DNA from: a candidate division KSB1 bacterium
GTDB lineage: Bacteria; Electryoneota; RPQS01
Direction of reading: 5' to 3'
NCBI GenBank assembly: GCA_016214895.1
Contig: JACRMR010000012.1
Span: 1 to 64,000, forward strand
Length of the DNA: 64,000 bases
Below the pieces are notes generated by a model. That model did not search any database and was not told the DNA's origin. It saw only the letters and a list, made by a program, of their open reading frames with translations. The translations under genes were made by a program, and so were the position numbers. How positions within the stretch are numbered: the stretch's first letter is position 1; every line of letters begins with the position of its first letter. Positions 1 through 64,000 of the stretch are shown piece by piece.

Positions 1-1
1 C

Positions 2-187
2 TTTATGAGAACCCTGAAATACGAAGAAGTCTATCTAACCGAGTACGCGAACGAGCGAGAGGCTTTAGCCGCAATCCGGCGCTTCATCGATCAAGTCTAC
101 AATCAGGAACGGCTGCACTCCCGCTTAGGCGATGTGCCGCCGGTCGAGTTCGAAACCCAATATTATCAACCCGCCCTCACCCCATAA
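2..187 (+). CDS. IS3-family transposase, C-terminal end (cut by window edge)
   Basis: The frame is already open at the left edge and ends at TAA 185-187, so only the last 60 or so residues are visible. They match the tail of the IS3 OrfB integrase core, with the pattern in which a Tyr-Asn-x-x-Arg-Leu-His-Ser segment is followed by Pro-x-x-Phe-Glu. In IS3 transposases this segment follows the third catalytic acidic residue of the DDE set, which would lie outside the window. Its sequence differs from the second IS3-type transposase a few hundred bases downstream, so two different elements are involved. Whether the missing part is intact cannot be judged here. Confidence 0.8.
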   Translation, partial: FMRTLKYEEVYLTEYANEREALAAIRRFIDQVYNQERLHSRLGDVPPVEFETQYYQPALTP

Positions 188-202
188 CCAGCTGGGAGAT
201 CG

Positions 203-226
203 TGTCCAAAATACGGGGTGCAGTAC
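203..226. repeat. Putative right terminus of the first IS3 element
   Basis: Sixteen bases after the transposase stop lies a segment beginning TGTCCAAAATACGG and ending in a GTGCAGTACA-like run. This is the kind of TG...CA terminal repeat seen at IS3-family ends. The matching left repeat is outside the window, so the boundary is inferred from position and style only. Confidence 0.35.
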
Positions 227-476
227 ACGAATCACTTGCGCTGCTGAGATAGACGATGATTATGTCGGAGTTTATCCAGATGTTGTCACTCTATACTGGT
301 TCGTGAGACAGATCGCGAACTATACTCCGCCAGGCTATCGCGCTGATCCACAGCAGAATGATGACAACTATCAGCCCTATTCGACGGGAACTTGGATTCG
401 GTATCCCGGGATTGTAAGTCTTCAGAACAACTGGGACACTTATTGGTTTAGATTAGTGGAGGGTTTTGGCGCGTAA
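227..476 (+). pseudogene. Fragment of unknown gene trapped between two IS elements
   Basis: An open frame runs about 80 codons from the presumed IS end to TAA 474-476. It is rich in Tyr, Asp, Asn and Trp, for example GVYPDVVTLYWF and NNWDTYWFRLVEG, unlike the basic composition of the transposases around it. No start codon or ribosome-binding site belongs to it, and its stop falls exactly where the next element appears to begin. I read it as the remnant of a secreted or surface protein gene broken by IS insertion. I do not recognise a family, and it could be a chance open frame. Confidence 0.3.
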
Positions 477-1493
477 GTGCCGGTTCTTCCGTGGGTTTTT
501 GGTGGGTTTTAGATTGGCCTTTTTGCGGGCCTTTTTTGTTTGCTCTTTCAGCCGTTTACGCTGCTTCAGGATGGCGTCGGCGCGGCCGTAGTAGACGTCG
601 GCGGGGTGCAGATTGCCGATCCCTTCATGGTAGTGCTCGTAGCGGTACCACTCGAGGAACGCCTCCAGCGCCTCGTCGAGGGCCTCCGGTGAGGCGTGCA
701 CGATCAGCGTCAGCTGATCCTTCACGGTGCGGTTCAGACGCTCGATCTTGCCGTTGGTCTGGGGATGGTTGCGCATCGAGAAGATATGCTGGATCCCCAG
801 GCTCTTCAGGTAGGCATTGAAGACGCCCCACTTGTAGCAGGCGCCGTTGTCGCTGAGTAAGTGCACCCGTTCGCAGCGCGGTACGGTTTCCATGCCGGTG
901 AAGGCTACCGCTTCCGCGATCAGCTCTTGCACCGCCTCGCCTTTGGCGCTGCGCAACCGCCGAAAAACGAGCGGGAACCGGCTGAAGTCATCCACCACGC
1001 CGCCCAGCACATGCTTGCCCCAGTCGGGAAGCACCAGTTCCGTCAGATCCGTCTGCCACAGTTCGTTGACCCGCGTCGTCTTGCGGTGATACTCCTTGGC
1101 CGCCGGGATGATCGTTGGATATTGGCGCGTGAGACCTTCCCGCTTGAGGATCCGGTAGACGGTACTCTCGCTGACACTGAAAGAGCCTGCATCGGTGATC
1201 TTGAAGGCCAGCTCCCGCGGCGACAGATCTTCGTACTCCAACGCATACGCCAGGATCGTCACCACTTCCTCATCGCGAAGCTGGTTCCACACCCGCTGCG
1301 GCGCACAGGAATGATCCTGAAGTGTCTGCCGGTGCAGCCAGCGATAGTACGTACTCTTGGGAAGCTTCAGCTGCTTTAAGCAACGACGCACGGATAACGG
1401 CGCGGTGTCCACCAGCCGCAACAGATCCTGCTTCTGCTCCGCGTTGTGCCGCCCGTAGCGTTTCGCCTTGCGCCTTAGAAGAGACTTCTTTTT
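453..1493 (-). CDS. IS3-type transposase OrfB (integrase core)
   Basis: This is the catalytic half of the transposase, which cuts and joins the ends of its element. The frame shows a DDE-type integrase core: Asp in WQTDLT, Asp in LLSDNG, and Glu in NGKIERLNRTVK. Ahead of the core is an HTH_21-like segment. The C-terminus is an unusually long Lys/Arg-rich tail. No convincing separate start is present. The frame picks up from OrfA at an A-rich slippery run on the minus strand at 1493-1488, so the natural product is probably an OrfAB fusion made by -1 frameshifting. The same frame stays open upstream to 1910, but that part is only the shadow of OrfA. The core shows no internal stop and may be active. 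Confidence 0.85.
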   Translation of the reverse strand, partial: KKKSLLRRKAKRYGRHNAEQKQDLLRLVDTAPLSVRRCLKQLKLPKSTYYRWLHRQTLQDHSCAPQRVWNQLRDEEVVTILAYALEYEDLSPRELAFKITDAGSFSVSESTVYRILKREGLTRQYPTIIPAAKEYHRKTTRVNELWQTDLTELVLPDWGKHVLGGVVDDFSRFPLVFRRLRSAKGEAVQELIAEAVAFTGMETVPRCERVHLLSDNGACYKWGVFNAYLKSLGIQHIFSMRNHPQTNGKIERLNRTVKDQLTLIVHASPEALDEALEAFLEWYRYEHYHEGIGNLHPADVYYGRADAILKQRKRLKEQTKKARKKANLKPTKNPRKNRHLRAKTLH

Positions 1494-1855
1494 AGCGCCC
1501 GCACTTCCAGCATCAGATCGGCTACGGTCTGACGGAGTTCCTCGTTCTGACGACGATACAACTCCACCTCGCCGCGGGTCGCCCCGCGCGTGGCTTCGCC
1601 CTTCAGCCGGGCTTTCCCCGCTTTCATGAACTCTTTGAGCCAGTTGTAATACAGGTTGGCGCTGATCCCTTCGCGGCGACACAGCTCCGCTACCGGATGA
1701 TCGCCCCGCAGCCCTTCGAGGATGATCCGGATCTTGTCTTCCGCGCCGTACTTGGTGCGCGTCTGACGGCGCACCGTCTGGATCAACTGGGCCGCGCTTT
1801 CCGTGGGCTGCGGCTCGCTCTTCGGAACAGGACTCAACTTCTTTTTTGCAGGCAT
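1475..1855 (-). CDS. IS3-type transposase OrfA (helix-turn-helix)
   Basis: This 126-residue protein starts at ATG 1855-1853, chosen because AGGAAG lies about eight bases upstream. The N-terminus is Lys/Pro-rich. It is followed by a typical transposase_8/HTH_Tnp_1 unit (IRIILEGLRGDHPVAELCRR, then ISANLYYNW) and a C-terminal coiled-coil-like segment with the heptad-rich run LRQTVADLMLEVRALK. In this family OrfA binds the terminal repeats and, when frameshifted into OrfB, provides the DNA-binding part of the transposase. Stop TAA is at 1477-1475, just past the slippery run. A longer frame reaching 1960 lacks a better start. Confidence 0.85.
   Translation of the reverse strand: MPAKKKLSPVPKSEPQPTESAAQLIQTVRRQTRTKYGAEDKIRIILEGLRGDHPVAELCRREGISANLYYNWLKEFMKAGKARLKGEATRGATRGEVELYRRQNEELRQTVADLMLEVRALKRSLF
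1488..1494 (-). other. Probable -1 programmed frameshift site
   Basis: On the minus strand the OrfA frame reads cta aaa aga while the OrfB frame reads gct aaa aag, a shift of one base back over a TAAAAAG heptamer. A-rich slippery heptamers at the OrfA-OrfB overlap are a known device of IS3-family elements. I inferred it from frames only. Confidence 0.55.
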
Positions 1856-1932
1856 GATCGGTCTTCCTTTCGTAGTGAGACATGATGCACTCCCCACGAA
1901 AAGAACGCAAGCGCCAAACGGGTCAACAGAGC

Positions 1933-1963
1933 TAAGTGCAGTCGGACCGTCCGACTGCACTTA
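1933..1963. repeat. Perfect 14-bp palindrome with 3-nt spacer at the IS end
   Basis: Bases 1933-1946 (TAAGTGCAGTCGGA) are the exact reverse complement of 1950-1963, separated by CCG. It lies just upstream of OrfA and includes the TAAGTGC run that recurs at the opposite end of the element (474-480). It may be a transposase binding site, a hairpin that shields the transposase gene from outside transcription, or the mark of two abutting element ends. Confidence 0.6.
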
Positions 1964-2026
1964 CACCCCCAAACCACCCACTAATGCTACTGGACCAACT
2001 GTCCCAAAGGTGCTGACGACGAACAG

Positions 2027-2128
2027 ACGAGGTTCCGCAGAATCCCCGTGCGCTACGAGTACTGGATCGAGAACTATCTCGGCTTCCTTCAGCTCGCCTG
2101 CTTCCTGATTCTCCTCCGACATTTCTAA
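2027..2128 (+). pseudogene. 3' remnant of an IS5-family transposase
   Basis: Thirty-three codons ending at TAA 2126-2128 translate to a C-terminus (RFRRIPVRYEYWIENYLG and onward to LILLRHF). It is close to but diverged from the C-terminus of the complete IS5-type transposase ending at 8131. The 5' part of the gene is missing and there is no start codon. The sequence after the stop (TAAGAT...) also resembles the right end of that element, so the remnant probably runs to about 2135. It abuts the truncated FG-GAP gene, suggesting that this element was the one that cut that gene. Confidence 0.75.
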
Positions 2129-2134
2129 GATTAG

Positions 2135-2382
2135 CTATTGAGAAGCGCTTCCGTGAATGAACTCCACGTAGGGTCTTTGGGCGCCCACGGAGCTGCCGTG
2201 CCCTCGCGCATACATCGCCCAATCGGAAAACCCGTCTTCATTCTGGTCGCCCAGCGGCATAATCTTGTAGCCGTAGGCGGTGCTGTCCGTCAGACCGCTG
2301 CGGGCCCAGATGATGTGGGGCTGGTTTGGGCGAGCGAAGTGCAGGCGAATACAAGGAGAATGGGGATGAGGACCTTGGTCAT
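2135..2382 (-). pseudogene. Frameshifted, truncated secreted FG-GAP-type protein
   Basis: An ATG at 2382-2380 with AGGAAG about seven bases upstream opens a clear signal peptide (MTKVLIPILLVFACTSLAQ). The frame then hits a stop. One base away, the other frame continues with HIIWARSG and a calcium-binding FG-GAP signature (GDQNEDGFSDW). Adding a single C to the CCCC run after the signal peptide restores one continuous protein. The frame then ends at 2137-2135, where an IS5 remnant begins, so most of the expected multi-repeat protein is gone. In FCB bacteria such proteins are usually exported surface beta-propellers. The gene is dead by both frameshift and truncation. Confidence 0.65.
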
Positions 2383-2820
2383 GGCGCTTCCTAATAGAGA
2401 GACGCGGTTTCCTCGTTGCAACGTGTGATTACACGATCAAGGCAGAATGATCCGCACTCCCGGACTGTTTGAGCCACGCTCGGTGGGCAGCAGCAAGGAC
2501 ACAGGTTTCAGTCATTGACAAGCAAACACACTGGTCTGCCATTGTCAAGCCACTTGTCAGACACCAAGTTGCCCGGGAAGACTCCATGTCAAATCTCTCC
2601 CGTAGCGGTCTCCGGCAACATGAAGACTGCGTTTTGCCAAAATGATACGCGAGACAACAAATTGTATCGTTCTTAAGTATTGGAATGATTTATCGTCGGA
2701 TTTTTTCGATAGGCGATGTTATTACGCGAACGCTGCTCCACTCCATTGCGATTCTCGTGTTGACTTTCTGGAGTTAAACCGGTAACTTTCCCTGAATTTA
2801 ACCAAGAGGAACGCCTACCT
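2383..2820. other. Intergenic region upstream of the polysaccharide cluster
   Basis: About 440 bases without a convincing gene, AT-richer than its surroundings, especially 2640-2800. It lies between the divergent FG-GAP remnant and the chain-length gene, so it should hold the promoter of the polysaccharide genes. Several weak hexamers are present (for example TTGTAT near 2662), but none with convincing spacing. Short TTGACA/TTGTCA-type inverted pieces occur at about 2515-2560. I did not see a JUMPstart/ops element. Confidence 0.4.
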
Positions 2821-4032
2821 ATGGCTGATCAGACCCGTGATCAAGTCAACCTATTGAGCTTGCTTGCCTTTCTCTCCCACTGGAGGCGCTTCATCCTTAC
2901 GGCGGCTTTCTCCGTTGCGATCATTACGGCTGTGATCTCCCTCATCGTACCCCCGATCTACAAGAGCACAGCCGTTGTCCGCAATCAGCAGACTCAGGAA
3001 ATGGGCATCGGGACACTGATCTCGGGCAAATTGGGCGGTCTGGGGGGATTGGGTGCGCTGGCGGGCATGAGCCAGATTTTTGGCGAAAAGCCGGAAGAGG
3101 TGGCCGTAGCGATCTTGCAGAGCAGGTGGATGAGCGAGCGAGTCATCTCCAAATTCGATCTTCGCACGGTCTACAAGATCAAGAAGGCTCCGATTGAAGA
3201 CGTGATTAAGGAGCTCCACGCGAACACGACCTTTACCGTCGACGATGGCGCCAACAACATCAGTATTGTCGTTGAAGACAAGAGCGCTCAGCGCGCCCGA
3301 GAAATGGCTGACTACTATGTAGAGCAGCTGGATTTGCGAAACCAGGAGCTTCGCTCGCAGAAGGCGCGACAGGAGCGGGATTTTGTCGGTCAACGCCTGT
3401 CGGACGAGCAGCTCCGATTAAGACAGAAAGAGGATAGTCTATTCCAGTTTCAAACCGAAACTGGAGTTCTGGATATTGAAGAGCAGGTGAAAGCCACGAT
3501 CCAGACCGCGGCCGCGATGGCCGCGGAACGTCTCAAGACGAAGGCGGAACTGGAGTTGTGTGAGAAGATCTACGGGCCGGCCGGGAGTGAAACCGGCTTT
3601 GCCAAGATCAGGCTTGCCAGTATTGACTCGACCATTCAATCTCTGATCCGCTCAGACGAAATGGCGGAAAAGGATTTCCTGATTCCGATGCAAAGTATCC
3701 CGGAGGAGGGGCGTACTTACCTTCGGCTCATGCGGGATATTGAAATCCAGCAGATGCTGGTGGGCTTCATTCTGCAGCAATATGAACAATCCAAGATCGA
3801 GGAACAGCGAAATACTCCGACCATCGTACGCGTCGATCCGCCGTATGAGGCGACTAAACGATCCTGGCCCAAACGCAGCGTGATGGTGCTGATGGCCTTC
3901 ACCATCACGTTCATCTTCAGTTCAATGATCGCGAAGCTCATTGACTACTTCACCAAGGCCTCCCGTGATCCGATGCACGCGCAACACGGAAACGTCGCCG
4001 CGATTCGCCAGGCGTGGAGCAAGAAGCACTGA
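2821..4032 (+). CDS. Wzz/GumC-like polysaccharide chain-length determinant
   Basis: This 403-residue inner-membrane protein has the Wzz architecture. There is one transmembrane helix near residues 24-46, then a periplasmic region with a Wzz N-terminal segment (IVPPIYKSTAVV) and a long coiled-coil stretch (about 165-280). A proline-rich VDPPYEATKRSWPKR motif precedes the second helix (about 355-375), and a short cytoplasmic tail follows. Such proteins set the length of surface polysaccharide chains made by Wzy-type polymerases or take part in export. No tyrosine-kinase domain is fused. The next gene, a Wzy/WaaL-like protein, starts nine bases after the stop, which supports a joint role. A Gly-rich loop at about 68-82 (GKLGGLGGLGAL) resembles the GumC/Wzz type with a flexible loop. 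Substrate is unknown. Confidence 0.85.
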   Translation: MADQTRDQVNLLSLLAFLSHWRRFILTAAFSVAIITAVISLIVPPIYKSTAVVRNQQTQEMGIGTLISGKLGGLGGLGALAGMSQIFGEKPEEVAVAILQSRWMSERVISKFDLRTVYKIKKAPIEDVIKELHANTTFTVDDGANNISIVVEDKSAQRAREMADYYVEQLDLRNQELRSQKARQERDFVGQRLSDEQLRLRQKEDSLFQFQTETGVLDIEEQVKATIQTAAAMAAERLKTKAELELCEKIYGPAGSETGFAKIRLASIDSTIQSLIRSDEMAEKDFLIPMQSIPEEGRTYLRLMRDIEIQQMLVGFILQQYEQSKIEEQRNTPTIVRVDPPYEATKRSWPKRSVMVLMAFTITFIFSSMIAKLIDYFTKASRDPMHAQHGNVAAIRQAWSKKH

Positions 4033-4041
4033 CCGGCTGAG

Positions 4042-5436
4042 ATGGTCCACTACCTGAAACAGAGTCTTGTGTTCGCGGAACAGCGACAGTTTCAAGCTGG
4101 CCTTCTGCTCAGTTTGATCGTGTCGGCGCTCGGGCTGCTCAGTTTCTTCGAGGGACGAGTCGCGTTCATGCTGGCGGCGATGGCGGCGATCCCTGTCCTC
4201 CTGCTCTTGCTGAAGTACCCGATTTGGGGATTGTATGTCTCCGCGTTCAATATGACCAGCGCCATGGATGTGTTCGTCCCGCACTTGGCGACTCTATCGG
4301 TGCTGCTCCCAATGTTTGCGGTTTGTCTTCGCAAGATCATCAATGGCGACTTCACGTGGCGCCTTCCGCCGATTTGGATGAGCATGCTGCTGCTGTTTTC
4401 GTGGATGTATATCGCGCTGATCTGGCTGCCACCCAGCGGGACGGTGTACGGGTTTGCCATTCAATACGGCGTCGGCGTACTCAACGTACTGCTGATCTGG
4501 GAGTTGGTTCGAACTCCCAAGCAGTTTCGGACTCTGATCTTGATTCTATCCGTTGGAATTGTTGTGACGGCGGTCTCTTCGGTTATTGAAATCGTGAATT
4601 TTCTGACCACGGGTCTGAATCCGGCAGATTCCGAATCTGTTGCGAGATTGAAGACGCTTCGGCTGCAAGGCCACTGGGGCCATGCCAATTCACTGGCACA
4701 TGGGTTGATGCCCTTTGTACCTCTGCTGATCCCCCTTGTGGATAGGTTTGAACGGCGTTCGTTGCGACTCTATGCCAGCTTCGCTATTCTCTGCGGGATT
4801 GTCGCGATCGGGTTGTCGCTTTCACGCGCGGGAATTCTGGCGCTGTTTTTCGCGCTCATCGTTACCGCCACGGCATCGCGGTACCGCCGCCTGCTGATCG
4901 TCCTGACCCTGATGACCGGCACTTTGCTCTTGTTCTTGCTTCCGACGAGCGCAATCGAGAGGTTTGCTGCGATCGGCGGCAAGCGACATGATGCCTCCCT
5001 GAATGAACGGCAGAGTCTCTATCAATCCGCCTATCTCAGCGGGGAGGATCGCTTTCCGTTCGGTGGCGGCGTAGGTGATTTTGACAAGCACTATCAGGAC
5101 TATACGACGACCATCAGTGTTGTCCATCACGCTCATAACCTGTATCTTCATTTCTTCAACGATCATGGACTGCCGGGTCTGATCCTGCTTGCCTTCTTTG
5201 TCTACTGCCTGTTACGTTCGGCATCCCGGGGAGATTCGCCTGAAAGACCGGGCTCGTTCGAGCATGTGACGCGGGTCGCGCTATTAAGTTCGCTGATTGG
5301 GATCTTCACCATCGGTTACATGTTTGACAATTTGTTCTATCTCATGCAGCACTGGGTGTTCTTTGGGATCGTGTCCGTTTTTCCGTATGCTGTTCGAGCG
5401 GATGACTCGCAAAGAGAACTCCAGCCGACAATCTGA
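4042..5436 (+). CDS. O-antigen ligase / Wzy-like polymerase family membrane protein
   Basis: This 464-residue protein has about ten to twelve hydrophobic helices. Between helices, a large loop carries the Wzy_C hallmark HHAHNLYLHFFNDHGLPGL (about residues 357-375). An Arg-containing LSLSRAGILAL motif at about 258-268 is also typical of the family. Family members either polymerise repeat units (Wzy) or ligate finished chains (WaaL, or PilO-type oligosaccharyl transfer). Sequence alone rarely tells which. The chain-length gene immediately upstream and a glycosyltransferase downstream favour the polymerase reading. The gap of nine bases upstream and about 18 downstream suggests an operon. Confidence 0.8.
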   Translation: MVHYLKQSLVFAEQRQFQAGLLLSLIVSALGLLSFFEGRVAFMLAAMAAIPVLLLLLKYPIWGLYVSAFNMTSAMDVFVPHLATLSVLLPMFAVCLRKIINGDFTWRLPPIWMSMLLLFSWMYIALIWLPPSGTVYGFAIQYGVGVLNVLLIWELVRTPKQFRTLILILSVGIVVTAVSSVIEIVNFLTTGLNPADSESVARLKTLRLQGHWGHANSLAHGLMPFVPLLIPLVDRFERRSLRLYASFAILCGIVAIGLSLSRAGILALFFALIVTATASRYRRLLIVLTLMTGTLLLFLLPTSAIERFAAIGGKRHDASLNERQSLYQSAYLSGEDRFPFGGGVGDFDKHYQDYTTTISVVHHAHNLYLHFFNDHGLPGLILLAFFVYCLLRSASRGDSPERPGSFEHVTRVALLSSLIGIFTIGYMFDNLFYLMQHWVFFGIVSVFPYAVRADDSQRELQPTI

Positions 5437-5454
5437 TGGCAGTGTGTTGCGAAG

Positions 5455-6999
5455 TTGAGGCAAGCCCTTCCAGATGTGAATTCTAGATTCCCACGCGATC
5501 GTATTGTACTTCGCTGGCTTGGGTTGGTCGCCTTTGCAGCGGCCATCGCGCTGTCATTTCGGTATGGAGCCGGGATATCTCCGGACTCCGTCAGTTATCT
5601 TTCCGCGGCACGCAGTCTGGCGGATGGCAATGGGCTGCGGCTGTTTGACGGCTCTTTGTATACACTGTGGCCCCCGCTCTATCCCCTGTTGTTGGCCGCC
5701 CTCGAGTCCCTGCATATCGAGCCGGTCACGGGCATGTTCTACCTGCATGCGCTGGTCTTTGCGGTTCTTGTGGTTCTCACTTATCGGATCTTCAGGAGCC
5801 AACTGCAAAGCCGACTGCTTGCCCGTCTGGGTATACTGGCCGTTATCTTCTCCGTGCCCTTGCTCGAGGCGACGACGATGCTGTGGAGTGAGCTGATATT
5901 CTCACTGCTTGTGCTCCTGTCGGCCGGTCAACTGGCCCGGTATCTCGACGGTGATCGGTTCTCGGACCTGTTGATCTTTACGGGACTGATTTCGACGGCA
6001 TGTCTACAGAGGTACGCAGGTGTCAGTCTCGTTCTCGCGGGTTGCCTGATCCTGCTGCTGATGCGACCTCGCGTGTCCTTCAAGCAACGCCTGCTCTCGA
6101 CTCTGTTTTTTGGTGCCGTTTCCCCGTTCCCGCTCACAGTGTGGATGGCGAGAAACTACTTGCTGACGGAAACGTTGACTGGGCCGCGTTGGAAAACTGA
6201 ATCGCGCTACTTGACCAATGTGCGAGATGTGTGCGATACCCTATCGGCCTGGATCCTGCCCCATGCCATGCCGTTATCGCTGCGAATGTGTACGCTGTTG
6301 GTGCTGGCGGGGGTGGCGATCTGGAGTATCGGAAAGGGCAGACGTGCGGCAATTCAGAGCGCACTTTCAAAGACGAGCATGATGAAGGTCTCGGTATGGT
6401 TCGGTGTCGTCTATGTCGCCTTCATCACCCTTTCGCTGTCGGGTTCCTTTCTCGATCCCATCACTTCTCGATTTCTGGTGCCTGTCTATGTCTTCTTTGT
6501 CTTGGTTTCGCTGGCGGGGATTGATCTGCTGGTGGGATCCATGGCCATGAAATGGTCGACGAGAATTGCGCTGAACAGGCTTGTGGCCGTCGCATTCTGC
6601 GGCTGGCTTTGCTACCCGATCGTGTGGACGGCTCATCGCGCCGTGCTTTGGAACACATCAGGGGTTGGCTATTCTGGCAAGCGCTGGGTTGAATCCTCAT
6701 CGATCTCGTGGCTGAAAAGCAATCCTGATCGCACCTTGCTGTTTACGAACGATGCTCCGGGAATCTACTACCAGAGCGGGGTAGTTCTTCCAGAGTTGTT
6801 GAACAAATTCACCCCACTCCCTGATTCCGTGCTGTCGAAGTTCGAAGGCAACGACTGCCGAGTCCTTTGGTTTTCAGATTACCCACGTCCTCATCTCCTC
6901 TCGTTTCGCGAGCTCGAAGATCGCTTTGAATTCGAGCCGTTGAAGACCTTCGATGATGCCACTGTTTATCGGTTCAGGGAACGTGGCAACGGGGAGTGA
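5455..6999 (+). CDS. GT39-like integral-membrane glycosyltransferase
   Basis: Up to 514 residues with about ten transmembrane helices. The first periplasmic loop contains GISPDSVSYLSAARSLADG, followed by WPPLYPLLLA. This is the layout of the PMT_2/ArnT-like family, where an acidic residue in that loop is catalytic and the donor is a polyprenyl-phosphate sugar. The C-terminal 130 residues are soluble. The start is uncertain: TTG 5455 gives the longest form, and a GTG in the DVNSRF region a few codons on would also work. It ends the three-gene polysaccharide run and is followed by a terminator. It probably modifies the polymer or a protein with a sugar at the outer face of the inner membrane. 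Acceptor is unknown. Confidence 0.7.
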   Translation: MRQALPDVNSRFPRDRIVLRWLGLVAFAAAIALSFRYGAGISPDSVSYLSAARSLADGNGLRLFDGSLYTLWPPLYPLLLAALESLHIEPVTGMFYLHALVFAVLVVLTYRIFRSQLQSRLLARLGILAVIFSVPLLEATTMLWSELIFSLLVLLSAGQLARYLDGDRFSDLLIFTGLISTACLQRYAGVSLVLAGCLILLLMRPRVSFKQRLLSTLFFGAVSPFPLTVWMARNYLLTETLTGPRWKTESRYLTNVRDVCDTLSAWILPHAMPLSLRMCTLLVLAGVAIWSIGKGRRAAIQSALSKTSMMKVSVWFGVVYVAFITLSLSGSFLDPITSRFLVPVYVFFVLVSLAGIDLLVGSMAMKWSTRIALNRLVAVAFCGWLCYPIVWTAHRAVLWNTSGVGYSGKRWVESSSISWLKSNPDRTLLFTNDAPGIYYQSGVVLPELLNKFTPLPDSVLSKFEGNDCRVLWFSDYPRPHLLSFRELEDRFEFEPLKTFDDATVYRFRERGNGE

Positions 7000-7014
7000 C
7001 TCCGCTTAGAATTG

Positions 7015-7040
7015 ACCCCCGCCAATTGAGGTGGGGGTTT
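7015..7040 (+). terminator. Rho-independent-like terminator after the polysaccharide genes
   Basis: ACCCCCGCC (7015-7023) pairs with GGTGGGGGT (7030-7038) with one G-U pair and a six-base loop, followed by a short T run. It sits 16 bases after the stop of the glycosyltransferase gene. Confidence 0.7.
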
Positions 7041-7288
7041 CTTATCGAGACGATCGCGCGCTCTGACCTGCGGAAAATGAACCATACTTTCCAGCGGTTC
7101 CCGATGTGAAGTGTGCGGAAACGAAGCGAGCGGCCACCAGCACAGGCAATCGTATCGGGGTCGGGCCATAGATTGGTCAGCGCTTAGTGGCACCGGTGGC
7201 ACTTGAGTGGTCCTGATTGAGCCAGCTGGCTGATCACGCACCTGCAGTTCAGTGTGTGTCCGCGATCTACAGCGCATCTCAAATACGG

Positions 7289-7317
7289 TTGACAGTTAGT
7301 TTGGTGTTTTGTATTTT
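7289..7317 (+). promoter_or_regulatory. Sigma70-type promoter of the IS5 transposase
   Basis: TTGACA (7289-7294), a 17-base spacer, then TATTTT (7312-7317), lying just inside the left inverted repeat and 32 bases ahead of the transposase ATG. An AGGAGG ribosome-binding site follows at 7336-7341. Confidence 0.7.
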
Positions 7318-7349
7318 GGTGACCTCTCTTTTATCAGGAGGTTACCGTC

Positions 7350-7763
7350 ATGGATTTGGCCGAAGAACAGTGGGCGCTGATTGCGCCGTTAGTGGTTGAC
7401 AAGCCTCGAATTAAGCATCGCAATATCGATGGTGGGGGTCGTCCCCGAGTTCCGGCCCGCGACGTCTGGAACGGCATCCTGTGGGTGCTGAGGACCGGCG
7501 CCCCATGGCACGATCTGCCTGACCGTTATCCGCCGTACCAAACGTGTCACCGGCGCTTCCAAGAGTATTGTCGCAACGGGACATTTGAGAAGGTCTTGCG
7601 CAGCTTGGCCGAAGACTTGCGAGAGCGGGGCGGGCTCGATTTGTCGGAGACTTTTATCGACGGAACTTTTGCTCCGGCGAAAAAAGGGGGCGGCAGGGGG
7701 GACCCACCCGCCGGGGCAACGGAACCAAGATCATGGCCCTTGCAGACCGCGCTGGTTTTCTGA
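7350..7763 (+). CDS. IS5-family transposase, N-terminal frame
   Basis: It starts at ATG 7350 behind AGGAGG eight bases upstream. It opens with the DUF4096-like domain of IS5 transposases ([42 protein letters not shown]), then reaches the first catalytic Asp in ETFIDGTF. After AKKGG the frame turns into unrelated sequence. The true continuation is one base back in the second frame. The switch falls in the A6G5/G6 run at about 7680-7705. IS5 relatives sometimes use ribosomal frameshifting here, so this may be programmed. It may also be an inactivating indel. Confidence 0.8.
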
Positions 7764-8131
7764 TCGCCCTTTGCACGGCCAGTGCTTCGCCGAATGAAGT
7801 GACGCTGGTCGAACAGACGATCGATGCCCGCTTCATTGGCGATGTTCCCGAGCGCATCATCGGGGACAAGGCCTACGATAGCGATTCCCTCGATGAGCAA
7901 CTACGCCGCGACTATGGGATTGAAATGATTGCGCCGAACAAATCCAACCGGAGCGTCAAAACGCAGGACGGAAGAGCGCTGCGCCGCTACAAACGCCGCT
8001 GGAAAATCGAACGCTGCTTCGCTTGGCTCACCCGGTTCAGGCGCTTCCCCGTGAAATACGAATATCATATCGAGAACTTTCTCGGGTTCCTCCATCTCGC
8101 CTGCCTCAAAATTCTCCTCCGATGTTTTTAA
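7733..8131 (+). CDS. IS5-family transposase, C-terminal frame
   Basis: This is the catalytic second half of the transposase in the -1 frame relative to the first half. The frame is open from at least 7697. The listed ATG is simply the first methionine, not a credible independent start. It carries the second catalytic Asp ([10 protein letters not shown]) and the third acidic residue in the basic segment [14 protein letters not shown], which is the DDE_Tnp_1 signature. It ends with a hydrophobic tail ([11 protein letters not shown]) shared with the remnant at 2027-2128. Its stop codon overlaps the right terminal repeat. Confidence 0.8.
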
Positions 8132-8273
8132 GATGTGCTCTAGAAGTCCGTGGAACAAGCGGACCGACACAACCATGGGAGGTTCGCCGGTCTGAGATCA
8201 CACTCGGCCGGCACGGAGTGCGAGCTTGCGAAATCGGTGGCTTACTACCGTAAGTACTCCCCGCATCGTGCGC

Positions 8274-8549
8274 GTGAACAAGTCAGTCCTTTGCCTGTCG
8301 ATCATAGCTGCATTCGGACGCGGAGAAACTGCTGAGGACTGGCTGCCGTCGCCGTACCGCCTGCAGGTGGCGCACGGCGATGGGGCGGCCCCAACCTATC
8401 AGGCGTGGCTGCCCATCATTCTGACATACGAGCAGATGCGGGTCAACTATCTGACGAAAGTGCTTGAGAACGAGCGCGTGGATAGCGCAACATCTGTGGC
8501 ACTGGCTTGCCAACATCAACTGAACAATGACGCTCGTACCGCTGTCTGA
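8274..8549 (+). CDS. Small unrecognised open frame between IS5 and the tRNA fragment
   Basis: A 91-residue frame could begin at GTG 8274 with a weakly hydrophobic start (NKSVLCLSIIAAFG) and continues with LPSPYRLQVAHGDGAAPTYQAW. No good ribosome-binding site or known domain is visible. It lies in the presumed island just before the attachment-site remnant, where gene fragments are expected. It could equally be a chance open frame. Confidence 0.2.
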   Translation: MNKSVLCLSIIAAFGRGETAEDWLPSPYRLQVAHGDGAAPTYQAWLPIILTYEQMRVNYLTKVLENERVDSATSVALACQHQLNNDARTAV

Positions 8550-8591
8550 GGGCCGCCTGGCCGCTTTTTAAATCAAATAAATACAATTTTT

Positions 8592-8645
8592 AGCAGCTGA
8601 TTCGTAATCAGCAGGTCAACGGTTCAAGTCCGTTCATCGGTTCCA
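8592..8645 (+). other. 3' fragment of tRNA-Thr(CGT): probable attachment site
   Basis: The segment has a perfect anticodon arm (GCTGA 8596-8600, loop TTCGTAA with anticodon CGT at 8603-8605, TCAGC 8608-8612). It also has a perfect T arm (AACGG/CCGTT around TTCAAGT), an acceptor 3' strand CATCGGT and TCCA at 8642-8645. The D arm and the 5' acceptor strand (expected ACCGATG) are absent upstream, where the DNA is AT-rich and unrelated. A 3' tRNA half without its 5' half is what tRNA-targeting integrases leave at the distal end of an integrated element. Confidence 0.75.
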
Positions 8646-8650
8646 TTCTG

Positions 8651-8679
8651 AGCCCTGTAAGCCAAAGACTTACGGGGCT
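8651..8679 (+). terminator. Hairpin terminator behind the tRNA fragment
   Basis: AGCCCTGTAAG (8651-8661) pairs with CTTACGGGGCT (8669-8679) with one G-U pair and a seven-base loop. It begins five bases after the tRNA CCA. It looks like the original tRNA terminator, which would put the host side of the junction to the right. Confidence 0.6.
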
Positions 8680-9219
8680 TCATCTTGCCTAATTCTTGTA
8701 AAGAAGTTCAGATGCAAGTCGGTCTCTTAGTAACCGTATTGCCTACACCTTAGAAAGGTGACTGGCTGGAAACAACATGTTTTCAATCAGAAAGCAACAG
8801 GGAACCTCGGGGGGAGATTCAGGAGCATGCCTACTATCAGTGGCGGGAACAGTGTGGCGAGCTGACGTGGATAAGCAGATCGTGATCGCGCGGTGTTGAC
8901 CCTGATCCTGGCTCCGCTCCGCCACGCTGGGAGCCGGACGTGTGACTTTCCCGCCCCCGGTACAGAGATTGGGGACAGATCTGATGACGTACTGGCTTTC
9001 TTCTTGACCCCTTTTTGAACTAACGTTCCGATGACGACGCGAAACCGTAACAGGAGTGTCGCGAGCGGGTTGCGGTTCATTCGAGAAGATATTATCATGG
9101 GCCATCCAAGACGGCTCGGTGCTTGCGCTTGAAGCACGATTCAGCGAACCGCGAGCGCAAAGCGAACCTGCCCCGCCCCCATCCGTTCCCGATGAGGCAG
9201 CGGGCCAAATCCCGGCAGC
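8680..9219. other. Gene-poor gap before the MBOAT gene
   Basis: About 540 bases without a coding region I can support. A GGGGACAGATCTGAT run near 8972-8986 resembles short words seen near IS200-like or REP-type elements, but no such transposase is present. No clear promoter was found for the gene starting at 9220. Confidence 0.3.
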
Positions 9220-10665
9220 ATGCCCTACAATTCTCTCGTCTTCGTCACTTTTTTCGCCGGCGTCTATTCGCTGTATCTCCTGCTGGGGCGGTCGCACCGC
9301 GCGCAGAATGTTCTGCTGCTTGCCGCCAGCTACTTCTTCTACGGCTACTGGGACTGGCGATTTCTCGGACTGATCGCGCTCACCACGGTCGTTGACTACA
9401 CCGTCGGACTCCAGCTCGACAAACACAAGGCACCGCGCCAGCGCCGGCGCTGGCTGCTGCTGTCGCTGACGGTCGATCTCGGTGTGCTGGGCGTATTCAA
9501 GTACTTCAACTTCTTCGCCGCGAGCGCGGCGCAGTTGCTGAGTCAGTTCGGCATGCAGTCGGATCCGATCACGCTGAACCTGCTGCTGCCGATTGGCATC
9601 TCCTTCTATACGTTCCAATCGCTCAGTTATACGATCGATGTCTATAAGGAACGGATGCCCGCCACACGCGCGCTGGCGGACTATGCGCTCTGCGTCAGCA
9701 TGTTCCCGCAATTGCTGGCCGGTCCGATCGCACGGGTCAGAACCATGCTGCCGCAGATACAGGCGCCGCGCCGGATTGAGGCCGCTCAACTCAACGCGGC
9801 CGTGCTGCTCATTGTGTGGGGCTATTTCAAGAAAGTAGTCATCGCGGACAATATCGCCATCACGGCCAACCAGATCTTTGACCACTACACGAGCTACCAA
9901 GGCGTCGATCTGCTGATCGGCGCTTTTGCGTTCGCGATCCAGATTTACGCCGACTTCTCCGGCTATTCCGATATTGCGCGCGGCATCGCCAAGCTGATGG
10001 GCTTTGAGCTGATGCTGAATTTCCGACTCCCCTATTGCTCGCTCAGCCCCGCTGATTTCTGGTCGCGCTGGAACATCTCCCTGTCCACGTGGCTGCGCGA
10101 CTACGTTTACTGGCCGCTGGCGGCGACCAAGCCGATTCCCATGCCGGGCGGAAGGAGTCTGGAAATTCACGCTTATCGAAACATGTTGCTGACCATGTTG
10201 CTCGGCGGACTCTGGCACGGGGCATCGTGGAATTTCGTGCTGTGGGGCGCGTATTGGGGCTGTCTGCTGGTCGTGTTTCGGCTGATCGAACCTGAGCCCG
10301 TCACCAAAAATATCTGGAAACAGAGGTTCGCCGCGGCCCGGATTCTGCCGCGGATGGCGGTCATGTTCGCGCTCACGTGCTGCGGCTGGGTGTTGTTCCG
10401 GGCGGAGACTCCCGAGCAGATCCGCTACATCTTCACGCATGCGGGAATTTCATGCTCCGACGGGACCCTTAGCTTCATGCGCGAGGCCGGATTCTTCAGC
10501 TTTCCGCTGCTGTGCGCACAGGTCTGGCAATATCGCACGGGCAACCTGCTGGCACCCTTGTCGGTGCGGCCTGCGTGGCGCGTAGCCTTGCTGACATTCC
10601 TGATTGTGGCCGTGTTTGCCTTCGGTGTGCGTGACTCGTCGGAGTTCATCTACTTCCAATTCTGA
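9220..10665 (+). CDS. MBOAT-family O-acyltransferase (AlgI-like)
   Basis: This 481-residue polytopic protein matches the AlgI/DltB-type membrane-bound O-acyltransferase family. It has many hydrophobic helices, the central FWSRWNISLSTWLRDYVYWPL motif, and the catalytic-His motif GGLWHGASWNF with His333. These enzymes pass acyl groups, commonly acetyl, across the inner membrane to a sugar polymer. The next gene, eight bases downstream, encodes a membrane-anchored SGNH-like protein. This matches AlgI/AlgJ-type pairs in which the SGNH partner finishes the transfer in the periplasm. The acceptor polymer cannot be named from here. It lies close to, but outside, the presumed island boundary. Confidence 0.9.
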   Translation: MPYNSLVFVTFFAGVYSLYLLLGRSHRAQNVLLLAASYFFYGYWDWRFLGLIALTTVVDYTVGLQLDKHKAPRQRRRWLLLSLTVDLGVLGVFKYFNFFAASAAQLLSQFGMQSDPITLNLLLPIGISFYTFQSLSYTIDVYKERMPATRALADYALCVSMFPQLLAGPIARVRTMLPQIQAPRRIEAAQLNAAVLLIVWGYFKKVVIADNIAITANQIFDHYTSYQGVDLLIGAFAFAIQIYADFSGYSDIARGIAKLMGFELMLNFRLPYCSLSPADFWSRWNISLSTWLRDYVYWPLAATKPIPMPGGRSLEIHAYRNMLLTMLLGGLWHGASWNFVLWGAYWGCLLVVFRLIEPEPVTKNIWKQRFAAARILPRMAVMFALTCCGWVLFRAETPEQIRYIFTHAGISCSDGTLSFMREAGFFSFPLLCAQVWQYRTGNLLAPLSVRPAWRVALLTFLIVAVFAFGVRDSSEFIYFQF

Positions 10666-10673
10666 AGCATACG

Positions 10674-11723
10674 ATGCCGGTGACGCACAATACCGCGGAG
10701 CGCATTCCGCCAAGCGACAGCCGCACGCTGCGACGCATCGTGCTGGGATTGCTCGCCGTGCTGTTCGCGGTGAACCTGATGGGGATTCCGGTCAGCCGCT
10801 ATTTCAATTACAACGATCGTTATTGGCTGTTCTCGCACAAGTGGCGGGTCGCCGAACACTGCGGGAAGCTGGACTGGATTGTTCTCGGAGACTCGGCCCC
10901 CAATCAGGGATTTGACGCCGAACGGTTCTCCCGAGTCAGGGGACCCAGCTACAACTTCTGTACGTTTGTACATACGCTGATCAAAGGCCAGCTTGAGATT
11001 CTGAAGACGTACATGGTGCGCCATGGTCCGCCGCAGGGTGTCCTGCTCATTATGGCCGATCAGTTTTGGTTTCGCGTCGCCGATCCACGCCTGGTGGCCC
11101 TGATGCCGATTCCGTGGTCCCGACTCGGGGAATTCACGCAAGAGGTGGAATCTGCATGGCGGTTCAAGCTCACCGTCCTGTTAGATCGCTATGTGCCGCT
11201 CTACTCTCAGCCGACCACCTTTCAAGGGTTGTTGCGCCGTCCGCACCGGCTGTTGCAGCCGCGCCGCAAACTTGACGCCCACGGACTCGAGTTGCAATCC
11301 GAGTCGATGCCCGAGGCGGTACGCGAGAGCGCGCGGAAAAATTCCGAGTTTGCCGGCAAGACCAAGTTTGTCGTCTCGGAGATCAATCGCGACGCGATGG
11401 CGGAGATGTGTCAGCTCGCGGATCTGAACGATTTCGAGATCTACGCGATCCTGTCTCCGATCTGGGAGGGAGCCGCGGAGGACACCGTTTATCGCGCCTA
11501 CTACGACCAGGGTACGGAATACCTGTACGAACTCGAGCGGACACTCCCGCGACTCCATGTCCTTGGGCCATTCCCGCTCACCGAGCCGATCGAGCACATG
11601 CAGCATGTTTACCACGTCACGAGACCGTGGGCCACGGCGTTTGCGGACACGGTGGTCGCCCGTCTCCGAAGTCGCCAGGCCGCGGACGTGTCCACCGAAG
11701 AGCGAACCGCAGGGCCGCGATGA
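10674..11723 (+). CDS. SGNH-hydrolase-like partner of the MBOAT acyltransferase
   Basis: 349 residues with one N-terminal membrane anchor (about 21-42). A GDSA motif with candidate nucleophile Ser74 (VLGDSAPNQGF) follows, and a C-terminal His is present in QHVYHVTRPWA (His314). This order of Ser and a late Asp/His pair is that of the AlgJ/AlgX/DltD-like acyl-transfer proteins. Overall similarity is low, so the family call rests on the motifs and on the tight coupling to the MBOAT gene (eight-base gap). It should act in the periplasm, receiving or donating the acyl group. It could also be an esterase. Confidence 0.65.
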   Translation: MPVTHNTAERIPPSDSRTLRRIVLGLLAVLFAVNLMGIPVSRYFNYNDRYWLFSHKWRVAEHCGKLDWIVLGDSAPNQGFDAERFSRVRGPSYNFCTFVHTLIKGQLEILKTYMVRHGPPQGVLLIMADQFWFRVADPRLVALMPIPWSRLGEFTQEVESAWRFKLTVLLDRYVPLYSQPTTFQGLLRRPHRLLQPRRKLDAHGLELQSESMPEAVRESARKNSEFAGKTKFVVSEINRDAMAEMCQLADLNDFEIYAILSPIWEGAAEDTVYRAYYDQGTEYLYELERTLPRLHVLGPFPLTEPIEHMQHVYHVTRPWATAFADTVVARLRSRQAADVSTEERTAGPR

Positions 11724-11947
11724 TGTGAAGTGCGCGACGGGATTGCCGTGCAGTTCACCCGCCGATTTCTCCACAGCGTTCGCGGTTCATGCTGGAAATT
11801 TTTGCGCAATTTGCGCGATAACTCGGGCGTTAACGGTCCGGCAGCCAGCCGATTGATCGCGGGATTCTACGATGAAAACACAAATAAACAGTCGCTTAGG
11901 ACACGCGGCCGGTTTCGGAAGGATTGTGAAGAATTTACCAAATCCGC

Positions 11948-11976
11948 GTGACTTTCTGCCTCCCGCGTAGTATATT
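11948..11976 (+). promoter_or_regulatory. Possible promoter of the CapA-like gene
   Basis: GTGACT (11948-11953), a 17-base spacer and TATATT (11971-11976). A start site about seven bases on would fall almost at the ATG 11986, giving a nearly leaderless message. No Shine-Dalgarno sequence is visible ahead of that ATG, which fits. Confidence 0.4.
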
Positions 11977-11985
11977 GTAGTCATT

Positions 11986-14874
11986 ATGATTACTCTCCTC
12001 CTGATCGTCCTGGGAAGCGTCGCCGCATGGGGCAGTCCTATTATCGGCGCCGAACGTGACCAGCCTCCGCCAGACACGACCGCGAAACTGATTCTCGTGC
12101 GCGAAGGCGCCGGAGTCCGACTGATGTGGAACTCCGCGCCGGAATGGGATAGTTGGTATGTCGTTCGCGCCTCCGAGCCCGTCTATGAAGCCGGTGATAC
12201 GCTCGCCGTGGTGACGGATACGACCTGGCTTGACTCGCTGGCGACCAGCTATGAGCCGAGTCACTTCTGCTATTGGGTGATTGCCGCCTTCCCCGCTCCG
12301 TGGGTGCCCGATACGATTCGCGTGATCGAGGATTTCAGCGGGAACATGGAATTCACGAGCTATCCGAATCAAGATGACGAACCGGCACATTGGGCGGTGG
12401 TCGAAGACGGGGCGCAGGACTCCGCGGGGAGTCTTGTGCTGTTCGGCGACACGTGGAAAGTTCAGGCCAAGACTCCGTTTTCGATTGACCGCCATGAGGT
12501 CTGGGAGCTGACGTTCAAAACGCTGTTGCGCGGCGAATTGCAGGCGATCGGCGTCGCCGACTCGGCAAACGAACTCTGGTACATCCTCAAGGGCAAGGAA
12601 ACCCGCTACAGCCTGAACTACTTCACGCAGTATCAGGGCTGGTTTCTCGATTCCGTTTGGAATACAGTTGATTTGCAGATCGGAGACGACTGGGTGGGCA
12701 GATTCGGCTACGTTCCGATGCTCAACCGACTGATGTTTGCCAACGACAACGACACCACAAATCCGCGCGGCGTGTGGATGATCGACGGGCTGAAAGATGT
12801 GACCGGCCTGATTCCGCCGCTGCCGGAAGCGCGCTTTTACTGGTCCGAGCTCGTGACGAACGACCCCGACAGTGTGGACGTGGAGTTCCACCCGACGTGT
12901 ATCAGCACCGGAGCGCCGATTACGTCCTATCGATGGAACTTCGGCGACGGGCGGTACTCGACGAACGCCGTGAGCCTTGCGCGCTTTCCGCGAAACGCGC
13001 GGCGAGCCGTGGTCCTGACCGTGGAAGATACGCTGTTACGGATGGACTGGCGAGCCGAATTGATCGAGATCGGAGCCGACACCGCCGCGCGGGAAGTCCG
13101 CGCGCTATTCGTCGGCGATGTCATGATGGGGCGGCGCTACGAGGACCCGGGCGGGATTATCCCAACCTACGGCGTCAATGCGATTTTTGAACGCGTGCGT
13201 GATTATCTTTCCGCCGCGGAATTCGCGGTTTGCAATCTCGAGTGTCCGCTGACCAATGAAACCGAAACACACCCGACCAAGTCGTACACCTTCAAGGGCC
13301 GGCCCGAGTACGTCGGAGCCCTGACGTATGCCGGATTCGATTACTGCGGCCTCGCGAACAACCATAATTTCGATTATCTCGTTCCGGGCATGACCGAGAC
13401 CCAACATGTCCTCGATTCAGTCGAGCTGTTGTCGGGAGGGGCCGCGCTCGATGACGAGCATGCGTGTCGGCCGGTTGTTTACTCGCACAATGGTGTGACC
13501 GTGGCGGTGCTCGCGTACTGCAACGTGGATGGTACCTACGAGAACGCGCAGCCCTTCATGGGAGCGGGACCGTCGAAACCGGGGTTTGCCTTCTGGGATC
13601 GCACGCATATCGAGACCACGATTCCGCAAGCACGGCAACGGGCGGATGTCGTCGTCGCCTTTCCGCATTCTGGACTGGAGTATTATACGGCTCCGTCGCA
13701 GCTGCTGGGTGAAGACGGTGAACTGGACGACGCACCGCTTTCGATTGACGCGCTGATTCCGGATACGTCGGACGTGGACTTGCGGCGTTACGCGATTGAC
13801 ATGGGAGCTGATCTGGTCATCAACTCGCACCCGCACGTGTTGCAGGGCATCGAGGCCTACCACAGCGGCTTCATCGCGCACAGCATGGGCAATTTCGCGT
13901 TTGACCAGCGCTTCCCGGAGACGTTTGTGAGCATCGCGCTGGAAGCGACACTTGATCCGGTGGACCGTGTGCGCCGCTTGCATGTCAAGCCCATTTACAT
14001 CGAGGGCTACATCCCCAGCGTGGCGAGCGGCGAACTGGGCAGGGCGATTCTCGATTACATCAGCGAACTTTCGCGACCAATGGGGACGTGGGTTGTGCGC
14101 GAGGCCGATTCGGCACGGGCCGAAGTGTTGCCGGATTGGACAGCGCCGCTGCAGATCGAGACACGGACGGACACGCTGACGCTGATTTCGCGAAACGGCG
14201 TGTGGATCAGCGCACCGTTCCGGCTGCGCGGTGAGGGCTACCCCGTTGACGTCCGCATCGCCGATGCAGCGGCCATGGAGATTCGGGCCGGGGCCGATGC
14301 GCTGCTGTGCGGCAACATGGAAGACGAGGGAGCCGCGCCGTGGGACTTCAACGATTCGGATGAGGATTTCGACGCGACCACTTACTACCGCGGAGCACGG
14401 TCGTTGCGCTGTCAGGTCAGCTATTCCGGACCGCCGGCCACGACGAGGTTCCTTTACCATCCGCCGCTGTACTCCGGACAAGCGTACTCGCTGACCGGGG
14501 TCGTGCGCGGAGACAGCATGGCCACGGCCAGCGTGGGGATCCGGATGTATCAATCGCGCACGGCGGACATCGTCGAGACGCCCATCTTCGGACCCTACAA
14601 CGGCACCTTCGATTGGAGTCAGAAATGGCTCGACTTCGCCAGTCAATCCAACGCGCACTTCTACGATATTATTTGCTCGGCCTCAGGAATGAACGGCACG
14701 GACGCAAATTTCTGGGTCGATGATCTCTACCTTGTGCAATGGCAGAACTGGAGTCCGCAACAAGTCGTCGTCGAGTTTCCGAGCAACAAACGGTTCGTGC
14801 AAGTTCGTTCCGATGCCGCGGTCACGTCCGTGGTCATCGAGTATGATATGGCGACGACGAGTTACCTGCCCTGA
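11986..14874 (+). CDS. Secreted CapA-like metallophosphatase-fold protein with PKD and CBM-like domains
   Basis: 962 residues. A signal peptide (about 1-20) is followed by an uncharacterised beta-rich region to about 280 and a PKD domain (about 281-348, WNFGDG). The CapA/PGA_cap domain runs from about 370 to 680 with its standard motifs: GDVMMG near 375, NLECPLT near 415, LANNHNFDY near 455, FPHSG, NSHPHVLQG near 614 and SMGNFAFD. The C-terminus (about 770-920) resembles a CBM4/9-type jelly roll ending VDDLYL. CapA proteins take part in poly-gamma-glutamate capsule synthesis, but no capBC-type genes are here, so the substrate is open. No T9SS sorting tail is seen. It is probably exported to the periplasm or surface. 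Confidence 0.8.
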   Translation: MITLLLIVLGSVAAWGSPIIGAERDQPPPDTTAKLILVREGAGVRLMWNSAPEWDSWYVVRASEPVYEAGDTLAVVTDTTWLDSLATSYEPSHFCYWVIAAFPAPWVPDTIRVIEDFSGNMEFTSYPNQDDEPAHWAVVEDGAQDSAGSLVLFGDTWKVQAKTPFSIDRHEVWELTFKTLLRGELQAIGVADSANELWYILKGKETRYSLNYFTQYQGWFLDSVWNTVDLQIGDDWVGRFGYVPMLNRLMFANDNDTTNPRGVWMIDGLKDVTGLIPPLPEARFYWSELVTNDPDSVDVEFHPTCISTGAPITSYRWNFGDGRYSTNAVSLARFPRNARRAVVLTVEDTLLRMDWRAELIEIGADTAAREVRALFVGDVMMGRRYEDPGGIIPTYGVNAIFERVRDYLSAAEFAVCNLECPLTNETETHPTKSYTFKGRPEYVGALTYAGFDYCGLANNHNFDYLVPGMTETQHVLDSVELLSGGAALDDEHACRPVVYSHNGVTVAVLAYCNVDGTYENAQPFMGAGPSKPGFAFWDRTHIETTIPQARQRADVVVAFPHSGLEYYTAPSQLLGEDGELDDAPLSIDALIPDTSDVDLRRYAIDMGADLVINSHPHVLQGIEAYHSGFIAHSMGNFAFDQRFPETFVSIALEATLDPVDRVRRLHVKPIYIEGYIPSVASGELGRAILDYISELSRPMGTWVVREADSARAEVLPDWTAPLQIETRTDTLTLISRNGVWISAPFRLRGEGYPVDVRIADAAAMEIRAGADALLCGNMEDEGAAPWDFNDSDEDFDATTYYRGARSLRCQVSYSGPPATTRFLYHPPLYSGQAYSLTGVVRGDSMATASVGIRMYQSRTADIVETPIFGPYNGTFDWSQKWLDFASQSNAHFYDIICSASGMNGTDANFWVDDLYLVQWQNWSPQQVVVEFPSNKRFVQVRSDAAVTSVVIEYDMATTSYLP

Positions 14875-14911
14875 CGTCGAGCGCCGCCGAAGCCGGCCGA
14901 AGCTGAATGCG

Positions 14912-14936
14912 CAAGGGGCACGATGAGTGCCCCTTG
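14912..14936. terminator. Bidirectional terminator hairpin
   Basis: CAAGGGGCA (14912-14920) and TGCCCCTTG (14928-14936) pair perfectly around a seven-base loop. It sits between the convergent CapA-like gene and sulfurtransferase gene and can serve both. Confidence 0.75.
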
Positions 14937-14966
14937 TCGTAGCCAACAGATTGCGACAACGGCGAC

Positions 14967-15797
14967 TCAGACGTCATGGTGCTGAATCCACTCGCTCCAA
15001 CTGCCGGGATAGAGGCGCGCGCCGCGCAGGCCGGCCAGCTCGAAGGCCAGCAGATTGTGGCAGGCTGTAACGCCGGAGCCGCAGTAACAGATGACCCGCG
15101 ACGCGTCGCGGATGCCGGCGGATTCAAAGCGCGACCGGAGGTCCCCGGCAGATCGCATCACCGGCGGGTCGCCGGTCAAATTGTCGGTAAAGGGCAGGCT
15201 GATCGCGCCCGGAATGTGCCCCGCGACCGGATCGATCGTCTCGTTTTCGCCGCGAAATCGCTCGGCTGAGCGCGCGTCGGCAAGGATCAACTTCGCGTCG
15301 GCGAATTGCTCGACTTCGGTCATCGTCGCTAACAGGCTTGGATCGGGTCGAGGATTGATGAGTGCCCCGATCGGTGTCAGAGTTTGAGCAGCGCCGCGCT
15401 CGATTGAGCGCCCTTCGCGAGTCCACTTCGCCAATCCGCCGTCCATCACGGCGACCCGCGAGAAACCGATCCATCGCAACATCCACCAGAGGCGCGCCGC
15501 CTGTGATCCGTCGGAGTGGTCATAGGCGATGACAGAGTCGCCCGGGCTGATTCCCTCGCGAGACAGGGTGCTCGTGAACTTTTCCGGCGAGGGCAGCGGA
15601 TGTCGGCCGGAATTCGCCGCGGAAACGTCGGCGAGGTCGATGTCCAGATCGAGAAATCGTGCACCGGGCAAGTGCGCGGCGGCGAATTCCGCAGCCGCGA
15701 CTCCGGGCTGGCCGGGCACGGTGCGAACGAAGACGGGGATCACGCGCGGATCATGAAGCCGCTCGATAACCCAGTCAGTCGAGACCAGTAGTTGCAT
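14967..15797 (-). CDS. Thiosulfate / 3-mercaptopyruvate sulfurtransferase (two rhodanese domains)
   Basis: 276 residues from ATG 15797. A longer frame upstream lacks family similarity. An inactive N-terminal rhodanese domain (about 1-130, with HLPGARFLDLD and IAYDHSDG) is followed by the catalytic one (about 150-276, GHIPGAISLPF). Cys239 in the loop CGSGVTAC is the persulfide-carrying residue. The CGSGVT loop is characteristic of 3-mercaptopyruvate sulfurtransferases, whereas thiosulfate enzymes usually have CRxGx[R/T]. I therefore favour mercaptopyruvate as donor. It moves sulfane sulfur to thiols or cyanide in the cytoplasm. The gene stands alone, divergent from the glycosidase-like gene. 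Confidence 0.9.
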   Translation of the reverse strand: MQLLVSTDWVIERLHDPRVIPVFVRTVPGQPGVAAAEFAAAHLPGARFLDLDIDLADVSAANSGRHPLPSPEKFTSTLSREGISPGDSVIAYDHSDGSQAARLWWMLRWIGFSRVAVMDGGLAKWTREGRSIERGAAQTLTPIGALINPRPDPSLLATMTEVEQFADAKLILADARSAERFRGENETIDPVAGHIPGAISLPFTDNLTGDPPVMRSAGDLRSRFESAGIRDASRVICYCGSGVTACHNLLAFELAGLRGARLYPGSWSEWIQHHDV

Positions 15798-16132
15798 GTG
15801 AAGCCGATGTGAAGTTGTTATAAGACTCGACAGCGAGAACGCGATGTCCCGTTGACGTCCAATCGCATTGACAATTGTGACACGCGTGTCGCGCGGGTAT
15901 GATACAGGGGGCAAGATCGCTTCGCAAACGGTTGCGGTGTGCAGAGGTTTCCTGCTGCCACATGTTCAAGTGCTCGCGCCGACTTGTGTTCACCGTTTGC
16001 GGAGGCGCACGAAATTCAGGCGGTTGGAGAAATCCGTTCACAATTCGGTCGTCTTCAGGATCCCGAACCCGCGCCCGTCATCGTGGCATGGGATTTGACA
16101 TAGCCGTTGGTGAACACTCCGGATACTGTATC
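15798..16132. other. Divergent intergenic region
   Basis: About 335 bases between the sulfurtransferase and the glycosidase-like gene. The frame of the latter stays open upstream to 15899, but this part shows no family-like sequence. A TTGACA occurs at 16095-16100, but the nearest -10-like hexamer is more than 20 bases away, so I do not call a promoter. Confidence 0.35.
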
Positions 16133-18907
16133 ATGACTATGACCCGCATGCGATCTCACTTTGCCGTGCTTCTGATTGTCTTGCTCGCCGTCTGCCAGCC
16201 GGCGCGGGCGGGATTGCGCGATATCTATCCCCGTCCGCAGCAGATGGGATTGATCTCCGAGTCCCCCGTGTTCATCCCGGGCAGCTTTTATCTGGTGCTC
16301 CCAACCAATCCGACTGCGGAGGAGAATTGGATCAAAGATGCTCTGGTCACGGCCATCGAGCAAAAGACATTTCGTCGTCCGACGGTGATTTACGCGCACG
16401 AGGCCGATGGGCAATACCCCGCGATCTGGCTGGGCACGGCCGCGAGGTTTCCGGCCCTGGCAGCGGCGCTGGATTCCACCGAAATCGATGGACTCGGACA
16501 ATTCACGCATGCCGAGGAATATCAGATTTACGTGAGCGACAACCGGATTCTGGTCGGCGGCGGCGATATGCCCGGCGTCCGCTGGGGGACGATGTCGCTT
16601 CCGTATCTGTTCGCCGAGTCCAACGGCAATCTCTATGTGGATCGCGCCTATATTCGCGACTGGCCGTTCTGGAACAAGCGAATTGCCACGCTGAACAGCA
16701 GTATTCGGGACGCCACACAGCGCGACTACTGCAACACGATCGTGGATAATGCACGACTGGCTCGATTCAACGAGATCGAATGGAACAGCTCCGATGCCGG
16801 CAACGATCTGTTCGGAAGGCCGCAGGTGCTCATCGACGGGCTGGCGCTGCGAAACAAGATTACGCAGTTCGGCATGAAGCTGACCATGTCGTGCGACCGC
16901 GTAGGCATTGAAGTCTATGATCCGTCGTGGCAGGAGGGCGTCCCGTGCAGCGGCACCAAAATGCTCGTGGGAGCGACCGCCTTCACGCCGATCACGAATG
17001 GGTTCAATCTGGCGTTGGGCAACGGGAATTTCGAGAGCTGGACCGCCAACCGGCCGAACAGCTATACGGCGAACCCGGAAGCGTCGCTGACCTACGTATC
17101 GCGAGATCAGGTTGTCAAGCACGGCGGGACGTCGGCCGTCAAGTGGACCGGCTTCACGCCGACGCTGCCGGGCAGTCTCGAGCTGCAGCAGAACATGTAT
17201 GTCGGCAGTCATCGCTGGATGAAAGCGAAGATCTGGTACCGGACGGACCACTTCACCGGGCGGATTCGGTTCAAGATATTCGGACCGCCGCCGGTGGTCA
17301 GCGGCTGCGATTTCCGCGAAATCGTCTGTTACGATGATACGCGCGGCTGGACCCTCTGGGAGATCAAGTTCGCGACGTTCAACGTGGACACCGCGCTGAT
17401 CCTGGCCGGGCCGGATGTGGCGACGGGCGGAACCATGTGGCTCGACGATATCACCTTTGAGACGACCGATCCGGTGGCGGTCGTGCGGCGGTCCGAGACG
17501 CCGCTGCAAGTATTCAAACTGCCCAGCAATCAGCTGATGATCGAGGGGTATGACTATCAAGTCATCGAGACCAACAGCGTGTCATGGGCCAATTTCTGCC
17601 AACTGCCGCGCTTCGAGCGACTCGCCGGCGGCCGACTGAACAGCGGCGACTCCGTGACCGTGAACTACTACAGTGCGGTGCCCTACGAGAGCGCCAAGCA
17701 GACCGTGTGCTGCACGAATTTGCCGTCGCTGCAAAATTACCAGCGGAGAGTCCGCAATCTCGATTCGCTGTTCCGGCCGGACGGATTCAAGATCCACATC
17801 AATGAGATGTCCTTCGCGGGTTACGACCCGAGCTGTCTGGCGAGCGGTCTGACACCCGCCCAACTGGTCGGAAGCTACTGCGCACAGATGTACCAGATCA
17901 TCCAGGCCCAGCGGCCGGGGGCGCCGGTTAGAATCTACGGCGATCCGTTCGACATCTGGGGGCGTGATCCGCGAGCGATGCCCGTGCAATCCATCCCCTG
18001 GAACGTGGGCGGATTGCAGATGCTGCCGGCCCCGATTGAGATGATGAACCAGGCGCAGTACACCACGAATGTGGACTCCGCCTTCGCATACTTCGCGGCG
18101 AACGGACATCCGTCGGTGATTGCGATGGACGGCGGTCAGATGGATATGGGTTCTGTGGGCTTCGCGCTCAACCGGCAATCGGTGATCAAGGCGACGCAGT
18201 ATCCGAGTTGCCGCGGGCTGCAATTCTACGATTGGGTGCTCGCGCTTAATGAGCAGCTCGGGGTACATGGTGGCATGGCGTGGAATATGGGGCCTTACTT
18301 CGTGCATTCACCGCTCACGCTGCAGCCGGGGCAGGGTTCCGCCACGATTCTCGCTGATATCTGGTCGGACACCTTGCGGCAGGCGGATACGATACCGGCG
18401 ATTCCGCAACGACTCGTGCGGTATCGGCTGCTTCCCTCCGGGACGTGGCAACAGACCACGTTGGCTGCGGTGGGAACCGATGCGTTCAGCGCGACGGTCA
18501 ACCTGGCCGGTTCGACGGGCATTGAGTACTACCTTGAAGCGACCGACCATCGCGGCCTGACCAAGACTTGTCCAGCTGAAGCGCCGGCACGCACGTTTCA
18601 CGCGCTGCTCCCGATCAGCTCCGGTCCGGCGATTGTGCCCGACCGCGAGGAAGTCGAGTATCGAATCGCTGCCCTCGGCGGGTATCCGTTGATCGAGTGG
18701 GAGGCCGCGCACGATGTGAAACTGTACGAAGTACGCCTTGCCAGCAGCGACGCGCAGAAGCCGACAGCCATGGAATTGGTCTCGCGTCAGTCGCCGCAGA
18801 GTCCGCGATTCGTCTTCGCCGACGCCCGATTCGCGGGGCTGTCGTTAGAGAATGTGCATGTCTATGCCATTCGCGATGCGGGCGGAAAACAGAGGGAAGT
18901 CCGGTAG
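16133..18907 (+). CDS. Secreted glycosidase-like protein with inserted carbohydrate-binding module
   Basis: 924 residues from ATG 16133. ATG 16139 is equally possible. The start was chosen because the signal peptide (MRSHFAVLLIVLLAVCQPARAG) follows directly. The region at about 25-160 resembles the GH20b domain that precedes beta-hexosaminidase barrels (IYPRPQQM, YQIYVSDNRILVGGGDMPGVRWG). A barrel-like region follows, but a CBM4/9-like module (about 300-445, ending WLDDITFE) appears to be inserted in it. The barrel resumes with FKIHINEMSFAGYD, whose acidic residues could be catalytic. The C-terminal part is Ig/FN3-like. The canonical GH20 Asp-Glu pair is not obvious, so the reaction is uncertain. 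No T9SS tail is seen. Confidence 0.55.
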   Translation: MTMTRMRSHFAVLLIVLLAVCQPARAGLRDIYPRPQQMGLISESPVFIPGSFYLVLPTNPTAEENWIKDALVTAIEQKTFRRPTVIYAHEADGQYPAIWLGTAARFPALAAALDSTEIDGLGQFTHAEEYQIYVSDNRILVGGGDMPGVRWGTMSLPYLFAESNGNLYVDRAYIRDWPFWNKRIATLNSSIRDATQRDYCNTIVDNARLARFNEIEWNSSDAGNDLFGRPQVLIDGLALRNKITQFGMKLTMSCDRVGIEVYDPSWQEGVPCSGTKMLVGATAFTPITNGFNLALGNGNFESWTANRPNSYTANPEASLTYVSRDQVVKHGGTSAVKWTGFTPTLPGSLELQQNMYVGSHRWMKAKIWYRTDHFTGRIRFKIFGPPPVVSGCDFREIVCYDDTRGWTLWEIKFATFNVDTALILAGPDVATGGTMWLDDITFETTDPVAVVRRSETPLQVFKLPSNQLMIEGYDYQVIETNSVSWANFCQLPRFERLAGGRLNSGDSVTVNYYSAVPYESAKQTVCCTNLPSLQNYQRRVRNLDSLFRPDGFKIHINEMSFAGYDPSCLASGLTPAQLVGSYCAQMYQIIQAQRPGAPVRIYGDPFDIWGRDPRAMPVQSIPWNVGGLQMLPAPIEMMNQAQYTTNVDSAFAYFAANGHPSVIAMDGGQMDMGSVGFALNRQSVIKATQYPSCRGLQFYDWVLALNEQLGVHGGMAWNMGPYFVHSPLTLQPGQGSATILADIWSDTLRQADTIPAIPQRLVRYRLLPSGTWQQTTLAAVGTDAFSATVNLAGSTGIEYYLEATDHRGLTKTCPAEAPARTFHALLPISSGPAIVPDREEVEYRIAALGGYPLIEWEAAHDVKLYEVRLASSDAQKPTAMELVSRQSPQSPRFVFADARFAGLSLENVHVYAIRDAGGKQREVR

Positions 18908-18933
18908 CGCGAAGCGTCGGCCCGTACCCATAC

Positions 18934-18968
18934 GACAAAGACCTGTGAACCAGTCACAGGTCTTTGTC
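18934..18968. terminator. Long perfect hairpin terminator
   Basis: A 15-bp perfect stem (18934-18948 with 18954-18968) around a five-base loop. It lies between the end of the glycosidase-like gene on plus and the 3' end of the initiator tRNA on minus, so it probably terminates both. Confidence 0.8.
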
Positions 18969-18972
18969 ATTG

Positions 18973-19046
<74 letters not shown>

Positions 19047-19058
19047 ATGAAGATATGT

Positions 19059-19087
19059 AATATAAGGTATTTCTTGGACTTTGTCAA
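19059..19087 (-). promoter_or_regulatory. Sigma70-type promoter of tRNA-fMet
   Basis: On the minus strand TTGACA (19087-19082), a 17-base spacer and TATATT (19064-19059), close to consensus and 12 bases ahead of the tRNA. The -35 element overlaps the stop codon region of the upstream corC-like gene. Confidence 0.8.
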
Positions 19088-20337
19088 GCATGGGGTTCCG
19101 GAGTGCCGGGCAGATGGCCGCGAAGTTTCATCAGACAGCCTTCCACTCGACGCGGACTCCGACGAATCACGCGGAAGCTAACTCCTTGCATTACAATATC
19201 TTCCCCTGCTTCCGGGATTCGTCCTAAGTACTCGGAAAGCAGGCCAGATAGTGTATTTGCTTCCATTTCAGGAGGTTGCCAGCCCGTCTCGGCTTCGATA
19301 TCCTCCAGGAATGCCCCTCCGGAAACCAGGAACTTGCCCGGAGCGGTCCTGCGGACGATTGGTTCATCGGGATCCCACCGCTCCGCAACCGGGCCCACCA
19401 ACTCCTCAAAAATGTCCTTGATCGTCACGAGTCCGTCCGTGCCGCCGTATTCGTCGATGACGACCGCGATGTGGCGGCGCCCGGTGCGGAACTCCTGCAG
19501 CAGCTCCGTAATGTGTTTCGATTCAGGTACCGCGGGAATCGGGCGGACGACGGCGCGCAGGTCCGCCACGTCAGTCAAGAAGTCGCGGGCGCGAACGTAG
19601 CCGAGAATGTGATCCAGATCGCCTTGATAGATCGGCAATACGTTGTGGCGATGCCGTTCGAAAAGGGCGCGGACATGGTGCACCGTTGACGAGATATCCA
19701 CGGCGACCAGTTCCGTTCGCGGGGTCATGATGTCACGCACCTTCAGCTCGCGCGCGTCAAGATAGCGGCTGAGCAGTTCACCCTCCTCGGGCGTCGCCGC
19801 GCCCGCGGCCTCGGCACCGGTCAAGACCTGCTCGAATTCCGCTTGATAGGCAAGTAATCGTTGCTCCGTCGTGAGCGCAACACCGGAATTGGCGCTGGGA
19901 ATCAGACGGGTCAGCGGCGCGAGGAGCCAGCGCATAGGCGAGAACGCCACATAGCCGATCATCAGCGGCCAGGAGAATGGCCGGACGATCCGATTGGCCG
20001 AGGCATAGGCGATCTGCTTGGGCAGAATCTCCGAAAAGATCAGAACGATGATCGACGAGCACGCGGAGACCAGTGTTGTACTCAGGTCACTCAGGCCCCA
20101 TTGCTCGCACATTGCGACGAGTACAAACGTGAAGCCGACGTTAGAGAGGTTGTTGCCGATCAGCGTCGTGGAGAGAAAGCGATCCGGATGCGCGGCCAGA
20201 AAGCGGAGCACCGGAATGCCCAGTCTGCCGCCGCGCTCCCAGCTGTCAATCAGAATTCGATCGAAGGCGGTAAATGCCGTTTCAATCGCCGAGAACAGGA
20301 TGCCAACGACGAAGAAGATCATCATCCACGTCAGCAT
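19084..20337 (-). CDS. CorC/HlyC-family (DUF21-CBS) membrane protein
   Basis: 417 residues with the standard order of the family. A DUF21/CNNM membrane domain with about four helices (1-180, GNNLSNVGFTFVL, FSEILPKQIA) is followed by a CBS pair (about 205-325, VRDIMTPRTELVAVD; HIAVVIDEYGGTDGLVTIKDIFEELVG). A CorC_HlyC domain comes last (about 345-405, LVSGGAFLEDIEAETG). Relatives are linked to Mg2+/Co2+ efflux or membrane-ion homeostasis; the old haemolysin name is misleading. It overlaps the 3' end of the yigZ-like gene by seven bases, so the two are translationally coupled. It is the last gene of the run starting at ppdK. Confidence 0.9.
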   Translation of the reverse strand: MLTWMMIFFVVGILFSAIETAFTAFDRILIDSWERGGRLGIPVLRFLAAHPDRFLSTTLIGNNLSNVGFTFVLVAMCEQWGLSDLSTTLVSACSSIIVLIFSEILPKQIAYASANRIVRPFSWPLMIGYVAFSPMRWLLAPLTRLIPSANSGVALTTEQRLLAYQAEFEQVLTGAEAAGAATPEEGELLSRYLDARELKVRDIMTPRTELVAVDISSTVHHVRALFERHRHNVLPIYQGDLDHILGYVRARDFLTDVADLRAVVRPIPAVPESKHITELLQEFRTGRRHIAVVIDEYGGTDGLVTIKDIFEELVGPVAERWDPDEPIVRRTAPGKFLVSGGAFLEDIEAETGWQPPEMEANTLSGLLSEYLGRIPEAGEDIVMQGVSFRVIRRSPRRVEGCLMKLRGHLPGTPEPHA

Positions 20338-20963
20338 ACGATGCTCCCGCCGCGCGCGACCGTGATGCGGGCGGCGCTTTCATCCACCAGCGCCTGCATC
20401 AACGGCCCCGTCACTCCCGGTTCCACCGTCAGCTCAAAGCGGGGGTTCGACGTTCCCTCCTGCAGGACCGGACTCGCATTGTATTTGCGCGCCAGCCGAT
20501 ACACAATGCTCATGTCGTTATAGCCGCAAGCCACGTCCAATTGATCGTACCGCTTCAGCACTCTGACGATTGCCGCGGCCAGCGCCGCAGCCGCGCAGTC
20601 CGAGTACGCCCGCGCCAGACCACCGCTGCCGAGTTTCGTGCCACCGAAATAGCGGGTTACGAGCACCAGCGTATTCGTCAATTCGCGTGAACGGATTTCA
20701 CGCAGGATGGGCTGACCGGCCGTGCCGTGCGGCTCACCTGCATCGCTGCAACGCTCTTCCGGCTCGGCCAGATAGCCGATTCGTGAGGCATGACACCAAT
20801 GGGTGGCATCGTGGAAACGCCGTGCTTCGAGACGAAGTTCCGCGTCGATCTGCTCCACGTCTTCCACGGCAGTGGCACGACCGAAAAAGCGCGAGCCCAG
20901 CACACGCGTCTCCGCGTGGCCAGGCTCCGCAATCGTCAAGTATGTGCTTGTCCCCTCGGACAA
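20331..20963 (-). CDS. yigZ: YigZ/IMPACT-family protein
   Basis: 210 residues. The N-terminal UPF0029 (Impact) domain shows the family hallmarks in order: ATHWCHASRIG, DAGEPHGTAGQPIL, TNTLVLVTRYFGGTKLGSGGLARAYSDCA. A DUF1949-like ferredoxin-fold domain follows from about 140. In eukaryotes IMPACT regulates Gcn2. In bacteria the family is widespread and its role is not settled. It starts 12 bases after ppdK ends and overlaps the start of the CorC-like gene. Confidence 0.9.
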   Translation of the reverse strand: MSEGTSTYLTIAEPGHAETRVLGSRFFGRATAVEDVEQIDAELRLEARRFHDATHWCHASRIGYLAEPEERCSDAGEPHGTAGQPILREIRSRELTNTLVLVTRYFGGTKLGSGGLARAYSDCAAAALAAAIVRVLKRYDQLDVACGYNDMSIVYRLARKYNASPVLQEGTSNPRFELTVEPGVTGPLMQALVDESAARITVARGGSIVC

Positions 20964-20975
20964 GTGGGCGCTCCG

Positions 20976-23750
<2,775 letters not shown>

Positions 23751-23793
23751 GAGAGGTGGGATTTCTCCGAAGGGAATGTGGAAGAATTGCGCC

Positions 23794-25773
23794 TTATTTC
23801 AGCAGTACGGCTTTGGCCGTAAGCGACTGAGCAGGTGTCGATAGTTGGAAGATGTAGAGACCGGAAGCATGGCCGGCACCGCTCCAGGTCATGTGCTGCG
23901 GGCCCGCGCTCAGTGTGCCTGCGTCATGCGGCTCGACCAGCGCGCCCTGGATGTTATAGACGTGCAGGTCCACGCGCGTCGGAGTCGGCAGTACGAAGCG
24001 GAGCGTTGCAGCGGCGTTGAAGGGGTTGGGGGTGACGGACGTGATGGCGAACTGCAGAGGTAGTAGCGCGGGCTGCTCCTCGGCATCGTCGCCCTCGATG
24101 ATGACCTGCGCAGTCTTCAGAATCTTGTGATTCGGGTCCACTGCAGCATCCCATGGAAAGAAATCGGGCAAGGGCTCTCCAATCTCGATGAATTGGTCCG
24201 CCACAGGCTCCGTCCAGTAAACTCTCGTTACTGAATCGGTGCGGTCGCCGTCATACCACCGAATTTCCAGCGGCATACGAAAGTACGTCGGCGAGGTCTG
24301 GATTTGCTCCAGTTCAAAACCCGTGTCGAATAGACCGTACGTGAGGCGGTACCGCGGATATCTTGTCCCGTACACCCACTCGTCGAAGAACCAGTCGAGG
24401 CTTTCGCCGTAGTGTTGTTCGAGCTTGGCCTGCCAGTCGGCGGTCACGGCGTTGCCATAGGCATGCTCCTGACCGAACTCGCGCAGCGCGCCAAAGAAGG
24501 CCGAGTCGCCGAGCAGCTCGCGCAGCATGTGCATCACCGCCGCGCCCTTCTGATACACCGTCGCGCCCCAGTAATAGTCCGGATCGTAAATCGAATAGCT
24601 GTCCGTCGCCGAACGCGCATCGGGATAGATGCCGCCGACGATATAGTCCTGATAGGCGGTGTGACCACCCATAATCTCCATGCCGAGCGCTTCGCAATAC
24701 GTCGCGAAGCCCTCATTCAGCCAGAGGTCACGCCAGTCCCCAAGCGTCACCCAGTCCCCCCACCACATATGGGACATCTCATGAAATAGCAGCCAGTCGT
24801 AGGCATGATTGGCGACCACGGCTTGATCGAGATGCGAGACGCACGTCGCATGCTCCATGTCGCCGATGCGCGTCATGTTGTAGCCGAAGCGCGCAAACGG
24901 ATAGGGGCCGAACAACGCACTGTATCCGTCTAACACGGCGGGCACGTTCGAAAAGTGCGTTTGAGCCTGCGTCACACGCGACGGATAAACGTAGTTCAAG
25001 ATCTGCGGATCCGACTGGCGCTGTACCATCAACTCATAGTCCGAAATCGCGACGAAGATCAAGTAGGTCGAGATCGGCTCGGGCTGAACGTAGTGCCAGC
25101 GCAGCAAATTGTCCGGCATCCGCAGCGTGTCAACGAGGCTGCCGTTCGTGGTCGCGACCGTCCCGAAATCCGGAGTCAGAAAGCACTCCCACGAGAGCTT
25201 GTCCGCCGGATCGGCATAAGAGGGCAGCCAATTGTAATTGGACGGAGGTGGGTCCAGGCTCAGTCCGTCACCCATCGAGAATCCGATCTCCGGACGCCAG
25301 CCCGATTCCGGTGCAAAGCGAAATCCGCCCCAGGTGTCAATCTGCGGAGGAGTGCCGTGATAGGCGATCGCAATGCCGATCGTGTCTCCCGCGGCCAAGG
25401 GCGGCGTCAAATCAATCTGAAGACTATCGGTGCCCTGCTGAGCATAACTCGCGACGTGCTGAAGTCCGACCACGGTGACGGAGTCAATGTCATACGTGGA
25501 CGACAGGCGCAGATTCACGCGCGGCAAGTCGGCCGCACCGGTCAAACGAATTGTGGCCACACCGGAAACCGAATGCGCAACCACGCTGAACCGGAGGTCC
25601 GCGGTCAAGCTCAGCGCATCGTAATTATGCAGCGAATCGTCGTCCAGAGTGCGTGGCCGGCAACGTGTCGGTGACACCGGCGAGGCCCCAGGGATACCCC
25701 AGAGCAGCTCCGCGCGTGGCGCCGCAAAACCGGTCGAACCAAGTAATATTAGTAAAATTATGATGTTGGCCAT
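23794..25773 (-). CDS. Secreted M1-family aminopeptidase with T9SS sorting domain
   Basis: 659 residues from ATG 25773, chosen because it directly opens a signal peptide ([17 protein letters not shown]); the frame extends 13 codons further. An N-terminal M1 beta-domain precedes the gluzincin centre HEMSH (331-335), followed after 18 residues by the third zinc ligand Glu354 in [11 protein letters not shown]. The substrate-binding GAMEN motif of this family reads GDMEH (304-308). The last 80 residues are a type-A T9SS sorting domain starting [11 protein letters not shown] and ending in a Lys after KAVLL. The protein is thus expected to be carried across the outer membrane and anchored or released at the surface. 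It has its own promoter and lies downstream of a C25 protease gene. Confidence 0.9.
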
Positions 25774-25812
25774 GGCGCGTTGCGCGATGTGCAACCGACA
25801 GCTTAACACCAT

Positions 25813-25841
25813 ATGATAGTGAGGTCTGCGGAGAAAGTCAA
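25813..25841 (-). promoter_or_regulatory. Promoter of the M1 aminopeptidase gene
   Basis: Minus strand TTGACT (25841-25836), a 17-base spacer and TATCAT (25818-25813), about 40 bases ahead of the chosen ATG. Confidence 0.6.
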
Positions 25842-25912
25842 GCGAATTATTTCACATGAAAACAGATGATTAGCGAGGAATAGACACTCGATGCGCGGCG
25901 GTTTCACACGAG

Positions 25913-25939
25913 AGCGGGCGAGCCGGAGGCTCGCCCGCT
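25913..25939. terminator. Terminator hairpin after the C25 protease gene
   Basis: AGCGGGCGAGCC (25913-25924) pairs perfectly with GGCTCGCCCGCT (25928-25939) around a three-base loop, 30 bases past the C25 stop. Confidence 0.75.
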
Positions 25940-25968
25940 GACACACCCATCGTGTCCGCTGGCCGAAG

Positions 25969-28900
25969 TCACTCGCTTCGGCGATTACGTTTCTCAGTCC
26001 AGATCAAATCCGGAACTCGCAGGGATGCTTCACGCAGCGCCTGTTCGTCGAGGCCGCTCGTGGACGGTCGCCCCGGTTTCGTGACGGCGTCAACTTGATA
26101 AAAGCGCGCCTCGTATTTTGACGTCTCTTCATCTATATAGCTCGTGTCCTTGACCATCGCCACCGGAAGGTAGGTCGTCAGATCGCCGGCACGATTCGCG
26201 GCGCGAATAATGTAATACAGTGCTCCCGAGGTCTGTTCCCAAAAGAGCCCCATCCGCTTGCCCGTCGGCTGAATCACGAGGTGCTTAACCGGCTGTGTGC
26301 GCGGCGCGGTCTCGCCACTCACGCGAATATTGCCGATCCGCCAATACCAGTTGCCCTGATATTCAAACCGGAGTACCACGGAGTCGGAACCGCAAAGCCA
26401 GCGCTGGTCTCCAACCCAAATCATGCCTTCGCGCGAACTTGACCAGGGAGACGCCGCCGTACTCCAGACGACAACGGAAAACGTCCGCCCGCCATCAACA
26501 CTCCCGAGGATGCGCGCCGAATCACCCGCCTGCGCGCGCAGATAGCTCGGCACCATGATCTCCGCATTGCGCAGTTTGCGCGCGCTGAACAGCCAAGTAT
26601 CGAAGGAAGTTGTCCGCCCCTGAGCATTCAGTTCGAGACTCCGACTGCCGAGTTCATCGGCGATGAGACACCAGCCGCCGCCCTCCGCCACCGACATCCG
26701 GGAGGCAAGATCCGGACGCGCGATGCGATCGAACTCGATGTTGAGCGCAATGCCGTCGTCCGCGGAGATGACCACCTGATATTCCGGAGTCTGGCCGCGA
26801 TTCTCGTAGATTGAACTATCCTCGGCCACGATCTTGTACGTCAAGACGTCGCCCGGGTTCCGTGCGACCAGCAGTGCGCGATGGCGCCCGCCGACGCGGG
26901 GCATGCTCACCGACTGCCAGGCCTCGGCATTCCAATGGAATTGAAGCTGCGCCAGCGCGACGCCGCTGACATCCTGAATGTCAGCCGAGAGGCGCAGTGT
27001 CGAGAACTCCGGTTGCGGCGAACGCGGGGGGATATGCGAAATCTCCGGCGCGTAAACGTCGGCGCGACTCTGAATCCGGAACCAGCGCAGGAAGTCGTTC
27101 AAGAGTCGAACGCGGGTAGTCGGGTATTCCGCGTCCACCAGCCCGCCAAGCTCAATCGACGAACCGATCGTCCGATAGCGCGGATCGGCAAACGAGATGG
27201 CGACCGGATATTCATGTCCGGCCCGGGCGTTGCGCAACAACACTTGCGCGCCGACGCCCGCTGAAAGTTGGTCAATAAAGTTGTTCTCGCCGCCGTAGGC
27301 AAAATCGTAAACATCGTAAACCGTTCCGTATTCGCCGCTAATCGGTCCCGCGTCGGACGTGCCATCCTGCCCGCCATCAATATGAAATCGAGCATGCAGC
27401 GGCGTTTGCTGATCAAAGGCCCAGACGTCTCCGCCTTCCCAGTAGCAGCAGCCGCCGTGGTCAAGGTAGTCCGTGAGTCTGGTTGCCGACGCCCAGGGTA
27501 TCGGCGCCTGATTCGGAAATATACCGCTGAAGATCCAGATCGAAGTGTACAGCGCCAGATCAGACGGCAACTGCGCGCCCTGCTCGTGCTCCACTCCGAG
27601 CGAACTCAAGGCGTCCGACACGGCCTCCACGTTCTCCGGACTACGATCCAGCACGTAGAGGAACACCGGAATCCGGCCGATGGTCACGGCGGTCGCGCCC
27701 TGCGTGAGCGGATGGTTCTCCGCCTGCACCGCATACGTGAGATTCACCGCGATTCCACGCGGCAGACCGGCATTCGTGCGCATGGTGAACGTCAAGACCA
27801 CCGTGTCCCCCGACTGACATCCGGCGGCTGAAGCCGACGTATTCAACAGATCGATTCCGGGGGACGACGTCTGCAACTGCGCGACGATTTGACGCGCGGC
27901 GTCACCGCCGCGATTTTGCCACTTAAGTCCGAGGGACAGCCGCTCCCCCGCCTCAGGGTTCGCATCGCCGTCGCCGGAATCCTCGCGAATCTCGGTCGAT
28001 AGGAAGTACAAGTCCGCCGCGCGAATCCACAGCGATTGAGTCGCGATCAACACTGAATCCTGCGGATGGTGAAGTGTCAGATCGATCAGTGCGCTCGCTC
28101 CGTCGCGCGCCGTGTCCGCGATGGCAAAGGCGTAGCCGGTCTCAAGCTCGAGAGTGTCATGCGGCGCGATCGCCGGGACGTCGACGTCAGCGGGAGTAAT
28201 CCAAAGCCGGGGCGCACGCGAATGCAGGTCAAGCGAAGCCGCCGGCGAGGACTGTGATCCGATGTTCGTCAGCGCCACGCGCAAGGTCCCCTGTTCGCCC
28301 CGGTCAGGGACGCCGTCCGCGTCGCCTGTGCTGTCGGCCACGGTGAGCGGCAGCGCCGTTAGATAGGCACCGCTGGCCGGAATCGCCTGAATCACGCCGC
28401 GCGCCGGCCGCGAGTTGCGCGCCGTCGCCGTCCAACGCAGCGTCCGCGGGCCATGCAAATTCAACTCGAACGTCGCCTGTCCAGCGTGACCCGTCCGCCG
28501 CACCGCATAGTATCCGGGAGGCTCGGATGTGACGCAGATCTCCGCATCCAGCGCCGGAACTCCGTCGCGTGCGGCTGTCAGTGTCAACTGCGGCGTGCTG
28601 AACGGTATCGTAGCCGGAGCGCTGAGCTCCAGGACCGCGGGTGCTTCGCTGTAGAAGCGCATCGACGGATCGCCCAGCAGGCAGAATTGCTGAATTGTCT
28701 CTTCGGTCAGGCCGCCCGGCGCCTGCGGAAAACTGGCCGCGGTCATCAAGCGTCCGTAATCCGCGGCGTAGCCGAGCCGATCGAGATGCTCCGCGAAGAT
28801 CGCGCGCAGCATGCCGATCCCCAGTGTGTCGGAGTAGAAAAACGCCGTGCTCTCCGTCGCGCCGAAATAGCTGATCGGAGCAAACTCCTGCGGCTGGTTC

Positions 28901-30312
28901 AACCACTGCTCGGCCAGCGATCCACCGGGGTAGTCCAGATCGGCCGTCGCGCAGGCAACCGCGATTACATTCGCCGAGGTCTGCGGAATAAGGTCGGGAA
29001 GATCGTTACCGACAAAATCGGGATGCACCGAACTCCACGCCTCCGCGTGCCCGTGGCCGATGTAGAACACCAGATTCGGCGAAAGATCCAGCGCGCCCGT
29101 CAACAGCGGCAGTGTCCCCGTCTGCGGTTCCTGCAAGTGATTAACCACCAGGCCGGACTGCTGGAGGAGGTTCCGCACGTCGATACCGTGCTGAGGATCA
29201 AGCGCCGCGGCACTACTGAAGACCGTGGCGCGCGGTGGCGAACCGGTCACGCCATCACGTTCGTACGACAGCTGGCGCGCCACCCATGAGGCGCAGGTGA
29301 TCGAACCGGTGCAGGGAATTCGCCCCACTGACCAGTCCGGAAGGTAGTCATTCCCGCTCAGATTGCTGTAGAGATGGTCGGTGAGGCTGCCCCCCACTCC
29401 GTAGTGCGCCGGAATGCGGTCCACGTCGCCGACGATGGTGAGGAACTCCGGAATCGATGCCAGGGTGTCAACGTACTGCACCAGATAGTTGCGCAGCCCG
29501 ACGGCGGTGGCAGCAACTTCCGAGTAGATTATCGTGTGGGCCGCGATCCCGCTCTCGCGTTTCCACTGCAACCACGGCTCGAGCGCCGACAACAGGTCGC
29601 GCTCCGTGACGACCAGCATGCGGGGACCGGTCGGTGTAATGTCGTTGCCGGGATCGCGGGGGTTCAGGACGGCGGGCTGAACGTAAGAGGCCCGCGACCA
29701 CGACGGCGCGGTCGCCTGATCAAGGCGCGGCTCCGACGTGCTGACGCGAACGCGAATCCGCGAATATACAAACCAGTCCCCGCTCCGACCGGCACATCGC
29801 ACGGGATGAAAAGTCAGCAGCCCCAGCGCAGCGGAACCCGCGCTGCCCGTGCAGGTCAGCTCCGCTATGGTGGCCGGGTAGGTTTCGCTGGAAGCATAGT
29901 ATTCCGGGGTGGCGACGCGATGCGGCGATCCGGGATCGTCCCGGTATTGCGGGAATGGCGCGGGCTGCGGAATGCCCAGGCGCTGAATGCTGCTGTCAAG
30001 TTCGATAATCTCGAGCGTCGCCTCTGACGACAAGAGATTGATCCAGATCGCTTTTTGCGGCAGTTCCGGCCAGCCCGGTTGTGTGGTCTTGGTGGCGCCC
30101 GCAATTGACGACGAGATCCAGAGCTGATCGGGCCGCCATACGGTATCGACCGTCAGCGCGTCAAACGTGAACTCCACGACCAGATCACGCGATGACTCGG
30201 AGAGCACGCGCGCCTTGGCGACGGATGCTCCATAGTCGCCCACGGGTAAAGCGGACGCTTGCGCGCCCAGCGTCAAGCAGAACGTCAAAGTGATCAGGAT
30301 TACAGAACGCAT
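25969..30312 (-). CDS. Secreted C25 (gingipain-like) cysteine protease, very large
   Basis: 1447 residues from ATG 30312 (signal peptide MRSVILITLTFCLTLGAQA; the frame extends 35 codons further without similarity). An N-terminal gingipain propeptide-like region (about 35-225) is followed by the C25 catalytic domain. This begins RMLVVTERDLLSAL, with the His motif YIGHGHAEAW (His420/422) and the Cys motif VIAVACATADLD (Cys454). Beyond about 560 are several beta-rich modules, probably Ig-like or CARDB repeats. A region near 920-1040 (FSGIFPNQAPIPW, DYLDHGGCCYWEGGD) resembles a glutamine-amidotransferase-like fold. The C-terminus ends in a charged tail and has no recognisable type-A sorting domain, unlike the neighbouring M1 enzyme. 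Related C25 proteins include PorU, the T9SS sortase, but length and domains differ from PorU. Confidence 0.85.
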   Translation of the reverse strand: MRSVILITLTFCLTLGAQASALPVGDYGASVAKARVLSESSRDLVVEFTFDALTVDTVWRPDQLWISSSIAGATKTTQPGWPELPQKAIWINLLSSEATLEIIELDSSIQRLGIPQPAPFPQYRDDPGSPHRVATPEYYASSETYPATIAELTCTGSAGSAALGLLTFHPVRCAGRSGDWFVYSRIRVRVSTSEPRLDQATAPSWSRASYVQPAVLNPRDPGNDITPTGPRMLVVTERDLLSALEPWLQWKRESGIAAHTIIYSEVAATAVGLRNYLVQYVDTLASIPEFLTIVGDVDRIPAHYGVGGSLTDHLYSNLSGNDYLPDWSVGRIPCTGSITCASWVARQLSYERDGVTGSPPRATVFSSAAALDPQHGIDVRNLLQQSGLVVNHLQEPQTGTLPLLTGALDLSPNLVFYIGHGHAEAWSSVHPDFVGNDLPDLIPQTSANVIAVACATADLDYPGGSLAEQWLNQPQEFAPISYFGATESTAFFYSDTLGIGMLRAIFAEHLDRLGYAADYGRLMTAASFPQAPGGLTEETIQQFCLLGDPSMRFYSEAPAVLELSAPATIPFSTPQLTLTAARDGVPALDAEICVTSEPPGYYAVRRTGHAGQATFELNLHGPRTLRWTATARNSRPARGVIQAIPASGAYLTALPLTVADSTGDADGVPDRGEQGTLRVALTNIGSQSSPAASLDLHSRAPRLWITPADVDVPAIAPHDTLELETGYAFAIADTARDGASALIDLTLHHPQDSVLIATQSLWIRAADLYFLSTEIREDSGDGDANPEAGERLSLGLKWQNRGGDAARQIVAQLQTSSPGIDLLNTSASAAGCQSGDTVVLTFTMRTNAGLPRGIAVNLTYAVQAENHPLTQGATAVTIGRIPVFLYVLDRSPENVEAVSDALSSLGVEHEQGAQLPSDLALYTSIWIFSGIFPNQAPIPWASATRLTDYLDHGGCCYWEGGDVWAFDQQTPLHARFHIDGGQDGTSDAGPISGEYGTVYDVYDFAYGGENNFIDQLSAGVGAQVLLRNARAGHEYPVAISFADPRYRTIGSSIELGGLVDAEYPTTRVRLLNDFLRWFRIQSRADVYAPEISHIPPRSPQPEFSTLRLSADIQDVSGVALAQLQFHWNAEAWQSVSMPRVGGRHRALLVARNPGDVLTYKIVAEDSSIYENRGQTPEYQVVISADDGIALNIEFDRIARPDLASRMSVAEGGGWCLIADELGSRSLELNAQGRTTSFDTWLFSARKLRNAEIMVPSYLRAQAGDSARILGSVDGGRTFSVVVWSTAASPWSSSREGMIWVGDQRWLCGSDSVVLRFEYQGNWYWRIGNIRVSGETAPRTQPVKHLVIQPTGKRMGLFWEQTSGALYYIIRAANRAGDLTTYLPVAMVKDTSYIDEETSKYEARFYQVDAVTKPGRPSTSGLDEQALREASLRVPDLIWTEKRNRRSE

Positions 30313-30430
30313 GCGTTGACTCCCGGAAACATCCCATTCTTGACATAGTATGGACGTCCTGAAGCAAAGCAAATTGTCTGCCCCGCTCAAGCTGACGATG
30401 ATTCGTCGGACTAACACAACTCAGCACACG

Positions 30431-30463
30431 AAAAAGGGTCGACTGCAATCCGCAATCGACCCC
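30431..30463 (-). terminator. Rho-independent terminator of the cold-shock gene
   Basis: GGGTCGA (30436-30442) pairs with TCGACCC (30456-30462), with further partial pairing inside. On the minus strand it is followed by five T residues (30435-30431). Confidence 0.75.
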
Positions 30464-30484
30464 AATGCCCGCAACCGATAACAG

Positions 30485-30724
30485 TCAGTTGGGCTTTTGC
30501 ACCACCACGTGAAACGCCTGGTTCCCCTTGGGACCGGGGACTTTCTCAAACGTCACTGCATCGCCCGCCTCCAGTACGCGATAACCGCGACCCGTGATCG
30601 ACGAAAAATGTACAAAAATCTCTTCCCCGCTCTCGGTTTCGATAAAGCCAAACCCCTTCTTCGTCGAAAACCACTTCACGGTCCCCCGGTCGATTTGCTG
30701 CGCGGCCGTGCGTCCGATCGTCAT
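30485..30724 (-). CDS. Cold-shock-domain protein
   Basis: 79 residues from ATG 30724, chosen because AAGGAT lies about seven bases upstream; the frame extends 13 codons further. The OB fold shows RNP1 (KGFGFI) and RNP2 (IFVHFSSI) after GTVKWFSTKKG. An N-terminal extension of about ten residues precedes the domain. It binds single-stranded RNA or DNA, probably as an RNA chaperone. Whether it is cold-induced cannot be told. It is followed by a clear terminator. The gamma-carbonic anhydrase gene ends 97 bases upstream in the same direction. Confidence 0.95.
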   Translation of the reverse strand: MTIGRTAAQQIDRGTVKWFSTKKGFGFIETESGEEIFVHFSSITGRGYRVLEAGDAVTFEKVPGPKGNQAFHVVVQKPN

Positions 30725-30821
30725 GTCGATATCCTTCTTCAGACTGTTGATTTCTCGAATCATTCGGCCGCCGGCTGCGGCTGAAGGGGATGCAGTGCAA
30801 CTTTGCTACCGGAAATTCCGG

Positions 30822-31397
30822 CTATGGATCGCGGGGCAGCCAATGCTCAGGGATCCGGCCAGCCTGCCCCATATAGTGCAACCGGTAAACCGCATAGCGC
30901 TCCGCGGTGTCAAGCAAGCCACGAACTTCGTCCGGAGTCAGGTCGCGGCGCTTTGTGGCAGGAACCCCCGCCCACAACTCGCCCGGCGGGACGTTCGTTC
31001 CTTCCAAGACCACCGCGCCCGCCGCAATCACGCTACCCGATCCGATCACCGCGTGGTCCAAAACGCGAGCGCCGATCCCCACCATGCACCCCGACTTGAG
31101 CGTGCAACCATGTACGACCACCCCATGCGCCACCGTTACCAGCTCCTCGATTTCGAGCTTCGCCCGGGCTATCGTCACGTGACACACCGCCCCGTCCTGA
31201 ATGTTGGTCTTGGCACCGATGCGAATCGAATTGACATCGCCGCGAATGATCGCACCAAACCAAACTGAACACTCCGGCCCGATGACCGTGTCGCCGATCA
31301 CGACCGCGCCGGGTGCAATCCACGCGGATTCGTGTATCGTCGGCTGCACCCCGCGATAGGCCAGGATGACCGGGCGTTGTGTATCGGTTGTACGCAT
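30822..31397 (-). CDS. Gamma-class carbonic anhydrase family protein
   Basis: 191 residues forming a left-handed beta-helix of hexapeptide repeats. The three metal-binding histidines are at the expected places: His73 (VCHVT), His91 and His96 (AHGVVVHGC). The RGD...IRIGAKTNIQDG run ahead of them is typical of the YrdA/CaiE-like branch. This branch lacks the acidic loop of the archaeal Cam enzyme. Members may hydrate CO2 as trimers, but many have not been shown to be active. A C-terminal helix (from about 155) ends with RIPEHWLP. It is cytoplasmic, with no signal peptide. Confidence 0.9.
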   Translation of the reverse strand: MRTTDTQRPVILAYRGVQPTIHESAWIAPGAVVIGDTVIGPECSVWFGAIIRGDVNSIRIGAKTNIQDGAVCHVTIARAKLEIEELVTVAHGVVVHGCTLKSGCMVGIGARVLDHAVIGSGSVIAAGAVVLEGTNVPPGELWAGVPATKRRDLTPDEVRGLLDTAERYAVYRLHYMGQAGRIPEHWLPRDP

Positions 31398-31548
31398 GAA
31401 TTTGATTGTCGGTTGCCGGATGAACGGCTCCGGAGAAGGCGAGCCTTCTATTACATCTCTAAATATCTGTGTTATATCTATTTACCCTTAACCGCAATTC
31501 GCGAACGTCCATCACCGTCGCGATGCCGTCAGCAGTAGATGTCCCCAA

Positions 31549-31576
31549 TTGACTTTCTCATTGAAATGCCTATCTT
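31549..31576 (+). promoter_or_regulatory. Possible promoter of the small membrane protein gene
   Basis: TTGACT (31549-31554), a 16-base spacer and TATCTT (31571-31576). It implies that translation starts at ATG 31609 rather than at the further-upstream TTG in the same frame. Confidence 0.45.
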
Positions 31577-31608
31577 TACGGCACTATCCAGAATTGCGCA
31601 CCCGGCCC

Positions 31609-32160
31609 ATGAAGTTCAATATTCCACTTTTCGCCATTGTATTCGTGGCACTTTGCCTGTGTGAGATCGCCGCCGTGAGATTCCACGCATCGTGTGCAGG
31701 CAGCGGCGACGACATTTCCGAGGCCGCGCGTGTCCTGTTGCGTGAGGCGAAGCTACTGGACTACTTCTGTTTCAGCCGGCTTCCTCCGGTTTTGGGAGCG
31801 CCGGTCGTGCCGAAGGAATGGGAAACGGCGCTCGGATCGGAAATCACGCTCACGGATAACGCCGGAGAACTCGCCGGCAAGCACGCGCCAATCCTAACCC
31901 GGCTCGAGGAGATTGGCAGGTTGCGACCGGGAGAGTGCATTACCGTTCGCGAAGAGACACCACCGCGAACCTGGCACGCCGTGTACAAACCGCTTTCCGG
32001 CGGCACCCGCCTATTGCACATCGCGAAAAGCGACGCAAGTCTTGCCGGAGATCGCGGGATGTCGGATTCCATGAGCTGGCCGGTGATCATTGGCCTCGCG
32101 GCGGCCGGTGCCGCATTGATCACGTTGCTCAACGGACTCTTGGCCCGCAGGTCAGGCTAA
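31609..32160 (+). CDS. Unrecognised small protein with two membrane segments
   Basis: 183 residues. One hydrophobic helix lies at the N-terminus (FNIPLFAIVFVALCLCEIAAV) and one near the C-terminus (MSWPVIIGLAAAGAALITLL), ending in a short basic tail. The roughly 130 residues between are presumably periplasmic and contain an acidic-helical part (DDISEAARVLLREAKLLDYF) and a beta-rich part. I do not recognise the family. The start was set at ATG 31609 because a promoter-like element covers the earlier part of the frame. Its 3' end overlaps the convergent glycosyltransferase gene by nine bases. Confidence 0.6.
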   Translation: MKFNIPLFAIVFVALCLCEIAAVRFHASCAGSGDDISEAARVLLREAKLLDYFCFSRLPPVLGAPVVPKEWETALGSEITLTDNAGELAGKHAPILTRLEEIGRLRPGECITVREETPPRTWHAVYKPLSGGTRLLHIAKSDASLAGDRGMSDSMSWPVIIGLAAAGAALITLLNGLLARRSG

Positions 32161-33255
32161 CGGCTGACTAAGAATTTCGCGCCAGCCGGCCGTGGCTCGC
32201 GTGAAGCTGTGTTCATTGATGATGCACTGCTCCGCGCGCCGCGAGTGCGCTTTCCAGAGCTCCTCCGACTCCAAGTACTCGATCACCGCCGTGGCATACT
32301 CGGCGGGAAATGTGGCCACCGGCAGCAAGCTGCCCGCACCCGAGGCGCCGACGATGTCGGACATGTCGCCGCAGTCGGCAGCGACCGGAACCGCTCCGCA
32401 CGCCATCGCTTCCATACAGGCCAGCGACAATCCCTCGCTGACCGAGCAGAGCAAGCATACTTTCGAACGGCGATAATAGTCCGCGACCTCAGATCCCGAA
32501 GACCAGGTCACGGATTGCTCCAGATCGAGTCGTTTCAATCCGGCGGCAAACTCATCGTGCAGCGGACCGTCGCCCAGCCAACAGAATCGAGTTCCCGGAC
32601 GCCGGTCAAGAATCGCCCGGAAAACCTCCAAGGTGAATAGCGGCCGCTTGCGTTCGCGCAGCTGAGCGGAGACGAGGACATCGATGTCGCGCGGGGCGTC
32701 ACCGGGGAAGTATCGCGCCGGATCGATCGCGCTGTGCAACCGTACAATGCGCGCAGCCGGGAAGCCGAGGCCCTGCACAAATCGTTCGGTGTTGTGGCCC
32801 GGCACAAAGACTCGCGCCGCGCGCAGCACGGTGCGCCGCGCCAACGCTTGCAGTCGCGCCGGATTTCTGGACCGCGCAACCATCCGATTGTCGCTGGCAA
32901 GCCGGTCGTCCACGAAGTCCAGTTCGCCCTGTCCGCCGATCAGATGCAGATAGACCGGAATTCCCCGCCACCGCGCGACCGCCATCGCGAACAACCCGTG
33001 CGGAACCACGTTGTAAGCCATCACCAACTTCGTCCGGGGGTGCCAGACTTGACCAACCAGCAACAGGATGCGACTCCCCAGTCGGCCAAACAGGCGCGAA
33101 ACTCCGCGCGGCCAGACCCAGCGCACACGCTCGTAGGCGGGGCCGGGACGGTCCGTCACCACCACCAATTCGACCTCCGGGCGCCCGCGCAACAGGGGAA
33201 TCAGCTTCGCATGAAACAAATTGTCGTTCAGAGTCGTCGTAATTACGATCCGCAC
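32152..33255 (-). CDS. GT4-like glycosyltransferase
   Basis: 367 residues with the two-Rossmann GT-B layout. The N-terminal domain begins MRIVITTTLNDNLFHAKLIP. The C-terminal nucleotide-sugar domain shows VLVSAQLRERKRPLFTLEVF, LGDGPLHDEF and the donor-binding E-x7-E motif in EGLSLACMEAMACG. Such enzymes retain the anomeric configuration of the transferred sugar and usually act on the cytoplasmic face in polysaccharide or lipid glycosylation. No polysaccharide cluster is adjacent, so the acceptor is unknown. It is divergently arranged to the AMP nucleosidase gene, with only 11 bases between the two starts. Confidence 0.85.
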   Translation of the reverse strand: MRIVITTTLNDNLFHAKLIPLLRGRPEVELVVVTDRPGPAYERVRWVWPRGVSRLFGRLGSRILLLVGQVWHPRTKLVMAYNVVPHGLFAMAVARWRGIPVYLHLIGGQGELDFVDDRLASDNRMVARSRNPARLQALARRTVLRAARVFVPGHNTERFVQGLGFPAARIVRLHSAIDPARYFPGDAPRDIDVLVSAQLRERKRPLFTLEVFRAILDRRPGTRFCWLGDGPLHDEFAAGLKRLDLEQSVTWSSGSEVADYYRRSKVCLLCSVSEGLSLACMEAMACGAVPVAADCGDMSDIVGASGAGSLLPVATFPAEYATAVIEYLESEELWKAHSRRAEQCIINEHSFTRATAGWREILSQPLA

Positions 33256-33266
33256 CGGAAAGCCCT

Positions 33267-34082
33267 ATGATGGATGACCAGGACCATGCGCCCGAATCGC
33301 CGGGCGGATTGACCACCAAGGAAGAAATCGTCCGCAATTGGCTGCCGCGGTACACCGGCACGCCGATCGAGGAATTCGGACAGTACATCCTGCTCGTAAA
33401 CTTCACGAACTACGTGGAGCGCTTTGCGGCCATGAACAACTGCCCGATCCGCGGCGCCGGCGGCGCGATGCAAACCGCGACGAGTAAGGACGGAATCACG
33501 ATCGTCAACTTCGGCATCGGTTCCGCCAATGCCGCGACGATCATGGATCTGCTCGCGGCGGTCAAGCCGCGGGCCTGTCTGTTCCTTGGCAAATGCGGCG
33601 GTCTGAAGAAGAAGGTTGCCCCCGGCGACTTCATTCTGCCAATCGGTGCCATTCGCGAAGGCTCCGCGTCGTCACACTATTTCCCGCTCGAAGTCCCCGC
33701 GCTGCCGTCGTTCAATCTGCAGAAGTCCGTGGCGCAGGAGATCAGCCGCCGCGGGCTGGAGTATTTTACCGGCACTGTCTATTCGACGAACCGGCGGGTC
33801 TGGGAGCACGACCAGAATTTCAAATCGTATCTGCACCGCATTCGCGCGATCGGCATCGACATGGAAACCTCGACCATCTTCATCGTTGGGTTCGCAAACC
33901 ACATCCCCAAGGGCGCGCTGTTACTCGTCACCGACGTGCCGATGATCCCCGAGGGCGTCAAAACCGAAAAATCCGATCAACGAATCACGCAGAACTTCCT
34001 CGACCTGCATATCGAAATCGGCGCCGCGGCGCTGCGTGACGTCAAAGCCACCGGTGAAAGCGTTAAACACCTGAGATTCTAA
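33267..34082 (+). CDS. amn: AMP nucleosidase (short, Bacteroidetes type)
   Basis: 271 residues, consisting of the nucleoside-phosphorylase-type domain only. The long N-terminal regulatory domain of the E. coli enzyme is missing, as in Bacteroidetes. Visible motifs include TIVNFGIGSANAATIMDLL, FLGKCGGLKKKVAPGDFILP, the catalytic-region IGIDMETSTIF, and LLVTDVPMIPEGVKTEKSD. It hydrolyses AMP to adenine and ribose 5-phosphate and so can help control the adenylate pool. The aminopeptidase P gene starts seven bases after its stop, suggesting co-transcription. A short phosphorylase or MTA nucleosidase is the alternative, but length and motifs favour AMP nucleosidase. Confidence 0.85.
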   Translation: MMDDQDHAPESPGGLTTKEEIVRNWLPRYTGTPIEEFGQYILLVNFTNYVERFAAMNNCPIRGAGGAMQTATSKDGITIVNFGIGSANAATIMDLLAAVKPRACLFLGKCGGLKKKVAPGDFILPIGAIREGSASSHYFPLEVPALPSFNLQKSVAQEISRRGLEYFTGTVYSTNRRVWEHDQNFKSYLHRIRAIGIDMETSTIFIVGFANHIPKGALLLVTDVPMIPEGVKTEKSDQRITQNFLDLHIEIGAAALRDVKATGESVKHLRF

Positions 34083-34088
34083 ACCGCA

Positions 34089-35879
34089 ATGAACATCAAG
34101 TCCAGACTGTCCGCGCTTCGCGCCCTGATGAAGAAACACGGCGTGCAGGCCTATGTCATTCCCAGTTCAGACGAACACGCCGACGAATATGTCCCCGGCT
34201 GGTGGCGACGGCGCGAATGGGTGAGCGGCTTCACCGGCAGCGCCGGCGAACTGGTGGTCTCGCTCAAGAGTGCCGCGCTGTGGACGGACGGTCGCTATTT
34301 CCTGCAAGCCGAGCGGCAACTGCACGGCAGCGGCATTACGCTGATGAAGCTGGGCCAACCCGGCACGCCGAAACTCGCGGACTGGACCGCCGCGCAGTGC
34401 GGAAAACACGGCAAGGCCGGTACGGATCCCGCGGTCTGTACGATGTCCACGTACGCCCGACTCCGAAGCGGACTCGACGAGCGCGGCTGCAAGCTGATCA
34501 GCGTCTCCCCCAACCTCATCGATCAGCTGTGGAAGGACAAACCGCTTGATCCGGCCAGCCTGCTGCAGGTGCATCCGGAGCGCTATGCCGGCGTCTCCGT
34601 GGCCACCAAATTCGGCCAATTGCGAGCCGCGATGAAAGCGGCGAGCGCGACGGCGCACGTCATCAGCGCGCTTGACAGCATCGCGTGGCTCTTGAATTTG
34701 CGCGGAACCGACGTCGAGTGCAACCCGTTCTTCATCTCGTTCCTGATCGTCCGCGAAAAAAACGCGACATTGTACGTCGACCTGCGGAAGGTCACGCCGG
34801 ACGCACGGAAAGCGATGTCGAAGCTCGTGGAAATCCGTGCGTACTCTGACGCGCCGAAGGGATTGAAAGAGCTGGCGACCAAGCACGCTGCCGTGCTGCT
34901 TGACCCCGCCGCGACCAACCAGAGTGTCGCGAACCAACTCGCCAAGGGTTGCGCAATTGTCGAACAGGACTCCCCAGTCGTGGCCCTGAAAGCCGCCAAG
35001 AACCCGGCCGAATTACGAGGCATGCGCGACTGCCACATCCGTGACGGCGCGGCCGTCGCCCGGTTCTTCTCTTGGCTCGACGCGAATCTCGGCAAGACCA
35101 AGATAACCGAAATCAGTGCGGGCGAGAAGCTCGAATCCTGCCGCGCCATGGATTCCCGTTACCGCGGCCCCAGCTTCGATACCATCGCCGGTTATGGCCC
35201 CAACGGCGCGATTGTCCACTACCGGGCGGAGCCGGCGACGAACCTCACCCTCAAACGCAAGGGCCTCTTTTTGCTCGACAGCGGCGGTCAGTATCTCGAC
35301 GGCACCACGGATATCACGCGCACAGTTGCCCTTTCCGCGCCGACGGTGGAACAGAAGGCCGCCTTCACCTGCGTCTTCAAAGGTATGTTGGGACTTCTGC
35401 TCACCAAGTTCCCGGCCGGAACCAATGACCGGTATTTGGACATTGTCGCGCGGTCGCAACTTTGGGCCGGCGGCTTCGACTACAACCACGGAACCGGTCA
35501 CGGCGTGGGCTGCTATCTCGGTGTGCACGAAGGACCGCAGCGGTTCAACCCGTTCCGCGATACCTCGGCGGTGCTTGTCCCCGGCATGATCATCTCGAAT
35601 GAACCGGGGTACTACAAGGCCGGGGAGTACGGAATTCGGACGGAATTCCTCATGTACATTACCGAGGACAAGGCGCTCTCAAACCCGGAGCGCAAGATGC
35701 TGAAATTCGAGCCGCTGACGATGTGCCCCATCGACACGCGCTTGATCGACAAGTCGCTGTTGACTCCGTTCGAGACCAAATGGCTCAATCGCTATCACGC
35801 CGCGGTCAAGAAGGCCCTGAGACCGTACCTGAATGCCAAAGAGCGGAAGTGGCTCGAACGCGCGACGAAAAAGATCTGA
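34089..35879 (+). CDS. pepP: Xaa-Pro aminopeptidase (aminopeptidase P, M24B)
   Basis: 596 residues of the large three-domain aminopeptidase P type. Two creatinase-N-like domains (about 1-135 and 145-290) precede the pita-bread domain (about 310-540). The dinuclear metal ligands are in sequence: two Asp in LDSGGQYLDGTTDITRT, His in GTGHGVGCYLGVHEGP, Glu in ISNEPGYY and Glu in IRTEF. A C-terminal helical domain (WLNRYHAAVKKALRPYL) is typical of this form. It removes N-terminal residues ahead of proline in the cytoplasm. No signal peptide is present. It ends at a strong terminator. Confidence 0.95.
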   Translation: MNIKSRLSALRALMKKHGVQAYVIPSSDEHADEYVPGWWRRREWVSGFTGSAGELVVSLKSAALWTDGRYFLQAERQLHGSGITLMKLGQPGTPKLADWTAAQCGKHGKAGTDPAVCTMSTYARLRSGLDERGCKLISVSPNLIDQLWKDKPLDPASLLQVHPERYAGVSVATKFGQLRAAMKAASATAHVISALDSIAWLLNLRGTDVECNPFFISFLIVREKNATLYVDLRKVTPDARKAMSKLVEIRAYSDAPKGLKELATKHAAVLLDPAATNQSVANQLAKGCAIVEQDSPVVALKAAKNPAELRGMRDCHIRDGAAVARFFSWLDANLGKTKITEISAGEKLESCRAMDSRYRGPSFDTIAGYGPNGAIVHYRAEPATNLTLKRKGLFLLDSGGQYLDGTTDITRTVALSAPTVEQKAAFTCVFKGMLGLLLTKFPAGTNDRYLDIVARSQLWAGGFDYNHGTGHGVGCYLGVHEGPQRFNPFRDTSAVLVPGMIISNEPGYYKAGEYGIRTEFLMYITEDKALSNPERKMLKFEPLTMCPIDTRLIDKSLLTPFETKWLNRYHAAVKKALRPYLNAKERKWLERATKKI

Positions 35880-35912
35880 CGCGAATTGCAGCGAAACTGA
35901 TCGGATAGCGGC

Positions 35913-35940
35913 AAGCGGGCTTCACTCGAAGCCCGCTTTT
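35913..35940. terminator. Terminator after pepP
   Basis: AAGCGGGCTTC (35913-35923) pairs perfectly with GAAGCCCGCTT (35928-35938) around ACTC, followed by T residues on the plus strand. It also lies downstream of tRNA-Arg on the minus strand. Confidence 0.85.
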
Positions 35941-35946
35941 CATAAG

Positions 35947-36020
<74 letters not shown>

Positions 36021-36061
36021 CAATGCTCGGCAGCGGGAGCCGCCATCTGACGCCGCACTGC

Positions 36062-37429
36062 CTATTCGCCTTTGCGGGCAAACTGCAGCGCGCGCTCCAG
36101 CACGTCGTCTTTGGCTGATGCCAGGCTCGACGCGCGCGGCTGAACCCAGACATTCGGCGCAAATCCCTGGCCATCGCCGTGGCCTCCGGACCACAGCGGT
36201 TGCGTGATCGCCAGCGTGAGTGTCGCGCCATCCCCCAGTTGAAGAACCGTCTGTTCGTATCCGGCACCCGCGGTCGTATCGCCGATCAAGACGGCTCGCC
36301 CGGTCTCGACCAGCGGCTGCAGCAGACGCTCCGCCGCGCCCGAGGTCTCCCGACCGACCAGGCAAATCAGCGGACCCGCGAAGCGCGGCATCGATGGCGT
36401 CAACAGCACACCATCGCGCGCGGTCCAGGCCGGCTGGAGGTCGAGCACGCCTAACATGCCGGCGGACTCTCGCGGCGCCATCCGGATGTATCGCGATGCC
36501 CAGGCCTGCACTGGATACTCAATTACACTGCGAATGAACTCGGTCGGTACGATCCCGGCCTGAGTCTCGCGCAGGTCGAGAATCAACGCCCGCGTCGAAC
36601 CGTCGCGAACGATCTCCAGCATCGATTCCTGCGCCGAGCGCGAGATCGACCCACGCAGATTCAGGTAGATAATCCGGCCATCCAACCGCCGGTAATCGTC
36701 AGCCGCGGACTTGTCGAACTCGCTAAACCAATCCGAGTTTGGTCCGGTATCGCGCAACAGCATCGCACGATACTCCGTGCCGTCAGGGCGACGCCACACG
36801 CAGTCCGCGCGAGTTCCGGCGATCCCGGTGAAGATCCGGTGTACGCCCGTGGCCAGCCGGGATTCGTAAGTGGAGCCGCTGGTCTGTTCCACGCAAGCCG
36901 CGCGAACATAATCAAACGCCGGAGTGCCGTCGATGGAGATCAGCTCGTCACCGACATGCACGCCGGCCGCCTTCAAATCGGGAGCCGAACTCAGCCTCCG
37001 CAATAGGACCTTGTTGCCGGAAAGCAGAAGTCGGACGGGGACCGTGTCATGAGTGCGCGGCAACGTCGTCGGGAAGCGCAGATACGTGCCCCCATTTTCC
37101 AGCAGCGCAACTCGCTTCCGCAGGTCGCGCCAGAATTCCACATCGTCCCGCTCGACCTGCAAAGCGGCGAGTCCGGCAGCATATTGCTCGCCCCAATTCA
37201 CGTAAGGGATGCGTTCGAATCCGACAAAGTGCTCATTCGCCGTACTCCAGACGCGGGTCCAGATCGCCGCGCGTTCTACCGGGCCAAGCGCGAGCAGCGT
37301 CGGTGCGAGCAGCAACACCACCCGCAGCGCCGTGGAGCCGACTCCGCGGGCCCCGGAACCAGTAAAGAGGCGGTCCAGCGCGGTGGCCGGCCGCCTCCCG
37401 GTAGATTGCGGTTCGGTGCGGTTCGTCAA
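36062..37429 (-). CDS. S41-family (C-terminal-processing-like) peptidase
   Basis: 455 residues. A membrane anchor or signal segment (about 34-50) is followed by a helical region. A PDZ domain (about 155-225, [24 protein letters not shown]) and an S41 domain come next. The latter begins at [12 protein letters not shown] with [11 protein letters not shown]. The catalytic Ser lies in [15 protein letters not shown], followed by the canonical [10 protein letters not shown]. The S41 Lys usually found about four residues after the serine is not obvious (the sequence there is A-A-E-R), so activity should be tested. Its ATG overlaps the stop of the methylmalonyl-CoA mutase gene by four bases, so translation is coupled. 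Confidence 0.75.
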
Positions 37430-39096
37430 AATGCGACGGGCTCCTCGTACTCTGAATAAACTTCCTTCAGGATGTCCACCATCTCGCCCAACGTGCAGTA
37501 AGCATGTGCGGCGGCGATCAAGTGCGGCATGACGTTGTGATCAAGTTCCGCCGCTTGCTTGATATTGTACAGGCATTCACGCACCTGCGCCGCATCACGC
37601 CGCGCGCGAATCCGCATGAGCTTCTCGGTTTGGCCGCGCTGAACCAAGTCTCCTTCGATCTTGAGCAGCGGTATTTCGAGCTGCTCACCCTCGACTTGAT
37701 ATTTGTTGACGCCCACAATCACCCGCTCGCCCCGGTCGATCTCCTGTTGGTACTGGAACGCGGCATGAGCGATTTCGCGCTGAAAGTACCCTGCTTCAAT
37801 CGCGGGGACCACGCCGCCCATGGCGTCGATGCGAGCAAAGTACTCCTCCGCGCCCTGTTCCAGCTTGTCGGTCATCCACTCGACAAAATAGCTGCCGCCC
37901 AAGGGATCGATCGGCATGCCCGCCAACACCTCATGCCGCAACACTTGCTGCGTGCGCATCGCCAGCGTCACCGCCTTCTCGCTCGGTAAGGCCAACGTCT
38001 CATCCATCGAGTTCGTATGCAGGCTCTGCGTCCCGCCGAGAATTCCCGCCAACGCTTCGGTCGCCGTGCGAATCAGGTTGACTTCCGGCTGCTGGGCGGT
38101 CAGACTGCAACCCGCGGTCTGCGTGTGGAAACGGCACAACAGCGACCGCTCCTGCTGCGCGCCGTATTTCTCCTTCATCCGCCGGGCCCAGATCCGGCGC
38201 GCTGCGCGGAACTTGCCGACTTCTTCAAAGAAATCAAGATGCGAATTGAAAAAGTGCGATAACCGCGGCGCGAATTCGTCCACCTCCAACCCGCGCGCGA
38301 TGGACGCCTCGACATAGGCGAATCCGTCGGCCAGCGTAAACGCCAATTCCTGAATCGCCGTCGATCCCGCCTCGCGAATATGATAACCGCTGATCGAAAC
38401 CGGATTCCAGCGCGGCATTTCCCGCGTCGCAAACTCAATCGTGTCCACCACCAGTTTCACCGACGGACGCGGCGGATAAATGAACTCCTTCTGCGCGATA
38501 TACTCCTTCAAGATGTCGTTCTGAAGTGTCCCGCCCAACTGCTCGCGCTTCCAGCCCTGATTCTCCGCCGCCGCAATGAACATCGCCCAGATGATCGCGG
38601 CCGGCGCATTGATCGTCATCGAGGTGGTAATCTTGCCCAGCGGAATATCTTTGAACAAGGTCTCCATATCCTCCAGCGACGCCACGGAAACGCCGCACTT
38701 CCCGACCTCGCCCATCGACCACGGATCGTCAGGATCACGCCCCATCAGGGTCGGCAGATCAAACGCCACCGAGAGACCGTCGCCGCCTTGCTCCAGAATA
38801 TACCGGTACCGCTCGTTGGTCTCCTCGGGACTGGCAAACCCGGAAAACTGCCGCATCGTCCACGGCTTGCCGCGGTACATCGAGGGATGCACGCCACGGG
38901 TAAACGGATACTGCCCCGGAAACCCCAGCTTCTGCATGTATTCCTCGGCCTGCGACGGATCCTCCGACCAGCACAGCGGCGGCACCTCCATCATCGACGT
39001 GGTCGTGAATTTCTTACCCCCGGGAAGCCGTCCCTGAGATTGGCAGGCGGCCTCCCAGCCCCGCCGGGCTGCGAGCAGTTTTTCCAATGGTGTCAT
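37426..39096 (-). CDS. Methylmalonyl-CoA mutase, large (alpha) subunit
   Basis: 556 residues, comprising the TIM-barrel catalytic domain only. The substrate-channel signature is clear: [19 protein letters not shown], then [40 protein letters not shown] and [20 protein letters not shown]. The C-terminal B12-binding domain (DxHxxG) is absent, so a separate small subunit must exist elsewhere. It is not in this window. The enzyme interconverts succinyl-CoA and (R)-methylmalonyl-CoA, in propionate formation or odd-chain and branched-chain degradation. A related mutase (isobutyryl- or ethylmalonyl-type) is possible, but the RQFSGF pattern favours methylmalonyl-CoA. Confidence 0.92.
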
Positions 39097-39234
39097 CGTA
39101 GAGCTTTCCAGAGATTAGAATTAGACCAAATCTACGAATTTTCGGCCTGACCCGCAACGGGGAGCGACGGCAGGTCGAGCGGGCGGCAGATGCCATTCGC
39201 CCGGCGGATTCAGCTCGCGGTCGTTCCGCCACAT

Positions 39235-39264
39235 AGGACAGGCGACCCACGGGCCGCCTGTCCT
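39235..39264. terminator. Terminator after the beta-barrel protein gene
   Basis: AGGACAGGCG (39235-39244) pairs with CGCCTGTCCT (39255-39264) around a ten-base loop, 15 bases past the stop of the minus-strand gene. Confidence 0.65.
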
Positions 39265-39278
39265 CCAATTACCGATTG

Positions 39279-39734
39279 CTAACGTAGCCAAAACGTGAAC
39301 CCGAGGCCGCCCTGCAATTCGGCCTGAGTATCCGGTGCCAGCTGCAACGCCGGGGCGACTTCCACCCAGGTGTCGATGGCCGAATGCGGCCAGTGATATT
39401 TCAGTCCCAGCGGCAGCCGCAGCCCGATCGTCCCGTCTTCGTTCTTCGGGAGCGTCAGATAGGCACCCCCGCCATAGTACCAGCGCCATTCGCGGGGCGC
39501 GTCAAGCACGTAATCATACACCTGATAGTCCGCCGCAGTGAAAAACCAATCATGCCATGACCAGGCAATGGTCACGTCCACCGCAGACCGATTGCTCCAG
39601 TACCATTGCCCGTTGAGTCCACTGGGTTCACCCAACACAATCCCGGCTCCGAATTCCTTTCGGTCTGTATCTGCCGCGTAAAGGTGGCCGACGAGAAACA
39701 GACCCAGAGCCGCACACAGCCACTTGCGTAACAT
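39279..39734 (-). CDS. Small outer-membrane beta-barrel-like protein (BAPKO_0422/DUF3996-like)
   Basis: 151 residues from ATG 39734, chosen for the strong AGGAGG six bases upstream. The same frame extends 47 codons further without similarity. A signal peptide (MLRKWLCAALGLFLVGHLYAA) is followed by alternating beta strands. The pattern FGAGIVLGEPSGLNGQWYW is the hallmark of a family of small barrels known from Borrelia and many FCB genomes. The C-terminal GGLGFTFWLR ends with aromatic and basic residues, as outer-membrane barrels do. Specific function is unknown. Confidence 0.75.
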   Translation of the reverse strand: MLRKWLCAALGLFLVGHLYAADTDRKEFGAGIVLGEPSGLNGQWYWSNRSAVDVTIAWSWHDWFFTAADYQVYDYVLDAPREWRWYYGGGAYLTLPKNEDGTIGLRLPLGLKYHWPHSAIDTWVEVAPALQLAPDTQAELQGGLGFTFWLR

Positions 39735-39988
39735 GAAGCCTCCTGATTTCGCTCTAATTTGCACGTACTGTCGCCCGGTGCTCCCAAGGAGGACGGCCCG
39801 TAGCCGGTTCAACCGCACACCGAGTATAACTGCAGGAAAACATGAAAGTTCCAGATTTCCGCAGAGTTCAGCCACTCCACGAGCGCGTCCGGCCCCCCGT
39901 GTTTAGACGATCCCACGCCAACTGAGACTGAAACCGGCCGTGTTTGGTTTCAACCTGGGTCAGGCCGACTTAACGCCGTTGATAATGG

Positions 39989-40075
39989 TCAATTTAGGTC
40001 GCGGCGACGTTCCCCCACCGGTTCTGGCCGGGCTTTTGCCGTGATAGACTTTGATCCGATTACTCGAATCTTCAT
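39989..40075 (-). CDS. Possible 28-residue basic peptide
   Basis: ATG 40075-40073 follows CAGGAG by eight bases and opens a 28-codon frame rich in Arg, Lys and Pro (MKIRVIGSKSITAKARPEPV and an RRRDLN end). A longer in-frame reading upstream lacks a better start. The good ribosome-binding site is the only support. It could be a small regulatory peptide, a decayed gene or chance. Confidence 0.25.
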   Translation of the reverse strand: MKIRVIGSKSITAKARPEPVGERRRDLN

Positions 40076-40206
40076 TGTGAATCTCCTGTTCCGGCGATGA
40101 CCCCGACAATTGTGATCGAGGGACTCCGGCTTCGACGACTGTGCAAGGTATAATTGGACTCCCCGAAGCAGATTCGACCGCAACTCACTCAGGCGCCTTC
40201 CGCCTG

Positions 40207-40235
40207 TTGCTTCTCTGGCCGAGGTGTGCTATTAT
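40207..40235 (+). promoter_or_regulatory. Promoter of the first large secreted paralogue
   Basis: TTGCTT (40207-40212), a 17-base spacer and TATTAT (40230-40235). The implied leader is about 97 bases and ends in AAAGGAG ahead of the ATG at 40339. Confidence 0.5.
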
Positions 40236-40338
40236 TGTACGCATCAGAGGAGCGCTGCCCGACGGAGCGCGATGATGAAACCTGACTATTCCACGTTGCT
40301 TGTCTGACTCCAACTGACTGCATAAAGGAGATGGAAAG

Positions 40339-43329
40339 ATGAAATTCAAGCTCTGCCTGTTTGTCCTGATTCTGGTGGCGATCGTCAGCATGGGCTACGC
40401 TGTTGTACAGCGGACCACCCCACTGACCCCAAGTTCCGTTACGGTGGGTGTGCAAGGCCCGGAAACCGCCCTGAGCACCGCCGATGTGTCTGCGCCGGAA
40501 TACCTCAAGGTCCCCGCCACTTCGACGGTACTGCAGCCGCGATCTCAGGTCGGTCCGACCCGCGATTCCGGCGCCATGAATGAACTTGCCGGGACTTTCG
40601 ACCGGTCCGCCCACCGCTCATTCATCGCCGAATCCGGCATTCCCTATGTTCAAGGCAATCGGATCTCCTTCGGCGAAACCAGCCGCAGGACTCTTGATAT
40701 GCCGCTCTGTTCGTTAGAGGTGGCACCCGACACCGGCAACGTCAGCCTCTTCAGCGGGATCCTGCCGGGAGACGCCTATAAGGTCTGGATCGATCCTGCC
40801 GACTGCCCCAATTGCGCACCCAACGTCTATCCTTTCGGCATTGATTCCGTGTGCTTCATCATTGTTCAGGAGATGGATTCCCCGCCGGATACCGTGGTGA
40901 TCGGAGTGGATATCGAGTGCTCGAACCTGCAGCCGGCCACACCGTGCAATGGCCCCGGCGCCGAACGCTGTTTCGCGGTTTACTCGATCCCGCTCGATAC
41001 CAATGCCACTGGCGGTTCCCGGTTCTTGAGCGTCTGCCTGCCCCTGGACACCTGCCGCGTGGACGGGCCATTCTTTGTCGGGCTGTGGCATCTCGGGCAC
41101 ACGCTGCCCGACAGCGTGGCCTTCCATCCCAACGTCGTCTTCCAGGATACGCTTCCGCAACCGGTTCCCTGCGAAGCATGGACCAATCTGCTTGGCGGTT
41201 GGGATTCCTGGGAAAACACGTGGGTAGGTGACCCCGGTATTCCCATCGTGGAGGTGTTTGGCGAGTGCTCTGATTTGGGGGCCGGCGCGATTGCAACCTG
41301 TCCGGTCGAATGCGCGGACACGCTCATTGGATCGCCCCTGGCATATTACGTCACCGGGGTGACGGCCTTCTGGCAGTACTTCGACTTGGATCCGGCCGAC
41401 TTCCCCTATCACCCCACGGCCATTCATTTTGACCTGTACTACGACACCACCGGTACCACCGCCGACACAACCGAGTACCTGATTACCTACGGCTGTCCGA
41501 GCAACGGAAACATCTGCTGCGTCCCCAGCGATATTCTGTGTGCCGGCACCGCGCAAATCATCCGCAGTGGAACCGGTGACAATCTGCTCGTGCCGATTTC
41601 GCTGAATCTTGACCCGCTGACCTGCTGCCTCGAATCTGATTTCTTCGTCGGCGTGATTATGACCCGGCATGTCGGCACTACCGGCGGCGTTTCCAACTAT
41701 CCCAAGTTCCTGACCTCCAACCGGGTGACCGAACAGGGGATCGGAAATGATATTCCGTCGTGCTACCAGTGGTCATTCGGCACCGGCGGCTATACCCCGT
41801 ATCCGTCGGGGTCGCAACTCGGCTGGTACTCGCTGGATATCACGGCTACCTGCGGAGCCTGCCCAACGGCCGCCACGGCCTGCTCGCCGAACTTCCTCGA
41901 CTGCACCAATGCCACGGTTCTCGCCTGCAATCCAAACCCCCAAACGCTGACTAACCAGAGCACGATCGGCGGCGCGATGAACGCCAATCTCTACTGTTGC
42001 CAGGACTGGTGGGAGAGCGGCCCCGAAAAGGTTTACAGCATCACGATTCCGGCAAACGGAAGTGTGAACGCCAGCGTGTCGAACACCGGCGGTCAGGATC
42101 TCGATATCTTCCTGCTCTCGGCGTGTGACCCGGGCAACACCGTGGCCTGCGGCGATTCCGTGCTGAATGTCGCGGGACTTAATGCCGGAACCTACTATCT
42201 CGTGGTTGACGGATTCGACGGCGCCGAAGGCGGTTTCACGCTAACCTACACGATCCCCTGCGCCACCGGCCTCGGCTGTCCGACAACGCTGTGCGGGACC
42301 GGGCTGAACGGTAACGGGACCCTGCTCGCCTGGGACGGCGAGCTGTTGCCCAACGGTAACGTCGCCTATCTCTGCCAGGGCACGGCGGTGGGCGGTAATG
42401 ACATGGTTGTCAAGATCCTCGACCCGGCCTGCGCGTTGGTTTCCACTGTGGACCTCGGCGCCGGGGACCTGACTCGCGCCAGCCGCGGCGTCGCCTACGA
42501 CAACCGCGATAGCAGTTGGTGGGTCTGCACCTTCCGCTTCAGCTCGACCTCGCCCGGTCATCTCTGGCATTACAACGCCGCCGGGACGCTGATCGCGACG
42601 TTTGACAGCTCCTTCTTCGCCGGCCAGACGGGCGTCTATTCGTTCTCCGGATGCACGTTTGACGCGGATAACAACCACCTCTGGCTGATCTGTTCGAGCG
42701 CCGCGCGTTACGTCGAAATGGACGTCAACAACATGGCGGCACCGACGATCATTCAGCAGGGATCGATGCCGATCCATGCGGGCGCGGGATACTCCGCGGC
42801 GGGACTTGACTACGACGAGTGCAACGACCGCATGTTCGTCTCGACCTTCCGCGGCTCGCCGTTAACACGCGGAGAGGTCGAATGCTGGCAAGATGTGAAC
42901 CCGGGAGGTGTGGGCGGCGTCACGCTGCTATCGTACTGCTCGGTGTCCGCGGGCGGCATCACCTTGAACTGGGGATTGGCTCGCTCCGCGACCACGAATG
43001 TGATCAATCTGCCGAACCTTGATGCGACGGCCAATACCGATCATCGGGTATGGACGACCACGGCGCCTTGCGCTGCCGTGCCGCCGCAGGCGCCGACCGC
43101 GGTCCGTTGCCTCCGCAGCGGCGCGGATATCCGAGTGTTCTGGAATGCACCGACGGCGGGCCGCTATAGCATCTGGAAGACCACGGTGAAGAACAACGTA
43201 TTCCCGGCCGACTTCACGCTGGAATCCACGGTAACCGTTCCGGCCGGCATCGATCAAATCTACGTCGATGTCGGTGCGTTCGCGCCCGACGCTTACTTGA
43301 ACTACGTGATCATTCAGGTTTGCCCGTAG
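40339..43329 (+). CDS. Large secreted protein with PPC-like domain and propeller-like region (paralogue 1)
   Basis: 996 residues starting at ATG 40339 behind AAGGAGA. A signal peptide (MKFKLCLFVLILVAIVSMGYA) is followed by two beta-rich, Cys-containing halves (about 115-320 and 325-525) that look like tandem copies of one domain. A PPC-type (bacterial pre-peptidase C-terminal) domain spans about 545-640 (ESGPEKVYSITIPANGSVNAS; DLDIFLLSACDPG; AGTYYLVVDGFDG). A propeller-like region (about 655-880) and a short FN3-like tail follow. Cys residues are frequent, so disulfides in an exported protein are likely. No catalytic motif or T9SS type-A tail was found. It is the tandem paralogue of the next gene. 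Confidence 0.75.
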   Translation: MKFKLCLFVLILVAIVSMGYAVVQRTTPLTPSSVTVGVQGPETALSTADVSAPEYLKVPATSTVLQPRSQVGPTRDSGAMNELAGTFDRSAHRSFIAESGIPYVQGNRISFGETSRRTLDMPLCSLEVAPDTGNVSLFSGILPGDAYKVWIDPADCPNCAPNVYPFGIDSVCFIIVQEMDSPPDTVVIGVDIECSNLQPATPCNGPGAERCFAVYSIPLDTNATGGSRFLSVCLPLDTCRVDGPFFVGLWHLGHTLPDSVAFHPNVVFQDTLPQPVPCEAWTNLLGGWDSWENTWVGDPGIPIVEVFGECSDLGAGAIATCPVECADTLIGSPLAYYVTGVTAFWQYFDLDPADFPYHPTAIHFDLYYDTTGTTADTTEYLITYGCPSNGNICCVPSDILCAGTAQIIRSGTGDNLLVPISLNLDPLTCCLESDFFVGVIMTRHVGTTGGVSNYPKFLTSNRVTEQGIGNDIPSCYQWSFGTGGYTPYPSGSQLGWYSLDITATCGACPTAATACSPNFLDCTNATVLACNPNPQTLTNQSTIGGAMNANLYCCQDWWESGPEKVYSITIPANGSVNASVSNTGGQDLDIFLLSACDPGNTVACGDSVLNVAGLNAGTYYLVVDGFDGAEGGFTLTYTIPCATGLGCPTTLCGTGLNGNGTLLAWDGELLPNGNVAYLCQGTAVGGNDMVVKILDPACALVSTVDLGAGDLTRASRGVAYDNRDSSWWVCTFRFSSTSPGHLWHYNAAGTLIATFDSSFFAGQTGVYSFSGCTFDADNNHLWLICSSAARYVEMDVNNMAAPTIIQQGSMPIHAGAGYSAAGLDYDECNDRMFVSTFRGSPLTRGEVECWQDVNPGGVGGVTLLSYCSVSAGGITLNWGLARSATTNVINLPNLDATANTDHRVWTTTAPCAAVPPQAPTAVRCLRSGADIRVFWNAPTAGRYSIWKTTVKNNVFPADFTLESTVTVPAGIDQIYVDVGAFAPDAYLNYVIIQVCP

Positions 43330-43356
43330 GCTCGACGGCCGTGTGATGCAACCTGT

Positions 43357-43389
43357 GGGAAGGGGTCGGTTAGTATCCGGCCCCTTCCC
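43357..43389 (+). terminator. Terminator between the two paralogues
   Basis: GGGAAGGGGTCGG (43357-43369) pairs with CCGGCCCCTTCCC (43377-43389) with one G-U pair and a seven-base loop, 28 bases after the first paralogue. The second paralogue therefore probably has its own promoter. Confidence 0.75.
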
Positions 43390-43440
43390 GCGCATTTGTA
43401 CGTTTCAATATTGGACCCGCAGCCGCAAATCCTTGACTCT

Positions 43441-46344
43441 GTGCCAGTGAACCGTCGTCAGACTCCGTCACGCCGCTACGAAAAGTACCGACTCCTGCTA
43501 CTCGCGCTCACGATCGCGAGCGGCGGAATGGTGCTCGTGCATGCGCGGACCGTCTTCACCGACGGATCGCCCGAAGCGGTTCCGGCACCGGCGGCACTCC
43601 GACCGGGACCGGAGGCGAACCGGGCGCGTCCGACACCGGCCAATTCGGGGCCGATGGGCTGGCCGACCCCAAGGCTCGACGACACGGCCTGTCAGGTCGC
43701 CTTCGGTGAGCTGGATTCCATCGCATATTATCAAGGTACAACGGCGGGTTTCGAGTACGATCTATGGTTCGCTCCGACAGTCTGCCCGACTTGTACACTC
43801 GCCACACCGTTTCGGCTTGATTCCGTGCTCGTCACGCTGGTGCAGGCCGATGGAGCACCCGCGGATACCGCATTTCTACGGATCGACATCCGCTGTGCCG
43901 CGCTCCAACCGCTGGACTCCTGCGACGGCCCCGGCACGGTCCGCGGATTTCGCGAAACAGCGCTGCCGCTGGCGGGAAATTCCGCGGACGGTTTGGTGGC
44001 GGTGAGCCAGCACTGGATCGCGCTCGATTCCTGCTGGATCGACTCTCCGATCTTCGTGCGTTTGCTCTATCTCGGCAATTCGGACAACACTCCCGGGTTG
44101 TTTGAGCCGGCCTTCGCGATTGACGGCGGCAACGATCCGGTGATTCCAAGTTGTTCCGCGTGGAGCAATCTCAGCGGCGCGCTCCAGCCCTGGAATTCCG
44201 TCTGGACCGCGCCCCCGCCCGGCTACCCGCTTCTGTTGGCGGCCGGAACGTGTAACGCGCAGGCCCCGCCCGCCGTGACTCCCTGTCCCGCGCTTTGCGC
44301 GGCGGAACGCATCGGTGCCACGGCGACGCTCTATGACCCGAGTATATCCGGCGTTTGGGCGTATTTCGGTTCGGGCCAGAGTGTCGCATTCCCGTTTCAG
44401 CCGACCCGATTCGAATGCTCGCTCTACTGGTCCGCCGGCGGAAGCGCGTTGGACAGTGTGCTCGTCACGGTAAGTCTCGGGTGTGCGACTTTCAACGACA
44501 TTTGTTGCGCGCCGCTATCCGAACTCTGCTCGGTCTCGGCTTGGGTACAGCGCGGCTCGGCGAATCCGTTCGTGACGCTGCCGGTCTCGCTTGACCTCAG
44601 TCCGGCGGCGTGCTGCTTACCCGAGAGCTTCTGGGTAGGGGCTACGCTCGCCGGCGCGGCCGTCGACGACACACTTCCCAGCTTCCTCTTTTCCGCCGCA
44701 AGTGCCGAAGCAGACTCCATCCCGGCCTGTGAGCAGTGGCTGAGATCGAACGGAAACTATGCGCATATGCCCGCGTCTGGTCTCGGTTGGTGGAATGGAC
44801 GGATCGTCGGGAGTTGTGGAACATGCGGTGAACTTCCGCCGTTGTCGTGCCCACCGCCCGAACCGCCGCTGTTCTGTGAAGGATCAACCCCCATCAACTG
44901 CACCGCCGCAGGGGTCACGTTTGCCGCCCAAACCAATGCCAACGGCAGCTCCACGGTCACTCGATATTGCGGCGCACCGTGGGTCGAGAGTGGACCCGAG
45001 GCCGTTTACTCCACGTCCGTCGGCGATCACACAAGCATCGACATTCGCCTGACTCAACTATCGGGCGGTGATGTGGATGTGTTTGTTCTCAGTGCCTGTG
45101 ACGCGCATGCTTGCGTGGCCGCCGGAGATTCCACGATCAGTGTGACCAATCTTGCCGCCGGAATATACTACATCGTCATTGACGGGCGAAATGGCGATGT
45201 CGCTACCTTCGACATGACCATCTCGTGTTGCGGAGATTGTCCCGGTCAACTCTGTCTTGCCGATCTGGAATTCGACCATCCCCCGGGCAATCGTTACTAC
45301 GACGGCGAATTTGAGCCGGTAGATGGACATGTGCATTGGTCATACTATGCCGGGACCGGCACGCGACAGCACATCTTGCGTCTCGATCCCCTCTCCTGCA
45401 CGCTGCTCGACACGATCGGCTGGACGGCCAGCGATGCCTCAGCCGGCCGCGCGCTGGCGTTCGATCCACGTAGCGGCGGCCAATACTGGACGGGAACGAT
45501 TACGAACTACGCCCTGGGCACCGGTCACCTGTACCTCATCTCGGCCACCGGCAACGTGCTTCAGAACTTCGCCAGCATTCCCGGAATGATCTCGCTGCGT
45601 TGGGCCGGGCTGGCCTTCGACGCGGAACATCAGCGGCTGTGGGCGGTAACCCGGGCGGCGGAGAATACCGGCGCGGATACCGTTTACTGTCTCGATGTCT
45701 CAAACCCCGCGATTCCGATTCTGATGCGCGGACCCCATCGGCTGACTTATGTCTATACCGGAACCGTGCTCTCCGCCGGCGGTGCGGATTTCGTCCCGCA
45801 AATGAACCTGTTGCTGGTGGGTGTACAGGGCAATCCGCAGGACTTCGTGGGTTGCTTTCGCGACCTTGATCCGACATATAGCGGTCCACCTCCCGGACCC
45901 GCATTGCATGTCGTGGACTATTGTATTCCGGACAGCAATTCCGAGTCCGGTTTCGGAGTCGCGGCGTTAGAGAATTTCGGTCCGGACAGTCTCGGCGAGC
46001 TGCTGCTGATGAACTACAGCGATGCCGCCGGATTTCCGCAGCCGCACTCCGTGTTCAGATATCCGGCGCCGTGCGCATTGCGCGCTCTGCCCTGCGACTC
46101 GGTGCGGGACCTGACTTGTCTGCGAATCGCGGATTCGATTCGGCTGCGCTTCACATCGATGGAGGCCGGCATCTACACGGTGTACTCGACGACCGACCGC
46201 AATACGGAGGAGTTGCCGCCGGCCGCGCCCTGGACGGCGCTGACTTCTATCGAATTGCCAGCCAATTTCCCCGCCGAAATTATGCATTCGAGTCCGTTCG
46301 GCGCGAATTACCGCAGCTACCGGGTCGTCGTCTCCTGCCCATGA
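43441..46344 (+). CDS. Large secreted protein with PPC-like domain (paralogue 2)
   Basis: About 967 residues if GTG 43441 is used; GTG 43447 and TTG 43396 are alternatives, and none has a good ribosome-binding site. A basic N-terminus with a hydrophobic segment (LLLLALTIASGGMVLVHA) fits a signal peptide or membrane anchor. The same domain order as the upstream gene follows. The Cys-rich repeats contain VLVTLVQADGAPADTAFL and VLVTVSLGCATFNDICC. The PPC-like domain has ESGPEAVYS and GGDVDVFVLSACDAH, and a propeller-like region begins near YYDGEFEPVDG. Many segments align directly with paralogue 1, for example CNGPGAERCF against CDGPGTVRGF. Function is unknown. No sorting tail is seen. Confidence 0.7.
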   Translation: MPVNRRQTPSRRYEKYRLLLLALTIASGGMVLVHARTVFTDGSPEAVPAPAALRPGPEANRARPTPANSGPMGWPTPRLDDTACQVAFGELDSIAYYQGTTAGFEYDLWFAPTVCPTCTLATPFRLDSVLVTLVQADGAPADTAFLRIDIRCAALQPLDSCDGPGTVRGFRETALPLAGNSADGLVAVSQHWIALDSCWIDSPIFVRLLYLGNSDNTPGLFEPAFAIDGGNDPVIPSCSAWSNLSGALQPWNSVWTAPPPGYPLLLAAGTCNAQAPPAVTPCPALCAAERIGATATLYDPSISGVWAYFGSGQSVAFPFQPTRFECSLYWSAGGSALDSVLVTVSLGCATFNDICCAPLSELCSVSAWVQRGSANPFVTLPVSLDLSPAACCLPESFWVGATLAGAAVDDTLPSFLFSAASAEADSIPACEQWLRSNGNYAHMPASGLGWWNGRIVGSCGTCGELPPLSCPPPEPPLFCEGSTPINCTAAGVTFAAQTNANGSSTVTRYCGAPWVESGPEAVYSTSVGDHTSIDIRLTQLSGGDVDVFVLSACDAHACVAAGDSTISVTNLAAGIYYIVIDGRNGDVATFDMTISCCGDCPGQLCLADLEFDHPPGNRYYDGEFEPVDGHVHWSYYAGTGTRQHILRLDPLSCTLLDTIGWTASDASAGRALAFDPRSGGQYWTGTITNYALGTGHLYLISATGNVLQNFASIPGMISLRWAGLAFDAEHQRLWAVTRAAENTGADTVYCLDVSNPAIPILMRGPHRLTYVYTGTVLSAGGADFVPQMNLLLVGVQGNPQDFVGCFRDLDPTYSGPPPGPALHVVDYCIPDSNSESGFGVAALENFGPDSLGELLLMNYSDAAGFPQPHSVFRYPAPCALRALPCDSVRDLTCLRIADSIRLRFTSMEAGIYTVYSTTDRNTEELPPAAPWTALTSIELPANFPAEIMHSSPFGANYRSYRVVVSCP

Positions 46345-46380
46345 TATGTAACACTGAATTCCATGCGCCCGCGAAAACAA

Positions 46381-46411
46381 GAGCGGGCAGGTCATTTCGA
46401 CCTGCCCGCTC
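46381..46411. terminator. Bidirectional terminator hairpin
   Basis: GAGCGGGCAGGTC (46381-46393) pairs perfectly with GACCTGCCCGCTC (46399-46411) around a five-base loop, with A residues before it and T residues after it. It separates convergent genes ending at 46344 (plus) and 46438 (minus). Confidence 0.85.
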
Positions 46412-46437
46412 GTCTTATGCTTCCGACCGATAACGTG

Positions 46438-46659
46438 CTACGTCAGATTGCGTTCCATGATTCGCTTCCACTCCGCTTCCGGAACCACCTCGCTCTCGTC
46501 AATCATCATGTTCGGAATGTCATCGACGATCTGGTAGCGGCGACGCGTTTGCCCGTCCGTGGACACCAGCGTGTCCCCGTCCTGCACAAGCGGAGCATGC
46601 GAAAGCGGGCAAACCAACAAGGCCAGCAGTTCGGGGTCAAGCTTGGAGAATCCAGTCAC
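46438..46659 (-). CDS. Trm112-like (UPF0434) small protein
   Basis: 73 residues with the Trm112p fold pattern: LLALLVCPLSHAPLVQ, a central turn, then RRRYQIVDDIPNMMIDES. In zinc-binding relatives the first motif is CPxC and further Cys residues follow. Here only one Cys remains, so zinc binding is unlikely, as in some other bacterial members. Trm112 activates methyltransferases in eukaryotes and archaea; the bacterial role is not settled. It starts nine bases after the aldolase gene ends and is probably co-transcribed with it. Confidence 0.8.
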   Translation of the reverse strand: MTGFSKLDPELLALLVCPLSHAPLVQDGDTLVSTDGQTRRRYQIVDDIPNMMIDESEVVPEAEWKRIMERNLT

Positions 46660-46668
46660 GGTCAGGAC

Positions 46669-47724
46669 CTACGCGATCGTCACCGTTTTGTCCAGATACA
46701 CGTCCTGAATCGCGTTCAACAGCTCCACTCCATCTTTCATCGGCTTCTGAAACGCCTTCCGGCCGCTGATCAGACCCATGCCGCCTGCGCGCTTGTTGAT
46801 GACGGCGGTCTTGACCGCGTCTTGCAGATCGTTCTTGCCCGACGCACCGCCGGAATTGATCAGTCCCGCGCGTCCCATGTAGCAATTCACCACCTGCCAA
46901 CGCGTCCACTCGATCGGATGATCCGGAACCAGTTCACCGTAAACCTTCTTGTGCGTCTTGCCGAAGTTCGGCAGCGCATTATATCCGCCGTTGTTCTCCG
47001 GAGCCTTCTGCTTGATGATGTCCGCCTCAATCGTCACGCCGAGATGATTCGCCTGACCGCTCAAATCCGCCGAGACGTGATAATCCTTGTCCGCCTGCTT
47101 GAACGCGGAATTCCGCAGATAACACCAGAGCACCGTGAACATGCCGAGGCGATGCGCTTCCTCAAACATGACCCGCACTTCCTGAATCTGCCGCGCGGAT
47201 TCATCCGAACCAAAATAAATCGTCGCGCCGACGCCCGCCGCGCCCATGTCAAACGCCTGTTCGATCGTACCGAACTCGATCTGATCGGCTTTGTTCGGGT
47301 AGCTCAGCAACTCATTGTGATTGAGCTTGACGATGAACGGAATCTTGTGCGCGTAGCGCCGGCTAACCATGCCCAGGACGCCCAGTGTCGAGGCCACCGC
47401 ATTGCAGCCGCCCGCCATCGCCAGTTCACAAATATTCGACGGATCGAAGTAGATCGGGTTGGGCGCGAAGGACGCCGCGCCCGAATGCTCGATGCCCTGA
47501 TCAATCGGCAGAATCGAGACATAGCCCGATCCCTGCATCCGACCCGATGAAAACAGCCGTTGCAGATTGACCAGCACGCCGTTGGAACGGTCGCTCAACG
47601 AGTACACCCGATCTACAAAATCGCCGCCCGGCAGATGCAGTTGGTCTTTGCTGATCCCTTTGCAGGTGTAGGTCAGCAGATCGCCTGCCTGTGCGCCAAG
47701 TATGTCGGTGACCTTAGATGCCAT
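46669..47724 (-). CDS. fbaB: Class I fructose-bisphosphate aldolase (DhnA/FbaB type)
   Basis: 351 residues of the archaeal/bacterial class I aldolase type, which uses a Schiff-base lysine instead of a metal. Family motifs visible are [12 protein letters not shown] near the start of the barrel, [16 protein letters not shown], and [17 protein letters not shown]. They are followed by the segment with [17 protein letters not shown], where the phosphate-binding loop lies. It cleaves or forms fructose 1,6-bisphosphate in the cytoplasm. Such enzymes are often linked to gluconeogenesis, which fits the dikinase elsewhere in the window. It starts at ATG 47724 after GAGGAG and has a near-consensus promoter. 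Confidence 0.95.
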
Positions 47725-47764
47725 ATGCTCCTCTTAATGTTCCGCTTAAGGTTGTAAGTATAAT

Positions 47765-47793
47765 AGTATAGCGTTTTTCTATGGCGGAGTCAA
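47765..47793 (-). promoter_or_regulatory. Promoter of fbaB
   Basis: Minus strand TTGACT (47793-47788), a 17-base spacer and TATACT (47770-47765), about 40 bases ahead of the ATG. Confidence 0.75.
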
Positions 47794-47864
47794 GTCCAAT
47801 TTCGGACCGCCGCCGCCACAGGCTGGACCGTTCACCTCCCGTCCATCCTTCGGAACCGGGAGGC

Positions 47865-47893
47865 TTGACAAACGTTCAATAAGTGAGTATATT
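47865..47893 (+). promoter_or_regulatory. Promoter of the dinB operon
   Basis: TTGACA (47865-47870), a 17-base spacer and TATATT (47888-47893), essentially consensus. The expected start site, about 47900, abuts the LexA-box-like palindrome. Confidence 0.8.
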
Positions 47894-47900
47894 GACATCT

Positions 47901-47912
47901 GAACACGCGTTC
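47901..47912 (+). promoter_or_regulatory. LexA (SOS) box-like operator
   Basis: GAACACGCGTTC is a perfect palindrome and fits the GAAC-N4-GTTC consensus of the Bacillus-type LexA box. It sits right at the predicted transcription start of the operon encoding DNA polymerase IV, where LexA repression would be expected. A related half-element, AACGTTC, lies between the -35 and -10. Confidence 0.65.
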
Positions 47913-47920
47913 ACTGATTT

Positions 47921-47949
47921 GGCCTAATCATCGCTTGGCCTTCTTTTTT
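47921..47949 (+). terminator. Possible leader terminator of the dinB operon
   Basis: GGCCTAA (47921-47927) and TTGGCC (47935-47940) can form a short stem with one bulged T, followed by TTCTTTTTT (47941-47949). It lies in the untranslated leader, 33 bases before the first gene. The stem is weak, so this is tentative. Confidence 0.35.
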
Positions 47950-47982
47950 AACCCTTGATTATTCATCTGTTCAGGTCCTACC

Positions 47983-48234
47983 ATGCGTATCGAAGAAATC
48001 GACGAAGCCGTCGAGGTCATTGCCCTCTTCCAGACTGGAAAACTGTCGCCTCTCAAATTCCGCTGGAGGGATCGGGTCTATCGGGTCCAGCGAATTAACG
48101 GCGGCTGGAACAGCGACCTTGGCGCTGTCCGTATGCATCATTTTGCCGTGATGAGCGACGGTCCTGATGTCTATGAATTGGTTTACAATGAACGTGCTCA
48201 TGACTGGAAGATCAACCGGATTTCGGTCTCCTGA
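47983..48234 (+). CDS. DUF6504-like small protein upstream of dinB
   Basis: 83 residues with the pattern PLKFRWRDRVYRVQRINGGWNS, then MHHFAVMSDGPDVYELVYN and WKINRI, likely a small beta-rich domain. I recall similar small proteins next to Y-family polymerase genes. Their role is unknown, and the link to DNA damage tolerance is by context. It is the first gene behind the SOS-like promoter, with dinB starting 14 bases after its stop. Confidence 0.65.
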   Translation: MRIEEIDEAVEVIALFQTGKLSPLKFRWRDRVYRVQRINGGWNSDLGAVRMHHFAVMSDGPDVYELVYNERAHDWKINRISVS

Positions 48235-48248
48235 CCGACTCGCCTCCC

Positions 48249-49496
48249 ATGAACCATAAGATCATCTTTCTTCTCGACATGGATCAGTTCTTCGTCGCCG
48301 TCGAGATGCTGCATTATCCGCATCTGCGCGGTAAAGCCGTTTCCGTCGGCGGCGGATTGAGTGGCCGCGGCGTCGTGAGCACGGCCTCCTACGAGGCCCG
48401 GCGCTACGGCGTGCGCTCGGGCATGAGTTCGCTCGAAGCGTTGCGACTCTGCCCACATCTGATCTTTGTGAAGCCGGACTTCGACAAGTACGCCACGGTC
48501 TCCAAGCGTGTGTTCAAGCTGCTGCGCACGTACACCGATCGCGTGGAGCCGGTGTCCGTCGATGAGGCATTTATGGACGTGACAGATATCTGTCGGGATG
48601 AAGACGCGATCGAACGGTTGGCAACGAAGATCAAACAGGAAATTCGCACGCAAGAGGGCGTTACCGCCACAATCGGAGCGGGCGCCAACCGTTATGTTGC
48701 CAAGATGTCCAGCGGGTTGCGCAAGCCCGATGGATTTACTTACCTGCCTCCGGACCGCGTGGCCGACGCCTATCGCAACCTGCCGGTCGGAGACCTGTAC
48801 GGTGTCGGCCCAGCCACGCGCGCGGCTCTGGAGCGGCTCGGAATTCGCACCATCGGTCAGCTTGCCACATTCCCCGAGTCCGTTCTAAAACAGCGCTTCG
48901 GCAAGTTCGGCCCCGAGCTCTCCGCCCGCGCGCGCGGCGAAGGCAGCGACGTCGTGAGTCCGCCCGATGAGCAGCCGGACGAAAAATCGGTCAGCAACGA
49001 GAGTACATTCAGCAGGGACCTGAAGTCCGAATTCGAGGTGCTGGCGCGGCTGCATGACCAATGTGAGCGAGTCGCACGCCGCGCGCGGGCCGCGGGCATG
49101 ACCGGAAAGACCGTGACGCTGAAACTGCGCTATGCCGGATTCGAGACGGTCATGCACAGCCGCAAACTGCACCGCTACGTGCAAAATGAGACAGACCTCT
49201 ACCCCGTCGCCGCCAGACTATTCTCCGAGGTGTACCAGAACGAACGACCGGTGCGCCTGATCGGGATCGGTATTTCCGACCTGCTGCCCGCCGACCGCAT
49301 TCAACAACAAGATTTGTTCGTCGAAAGCCGCGACACCAGCCAGATCGCGGGAGTCTTCGACGACATCAAGGACAAATTCGGCGACGACGTGATCGGCTAC
49401 GGAACGGCCCTCGTGAGCGGCAAGGGTTTGCTGCGCGCCGGCACGCATCGCGGCATGCGATCGTTCAATCCGTTTCACGCGCCGAATGGCGTGTAG
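48249..49496 (+). CDS. dinB: DNA polymerase IV (Y-family, translesion)
   Basis: 415 residues. The palm has the first metal-binding acidic motif FLLDMDQFFVAVE, including the aromatic steric-gate position, and the second SVDEAFMDVT with adjacent Asp-Glu. The finger, ASYEARRYGVRSGMSSLEALRLCP, is canonical. A thumb with helix-hairpin-helix elements follows (GVGPATRAALERLGIRTIGQLA). The little-finger domain covers about 235-350 and a C-terminal extension of about 60 residues has no beta-clamp motif I can name. It copies damaged DNA. The LexA-box-like operator upstream indicates SOS control. Confidence 0.95.
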   Translation: MNHKIIFLLDMDQFFVAVEMLHYPHLRGKAVSVGGGLSGRGVVSTASYEARRYGVRSGMSSLEALRLCPHLIFVKPDFDKYATVSKRVFKLLRTYTDRVEPVSVDEAFMDVTDICRDEDAIERLATKIKQEIRTQEGVTATIGAGANRYVAKMSSGLRKPDGFTYLPPDRVADAYRNLPVGDLYGVGPATRAALERLGIRTIGQLATFPESVLKQRFGKFGPELSARARGEGSDVVSPPDEQPDEKSVSNESTFSRDLKSEFEVLARLHDQCERVARRARAAGMTGKTVTLKLRYAGFETVMHSRKLHRYVQNETDLYPVAARLFSEVYQNERPVRLIGIGISDLLPADRIQQQDLFVESRDTSQIAGVFDDIKDKFGDDVIGYGTALVSGKGLLRAGTHRGMRSFNPFHAPNGV

Positions 49497-49524
49497 GCCG
49501 GCATCGAACCGTACTGAAACACAA

Positions 49525-49550
49525 CAGAGCGAGCCGCGCGGCTCGCTCTG
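49525..49550. terminator. Bidirectional terminator hairpin
   Basis: A 26-base perfect palindrome (CAGAGCGAGCCGC followed by its reverse complement) between the convergent dinB gene and the subtilisin gene. Confidence 0.8.
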
Positions 49551-49585
49551 TTCGGATCCAGACCTTCTCCCAGGTCGAGGAGTGC

Positions 49586-52330
49586 CTACTTCATCAACAC
49601 CATTTTGGCCGACTGCACGACCGAACCGGCCTCGAGCCGCGCGAAATAGACACCGCTCGCCAGATTCGTACCGTTGAACTCAAGCCTGTGCATTCCGGCG
49701 GTCAGCGCGTCGTCCACCAGCGTCGCCACGTCGCGACCCAGCACATCAAACACGGTCAGCTTGACATGGGCGGCCGACGGCAAGGCGAATTCGATAGTCG
49801 TGGTCGGGTTGAACGGATTCGGATAGTTGCCGTGCAGCTCGACCGAGGAAGGCAGTTCGCCCGGACGATCCGCCGGGACATCCTGCACTTCCATCCACGT
49901 CAGCACGCGTTGCAGCACATCGCCGTAGCTGTCCGTCCCCGAGTTTCCGCACGCTGCTTCCAACGCGAAGGCAAAGTAGGCCAGCTTGTAGGCGCCGGAA
50001 TAAGACACCGCTGCGATGCCGCCATTCTGATAGTCCATCAACTCCTCGCCGCCATTCGTCGGCAGAATCCGCGACGGACTGCGCTGCCCGTTCGACGAGC
50101 ACGAACCCTGCAACAGCAAGCTAAGGCCGTCGGAAATCGGGTTGCCCGTCGCGCCGAGTACGCGACGATCGCCGTTTAACTGCTCACTTTGCGCGTGCAA
50201 CACGTCCGCATAGAACGGCGCATCACGCAAGTCCTCGTCGATGTACTGCCCGGCCAAAATCAGGTTGCGACCGGCATTCAGGTAGTTCGTGATGCCGGTT
50301 TGTTCGGCAGCGGTCAGGCTCGTCAGCGAGTCGTCGCCGCAACTCCAGAGTACTGTTGTGTAGTGCATGAGTTCGACATCCGTGACTGCTCCGTCGAGAT
50401 TGGCATGCCAGACATCCCAACTCACTGCCGCATCGGTCAAGCCCGCTCCGTAGTTCACATCATACAGCGCGTCCACGTCGTCATCGACCAGCAGCACACT
50501 CGCGCGGCCCAAGCGGACCGTGGTTGACATGACTTGATGATAACCGTTCGGCGCCTCAAATTCAACGGATAGTTCTGCATCATAGGCCAGATTCAACTCC
50601 AGCGCGCCAATCGTGAGCACAACAGGATTCGACTGATTGTTGATCGATTGACCGGCCGGAACATTGCCCAGCGTGATCTCACCGTTACTGACCGACACAT
50701 TGGGATCGCCGGAGGTAACGATCATCGTGATATCGACGCCGTCCGCCCAACCCGCTTCGTTCGCGCAGGTCAACACCACCTGACCGGATTCGCCGCTCTC
50801 CAGACGTCCGTCGCTGTCACCACCGCTGGCGTCGTTCACGGTCAAGTCGGTCAACGACAGGCGCGGGAAAAATTGCGCAATGGCATTCCGCGCGCTGGCG
50901 CGGCCGTGACCAAGCTTCGTCGGCGGTTGAATGCTCGGGTTCTCGTCCGAGATGTCTTCGCAGGTCTCAAACATCAGGTCACGCAGTTCGGCGTTGGTCA
51001 AGGTCGGGAAGATCGACCAAATCAACGCGGCGCAGCCGCCGGCATTCGGACTGGCCATCGACGTGCCGTCATAGGCCTGATAGCCGTCGATCACCGTGCT
51101 CATAATGCTCACACCCGGCGCGCACATCTCCGTCCACGTGCCGCGATTTGACCAGCTCGCTAACACATCGTTCTGGTCCGTCGCATTCACGGCGATCACG
51201 TTTTCATAGCCGGCCGGATAGTGAATGCTCTCGACGCCGTCGTTTCCCGAGGCCCCGAAGTTCATGCAGCCCTGCGCCCAGGCCGAATTCAAGGCCTGCT
51301 GCTGCGGGCTGGAGAATCCCGGACCGCCGTAGGACATATTGATGATCTTCGCACCGTTGGCCGCCGCGTAAACGATCGCCGGAGTGGTCGCGCTCTCCGG
51401 CATCAAGCCGTTGCCCTGACTATTCAGGAAGCCCGCGCGCAAGCACATCAGTCGGCCTACCCAAGACGCTCCCGCGCAGCCGACGCCGTTATTGCCATGA
51501 CAGGCCATGATGCCGGCGACGTGCGTTCCGTGCGCCTCCATCCCGAACATGTCGTTGTCCATGTTCGCGTCGCAGTCTTCGCCTGACGCGCAACCGCCGA
51601 TATTGCGAATGAAATCCCAACCCAGAAAATCGTCCTCATAGCCGTTCTCGCCGTCATCCCAGCCGTTGATGTCCTCGGTGTCTCCCGGATAGTCCGTGTA
51701 GTCATAGCAGACGTCGTCGCTGTCGAGATCTTCGTCCGGATTCACCCAGAGAATATGCCATAATTCCGGATGGGCGGGATCCAAGGCAAGGTCGGGATGA
51801 TTCCAGTCCACGCCAGTGTCGATGCCGGCCACGATGATGTCGCGCGACCCCGTGGAAATATCCCACGCCAGGTCTTCGCCCATGATGCGCTTGTCGTACT
51901 GCGAATTCCAGCGCGGATCGTTAGGCGTGCGATCCGCACGGTACAGCAAGTCCGGCATCGCGAAATTCACATACCCGACCTCGGCGAAGCGATCAATCAC
52001 ATTCAGAACCGGATACTCCGCACGGAAGATCAGCACGTAGGTCCGATATAGATCGGGCGGAACCCGCAAGCGATCCAGCGATTCGTCGGGAACGAGACGG
52101 AAGCAGCTGCTCACTTCAAATTCGCGACAGAGGGCGTCGAATTCCGGCAGCCCGAGCTGCACAATGCCACTCTGGTCGAGGGCCGGGATTCGCGGCCCGA
52201 TATCGACCGTCAAATCGACGATCATCCGGCCAGTCAGGTATTCGCACGTTGCCCATTGATCCGATACCCGAGCACCCGCCAGCGTTGCGAGTGAAAGCAT
52301 CATCAGAAGTAGAAATAACGTCCGGCGCAT
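49586..52330 (-). CDS. Secreted S8 (subtilisin-like) protease with T9SS sorting domain
   Basis: 914 residues. A signal peptide (about 1-20) and a propeptide-like region precede the S8 domain. Its triad is Asp171 (AGIDTGVDWNHPDL), His267 (EAHGTHVAGI) and Ser424 (DGTSMASPNAGG), with oxyanion Asn363 in ASGNDG. A long Asp-rich loop between Asp and His (about 195-262) may bind calcium. A beta-rich region follows (about 490-620), then a stretch resembling a Rossmann-type DUF (SVLLVDDDVDALYD onwards). A type-A T9SS sorting domain begins at NYPNPFNPTTTIEFALP and ends KMVLMK. It is expected to act at or outside the cell surface. Transcription starts from its own TTGACA promoter. Confidence 0.95.
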   Translation of the reverse strand: MRRTLFLLLMMLSLATLAGARVSDQWATCEYLTGRMIVDLTVDIGPRIPALDQSGIVQLGLPEFDALCREFEVSSCFRLVPDESLDRLRVPPDLYRTYVLIFRAEYPVLNVIDRFAEVGYVNFAMPDLLYRADRTPNDPRWNSQYDKRIMGEDLAWDISTGSRDIIVAGIDTGVDWNHPDLALDPAHPELWHILWVNPDEDLDSDDVCYDYTDYPGDTEDINGWDDGENGYEDDFLGWDFIRNIGGCASGEDCDANMDNDMFGMEAHGTHVAGIMACHGNNGVGCAGASWVGRLMCLRAGFLNSQGNGLMPESATTPAIVYAAANGAKIINMSYGGPGFSSPQQQALNSAWAQGCMNFGASGNDGVESIHYPAGYENVIAVNATDQNDVLASWSNRGTWTEMCAPGVSIMSTVIDGYQAYDGTSMASPNAGGCAALIWSIFPTLTNAELRDLMFETCEDISDENPSIQPPTKLGHGRASARNAIAQFFPRLSLTDLTVNDASGGDSDGRLESGESGQVVLTCANEAGWADGVDITMIVTSGDPNVSVSNGEITLGNVPAGQSINNQSNPVVLTIGALELNLAYDAELSVEFEAPNGYHQVMSTTVRLGRASVLLVDDDVDALYDVNYGAGLTDAAVSWDVWHANLDGAVTDVELMHYTTVLWSCGDDSLTSLTAAEQTGITNYLNAGRNLILAGQYIDEDLRDAPFYADVLHAQSEQLNGDRRVLGATGNPISDGLSLLLQGSCSSNGQRSPSRILPTNGGEELMDYQNGGIAAVSYSGAYKLAYFAFALEAACGNSGTDSYGDVLQRVLTWMEVQDVPADRPGELPSSVELHGNYPNPFNPTTTIEFALPSAAHVKLTVFDVLGRDVATLVDDALTAGMHRLEFNGTNLASGVYFARLEAGSVVQSAKMVLMK

Positions 52331-52400
52331 TGAGGGGGTGTTCTCCGGCGGAATAGTGGCGGCTCCCGAAAGAGCCCAAATGAAGAATTAGCAATTCAAT

Positions 52401-52429
52401 AAGCTACGGAATGACGTGGAGAATGTCAA
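52401..52429 (-). promoter_or_regulatory. Promoter of the subtilisin gene
   Basis: Minus strand TTGACA (52429-52424), a 17-base spacer and TAGCTT (52406-52401). The leader of about 65 bases contains a short GGGCTC...GAGCC hairpin. Confidence 0.65.
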
Positions 52430-52587
52430 CCGGGGAGCGGTACCGGGACTATTGTTCGCCAAAATCGCGCCCCTGCATAAATTGCTGTTTACTTGTGATT
52501 TAATTGTGCATGCGTTGCAGGAGTAATACGCAGATTATGCATTGGCTGCGCGCATCCCGAACGGTCCCTCTGAGTGGACAGAAATGC

Positions 52588-52613
52588 AAGAGGACGCGCC
52601 CGCGCGTCCTCTT
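52588..52613 (-). terminator. Terminator of the type IV pilus operon
   Basis: AAGAGGACGCG (52588-52598) pairs perfectly with CGCGTCCTCTT (52603-52613) around a four-base loop, about 60 bases after the pilQ stop on the minus strand. Confidence 0.75.
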
Positions 52614-52671
52614 ACCTAATGCCTCCCGAAGGTCCAAGCAGGTCGGCGTCCTCCGGCCGCCCGGCGGCGAC

Positions 52672-53907
52672 CTACTTCACTGCCATCTTGGCCGGAATCA
52701 CACGCGGCGTTACGAACACCAGAATCTCGGTCTTGTCCAACGTTTTCGCTGAGTAGCTGAACAGCTTGCCGAATAACGGGATCGCGTGAAGCAGCGGTAC
52801 CCGCCGCTCCAGCAGTCCATCCTTCGAGCGAATCACGCCACCGATGACTACGGTCTCACCGTCCTTCACCATCAGCGTCGTATTCACCTCGCTGGTCAGG
52901 ATGATGATGCCACCGGCAACGGTCGCCTCGCCCGAGAGGTCCGAGACCTCGGGATTCAACGTCATCAATACGTCTCCGCCCGGGATGATCTGAGGCGTCA
53001 CCGTCAGCTTCACCGCCACGTCGTAGAACTGCGTGATCAGATTGCCAGACAAATCCAGCACATTGATCGGGATGCGTTTCCCCGACATCACCTTCGCGGA
53101 TTCATTGTCGTTGATCAGCACCGATGGCTGCGACAAAATCTCGGCCTTGTTATTCTCCTCCAGCGCGCTGATGGCGGCCTGCAATTCGACTCCATTCTCC
53201 AGTCGACCGAATGTGAAACTGCCGGCCGGATCGCGCACACCGAGATCCACCTCGCCGCCCGCCCGCGTATTGGAGAGCGGATTGTACAGATTGCCGAGGG
53301 ACCAGTCGATCCCCAGCTCGCGCGCGCTCTTGGTGTCCACTTCGATGATCTTCGCTTCAATCAAGACCTGCCCCGTCGGCTGGTCCAGCTCGCGAATCAC
53401 GGAGTCCAAACGCAGCACCACCCGCGGAATGTCGGTCACAATGAGCGAATTCGCCCGCACGTCGGCCTGAGCCTTGCCGCGCTCGGTCAACAGCTTGCTC
53501 AGCGTGATCGCCAGTTTTTCCGCGCGGGCGTACTTTACCGGAAATACGTCCGTCTGCAACGGTTCGAGCTTGGCCGAGGCGTTGAAATCCTTGTGCGTGG
53601 ACACGCGAATGATCCCGTTATCCTCGACCGCCACGAAATCGTTCATCCGCAGGATGTTGTTCAGCGCGTCACGCCACGGCACGTCATGCAAGAGCACCGT
53701 GACCGGACCCTTCACCTCCGAACCCGCGACGATGTTCATCCCCGAAAACTCAGAAATGCTGCGCAGCACTGTGCGGATGTCCGATTCCTCGACGTTCATC
53801 GAGATCCGACCGCTGCTCTCGCGAACGTATCCCGATTGGGCCATGGCCGGCACCATTACCGCCAGCACCGCGATCAAGCCCAATGCGTACCCAACTCTTG
53901 CTTTCAT
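52672..53907 (-). CDS. pilQ: Type IV pilus secretin PilQ (short form)
   Basis: 411 residues from ATG 53907, chosen because GAGG lies about nine bases upstream. After a signal peptide (VGYALGLIAVLAVMVPAMA) comes a single STN/N0-like domain (about 35-105, ISMNVEESDIRTVLRSISEFSGMNIV). An N1-type domain (LQTDVFPVKYARAEKLA; NSLIVTDIP) follows. The secretin core contains VLIEAKIIEVDTKSARELGIDW, ILSQPSVLINDNESAKVMSG and the terminal VPLLHAIPLFGKLFSY. It forms the outer-membrane pore for the pilus. The AMIN domains found at the start of many PilQ proteins are missing, which makes it compact. It is the last gene of the operon, after pilP. Confidence 0.92.
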   Translation of the reverse strand: MKARVGYALGLIAVLAVMVPAMAQSGYVRESSGRISMNVEESDIRTVLRSISEFSGMNIVAGSEVKGPVTVLLHDVPWRDALNNILRMNDFVAVEDNGIIRVSTHKDFNASAKLEPLQTDVFPVKYARAEKLAITLSKLLTERGKAQADVRANSLIVTDIPRVVLRLDSVIRELDQPTGQVLIEAKIIEVDTKSARELGIDWSLGNLYNPLSNTRAGGEVDLGVRDPAGSFTFGRLENGVELQAAISALEENNKAEILSQPSVLINDNESAKVMSGKRIPINVLDLSGNLITQFYDVAVKLTVTPQIIPGGDVLMTLNPEVSDLSGEATVAGGIIILTSEVNTTLMVKDGETVVIGGVIRSKDGLLERRVPLLHAIPLFGKLFSYSAKTLDKTEILVFVTPRVIPAKMAVK

Positions 53908-53966
53908 ATCTTGCACCTCTACCCCGCCCTCGGGGTTATGCGGATTCGTTAGATTCGATCGATGAA

Positions 53967-54602
53967 TCAGCTCTGTGCCTTGTCCTTCAGCTTCTCCGCC
54001 GAGGCGACTTTCAGCACGATCTGCTGGTAATCGCCGAATTCGACCAGGTCAAAGACCGCCTGCGATTGCGTCACAGCCGTCATCCGACCATTGAATACGG
54101 GATCACCCTCATGCAGCAGGAAGTTATTGCCGTCCTTGTCGCGCACCATCGCGACGTACTCGCCATCCGACCACACCACGCCGGTCAAAACCGCTTTCTC
54201 CATGCGAAGCAGATCGGTCTCGATCTCGCCCTCCTTGCGCTCGTCGATCACCAGCGCGCGAAATGGATCACGACGACCGTTGGACACGTACTCGACCGGA
54301 GTCTCGCGCCGGAATACCGTACGCTCCAAATGTACCCGCCGCGTCCCGCCCTGAAAGCTCGTGATCAGCGTGTCCGACGTGATGCCCAGACTATCGACTC
54401 CCGACAGCTCGGTCGAGAGGACGTCCGGACTGCTCTCCGCGCGCTCCGTCGGATCGTCCGCGGGGTCCGTCGCCGCCGGTTCCGGCGCGGCTGTGGTGAC
54501 CGTTTCGGGATCCGCGAACACAGGAGGCATGAACGCCGCCGCGACAAGCACGCCGATGGTCAAGCAAGCGAACAGGCTTCGTGTCGGTGAAACTCGGCTC
54601 AT
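53967..54602 (-). CDS. pilP: Type IV pilus PilP-like protein
   Basis: 211 residues. A signal or lipoprotein-like N-terminus without a clear lipobox is followed by an acidic, Pro/Thr-rich linker to about 70. The compact C-terminal beta domain typical of PilP carries YVSNGRRDPFRALV, LTGVVWSDGEYVAMVRDKDGNNFLLHEGD and FGDYQQIVLKV. PilP links the inner-membrane PilNO complex to the secretin. Its start overlaps the stop of pilO by one base, so the two are coupled. Confidence 0.85.
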   Translation of the reverse strand: MSRVSPTRSLFACLTIGVLVAAAFMPPVFADPETVTTAAPEPAATDPADDPTERAESSPDVLSTELSGVDSLGITSDTLITSFQGGTRRVHLERTVFRRETPVEYVSNGRRDPFRALVIDERKEGEIETDLLRMEKAVLTGVVWSDGEYVAMVRDKDGNNFLLHEGDPVFNGRMTAVTQSQAVFDLVEFGDYQQIVLKVASAEKLKDKAQS

Positions 54603-55249
54603 TACGCACCCCCCTTCGGCTTCTTCTGGCCGGGTCGTTGCTGCCCCTTGCTCTCTTCCTCCCTCGACTCTACCGTGACCGGCGAACCGAGGCTCTTGAA
54701 GATATAGATGGTGGCGACGAATTCCGCGTCCACCGTCTCGTGGCTGCGACCTTTCGCGGGCTTGTACGCCGTCAGCTTCAGATTCGACACATTCACTATC
54801 CGGTCCAGAGCCGCCACCGCGGACATGAACTCGCCGAGATTATGGGTCGTGGAGCGCGTCTTGATCTGAATCGGATTCTCCCAGTAGTACGCCTGCTCCA
54901 GCGGGTCCTGCGGACGAAACAGCAGGAAGTTCAAGTCATTCTCCTGACCCGCCAGCGTGATGCTCTTCAGCAGACCCTCCATTTCGCGCTGCGTCGGCAA
55001 CAGCTCCTGAGCGATCTGCCAGCTCTGCATGAGACGCGCATAGTCGTCTTCCACGGTCCGGAAGTTTGCGGCGATGCGCTTCCCCTTTGCCAGCAGCTCC
55101 GTCTCGCGGTCGATATCGGTCGCGATCTTTGCGATCCGGTCCGCCCGCGGTGTATGCACGAAATTCAGATAGGCGTAAACCACGCCGAAGGTCAACGTAC
55201 AGACGATGATCCACTTCTGAGTGGTCTGATTTCTTAGATTGATGGCCAT
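54602..55249 (-). CDS. pilO: Type IV pilus PilO-like inner-membrane protein
   Basis: 215 residues. One N-terminal membrane helix (QKWIIVCTLTFGVVYAYLNFV) is followed by a coiled coil (about 40-75) and the PilO ferredoxin-like fold (LPTQREMEGLLKSITLAGQ; LGEFMSAVAALDRIVNVSNLKL). The last 25 residues are charged and disordered-looking. PilO pairs with PilN to form the alignment complex between the inner-membrane platform and the secretin. Here PilN is fused to PilM, encoded two genes upstream. Confidence 0.88.
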   Translation of the reverse strand: MAINLRNQTTQKWIIVCTLTFGVVYAYLNFVHTPRADRIAKIATDIDRETELLAKGKRIAANFRTVEDDYARLMQSWQIAQELLPTQREMEGLLKSITLAGQENDLNFLLFRPQDPLEQAYYWENPIQIKTRSTTHNLGEFMSAVAALDRIVNVSNLKLTAYKPAKGRSHETVDAEFVATIYIFKSLGSPVTVESREEESKGQQRPGQKKPKGGA

Positions 55250-55273
55250 GATGGTTGCGGTTAGTTCACGGCG

Positions 55274-55693
55274 CTACTGAAACATCGTCGTATCGACCGC
55301 CGGGAGCGTAAAGTGCGTCCCCGGCGAGACCGTCACGCCGCCCGACCAGCGGAACGCCTTGTCCCGCCAGAAGTAGCCGACGCTCATGTCCGCGACGTAC
55401 TCGTAGTGATCGGGATTTTCCTGATCGCGACCGAGAAATACTGACCGTTCAAAATAACCGGCCGCGTTGGACTCGACCCAGCGGTCCGGACCCAGATACG
55501 GATTCTCCGAGTTCGGATCCGATTCCAGGATCACCTGCACGCCGGACACGCCCCGCGTATGCGAAGCATCCGTGTAAACGTATCCCGAGATCTTCGCCGA
55601 GCCGTTCCAGTCGTCCTGGCCCTCGTCGCAGCCCGGCAAGCACGCGACCAGCAGCCACAGGGCAACGCCGACGCTGAACAACTTCCGATTCAT
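55274..55693 (-). CDS. Small lipoprotein with carboxypeptidase-regulatory-like fold
   Basis: 139 residues. The signal peptide ends in a lipobox (ACLPGC, Cys22). The mature part starts SAKISGYVYTDASHTRGVSGVQVILE, the pattern of CarboxypepD_reg/transthyretin-like beta sandwiches. It is probably anchored in the outer or inner membrane and faces the periplasm. It sits between the PilM-PilN and PilO genes with short gaps (30 and 24 bases), so it may be an accessory pilus-assembly lipoprotein, perhaps in the place PilF/PilW holds elsewhere, though the fold differs. Function is unproven. Confidence 0.7.
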   Translation of the reverse strand: MNRKLFSVGVALWLLVACLPGCDEGQDDWNGSAKISGYVYTDASHTRGVSGVQVILESDPNSENPYLGPDRWVESNAAGYFERSVFLGRDQENPDHYEYVADMSVGYFWRDKAFRWSGGVTVSPGTHFTLPAVDTTMFQ

Positions 55694-55723
55694 CTCTGCC
55701 TCCGTTTCCCGGTTGATCCGGGC

Positions 55724-57445
55724 TTATTTCGATGTCTCTTTCTTCAGCTCGTCTTCCGCCTTGCGCTTCGCTTTCAGCGCCGCGGCACCCTTCGCCAGCA
55801 GGTTCTCCGGCTTCGGCTGCGTCTTCGGCGACAAGCCCAATCCCGGATACCCGCACTGTAAGGTGAAATTCGTCACCGCCACATCCGCAATCATCCCCTG
55901 CTCGCTGACCAACAAGTCGACTCCGCGCACACCCTCCACTTTCAACAGGTTGCTCATGAGCTGCGAGACTTTCAGATTCGAGCTCGTCACTCCCGCCACG
56001 TTCATGCCCGGACCGCGGGGAGTCTGCACTTCCGCAAGCGACGTGATCCACGTCAGTTCCGGCAGCGCGTCGTTGACGAGCTGGAGCAGCTTGATCCGGG
56101 CGAAGCGGTTCTTGTCCAGATCCGAGATCACGTCAATGCGCGCCGATACGTCCGCGCGCTTCGCCGTCAAATCCTCAACCAGCGCGATCTTGTCCCGGTA
56201 CACGTCGGCCTCGGACTTCACTTCGGCCAACTGCCGATTCAAGTCGGTCAGCTGATTCTCCTGCGCGATGTGCGCGATCGCCATCCCGAGAATCACCGCC
56301 GAGATGCCCACGATCGGAACGATGGTGCCGGCGCCGGCATAGCTGGCCGTCCGGGCGCCCGGACGATCCTGCGGCAACAGCAGATTGAATCCAAAATGGT
56401 CGTCGGTCAACGCTCGCAAGGCCAAGCCGATCGCCGCGGTATATTGAGGCGCATTCTCCGGCGGGGCATCGCCCGCGCTCCCGGACTTCAGTTCCAGATT
56501 GCGGAACGGATTCGCCGTCTCCACCTCGCAGCCCAGCCGCGTGCGCAGGGACGCCTCCAGCAACGGCAGGTGCGCCCCGCCGCCGCACAGCACCACCCGA
56601 TCCACCGGGTGATCCGCGATCGCCCCGAAGTGCGAGGGCAACCCGCGCTCGATCTGCTCCGCGATCTTCTCGGCAACGCGCCGCGCCACGGCCAGCACGG
56701 CTTCGCGCTCTTCCTCGCTATGCTGCGACTTCCCCAACAGCGCCGTCGCCTTGTCAAACGGAATGCCCTGCTCACGCATCAGCCCTTCGACATAGGACTT
56801 GCCGCCGATATTGAAGCTGCGCGTGCTCTCGAATTGCGCGTGGTCGAAAGTAGTAACGTCCGTCGATTGGAATCCAATCTGGATCGCCGCCACCACAAGG
56901 TTTTCGTCGAGATACCCGGCCTCCGACAAGGCCGCCTGCAGCGCGAACGGCTCCGCTTCAAGGATCGTCGGCCGCGCCCCCGCCCACGCGATCGGCTCCA
57001 CCGCGTCGAACACACGATCGTTCTTCGCCGCGACCAGCAGGACGTCCATCCGACCCGATTCACTATCCTGACCCAACTTCGCGAAGTCCAAAGAGACTTC
57101 GCTCAAGTCAAACGGCAGATTGCTCTTTGCCTCGAACAGAATGGCGGATTTCAACTCCTCATCGCTCATCTCTTCCGTGGAGATCCGCTTGATCATGACG
57201 CGCCGCCCGGCGACCGAAAGCGCCACCGGCTTGCCGCGCAGCTTGTGCTCCTGCAACAGCTCGGAAATCTTGTCACACACGAGCTGCGAGTCCATCACCG
57301 TGCCCTCTACGACGGCATCGTGGGGCAGACTCCGGGAATCGACGCAGTCCACCGCGATTCCGGTCTTCCCCGTGCGCAAGACGGCAAGCTGCACGCCCGA
57401 GCTGCCGACGTCAATGCCAATTCCAACCTTTGTGCGTCGCGTCAT
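55724..57445 (-). CDS. PilM-PilN fusion protein of the type IV pilus
   Basis: 573 residues. Residues 1-350 are PilM, an actin-like ATPase: GIGIDVGSSGVQLAVL at 8-23, EAKSNLPFDLSEVSLDF, and VVLCGGGAHLPLLE at 284-297. The PilN N-terminal motif FNLLLPQ (353-359), which normally binds PilM, then runs straight into a membrane helix (about 373-393), a coiled coil and the PilN ferredoxin-like domain (LPELTWITSLAEV; VEGVRGVDLL). In most species pilM and pilN are separate. The fusion makes the PilM-PilN contact covalent. A charged C-terminal tail follows from about 535. No second start or frame break is seen. Confidence 0.85.
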   Translation of the reverse strand: MTRRTKVGIGIDVGSSGVQLAVLRTGKTGIAVDCVDSRSLPHDAVVEGTVMDSQLVCDKISELLQEHKLRGKPVALSVAGRRVMIKRISTEEMSDEELKSAILFEAKSNLPFDLSEVSLDFAKLGQDSESGRMDVLLVAAKNDRVFDAVEPIAWAGARPTILEAEPFALQAALSEAGYLDENLVVAAIQIGFQSTDVTTFDHAQFESTRSFNIGGKSYVEGLMREQGIPFDKATALLGKSQHSEEEREAVLAVARRVAEKIAEQIERGLPSHFGAIADHPVDRVVLCGGGAHLPLLEASLRTRLGCEVETANPFRNLELKSGSAGDAPPENAPQYTAAIGLALRALTDDHFGFNLLLPQDRPGARTASYAGAGTIVPIVGISAVILGMAIAHIAQENQLTDLNRQLAEVKSEADVYRDKIALVEDLTAKRADVSARIDVISDLDKNRFARIKLLQLVNDALPELTWITSLAEVQTPRGPGMNVAGVTSSNLKVSQLMSNLLKVEGVRGVDLLVSEQGMIADVAVTNFTLQCGYPGLGLSPKTQPKPENLLAKGAAALKAKRKAEDELKKETSK

Positions 57446-57457
57446 TTGCAGATTCCT

Positions 57458-58621
57458 TTACACCAGTGGGATCGTCATCGAATTCGCCGTCGGAGTCGAC
57501 GTCGCCCGCGGCTTAGCCTCTGCTTCGCCTCCGACCGGCCGACGCGGCAGGACCACCGCGAATTCGCTACCCTGACCCGGAGCACTTTTCGCCCGGATTC
57601 GCCCGCCCATTGCCTTGACAAATGTTTCTGTGATCGCCAGTCCCAGACCAATGCCGGTCGCGCTGCCGATCGCCGCCGAACCCCGATAGAAACGATCGAA
57701 AATGTGCGGCAACTCGCGCTCGGGAATGCCGACGCCGTTGTCGCGCACCCGGATTTCCAGCCAGTCTTCCGCATCGTCGAGTTCCAACTCCACGCGGCCG
57801 CTGTGCATCGTATGTTGCACGGCATTCTGCAGCAGGTTCAACACGATGCGGTACATCGCTTCCGTGGAGCCGAACAGCGGGGCCGCGTCGTCCGGGATCC
57901 GCGTAATGATCTGAATTTCCCGCCGCTCCGCTTCCGCTTCACACCGGCGAACGGCGCTGCGAGCGCATTCCACCACGTCGATCGCACCGCCGCGCAAGTC
58001 AATCTCCGCGGTGTCCAGCTTGCGCACGTCGAGCAGGTCCTCGATCAACTTTGATAGCTGATCAATCTCGTCTTCGATGACCCGCACATAGCGCCGCCGG
58101 CGATCCGCATCCAACTCGTTGGCCTGACCCAGCGTGTAGATATAACCCTTCACCAGTCCCAGCGACGTCCGCAGCGCGAATTCCACGGACTGTTCATGCG
58201 CTTCCGCCGTGTCCCACATCTTGCGTTCCAGCGTCACCTCGTGCGAGATGTCGCGGGCAATGCCGGAGATGTGCGTCACGGCATGACCCGCCAGGTGCGG
58301 GGTTTCCAGCGCTTCCGTCGTGACCCGCTCTTTGTCGATCGTCTGATAGACGCGGGTGGAACGCAACGGCGCGCCGGTCTTTAACAGCTGTCCCAGCGTG
58401 CGCTCGGCATACTGCCGCGACTCGCGATCCATCCAGTTCGTCAACAACGTGCCGAGCAGCGCCTCGCGTGGCTGCTTCAGCATGCGGCAGAATTGCCCGT
58501 TCACGTCGAGGATCACTCCGCCCGGACCCAGCAGGTACACCGCGTCGTGCGTTCGGTCGAGGATCTCGTGCCAGGCGGCGGCGTGTTTCCCGCTCTGCTT
58601 GTCATCGCTGACGTTGTTCAA
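57458..58621 (-). CDS. PAS-histidine-kinase-like protein lacking the phospho-acceptor His
   Basis: 387 residues. A PAS domain (about 14-125, YLLGPGGVILDVNGQFCRML) is followed by a dimerisation helix pair whose H-box reads EFALRT at 147-152. Phe148 stands where SHELRT has its His. The ATPase domain is intact: N box NLLQNAVQH, G1 DNGVGIPE, F box FDRFYRG and G2 GIGLGLAI. So it should bind ATP but cannot autophosphorylate in the usual way. It has no membrane helix, so it is cytoplasmic. Its ATG overlaps the stop of the response-regulator gene by four bases, and the PilM-PilN gene follows 12 bases on. It may act as a pseudokinase partner or modulate the AAA+ protein upstream. Confidence 0.8.
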   Translation of the reverse strand: MNNVSDDKQSGKHAAAWHEILDRTHDAVYLLGPGGVILDVNGQFCRMLKQPREALLGTLLTNWMDRESRQYAERTLGQLLKTGAPLRSTRVYQTIDKERVTTEALETPHLAGHAVTHISGIARDISHEVTLERKMWDTAEAHEQSVEFALRTSLGLVKGYIYTLGQANELDADRRRRYVRVIEDEIDQLSKLIEDLLDVRKLDTAEIDLRGGAIDVVECARSAVRRCEAEAERREIQIITRIPDDAAPLFGSTEAMYRIVLNLLQNAVQHTMHSGRVELELDDAEDWLEIRVRDNGVGIPERELPHIFDRFYRGSAAIGSATGIGLGLAITETFVKAMGGRIRAKSAPGQGSEFAVVLPRRPVGGEAEAKPRATSTPTANSMTIPLV

Positions 58622-59007
58622 ACCCCGGCTCCTCCGGCCGTTCGTGTCGATAGGATCCGATGAACTACCGCCAACAACTCGGTTGGCGAAAACGGTTTGG
58701 TCAGGTACTCCACCGCGCCGTGCCGCTGCCCTTCGTGGCGATCCACACTCAGCCCGCGCGCCGACAGAAACATCAGTGGAATCTCCCGCGTGCGCGGATC
58801 GGCGCGCAACTCAGTCGCGAACGTGAAGCCGTCTTCATGAGGCATGCTGACATCCGATATGATCAGGTCCGGAGCCGTCCGCGCCGCCAATTCGAGACTC
58901 GCCTCCGGATCCGTACTCAGGACCGTTTCGAAGCCCTCGCCCTGCAGCGCAAAGCCCAGCAGCTCAAGATAGCGCGGATCGTCATCGACGATCATGATTC
59001 GCGACAT
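58618..59007 (-). CDS. Stand-alone response regulator (receiver domain only)
   Basis: 129 residues, a single receiver with the acidic pocket IVDDDP (Asp8-10), phospho-acceptor Asp52 (IISDVSMP), Ser81 in the Thr/Ser position (FLSA) and Lys103 (LTKPFSP). All catalytic residues are present, so it can be phosphorylated. No output domain is attached, as in CheY or PilG/PilH of twitching-motility control. It is co-transcribed and overlaps the kinase-like gene, but that partner lacks its acceptor His. The phosphate source is therefore probably another kinase. Confidence 0.93.
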   Translation of the reverse strand: MSRIMIVDDDPRYLELLGFALQGEGFETVLSTDPEASLELAARTAPDLIISDVSMPHEDGFTFATELRADPRTREIPLMFLSARGLSVDRHEGQRHGAVEYLTKPFSPTELLAVVHRILSTRTAGGAGV

Positions 59008-59016
59008 GTTCGGTGG

Positions 59017-60351
59017 TTACCCTTCTTTGCTCTGGCTGAGACCGACGCCCGTGGACCAGTCCGCAAGCGCCATGCAACGGCGATCGTCCATCGTGACTCG
59101 ATTCAGCGGTCCAAGCAACTCGATGGCCGTGTCCAGTGTCAGTGCATCTGTATTCTGCGCCGCAAGCACGACCAGCGGTTGCAGATAGTCCAGCATCCCG
59201 CCGATATTCAACTCCGTCCGCCGGCTCAGGTACTGAAGGACCTCTGCTGGAAGCTCGATATTCCCGCACTTCCCGCGCAGAATATCCAGTCTCGCGTCCG
59301 TCGGATACGCCGTGATTTCCGCCGAGAACCCTGAGTCCAGAAGGGCTCGGAGGGCCGGAATTGTACTCACGGAGATCGCGCTGTGCTCCCGGGACATCAG
59401 ATAAGCGGACTTCCGCTTCTTCTGTAATGCCTGCAACGTCTCCGCCAGTTCGCGTTGAACCCATTCGCGTCCGTCCAGCCATTCCAGCTCATCCAGCAGC
59501 AGCAGGTCAAGTTCGCGATACAGATAGCGGAACAGATTCAGCTTGCCGTCCCGCACACTCTCGTACAGGTGATCCGCAAAGCGCCGCGCCGTCGTCAACA
59601 GCAACCGGCCCAGTGGATTCTGCGCGCTCGTTGCTTGTGCCACCGCATGCAACAGGTGAGATTTGCCGCAGCCCGGTGCGCCTCTGATCAGTCCAAAATG
59701 GGAGCCACCGTCCATGCTCGTCCGCGCCGGGTCCCGGAGCAGGCTCACGGCGTGTTCATTCGCCGGACACACGACCAGCTTGTCCCACGTCCACTCCGGA
59801 TTCAGCGGAATGCTCTTGGCCATATGCCCGACCCGATCGTCCTCGCCGAGCAGGCGCGAGCGCAGTACGGTGCTGACCTTCGGCTGCGACGTTTCATCCG
59901 CGGCCTCCGGTTGCGCGCTCTCGCCATAGTGCAGAAACACGGCGTGCTCGATCGCGTCAACTCTGCCCGCGAACGGTATCAGCTCGAAATCCGTGACCGA
60001 CTTCGCCGCCGCCAGCGCCGCCTTGTCAAGCGGATCGGCCATCACCAACGCCAAGGTGTTGCCGCTCCGACGAATCGGGATCATGGAGTACCGGTGCGCA
60101 ATCCGGGCCGGCAGATGACGCGTGGCTTCAGGATCGATCTCCACGTCCTCGAGTTTCAGAAACCGCAATTGGTAAAGGTCAGAGTAAAGTGCAATCAAGT
60201 CCGCTTCACTCAAGAGTCCCAGACGGATTACCACGCGCTCGGGTGTCTGCGATTCCTCCTGGCATACCTGCGTCACCAGCGCGAGCTGCTCGGGCTGCAA
60301 CACCTGTCGCTCCGATAACCAATCCAGAAAACTCCGCTGCGGACTTGTCAC
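59017..60351 (-). CDS. MshEN domain fused to a DnaA-like AAA+ ATPase
   Basis: 444 residues from GTG 60351, preceded by AAGGAA. Residues 7-142 are an MshEN/T2SSE-N domain (SERQVLQPEQLALVT; LGLLSEADLIALYSDLYQLRF; LPARIAHRYSMIPI; LVMADPLD). This domain normally fronts PilB/MshE assembly ATPases and often binds c-di-GMP. After a linker comes a DnaA-type AAA+ core (about 182-415): LNPEWTWDKLVVCPANEHA like the start of DnaA domain III, Walker A GAPGCGKSHLLHA (224-), Walker B LLLLDELEW (283-). The DnaA arginine-finger SRF reads SGF (340-342) and the sensor-2 Arg position reads NIGGM (382-386). No DnaA domain IV is present. The longer frame upstream is a shadow of the DUF4388 gene. Confidence 0.8.
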   Translation of the reverse strand: MTSPQRSFLDWLSERQVLQPEQLALVTQVCQEESQTPERVVIRLGLLSEADLIALYSDLYQLRFLKLEDVEIDPEATRHLPARIAHRYSMIPIRRSGNTLALVMADPLDKAALAAAKSVTDFELIPFAGRVDAIEHAVFLHYGESAQPEAADETSQPKVSTVLRSRLLGEDDRVGHMAKSIPLNPEWTWDKLVVCPANEHAVSLLRDPARTSMDGGSHFGLIRGAPGCGKSHLLHAVAQATSAQNPLGRLLLTTARRFADHLYESVRDGKLNLFRYLYRELDLLLLDELEWLDGREWVQRELAETLQALQKKRKSAYLMSREHSAISVSTIPALRALLDSGFSAEITAYPTDARLDILRGKCGNIELPAEVLQYLSRRTELNIGGMLDYLQPLVVLAAQNTDALTLDTAIELLGPLNRVTMDDRRCMALADWSTGVGLSQSKEG

Positions 60352-60364
60352 AAGCAGTTCCTTC

Positions 60365-61075
60365 TTAGCGCGACGATCCAGCGGCCGCGACCAGCGGTCC
60401 ACGCAAGACATGCTGTGCATCTTCGGCCGCCCAGAGCAAGGCTTCGGGAGCCGTAAATCGTGTGGCCTCCAACAGCAGCACCGAGTCGTTGAGACCCAGC
60501 GCGAGCAACAAATGAACATGGGTACGATACATGCGCAGGTCGGCGGCCGTGCCGTCCGCACCGGCCCCGACCCAGAATTCGGCCAGGCGCTCCCGGCTCT
60601 GCACATCCCGCGCCGTGGAATAGCGCAGACCGAGTCGGTCACCAATACTCACGCTTTCGATTCCCGGCACCCGACTCTGAATGGACTTTACCCACGCATG
60701 CAGCGCGCGGTCGGCGTCGGATTCAGGGACATCCGATGTCGCGCGTCCCGCATCCCGCCACAGCCCTTGATCCGCCAGAATTGTCGCCGTGGCCAATCGA
60801 ATGGTTCGCAGCGGCGGCAGCGTGCCCGGCTCGTAGAAGAAGGTTCCCGATTCCAAACCCGCGATTTCGTAAATCGCCGGGATCCCCTCCGTTTGTCGGG
60901 CGCCCTCTACGGTCATCGCATGCACGATGTCGCCGCGCACCCACCACAGCGCCCCGATCACCATCGATGACCGCACACGCAAGGCCCCATCGTACCCGCC
61001 GATCGCACACTCGTTGAATTCGCGGCGGATTGTCCCCGCGACGATCCGGCCCGCGGTCGTGTTCCGCTTCGCCAT
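60365..61075 (-). CDS. DUF4388 (PATAN-like) protein
   Basis: 236 residues. The N-terminal 110 residues fit DUF4388/PATAN: GALRVRSSMVIGALWWVRGDIVHAMT, then EGIPAIYEIAGLESGTFFYEPG and IRLATATILADQGLWRD. The C-terminal half is helical and unassigned. DUF4388 domains occur in response-regulator-type proteins, including regulators of surface motility in Myxococcus and cyanobacteria. Here the domain stands without a receiver, but a receiver gene lies two genes downstream. The start ATG is 27 bases past the end of pilT, and the MshEN-AAA+ gene follows after 13 bases. Confidence 0.7.
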   Translation of the reverse strand: MAKRNTTAGRIVAGTIRREFNECAIGGYDGALRVRSSMVIGALWWVRGDIVHAMTVEGARQTEGIPAIYEIAGLESGTFFYEPGTLPPLRTIRLATATILADQGLWRDAGRATSDVPESDADRALHAWVKSIQSRVPGIESVSIGDRLGLRYSTARDVQSRERLAEFWVGAGADGTAADLRMYRTHVHLLLALGLNDSVLLLEATRFTAPEALLWAAEDAQHVLRGPLVAAAGSSR

Positions 61076-61102
61076 GCCCTTGCCCTCGCCCGGTTTTACA
61101 AA

Positions 61103-62212
61103 TTAGACCCCGACGCCCTCACTGGCCGACAGCCGGGATCCCGACGTGTTGATCCCGCGCATGGCCATCTCCACATCGTTCGGATTGTTCGCGTTTTCGA
61201 TCGCAATATCGTGGGAAATGATGCCCTGCCGAAACAGGGTCAGAATCGACTGATCAAACGATTGCATGCCGTGAGTGCCGCGATCGTCTTCGACCAGACC
61301 GGGCAACAGGTTCATCTTCTCCGGCTCGGCAAGGCATTCCTTGACCGCTGCCGTAGCGATCAAACATTCCACCAGCGGAACCCGACCCGGTCGATCGCTG
61401 CGCGAAACCAAGCGCTGGGAGATGATCGCCTGGATCGTCCCGGCCAGAATTGACCGGATCTGCAACTGCTCGTTCAGCGGAAAGAAGGAGATGATGCGGT
61501 TGATGGCCTCTACGGCATTCACCGTGTGCAGCGACGTCAACACCAGATGCCCGGTTTCCGCAGCCTGCAGCGCTACTTTCATCGTTTCCGGATCGCGAAT
61601 CTCGCCGACCATGATGATGTCCGGATCTTCGCGCAACGCGTGCACCAGGGCTGCGTAAAAACTGTTCGTGTCGATCCCGACCTCGCGCTGCGCAATCAGC
61701 GACTTCCGATTCGTGAAAATGTACTCAATAGGATCTTCAATTGTCAGGATATTCGTACTGCGCGCGTTGTTAATGTACTCAATCAACGAGGCCAGCGTCG
61801 TGGACTTGCCGGAGCCCGTCGCGCCCGTCATCAGCACGATCCCGCGCCGGTACTGTGCGATCCGCTCCAGCACCGGGGGCAACATCAGCTCGGCAAAATT
61901 CGGAACCTGGGTCTTGATCGCGCGAATCGCCATCGCCGGCACGCCGCGCTGAAAATAGCAGTTGACACGCGTGCGGCCGTGGCCGGGTACCGACGCCGCC
62001 AGATCGAGCTCCTTGTCGCGCATGAACACCTCAAGCTGAGCCGGCGTCAGCAGCTCCTTGAGAAACGCCTCCATCTCCTCCATCGAGACGCGCTCGGGAC
62101 GCGTCGCGAATAGGTCCCCGTTGATCCGCAATACCGGAACCGCGCCGCTGCGCAGATGCAGATCCGAGGCTTTCTTTACGAATAGCAGCTCCAGTAGTCC
62201 GCGAATGTCCAT
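61103..62212 (-). CDS. pilT: Type IV pilus retraction ATPase PilT
   Basis: 369 residues. An N-terminal PAS-like domain (ASDLHLRSGAVPVLRINGDL) is followed by the RecA-like core with Walker A GATGSGKST (130-138), the Asp-box region TIEDPIEYIF and Walker B DIIMVGEIRDPET with Glu204. The His box is GHLVLTSLHT with His222 and His229. The conserved AIRxIP-type segment appears as AIRAIKTQVP, and the C-terminal retraction motif region is diverged from AIRNLIRE. It powers pilus disassembly, so the organism probably twitches. The assembly ATPase PilB and platform PilC are not in the window and may lie further right. PilU is the alternative name if a second copy exists. Confidence 0.93.
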   Translation of the reverse strand: MDIRGLLELLFVKKASDLHLRSGAVPVLRINGDLFATRPERVSMEEMEAFLKELLTPAQLEVFMRDKELDLAASVPGHGRTRVNCYFQRGVPAMAIRAIKTQVPNFAELMLPPVLERIAQYRRGIVLMTGATGSGKSTTLASLIEYINNARSTNILTIEDPIEYIFTNRKSLIAQREVGIDTNSFYAALVHALREDPDIIMVGEIRDPETMKVALQAAETGHLVLTSLHTVNAVEAINRIISFFPLNEQLQIRSILAGTIQAIISQRLVSRSDRPGRVPLVECLIATAAVKECLAEPEKMNLLPGLVEDDRGTHGMQSFDQSILTLFRQGIISHDIAIENANNPNDVEMAMRGINTSGSRLSASEGVGV

Positions 62213-62268
62213 TTGTCCTCAATACGACTGAGTGTGACGTGCCCGGGATTCGGACTTGCCGGCGGCGA

Positions 62269-63453
62269 TCAGACCGGATTCCGGCCCAAGCGCCGGGACA
62301 ACTCCGCGACTTTCTGGCCGGCTCCCTCGTGCGAAGCATTCTGTTGCCGCACTAATTCAAATTGCTCCAGCGCCTGGTCAAGATTGCCCACCAGTTCATG
62401 CACCACGCCCAGTTGATAGTGGAGCCCCATCTGTTCGCTCGGCGAGCCACTGTCGTGCTGCTGCTCGTTCTCGAGCAAGGTCAAGGCGCCCTGCAAATCG
62501 CCGCTCTCCTGAAGACATTCGGCCAGCGCGAGTGATGCGCGCAACCGAATCGCCGGATCGCGCCGCGCCTGTTCAAACTCGGAGATCCCGGCATCCCATA
62601 ACTTCATCTCGCGATACACGACACCGAGGTCGTAGTGGTCCTTGCCGTCGCCGGCCGGCAGCGGCTCGCTGTCGTCCGTGCCGTTTGCGGATCCCGCGAA
62701 ACCCATCCCGTCCGATCCCGCTGATCCGAATCCGCGTGACATCCCCGGAAACTCCTCCGCACCGATGCTCATCGTTTCGTCCAGCGTGTTCAGACCGCCG
62801 TAGTCCGAATACTCGCTTGCCTTCGCCCGCGTTATCGCGGGCGACTCCAGCGCGGTCTCGACCGTCGCTTCCGCCGACGGCATGGACCGCTCCGCGTATT
62901 CGCGGTTGGCCAGCCGTGATTCGACGTATTGCGTCAGCCGCTGCTGCGTCTCGACGTCCTCGATCTTCGAATCCGTGTACAGGCTGGCCAATTCTTCAAG
63001 CAGGTGCGGACTACGGATGTCCGACTCCAGGATCTTCTTGAACGAGGACCGCAGCTCTTGCTCGGACTGCTGCTTCGCCAATTTGACGTAACTGCGAATC
63101 TGCGCGAGGCAGTCTGCGTAGTATTCGAGTCCGAGATAAGCTTCCGCGAGAATCAGATAGACGTCCTCTTCCTCGGGAGCACGACGAAGCATCTTTCGCC
63201 CGATCCCCAGCACGTTCTCGTGCAGTCCCTCGAGCACGTAGCCTTCCAGCGCCCGGCGCCAAGCCTCAATCGCCTGACCCCGCGACTTGTTGCTCATGTG
63301 AAGGTCGCCCACGAGATTCCACAACGAGTAGTCACGCTCCTGGCTCGACGCCTTACTCTCATAGTACGCCAGCGCCTTGCTCCAATGCTTCTGCCGAATC
63401 GCGTCCCGGGCCACCAGCTCGGGCTGCTTCGTCGCGCCGAACAATTTCTTCAT
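62269..63453 (-). CDS. TPR-repeat protein of the pilus operon
   Basis: 394 residues from ATG 63453, chosen because AGGGA lies upstream and the next frame ends just before; the frame extends 25 codons further. Helical TPR-type repeats cover about 10-180 (ALAYYESKASSQERDYSLWNLVGDL; VYLILAEAYLGLEYYADCL) and again from about 270 to the end (HYDLGVVYREMKLWDAGISEF; HYQLGVVHELVGNLDQALEQF). A low-complexity Gly/Ser/Asp linker lies at about 215-265. This layout resembles the cytoplasmic part of FimV and similar pilus-associated scaffolds, but no membrane helix or LysM is visible. It is probably a cytoplasmic scaffold for pilus or signalling proteins. Confidence 0.7.
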   Translation of the reverse strand: MKKLFGATKQPELVARDAIRQKHWSKALAYYESKASSQERDYSLWNLVGDLHMSNKSRGQAIEAWRRALEGYVLEGLHENVLGIGRKMLRRAPEEEDVYLILAEAYLGLEYYADCLAQIRSYVKLAKQQSEQELRSSFKKILESDIRSPHLLEELASLYTDSKIEDVETQQRLTQYVESRLANREYAERSMPSAEATVETALESPAITRAKASEYSDYGGLNTLDETMSIGAEEFPGMSRGFGSAGSDGMGFAGSANGTDDSEPLPAGDGKDHYDLGVVYREMKLWDAGISEFEQARRDPAIRLRASLALAECLQESGDLQGALTLLENEQQHDSGSPSEQMGLHYQLGVVHELVGNLDQALEQFELVRQQNASHEGAGQKVAELSRRLGRNPV

Positions 63454-63464
63454 CGATAGATCCC

Positions 63465-64000
63465 TTAGCTGATCTGTTTCCAGGCTCCGCGCTGTACCGT
63501 CTGCACCCGCGGCGTGCCCGGAGGCCAATTCCCGGGTTGCAACAGGTCGGTGTCAAATCCCCATACTCGCCGCGGCGCATTGTACACCGGACTGCCGTAA
63601 CGCCAGCTCCCGATGTTGTAAACGCTGCTCCACAGATGTACGATGCTGCCACGAAACGTTACCGTCACACCGCTCCAGTTCTCGAGAAACCGGAAGCTGT
63701 TTTCCAGGCCGCCGCTGTAGGTCGTGCCCACGGTGACCACGTGACCCGCCATGACACAGGCGTTTACGGTCAGCGCGGTCGGAATCCGTGCGCTCATCGT
63801 GCCGGCTGACAAGGCGTCGTTCCAATTCGGTGAAAGTAACGTAATCGCGTCGCACATTAGCGCCGCACCCTTCTTGGCCACCGAGTTGAAGTGCCCCTGC
63901 GTGTACAGCGGACGGTCCGTAACGATGGTCAGGCCGCCCACCGGCAGCGTCGCCGCATTCTTGAGCCGCACGACGGCGCGATCACCGTTGGTGTGGCTCA
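63465..64000 (-). CDS. PilX-like pilus-operon protein, C-terminal part (cut by window edge)
   Basis: The frame is open at the right edge and ends at 63465, giving at least 178 residues. The visible part is beta-rich with Gly, Asn and Thr (RLKNAATLPVGGLTIVTDRP; SVAKKGAALMCDAITLLSP; GSWRYGSPVYNAP) and has the look of a long, hydrophilic, exported repeat domain. In T4P operons this place is often taken by PilX/PilY-like or DUF4900 proteins, which carry an N-terminal pilin-type helix. That part is outside the window, so the call rests on context and style only. The TPR gene starts 11 bases after its stop. Confidence 0.4.
   Translation of the reverse strand, partial: SHTNGDRAVVRLKNAATLPVGGLTIVTDRPLYTQGHFNSVAKKGAALMCDAITLLSPNWNDALSAGTMSARIPTALTVNACVMAGHVVTVGTTYSGGLENSFRFLENWSGVTVTFRGSIVHLWSSVYNIGSWRYGSPVYNAPRRVWGFDTDLLQPGNWPPGTPRVQTVQRGAWKQIS

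What the first reader, a model, noticed from the sequence alone, without database searches (positions are those of the whole stretch)
8592..8645. Orphan 3' half of tRNA-Thr(CGT) marks a likely island boundary
The anticodon arm, T arm and acceptor 3' strand are perfect but the 5' half is missing, and a terminator follows directly. This is the signature of the distal attachment site of a tRNA-integrated element. The host tRNA terminator to its right implies that the element lies to the left, covering the IS-rich and polysaccharide-bearing stretch at 1-8590.
Basis: partly seen in the sequence, partly recalled or inferred. Interest (0 to 1): 0.62.

Follow-up and report, generated by a model that had tools for sequence, protein, structure and literature searches.

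The report
Scar of a tRNA-Thr genomic island
The half tRNA gene is very probably the far-end attachment site of a mobile island that inserted into a threonine tRNA gene, from an element family that normally uses a lysine tRNA gene; this is a known kind of thing, but here the intact tRNA gene is missing from the assembly.

Summary
The fragment is real: 8592-8645 (+) is positions 23-76 of tRNA-Thr(CGT), 49 of 49 nt identical to an intact gene of a relative. No intact copy or 5' half exists in the assembly. The window begins at a contig end inside an insertion sequence, so the proposed left-hand partner cannot be read.

Other evidence supports an attR site. The same genome carries a complete sister island: intact tRNA-Lys(CTT), adjacent tyrosine integrase and, about 44.5 kb on, an identical 54-nt 3' half. 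G007 has the same layout. A conserved element end ('E') lies left of tRNA-Lys and tRNA-Thr 3' halves in six genomes of the family. A profile from Lys-type sites ranks the window site 7th of 127,890 positions. G+C left of the site is 55.6%, against 60.6% (sd 0.83) to the right.

One correction: the right flank is not plain host. It carries the integrase-side end ('LE') of the same family (8698-8735, rank 1 of 127,926 with the own genome left out), so the site was probably used twice.

Open: whether the intact tRNA-Thr and integrase lie in an assembly gap or were deleted. New member of a known kind.

The parts
8592..8645 (+). tRNA-Thr(CGT) 3' half (positions 23-76): displaced target fragment / core of the attachment site
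8534..8595 (+). E end of the element (integrase-distal end), overlapping the first 4 nt of the fragment; fixed spacing to the anticodon stem
   Evidence: rank 7 of 127,890
8650..8680 (+). 12-bp hairpin after the tRNA part, of the GTAAG..CTTAC type seen at sister sites; weak T tract
8698..8735 (+). LE: integrase-side end of the same element family, probably the relic of an older insertion at the same tRNA gene
   Evidence: rank 1 of 127,926
1..8591 (.). visible remainder of the island (G+C 55.6%), cut by the contig end at 1
1..228 (+). 3' end of a multicopy IS3-type insertion sequence in which the contig breaks (99% copies at the right ends of contigs C7 and C13)
   Evidence: the IS3 label is read from the end of the transposase frame and recalled, not from a profile hit on this stretch
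453..1910 (-). IS3/IS481-type transposase (rve; best NCBIfam matches below their cut-offs)
2821..4032 (+). cargo: Wzz-like chain length determinant
4042..5436 (+). cargo: Wzy_C / O-antigen ligase family
5455..6999 (+). cargo: glycosyltransferase-like membrane protein (PMT_2, just below cut-off)
7267..8144 (+). IS5-family element in two overlapping frames; 80% copy at own C2:143698-144571

Best explanation
8592-8645 is the distal attachment site (attR) of an integrative element whose tyrosine integrase recombines an element-borne tRNA 3' half with the anticodon-loop region of a host tRNA gene. The family normally uses tRNA-Lys(CTT). In this genome, and at two decayed sites in G009, its end is joined to tRNA-Thr(CGT), whose anticodon arm (GCTGA-nTCnTAA-TCAGC) is nearly the same. 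The element lies to the left (1-8591 is its visible part). An LE end right of the fragment suggests that an older element had used the same gene before. Shown: the fragment, the E and LE ends, the sister islands with integrase. Inferred: the crossover, the retargeting from Lys to Thr, the serial insertions, and that the intact tRNA-Thr plus integrase once stood (or still stand, in unassembled DNA) left of the window.
For: Own contig C25: tRNA-Lys(CTT) 43620-43695, integrase 43934-44959(-), 54-nt identical 3' half at about 88229. G007: tRNA-Lys(CTT) C10:67666-67741(-), integrase 62% identical over 343 aa beside it, E plus Lys halves at C10:7961 and 5078, same strand, in the expected order. Of five integrases at least 50% identical to the own one, itself included, four lie next to tRNA-Lys(CTT). 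E is collinear in 8 of 8 Lys-type sites; leave-one-out 35-42 bits against a maximum of -34 for 90 intact tRNAs; window site rank 7 of 127,890. LE profile without the own genome: window 8698 rank 1 of 127,926 (18.65 bits, next 8.3). G003: contig C466 (intact tRNA-Lys) and C339 (E plus Lys half) share the downstream flank, at least 114 nt identical. G+C step.
Against: No intact tRNA-Thr(CGT), no 5' half and no second integrase of this type in the assembly. The E score at the window is far below that of the Lys sites (-6.2 against 35-42 bits), so E here is diverged. The set of Lys junctions was found with a model trained partly on the window site, so the E test is not fully independent. In G009 the E end of one Thr fragment follows phoU, a core-type gene, not obvious island cargo.
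Confidence: 0.85

Rival explanations
1. The island was there, but its left end, the restored tRNA-Thr, the neighbouring MPG gene and the integrase have since been deleted, probably by IS-mediated recombination, so the strain really lacks tRNA-Thr(CGT) and reads ACG with tRNA-Thr(TGT). This is a sub-case of the best explanation, not its opposite.
For: MPG (PF02245), next to tRNA-Thr(CGT) in 5 of 5 relatives examined, is not found in the assembly. The radical-SAM gene that follows MPG in those relatives lies at own C7:7646-8764, near a contig end that carries the 5' end of the IS whose 3' end starts the window, and is followed by an RRM gene instead of MPG. Thr(TGT) and Thr(GGT) genes are intact.
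Against: Three 3' ends but only two 5' ends of this IS are among the contig ends examined, so at least one flanking contig is probably missing from the assembly, and the missing genes could be on it. The MPG search had no positive control in the same call.
Confidence: 0.45
2. Simple decay: the 5' half of an ordinary tRNA-Thr gene was removed by a deletion or IS event that had nothing to do with tRNA-targeted integration.
For: Insertion sequences lie within 8.6 kb; 5' half and MPG are both gone.
Against: The break point falls near the anticodon stem, as at the Lys island with its integrase; E and LE ends flank the fragment at family-typical distances; G+C step.
Confidence: 0.08
3. The fragment is a functional half gene (split or trans-spliced tRNA) rather than a scar.
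For: The sequence is well kept (49 of 49 nt) and folds well (z -3.0).
Against: No 5' half anywhere in the assembly with up to 3 mismatches; T72 is changed; the same architecture occurs at sites where an intact tRNA exists.
Confidence: 0.01

Closest known systems
tRNA-targeted integrative islands with tyrosine integrase, anticodon-centred site ('A' class of the Islander database, PMC4383910; passages read)
   Same: 3' tRNA fragment on the same strand, element between intact tRNA and fragment, break beside the anticodon stem, integrase next to the intact tRNA at the sister islands.
   Different: In the window the intact tRNA and integrase are not present in the assembly, so the Islander criteria (tDNA + fragment + integrase in one replicon) are not met at this site.
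Own-genome tRNA-Lys(CTT) island, C25:43.7-88.2 kb
   Same: E end, tRNA 3' half, hairpin, LE end to the right, lower G+C (53.2%).
   Different: Target tRNA (Lys instead of Thr); cargo with RND-type efflux and a pyridine-nucleotide oxidoreductase instead of polysaccharide genes; complete.
Secondary-site and tandem integration of Salmonella genomic island 1 (PMC2297512; title and start of abstract seen in the listing)
   Same: One element using a second site, and copies placed in tandem.
   Different: SGI1 does not target a tRNA gene (recalled, not from a call); here the secondary target is another tRNA with a similar anticodon arm.

Membership tests
tRNA-integrated genomic island (Islander definition) | 3' fragment of a tRNA gene in the orientation of the gene | tested here: met
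tRNA-integrated genomic island (Islander definition) | intact cognate tRNA at the other end | tested here: inconclusive
   not in the assembly, but the contig ends 8.6 kb from the fragment
tRNA-integrated genomic island (Islander definition) | tyrosine integrase inside the element | tested here: inconclusive
   none in 1-64000; 7 PF00589 matches in the genome, none attributable to the Thr site
E/LE element family of this bacterial family (defined here) | E end at fixed distance left of the anticodon stem | tested here: met
   rank 7 of 127,890; weaker than at the Lys sites
E/LE element family of this bacterial family (defined here) | LE end 52-55 nt 3' of the tRNA at an occupied gene | tested here: met
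   rank 1 of 127,926; at the window it marks the older element
E/LE element family of this bacterial family (defined here) | integrase of the C25 / G007 / G010 / G005 clade | tested here: inconclusive
   only the C25 copy in the own assembly
E/LE element family of this bacterial family (defined here) | recombination activity at these sites | not testable with these tools
   needs an experiment
integrative and conjugative element | conjugation genes | not tested
   no systematic search for relaxase or transfer genes was made

The most novel reading that the evidence does not exclude
The E - tRNA 3' half - hairpin units work as portable attachment cassettes: several integrase-less stretches between successive E-tRNA halves (G007 C10, 2.8 kb; G009 C74, 2.5 kb; G007 C19, 13.6 kb) are moved in trans by a resident tRNA-Lys integrase. 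Genomes then accumulate gene units at tRNA-derived sites much as an integron does at attC sites, with tRNA-Thr(CGT) as a second docking site.
Probability: 0.07. Interest if true: 0.7.

Novelty: new member of a known kind. Interest (0 to 1): 0.34.

Why it matters
It fixes an island boundary in a genome with no close relative held, gives both ends (E, LE) of an element family shared by several genera, and offers a natural case of an integrase family passing from one tRNA gene to another with nearly the same anticodon arm. If the intact tRNA-Thr is really gone, it also shows that the target of an island can be lost afterwards.

Tried and rejected
Split tRNA / intron: no 5' half in the assembly; rejected. 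Rfam over the whole window at gathering scores: only the two intact tRNAs. Synteny of the window with the tRNA-Thr neighbourhood of relatives: no shared gene order, only repeat-like domain matches. MBOAT gene as a probe for close relatives in genome contigs: 78 loci, best 52% identity, no close relative; uninformative. Exact 44-nt fragment in viral contigs: 0 matches. nhmmer with the E end alone: window site 5th of 7 listed, not significant by itself. Shared cargo between window and sister islands: of 7 window proteins tested, only the IS5 transposase frames match. Four genes from units or flanks near E ends are not related to each other. In one search some longer matches outside the own bacterial family (for example G026, G021, G016, G030) were not examined, and the list was cut. 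Left flanks of the Thr and Lys sites against shuffles: 39 of 300 shuffles as good for about 290 nt, 2 of 300 for about 50 nt, weak by itself. Literature: only search listings and passages of PMC4383910 were seen; no claim is made that anything is absent from print.

Full report
The observation. Window 8592-8645 on the plus strand is the 3' part of a tRNA-Thr(CGT) gene, from the last bases of the D arm to CCA. It is identical over 49 of 49 nt to the intact gene of G007 and falls short of Rfam's gathering score (24.6 against 29 bits), the D arm and the 5' acceptor strand being absent. ARAGORN lists two other tRNAs in the window and not this one. One base of the acceptor strand (T72) differs from the relatives aligned. 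A 12-bp hairpin follows; the consensus scan does not list it as a terminator.

Where the window lies. The window is the first 64,000 bases of a 524,220-base contig, C12, of a 3.21-Mb assembly in 26 contigs. Nothing can therefore be read to the left. The contig begins in the 3' end of a multicopy IS3-type element; 99% copies of the same end close contigs C7 and C13, and the 5' end of the element closes contigs C7 (other end) and C17. In the whole assembly no second copy of the fragment, no intact tRNA-Thr(CGT) and no 5' half was found; tRNA-Thr(TGT) and tRNA-Thr(GGT) are intact.

Relatives. The fragment plus flanks was searched in 41 genomes. Of the 14 loci then scanned (L043-L056, of 20 fetched), 11 hold an intact tRNA-Thr(CGT) and 3 matched a tRNA-Thr(TGT). 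The six best foreign hits of the own bacterial family (G009, G007, G006, G010, G001, G003) are all intact tRNA-Thr(CGT) genes. In G009 the match runs on through the hairpin (8592-8681, 92%). In the five relatives examined the gene lies next to an MPG glycosylase gene and a radical-SAM gene. In the own genome MPG was not found, and the radical-SAM gene sits on contig C7, followed by an RRM gene, not MPG. The tool warned that the MPG negative has no positive control.

A complete sister island in the same genome. Contig C25 has an intact tRNA-Lys(CTT) at 43620-43695, a tyrosine integrase beside it (43934-44959, minus strand) and an identical 54-nt 3' half about 44.5 kb on. The island has 53.2% G+C against 60-61% in the 10-kb stretches outside and carries RND-type efflux and oxidoreductase genes. 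G007 has the same layout: tRNA-Lys(CTT) at C10:67666-67741 (minus), an integrase 62% identical over 343 residues, and two Lys 3' halves further along the same strand at 7961-8054 and 5078-5174. At E at or below 1e-45 the integrase has 9 matches in 7 of 39 genomes of the phylum. Eight of the 9 have a tRNA gene within the fetched locus: Lys(CTT) 4, Ser(GGA) 3 (one of these loci also holds a Ser(CGA)), Lys(TTT) 1; the ninth has none.

The element end E. Left of the Thr and Lys 3' halves lies a shared AT-rich stretch. A sequence model of four junctions (window Thr, own Lys, two decayed Thr fragments in G009) was run on 41 genomes. Intact tRNAs match as a rule only from about model position 47 on, while seven further places match from positions 1-5 to 98, and an eighth from 23 on; all eight are in the own bacterial family (G003, G002, G007, G010) and sit on tRNA-Lys(CTT)-type 3' halves. 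Some longer matches in other families were not examined. Eight Lys-type sites (own Lys and the seven) align without internal gaps up to the anticodon stem. A weight matrix from these eight, with the Thr sites left out, gives 35-42 bits in leave-one-out, at most -34 for 90 intact tRNAs, and places the window site 7th of 127,890 positions (12th with another background); one G009 fragment is 4th of 15,946, the other fits only with a 9-nt shift. The window site itself scores -6.2, so its E end is diverged. Because the model that found the Lys sites was trained partly on the window site, this test is not wholly independent.

The element end LE. The four integrase-bearing tRNA-Lys genes share a second motif 52-55 nt after the tRNA (GAAC..GTTC followed by CGATGTAAGTCC; I aligned the four by eye on this motif). 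A matrix from the three foreign genomes puts window 8698 first of 127,926 positions (18.65 bits, next 8.3), and the right flank of the own Lys fragment first of 17,963. Among 90 intact tRNAs, with the four-genome matrix, only four score above 1.7, all tRNA-Lys(CTT): three with integrase, and G006 without one. The six intact tRNA-Thr(CGT) genes score 0.7 or less; of the 12 junctions, own Thr (22.0) and own Lys (29.0) have LE, G010 a weak one (8.7), the other nine none. The window therefore shows E, tRNA-Thr 3' half, LE: what is expected when a newer element inserts into a tRNA gene that already carried the relic of an older one. G006 shows the relic stage.

Empty and occupied site. In G003 one contig (C466) has an intact tRNA-Lys(CTT) and another (C339) has E plus a Lys 3' half; at least 114 nt of downstream flank are identical, while the hairpins between differ. 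This looks like an empty and an occupied version of one site within one assembly; strain mixture in the assembly is the likely reason.

How it works. By established knowledge of tyrosine integrases at tRNA genes (Islander, PMC4383910, passages read), the element carries a tRNA 3' part; recombination restores the gene at one end and leaves the displaced 3' part at the other. In its table 2083 islands use the anticodon-centred site, 1836 the T-stem region, and tandem arrays are known (125 of two or more). The break at position 23 here and about position 28 at the Lys island fits the anticodon-centred site. tRNA-Lys(CTT) and tRNA-Thr(CGT) share the anticodon arm except for loop bases, which makes a change of target easy to picture; this step is inference. 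The crossover point is not resolved, because repeats at the ends run through the hairpin.

What stays open. The left end of the Thr island, its integrase and the intact tRNA-Thr are either in unassembled DNA or deleted. For a gap: three 3' ends but two 5' ends of the IS were found. For a deletion: MPG is missing too, and the radical-SAM gene lies 7.6 kb inside a contig end that carries the matching IS end. The evidence does not decide.

Verdict. It is a new member of a known kind, with two points of modest interest: the passage between tRNA-Lys and tRNA-Thr, and the serial use of one tRNA gene.

Noticed in passing
own genome contig C11:3813-5066 (locus L171): An integron integrase (TIGR02249, 408.9 bits, cut-off 265) on a 10,968-bp contig.
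   Followed up: no
own genome C25:43696-88228 (loci L167, L188, L168): A complete tRNA-Lys(CTT) island of about 44.5 kb with integrase, RND-type efflux and other accessory genes, ending in an exact 3' tRNA copy.
   Followed up: partly
own genome C2:143698-145809 (locus L166): tRNA-Glu(CTC) with a truncated integrase frame (170 aa) and an IS5 copy 80% identical to the one in the window: probably another decayed tRNA island.
   Followed up: no
L231:5174-7961 (G007 C10), L187 = G009 C74:19395-21847, L230 = G007 C19:6051-19668: Integrase-less stretches of 2.8, 2.5 and 13.6 kb between successive E-tRNA 3' halves, two of them with a single large gene.
   Followed up: partly
own genome contig ends C7, C17, C13 (loci L194, L263, L170): Shared ends of 141-142 nt inside one IS, as expected from an assembler word size; three 3' ends but only two 5' ends, so a contig is probably missing.
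   Followed up: partly
own C7:7089-7514 and G003 C339:424-738 (loci L194, L229): RRM-domain protein genes next to the displaced radical-SAM gene and next to an E end.
   Followed up: no
window 2031-2141: A 111-nt remnant 75% identical to the right end of the IS5 element at 8034-8144.
   Followed up: no

Follow-up and report, generated by a model that had tools for sequence, protein, structure and literature searches.

A pilus operon of a candidate division KSB1 bacterium encodes a fusion of an MshEN domain with a DnaA-type AAA+ module

We describe a gene from a candidate division KSB1 bacterium that joins the N-terminal MshEN domain of pilus assembly ATPases to an AAA+ module of the DnaA clade, a combination that recurs in five phyla. 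The gene occupies positions 59017..60351 on the minus strand of the window, i.e. the whole stretch of 64,000 nucleotides that was analysed, and lies between pilT and pilMN, the coordinates and the pilus-operon setting being those given in the earlier note. With middling confidence, we regard its product as an ATP-binding, non-motor adaptor at the base of the type IV pilus that would dock at PilM and help to set which motor engages.

Domain make-up of the fusion protein

The 444 aa protein is read from a GTG start codon at 60351, with the ribosome-binding sequence GAAGGA (60364-60359) located 7 nt upstream. It begins with the MshEN_N or ND0 subdomain (residues 4-60, 60172..60342), followed by the MshEN_C or ND1 subdomain (residues 61-146, 59914..60171), a variable linker of 35 residues (147-181, 59809..59913) and a DnaA-domain-III-like AAA+ module including its lid (residues 182-416, 59104..59808), all on the minus strand. 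The module carries the Walker A motif GAPGCGKS (residues 224-231, 59659..59682) and the Walker B motif LLLLDE (residues 283-288, 59488..59505).

Sequence searches agree on both halves. Pfam matched MshEN at residues 60-145 (E 3.1e-14) and Bac_DnaA at residues 183-320 (E 5.6e-20), and NCBIfam matched the PilB N-terminus at residues 10-153 (1.7e-12) and DnaA at residues 158-416 (1.8e-31). Among PDB sequences, the protein hit DnaA domain III (8bv3, 2e-24) and the N-domains of PilF/PilB (2e-14 to 5e-13), and the MshEN domain queried alone reached PilF/PilB structures down to 4e-15. Of the MshEN structure, the Pfam model represents the C-terminal half alone, the c-di-GMP site being in the N-terminal half. 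In Pfam, no match to the RecA-like motor domain T2SSE (PF00437) was found in the protein, and none to the DNA-binding domain IV in its C-terminus. The earlier note had read the gene as an MshEN domain in front of a DnaA-domain-III-like AAA+ module that replaces the RecA-like motor and lacks domain IV, which these matches confirm.

The structure prediction that it had called for points the same way: pLDDT was mostly >90 over residues 181-420, and the nearest fold was DnaA domain III (8bv3, TM 0.89 by target length), followed by Hda. The alignment behind the model consisted of DnaA sequences, which biases the fold match toward DnaA, a bias that the sequence scores do not share; the MshEN half was modelled poorly because fusion orthologues were not in that alignment. 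On sequence scores alone, with the fold match agreeing, the second half is confirmed as a member of the DnaA clade, and another AAA+ clade was ruled out by Pfam, PDB sequence and fold search.

The protein thus resembles PilB, MshE and GspE in its N-terminal MshEN domain (ND0 plus ND1), the flexible linker that follows and its encoding with pil genes, but differs from them by the DnaA-type AAA+ module in place of the RecA-like motor, and by coming from a genome that also encodes an ordinary PilB and two PilT. By sequence and by fold, the second half matches DnaA domain III best, Walker A and lid included; unlike DnaA, however, the fusion has neither domain I nor domain IV, is joined to MshEN and, in its own order, has lost the arginine finger. 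While the absence of domain IV next to a DnaA-type AAA+ module is shared with the DnaA inactivator Hda, the Hda model TIGR03420 scored 56 bits against a cut-off of 195, below DnaA, and both the N-terminal domain and the context indicate the pilus, not replication.

A genuine dnaA gene is located on another contig of the same genome and encodes SRF, NVRELEG and the domain IV signature. The ordinary PilB and the second PilT belong to a pilB-pilT-pilC-pilS-pilR cluster around 20 kb from the operon in the window. Since the genome has genes for PilB, PilT and PilC at other sites, the fusion is no substitute for the motor; a stand-in for a missing PilB or DnaA was ruled out, both being encoded. DnaA domain III binds single-stranded DNA in DnaA, and competence pili use PilT, so that the module might handle DNA, e.g. 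DNA taken up via the pilus, or take part in replication control. We consider this improbable, given the absent domain IV, the complete dnaA elsewhere in the genome, and an MshEN part and neighbours that indicate the pilus base or MglA-type signalling.

The operon, its cassette and its relatives

The operon is transcribed from the minus strand in the order TPR-pilT-DUF4388-fusion-RR-HK-pilMN-orf139-pilO-pilP-pilQ, with intergenic gaps of -4 to 56 bp. Its first two genes encode a TPR protein (62269..63528), placed by domain search and gene order, and a PilT-family ATPase (61103..62212; TIGR01420, 426.5 bits, cut-off 319). They are followed by a cassette of four genes, i.e. a gene for a DUF4388-like protein (60365..61075; the Pfam match is weak here and above the cut-off in the orthologue L037), the fusion gene 13 bp after it and 9 bp ahead of the next gene, which encodes a single-domain response regulator with its phospho-acceptor Asp present (58618..59007), and a gene for a PAS-histidine-kinase-like protein without the phospho-acceptor His (57458..58621). 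We take DUF4388 to be the PATAN domain. Downstream lie the genes for a fused PilM-PilN platform protein, identified by curated models (55724..57445), and for the conserved small protein orf139 in the pilMN-pilO interval (55274..55693), with homologues in related loci. The presumed PilO-like protein (54602..55249, between pilMN and pilQ), PilP-like protein (53967..54602) and PilQ-like secretin (52672..53916) were assigned by position and by homologues in all loci. Scans for promoters and terminators around the operon gave no excess over chance. In every locus of the order that reaches this far, pilQ is followed by a gene for a subtilase-like protein whose C-terminal tail is sorting-like (49586-52330, minus strand, in the window).

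The kinase-like neighbour reads EFALRTSL where HELRTPL is expected. All 11 members of the order have F or Y in place of its phospho-acceptor His, so that the cassette seems to hold more than one pseudoenzyme; the ATP-binding motifs have decayed as well in three of them. In L040-L042, both the fusion and the kinase-like protein are degenerate.

Within the order, a full-length fusion was found in 11 of the 13 genomes, and the gene order around it is constant from TPR-pilT to pilO-P-Q. One of the two genomes without it is 56% complete; the other, G011, is 96% complete and reads TPR-pilT-pilMN-orf139-pilO, with no space for the cassette. This operon is intact without the four genes, and therefore the cassette is separable from the pilus machine and regulatory, not structural; the natural absence also provides a ready comparison. 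In a further genome (G012), the DUF4388 gene alone is missing from the cassette.

Among the 39 genomes of the phylum that were searched, no fusion was found beyond the 11 of the order. A broad sample of 386 genomes contributed seven more carriers outside the phylum, and in the four other phyla the fusion was present in 3/3, 3/3, 3/3 and 23/147 genomes. Altogether, at least 43 genomes from five phyla carry it, a lower bound due to the strict thresholds. The linkage of the domain pair to pilus genes, which the earlier note had proposed to look for, is found across phyla, and a rare broken fusion of one genome is ruled out by the recurrence of the fusion. In scans of genome contigs, the single fusion protein gave no match and the fusion alignment retrieved DnaA and DnaA-like proteins only. 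In a tree obtained by a short search and with long branches, DnaA of the phylum grouped apart from the AAA+ modules of the fusions, a topology compatible with one or several origins of the fusions. A recent duplication of the lineage's own dnaA was unsupported, the DnaA proteins of the phylum forming a separate group.

In one of the other phyla (G163), the fusion immediately precedes pilMN in all nine loci examined, most of which encode a TPR protein on its opposite flank. In another (G061) it precedes pilB-pilT-pilS-pilR-pilC, and in a third (G186) several tandem fusion genes lie near pilB. In the fourth (G153), the surrounding genes encode an AAA_22 protein, a roadblock protein, an MglA-like GTPase and two DUF4388 proteins, and the stretch examined contains no pil genes. 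A related set without the fusion was found in Gemmatimonadota, comprising an MglA-like GTPase, a tandem DnaA-DnaA protein and a DUF4388-TPR protein with an intact MshEN_N motif, in one locus together with CheR, CheD and CheB. That the same parts recur in differing orders is the best argument for assigning DnaA-type AAA+ modules to a pilus or polarity control system. In the genome of the window itself, no match to MglA was found at E 1e-10.

Several further arrangements were seen in these loci. Tandem MshEN proteins, several with DnaA-type modules and one of 1993 aa with two AAA+ modules, are encoded at L170:4309-15923 and L166:3939-13341; both arrays adjoin a prepilin-peptidase-like gene, and that of L170 adjoins pilB too. 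In Gemmatimonadota (L068, L088, L104, L116 and L126), proteins of 637-661 aa consist of two DnaA-type AAA+ modules without domain IV, and their genes adjoin a gene for a DUF4388-TPR protein and, where readable, one for an MglA-like GTPase, with Che genes in some loci. At L068:9866-11533, the DUF4388 domain contains an insertion with a perfect c-di-GMP half-motif, RLGDILVKNGLITQQELDSAIQAQ, followed by RLGEILIEQKILTREELHRYIRLQ; to judge from these residues, the helical insertion may be an MshEN_N domain.

Conservation, motif state and the c-di-GMP question

Conservation along the fusion is uneven. Mean pairwise identity within the order is 0.58 in ND1, 0.30 in ND0, 0.17 in the linker, 0.39 in the AAA+ base and 0.26 in the lid, so that ND1 is the best-conserved part, with around twice the identity of ND0 or the lid. 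PilB from three of the fusion-carrying genomes is better conserved elsewhere than in ND1, and therefore this pattern is a trait of the fusion.

Walker A is invariant in the order, and G227, G229 and K230 are invariant in 17 aligned fusions from five phyla. That Walker A and B are intact holds for the copy in the window, as had been proposed; Walker B is lost or altered in three of the 11 order members (L035, L037 and L040), and for this reason ATP turnover cannot be general. The earlier note had further suggested that the arginine finger and the sensor-2 arginine are lost. This is right for the copy in the window, which has SGF where DnaA has SRF, and NIGGM at sensor 2, and the finger is missing from all 11 members of the order. 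As a family trait, however, the loss does not stand: sensor 2 retains Arg in three order members and Lys in one, and most fusions outside the order have Walker B, arginine finger and sensor 2 as in canonical DnaA. Considering that most outside members keep these motifs and the order has lost the finger, the fusion of the order is a derived member of an ATPase family and probably does not hydrolyse ATP.

Two other readings of the AAA+ module have to be weighed here. The first is that, by analogy with DnaC/DnaI, it oligomerizes with ATP and thereby opens a hexamer of PilB or PilT, loads it or takes it off. These helicase loaders belong to the same AAA+ branch as DnaA and act on RecA-fold hexamers. 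Such a loader would be compatible with the DnaA-clade fold of the module, with its linkage to pilT and pilB and with the fact that, beyond the order, Walker B, arginine finger and sensor 2 are intact in most fusions. Nevertheless, all 11 order members have kept the gene without the arginine finger, and hexamers of PilB or PilT are not known to depend on a loader, which leaves this reading possible but doubtful. According to the second, the fusion is a decaying relic of an older switch, retained in the operon mainly as a structural protein. The finger is gone throughout the order, Walker B in three members and the kinase His as well, and the lid is shortened in three members; regardless, 11 of 13 genomes retain the gene, with Walker A and ND1 still conserved, and we regard a mere relic as unlikely.

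A c-di-GMP-responsive AAA+ switch, as suggested in the earlier note, is not borne out by the residues concerned. In other proteins, MshEN_N serves as a receptor for c-di-GMP, and MshE binds the nucleotide via Arg, Leu, Gly, Leu, Leu and Gln of two MshEN_N half-motifs, with Arg9 and Gln32 being required (PMC5013675). In the fusion of the window these residues are not kept. Arg is lost from both RLGxx half-motifs in all 11 members of the order, Gly is lost across the order except in the second half-motif of one member, and about half of the members retain Gln in the first half-motif. None of the 11 matched the c-di-GMP motif of Wang et al. (two RLGxx...LxxxLxxQ halves) in its strict or its relaxed form, and PilB of the same genome has also lost most of the motif. 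One intact GGEEF cyclase is encoded in the genome (G000, C13:40840-41313), so c-di-GMP may be present, and exactly one GGDEF protein was found in each of the 12 genomes of the order searched. Nevertheless, c-di-GMP sensing by the fusion of the window is unlikely judging from its residues, and a switch of this kind is highly improbable. Some fusions of the G186 phylum have RLG and Gln in both half-motifs, i.e. most of the c-di-GMP residues, and for these proteins sensing is possible.

Possible role at the pilus base

What was directly seen in favour of an adaptor at the pilus base is the fusion itself, the invariant Walker A, the conserved ND1, the linkage to pilM or pilB/pilT and the natural absence of the cassette. 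Crystal structures show ND1 of EpsE/GspE bound to the PilM homologues EpsL/GspL, and contacts between PilB and PilM have been reported for several species (PMC8389850); moreover, the PilM socket is contested by the extension and retraction motors, PilB and PilT (PMC11656802). Since ND1 is constrained, the motor is replaced by an ATP-binding module and pilM is adjacent, a docked, nucleotide-dependent adaptor would be the simplest reading. ND1 would dock on PilM of the PilMN ring, the presumed seat of the PilB N-domain, and the DnaA-type module would bind ATP and shift its shape or self-association with the nucleotide. Once docked, the fusion could block, recruit or release the hexameric motor (PilB or PilT) at the platform, its state being set by the DUF4388, receiver and kinase-like neighbours. 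In other phyla, oligomers of the AAA+ module, which has its arginine finger and sensor 2 there, may go through ATP cycles, and in the order of the window the module would have turned into an ATP-binding scaffold. A role of the fusion on pilus motors can thus reasonably be inferred. Regardless, the conservation of ND1 could stem from another partner, the linkage to pil genes could mean co-regulation only, and the G153 phylum has the fusion in an MglA/roadblock/DUF4388 cluster where no pil genes were seen.

Regulators with a PATAN domain presumably target the type IV pilus motor, in the case of PixE PilB1 (PMC7690835). The DUF4388, TPR, MglA-like GTPase and Che or receiver neighbours found in several lineages resemble such regulators and the MglA-SgmX pathway on PilB, none of which, however, has been described with a DnaA-type AAA+ module. 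It is tempting to speculate that a widespread class of DnaA-clade AAA+ proteins serves type IV pili and MglA-type polarity, whose intact members would assemble with ATP at PilM and load or swap motors as helicase loaders do for DnaB, an analogy that we put forward only tentatively.

As the earlier note had supposed, we found no description of the combination. Searches for an MshEN/T2SSE-DnaA fusion, a DnaA domain with a type IV pilus, DUF4388-pilus and MglA-DnaA returned no account of the family among 5.39 million open-access papers, and a 2024 review of PilB cofactors is silent on both AAA+ and DnaA. As far as tested, the parts are of known kinds and their combination and linkage to the pilus are new; subscription papers or annotated protein databases may already list this domain architecture. 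Each of the findings named beforehand as speaking against the proposal, i.e. another AAA+ clade, an earlier characterization or one broken genome, was checked and none held.

Motor exchange at the platform is an open question, and the recruitment of PilB to the PilM platform is unexplained even in Myxococcus (PMC11656802, PMC11580455). The fusion has the presumed docking domain of PilB and, in two phyla, a gene adjacent to pilM, which makes it a direct candidate for the control of this seat; if so, it would extend DnaA-type AAA+ modules from replication to the control of a surface machine.

DnaA-type AAA+ modules were also seen in other settings. Proteins of 1750-2132 aa from three genomes (L173, L174 and L175 from G336, G197 and G049, respectively) end in such a module, which groups with two of the fusion lineages in the tree; L175, the one scanned outside its AAA+ module, consists there mainly of TPR repeats. 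Likewise, L061:5088-6248, L067:2445-3686 and L105:7638-9095 encode DnaA-type AAA+ proteins without a recognized domain IV, one of them fused to DUF835, on contigs that are labelled as Thermoplasmata/DHVE2 archaea and may be contamination.
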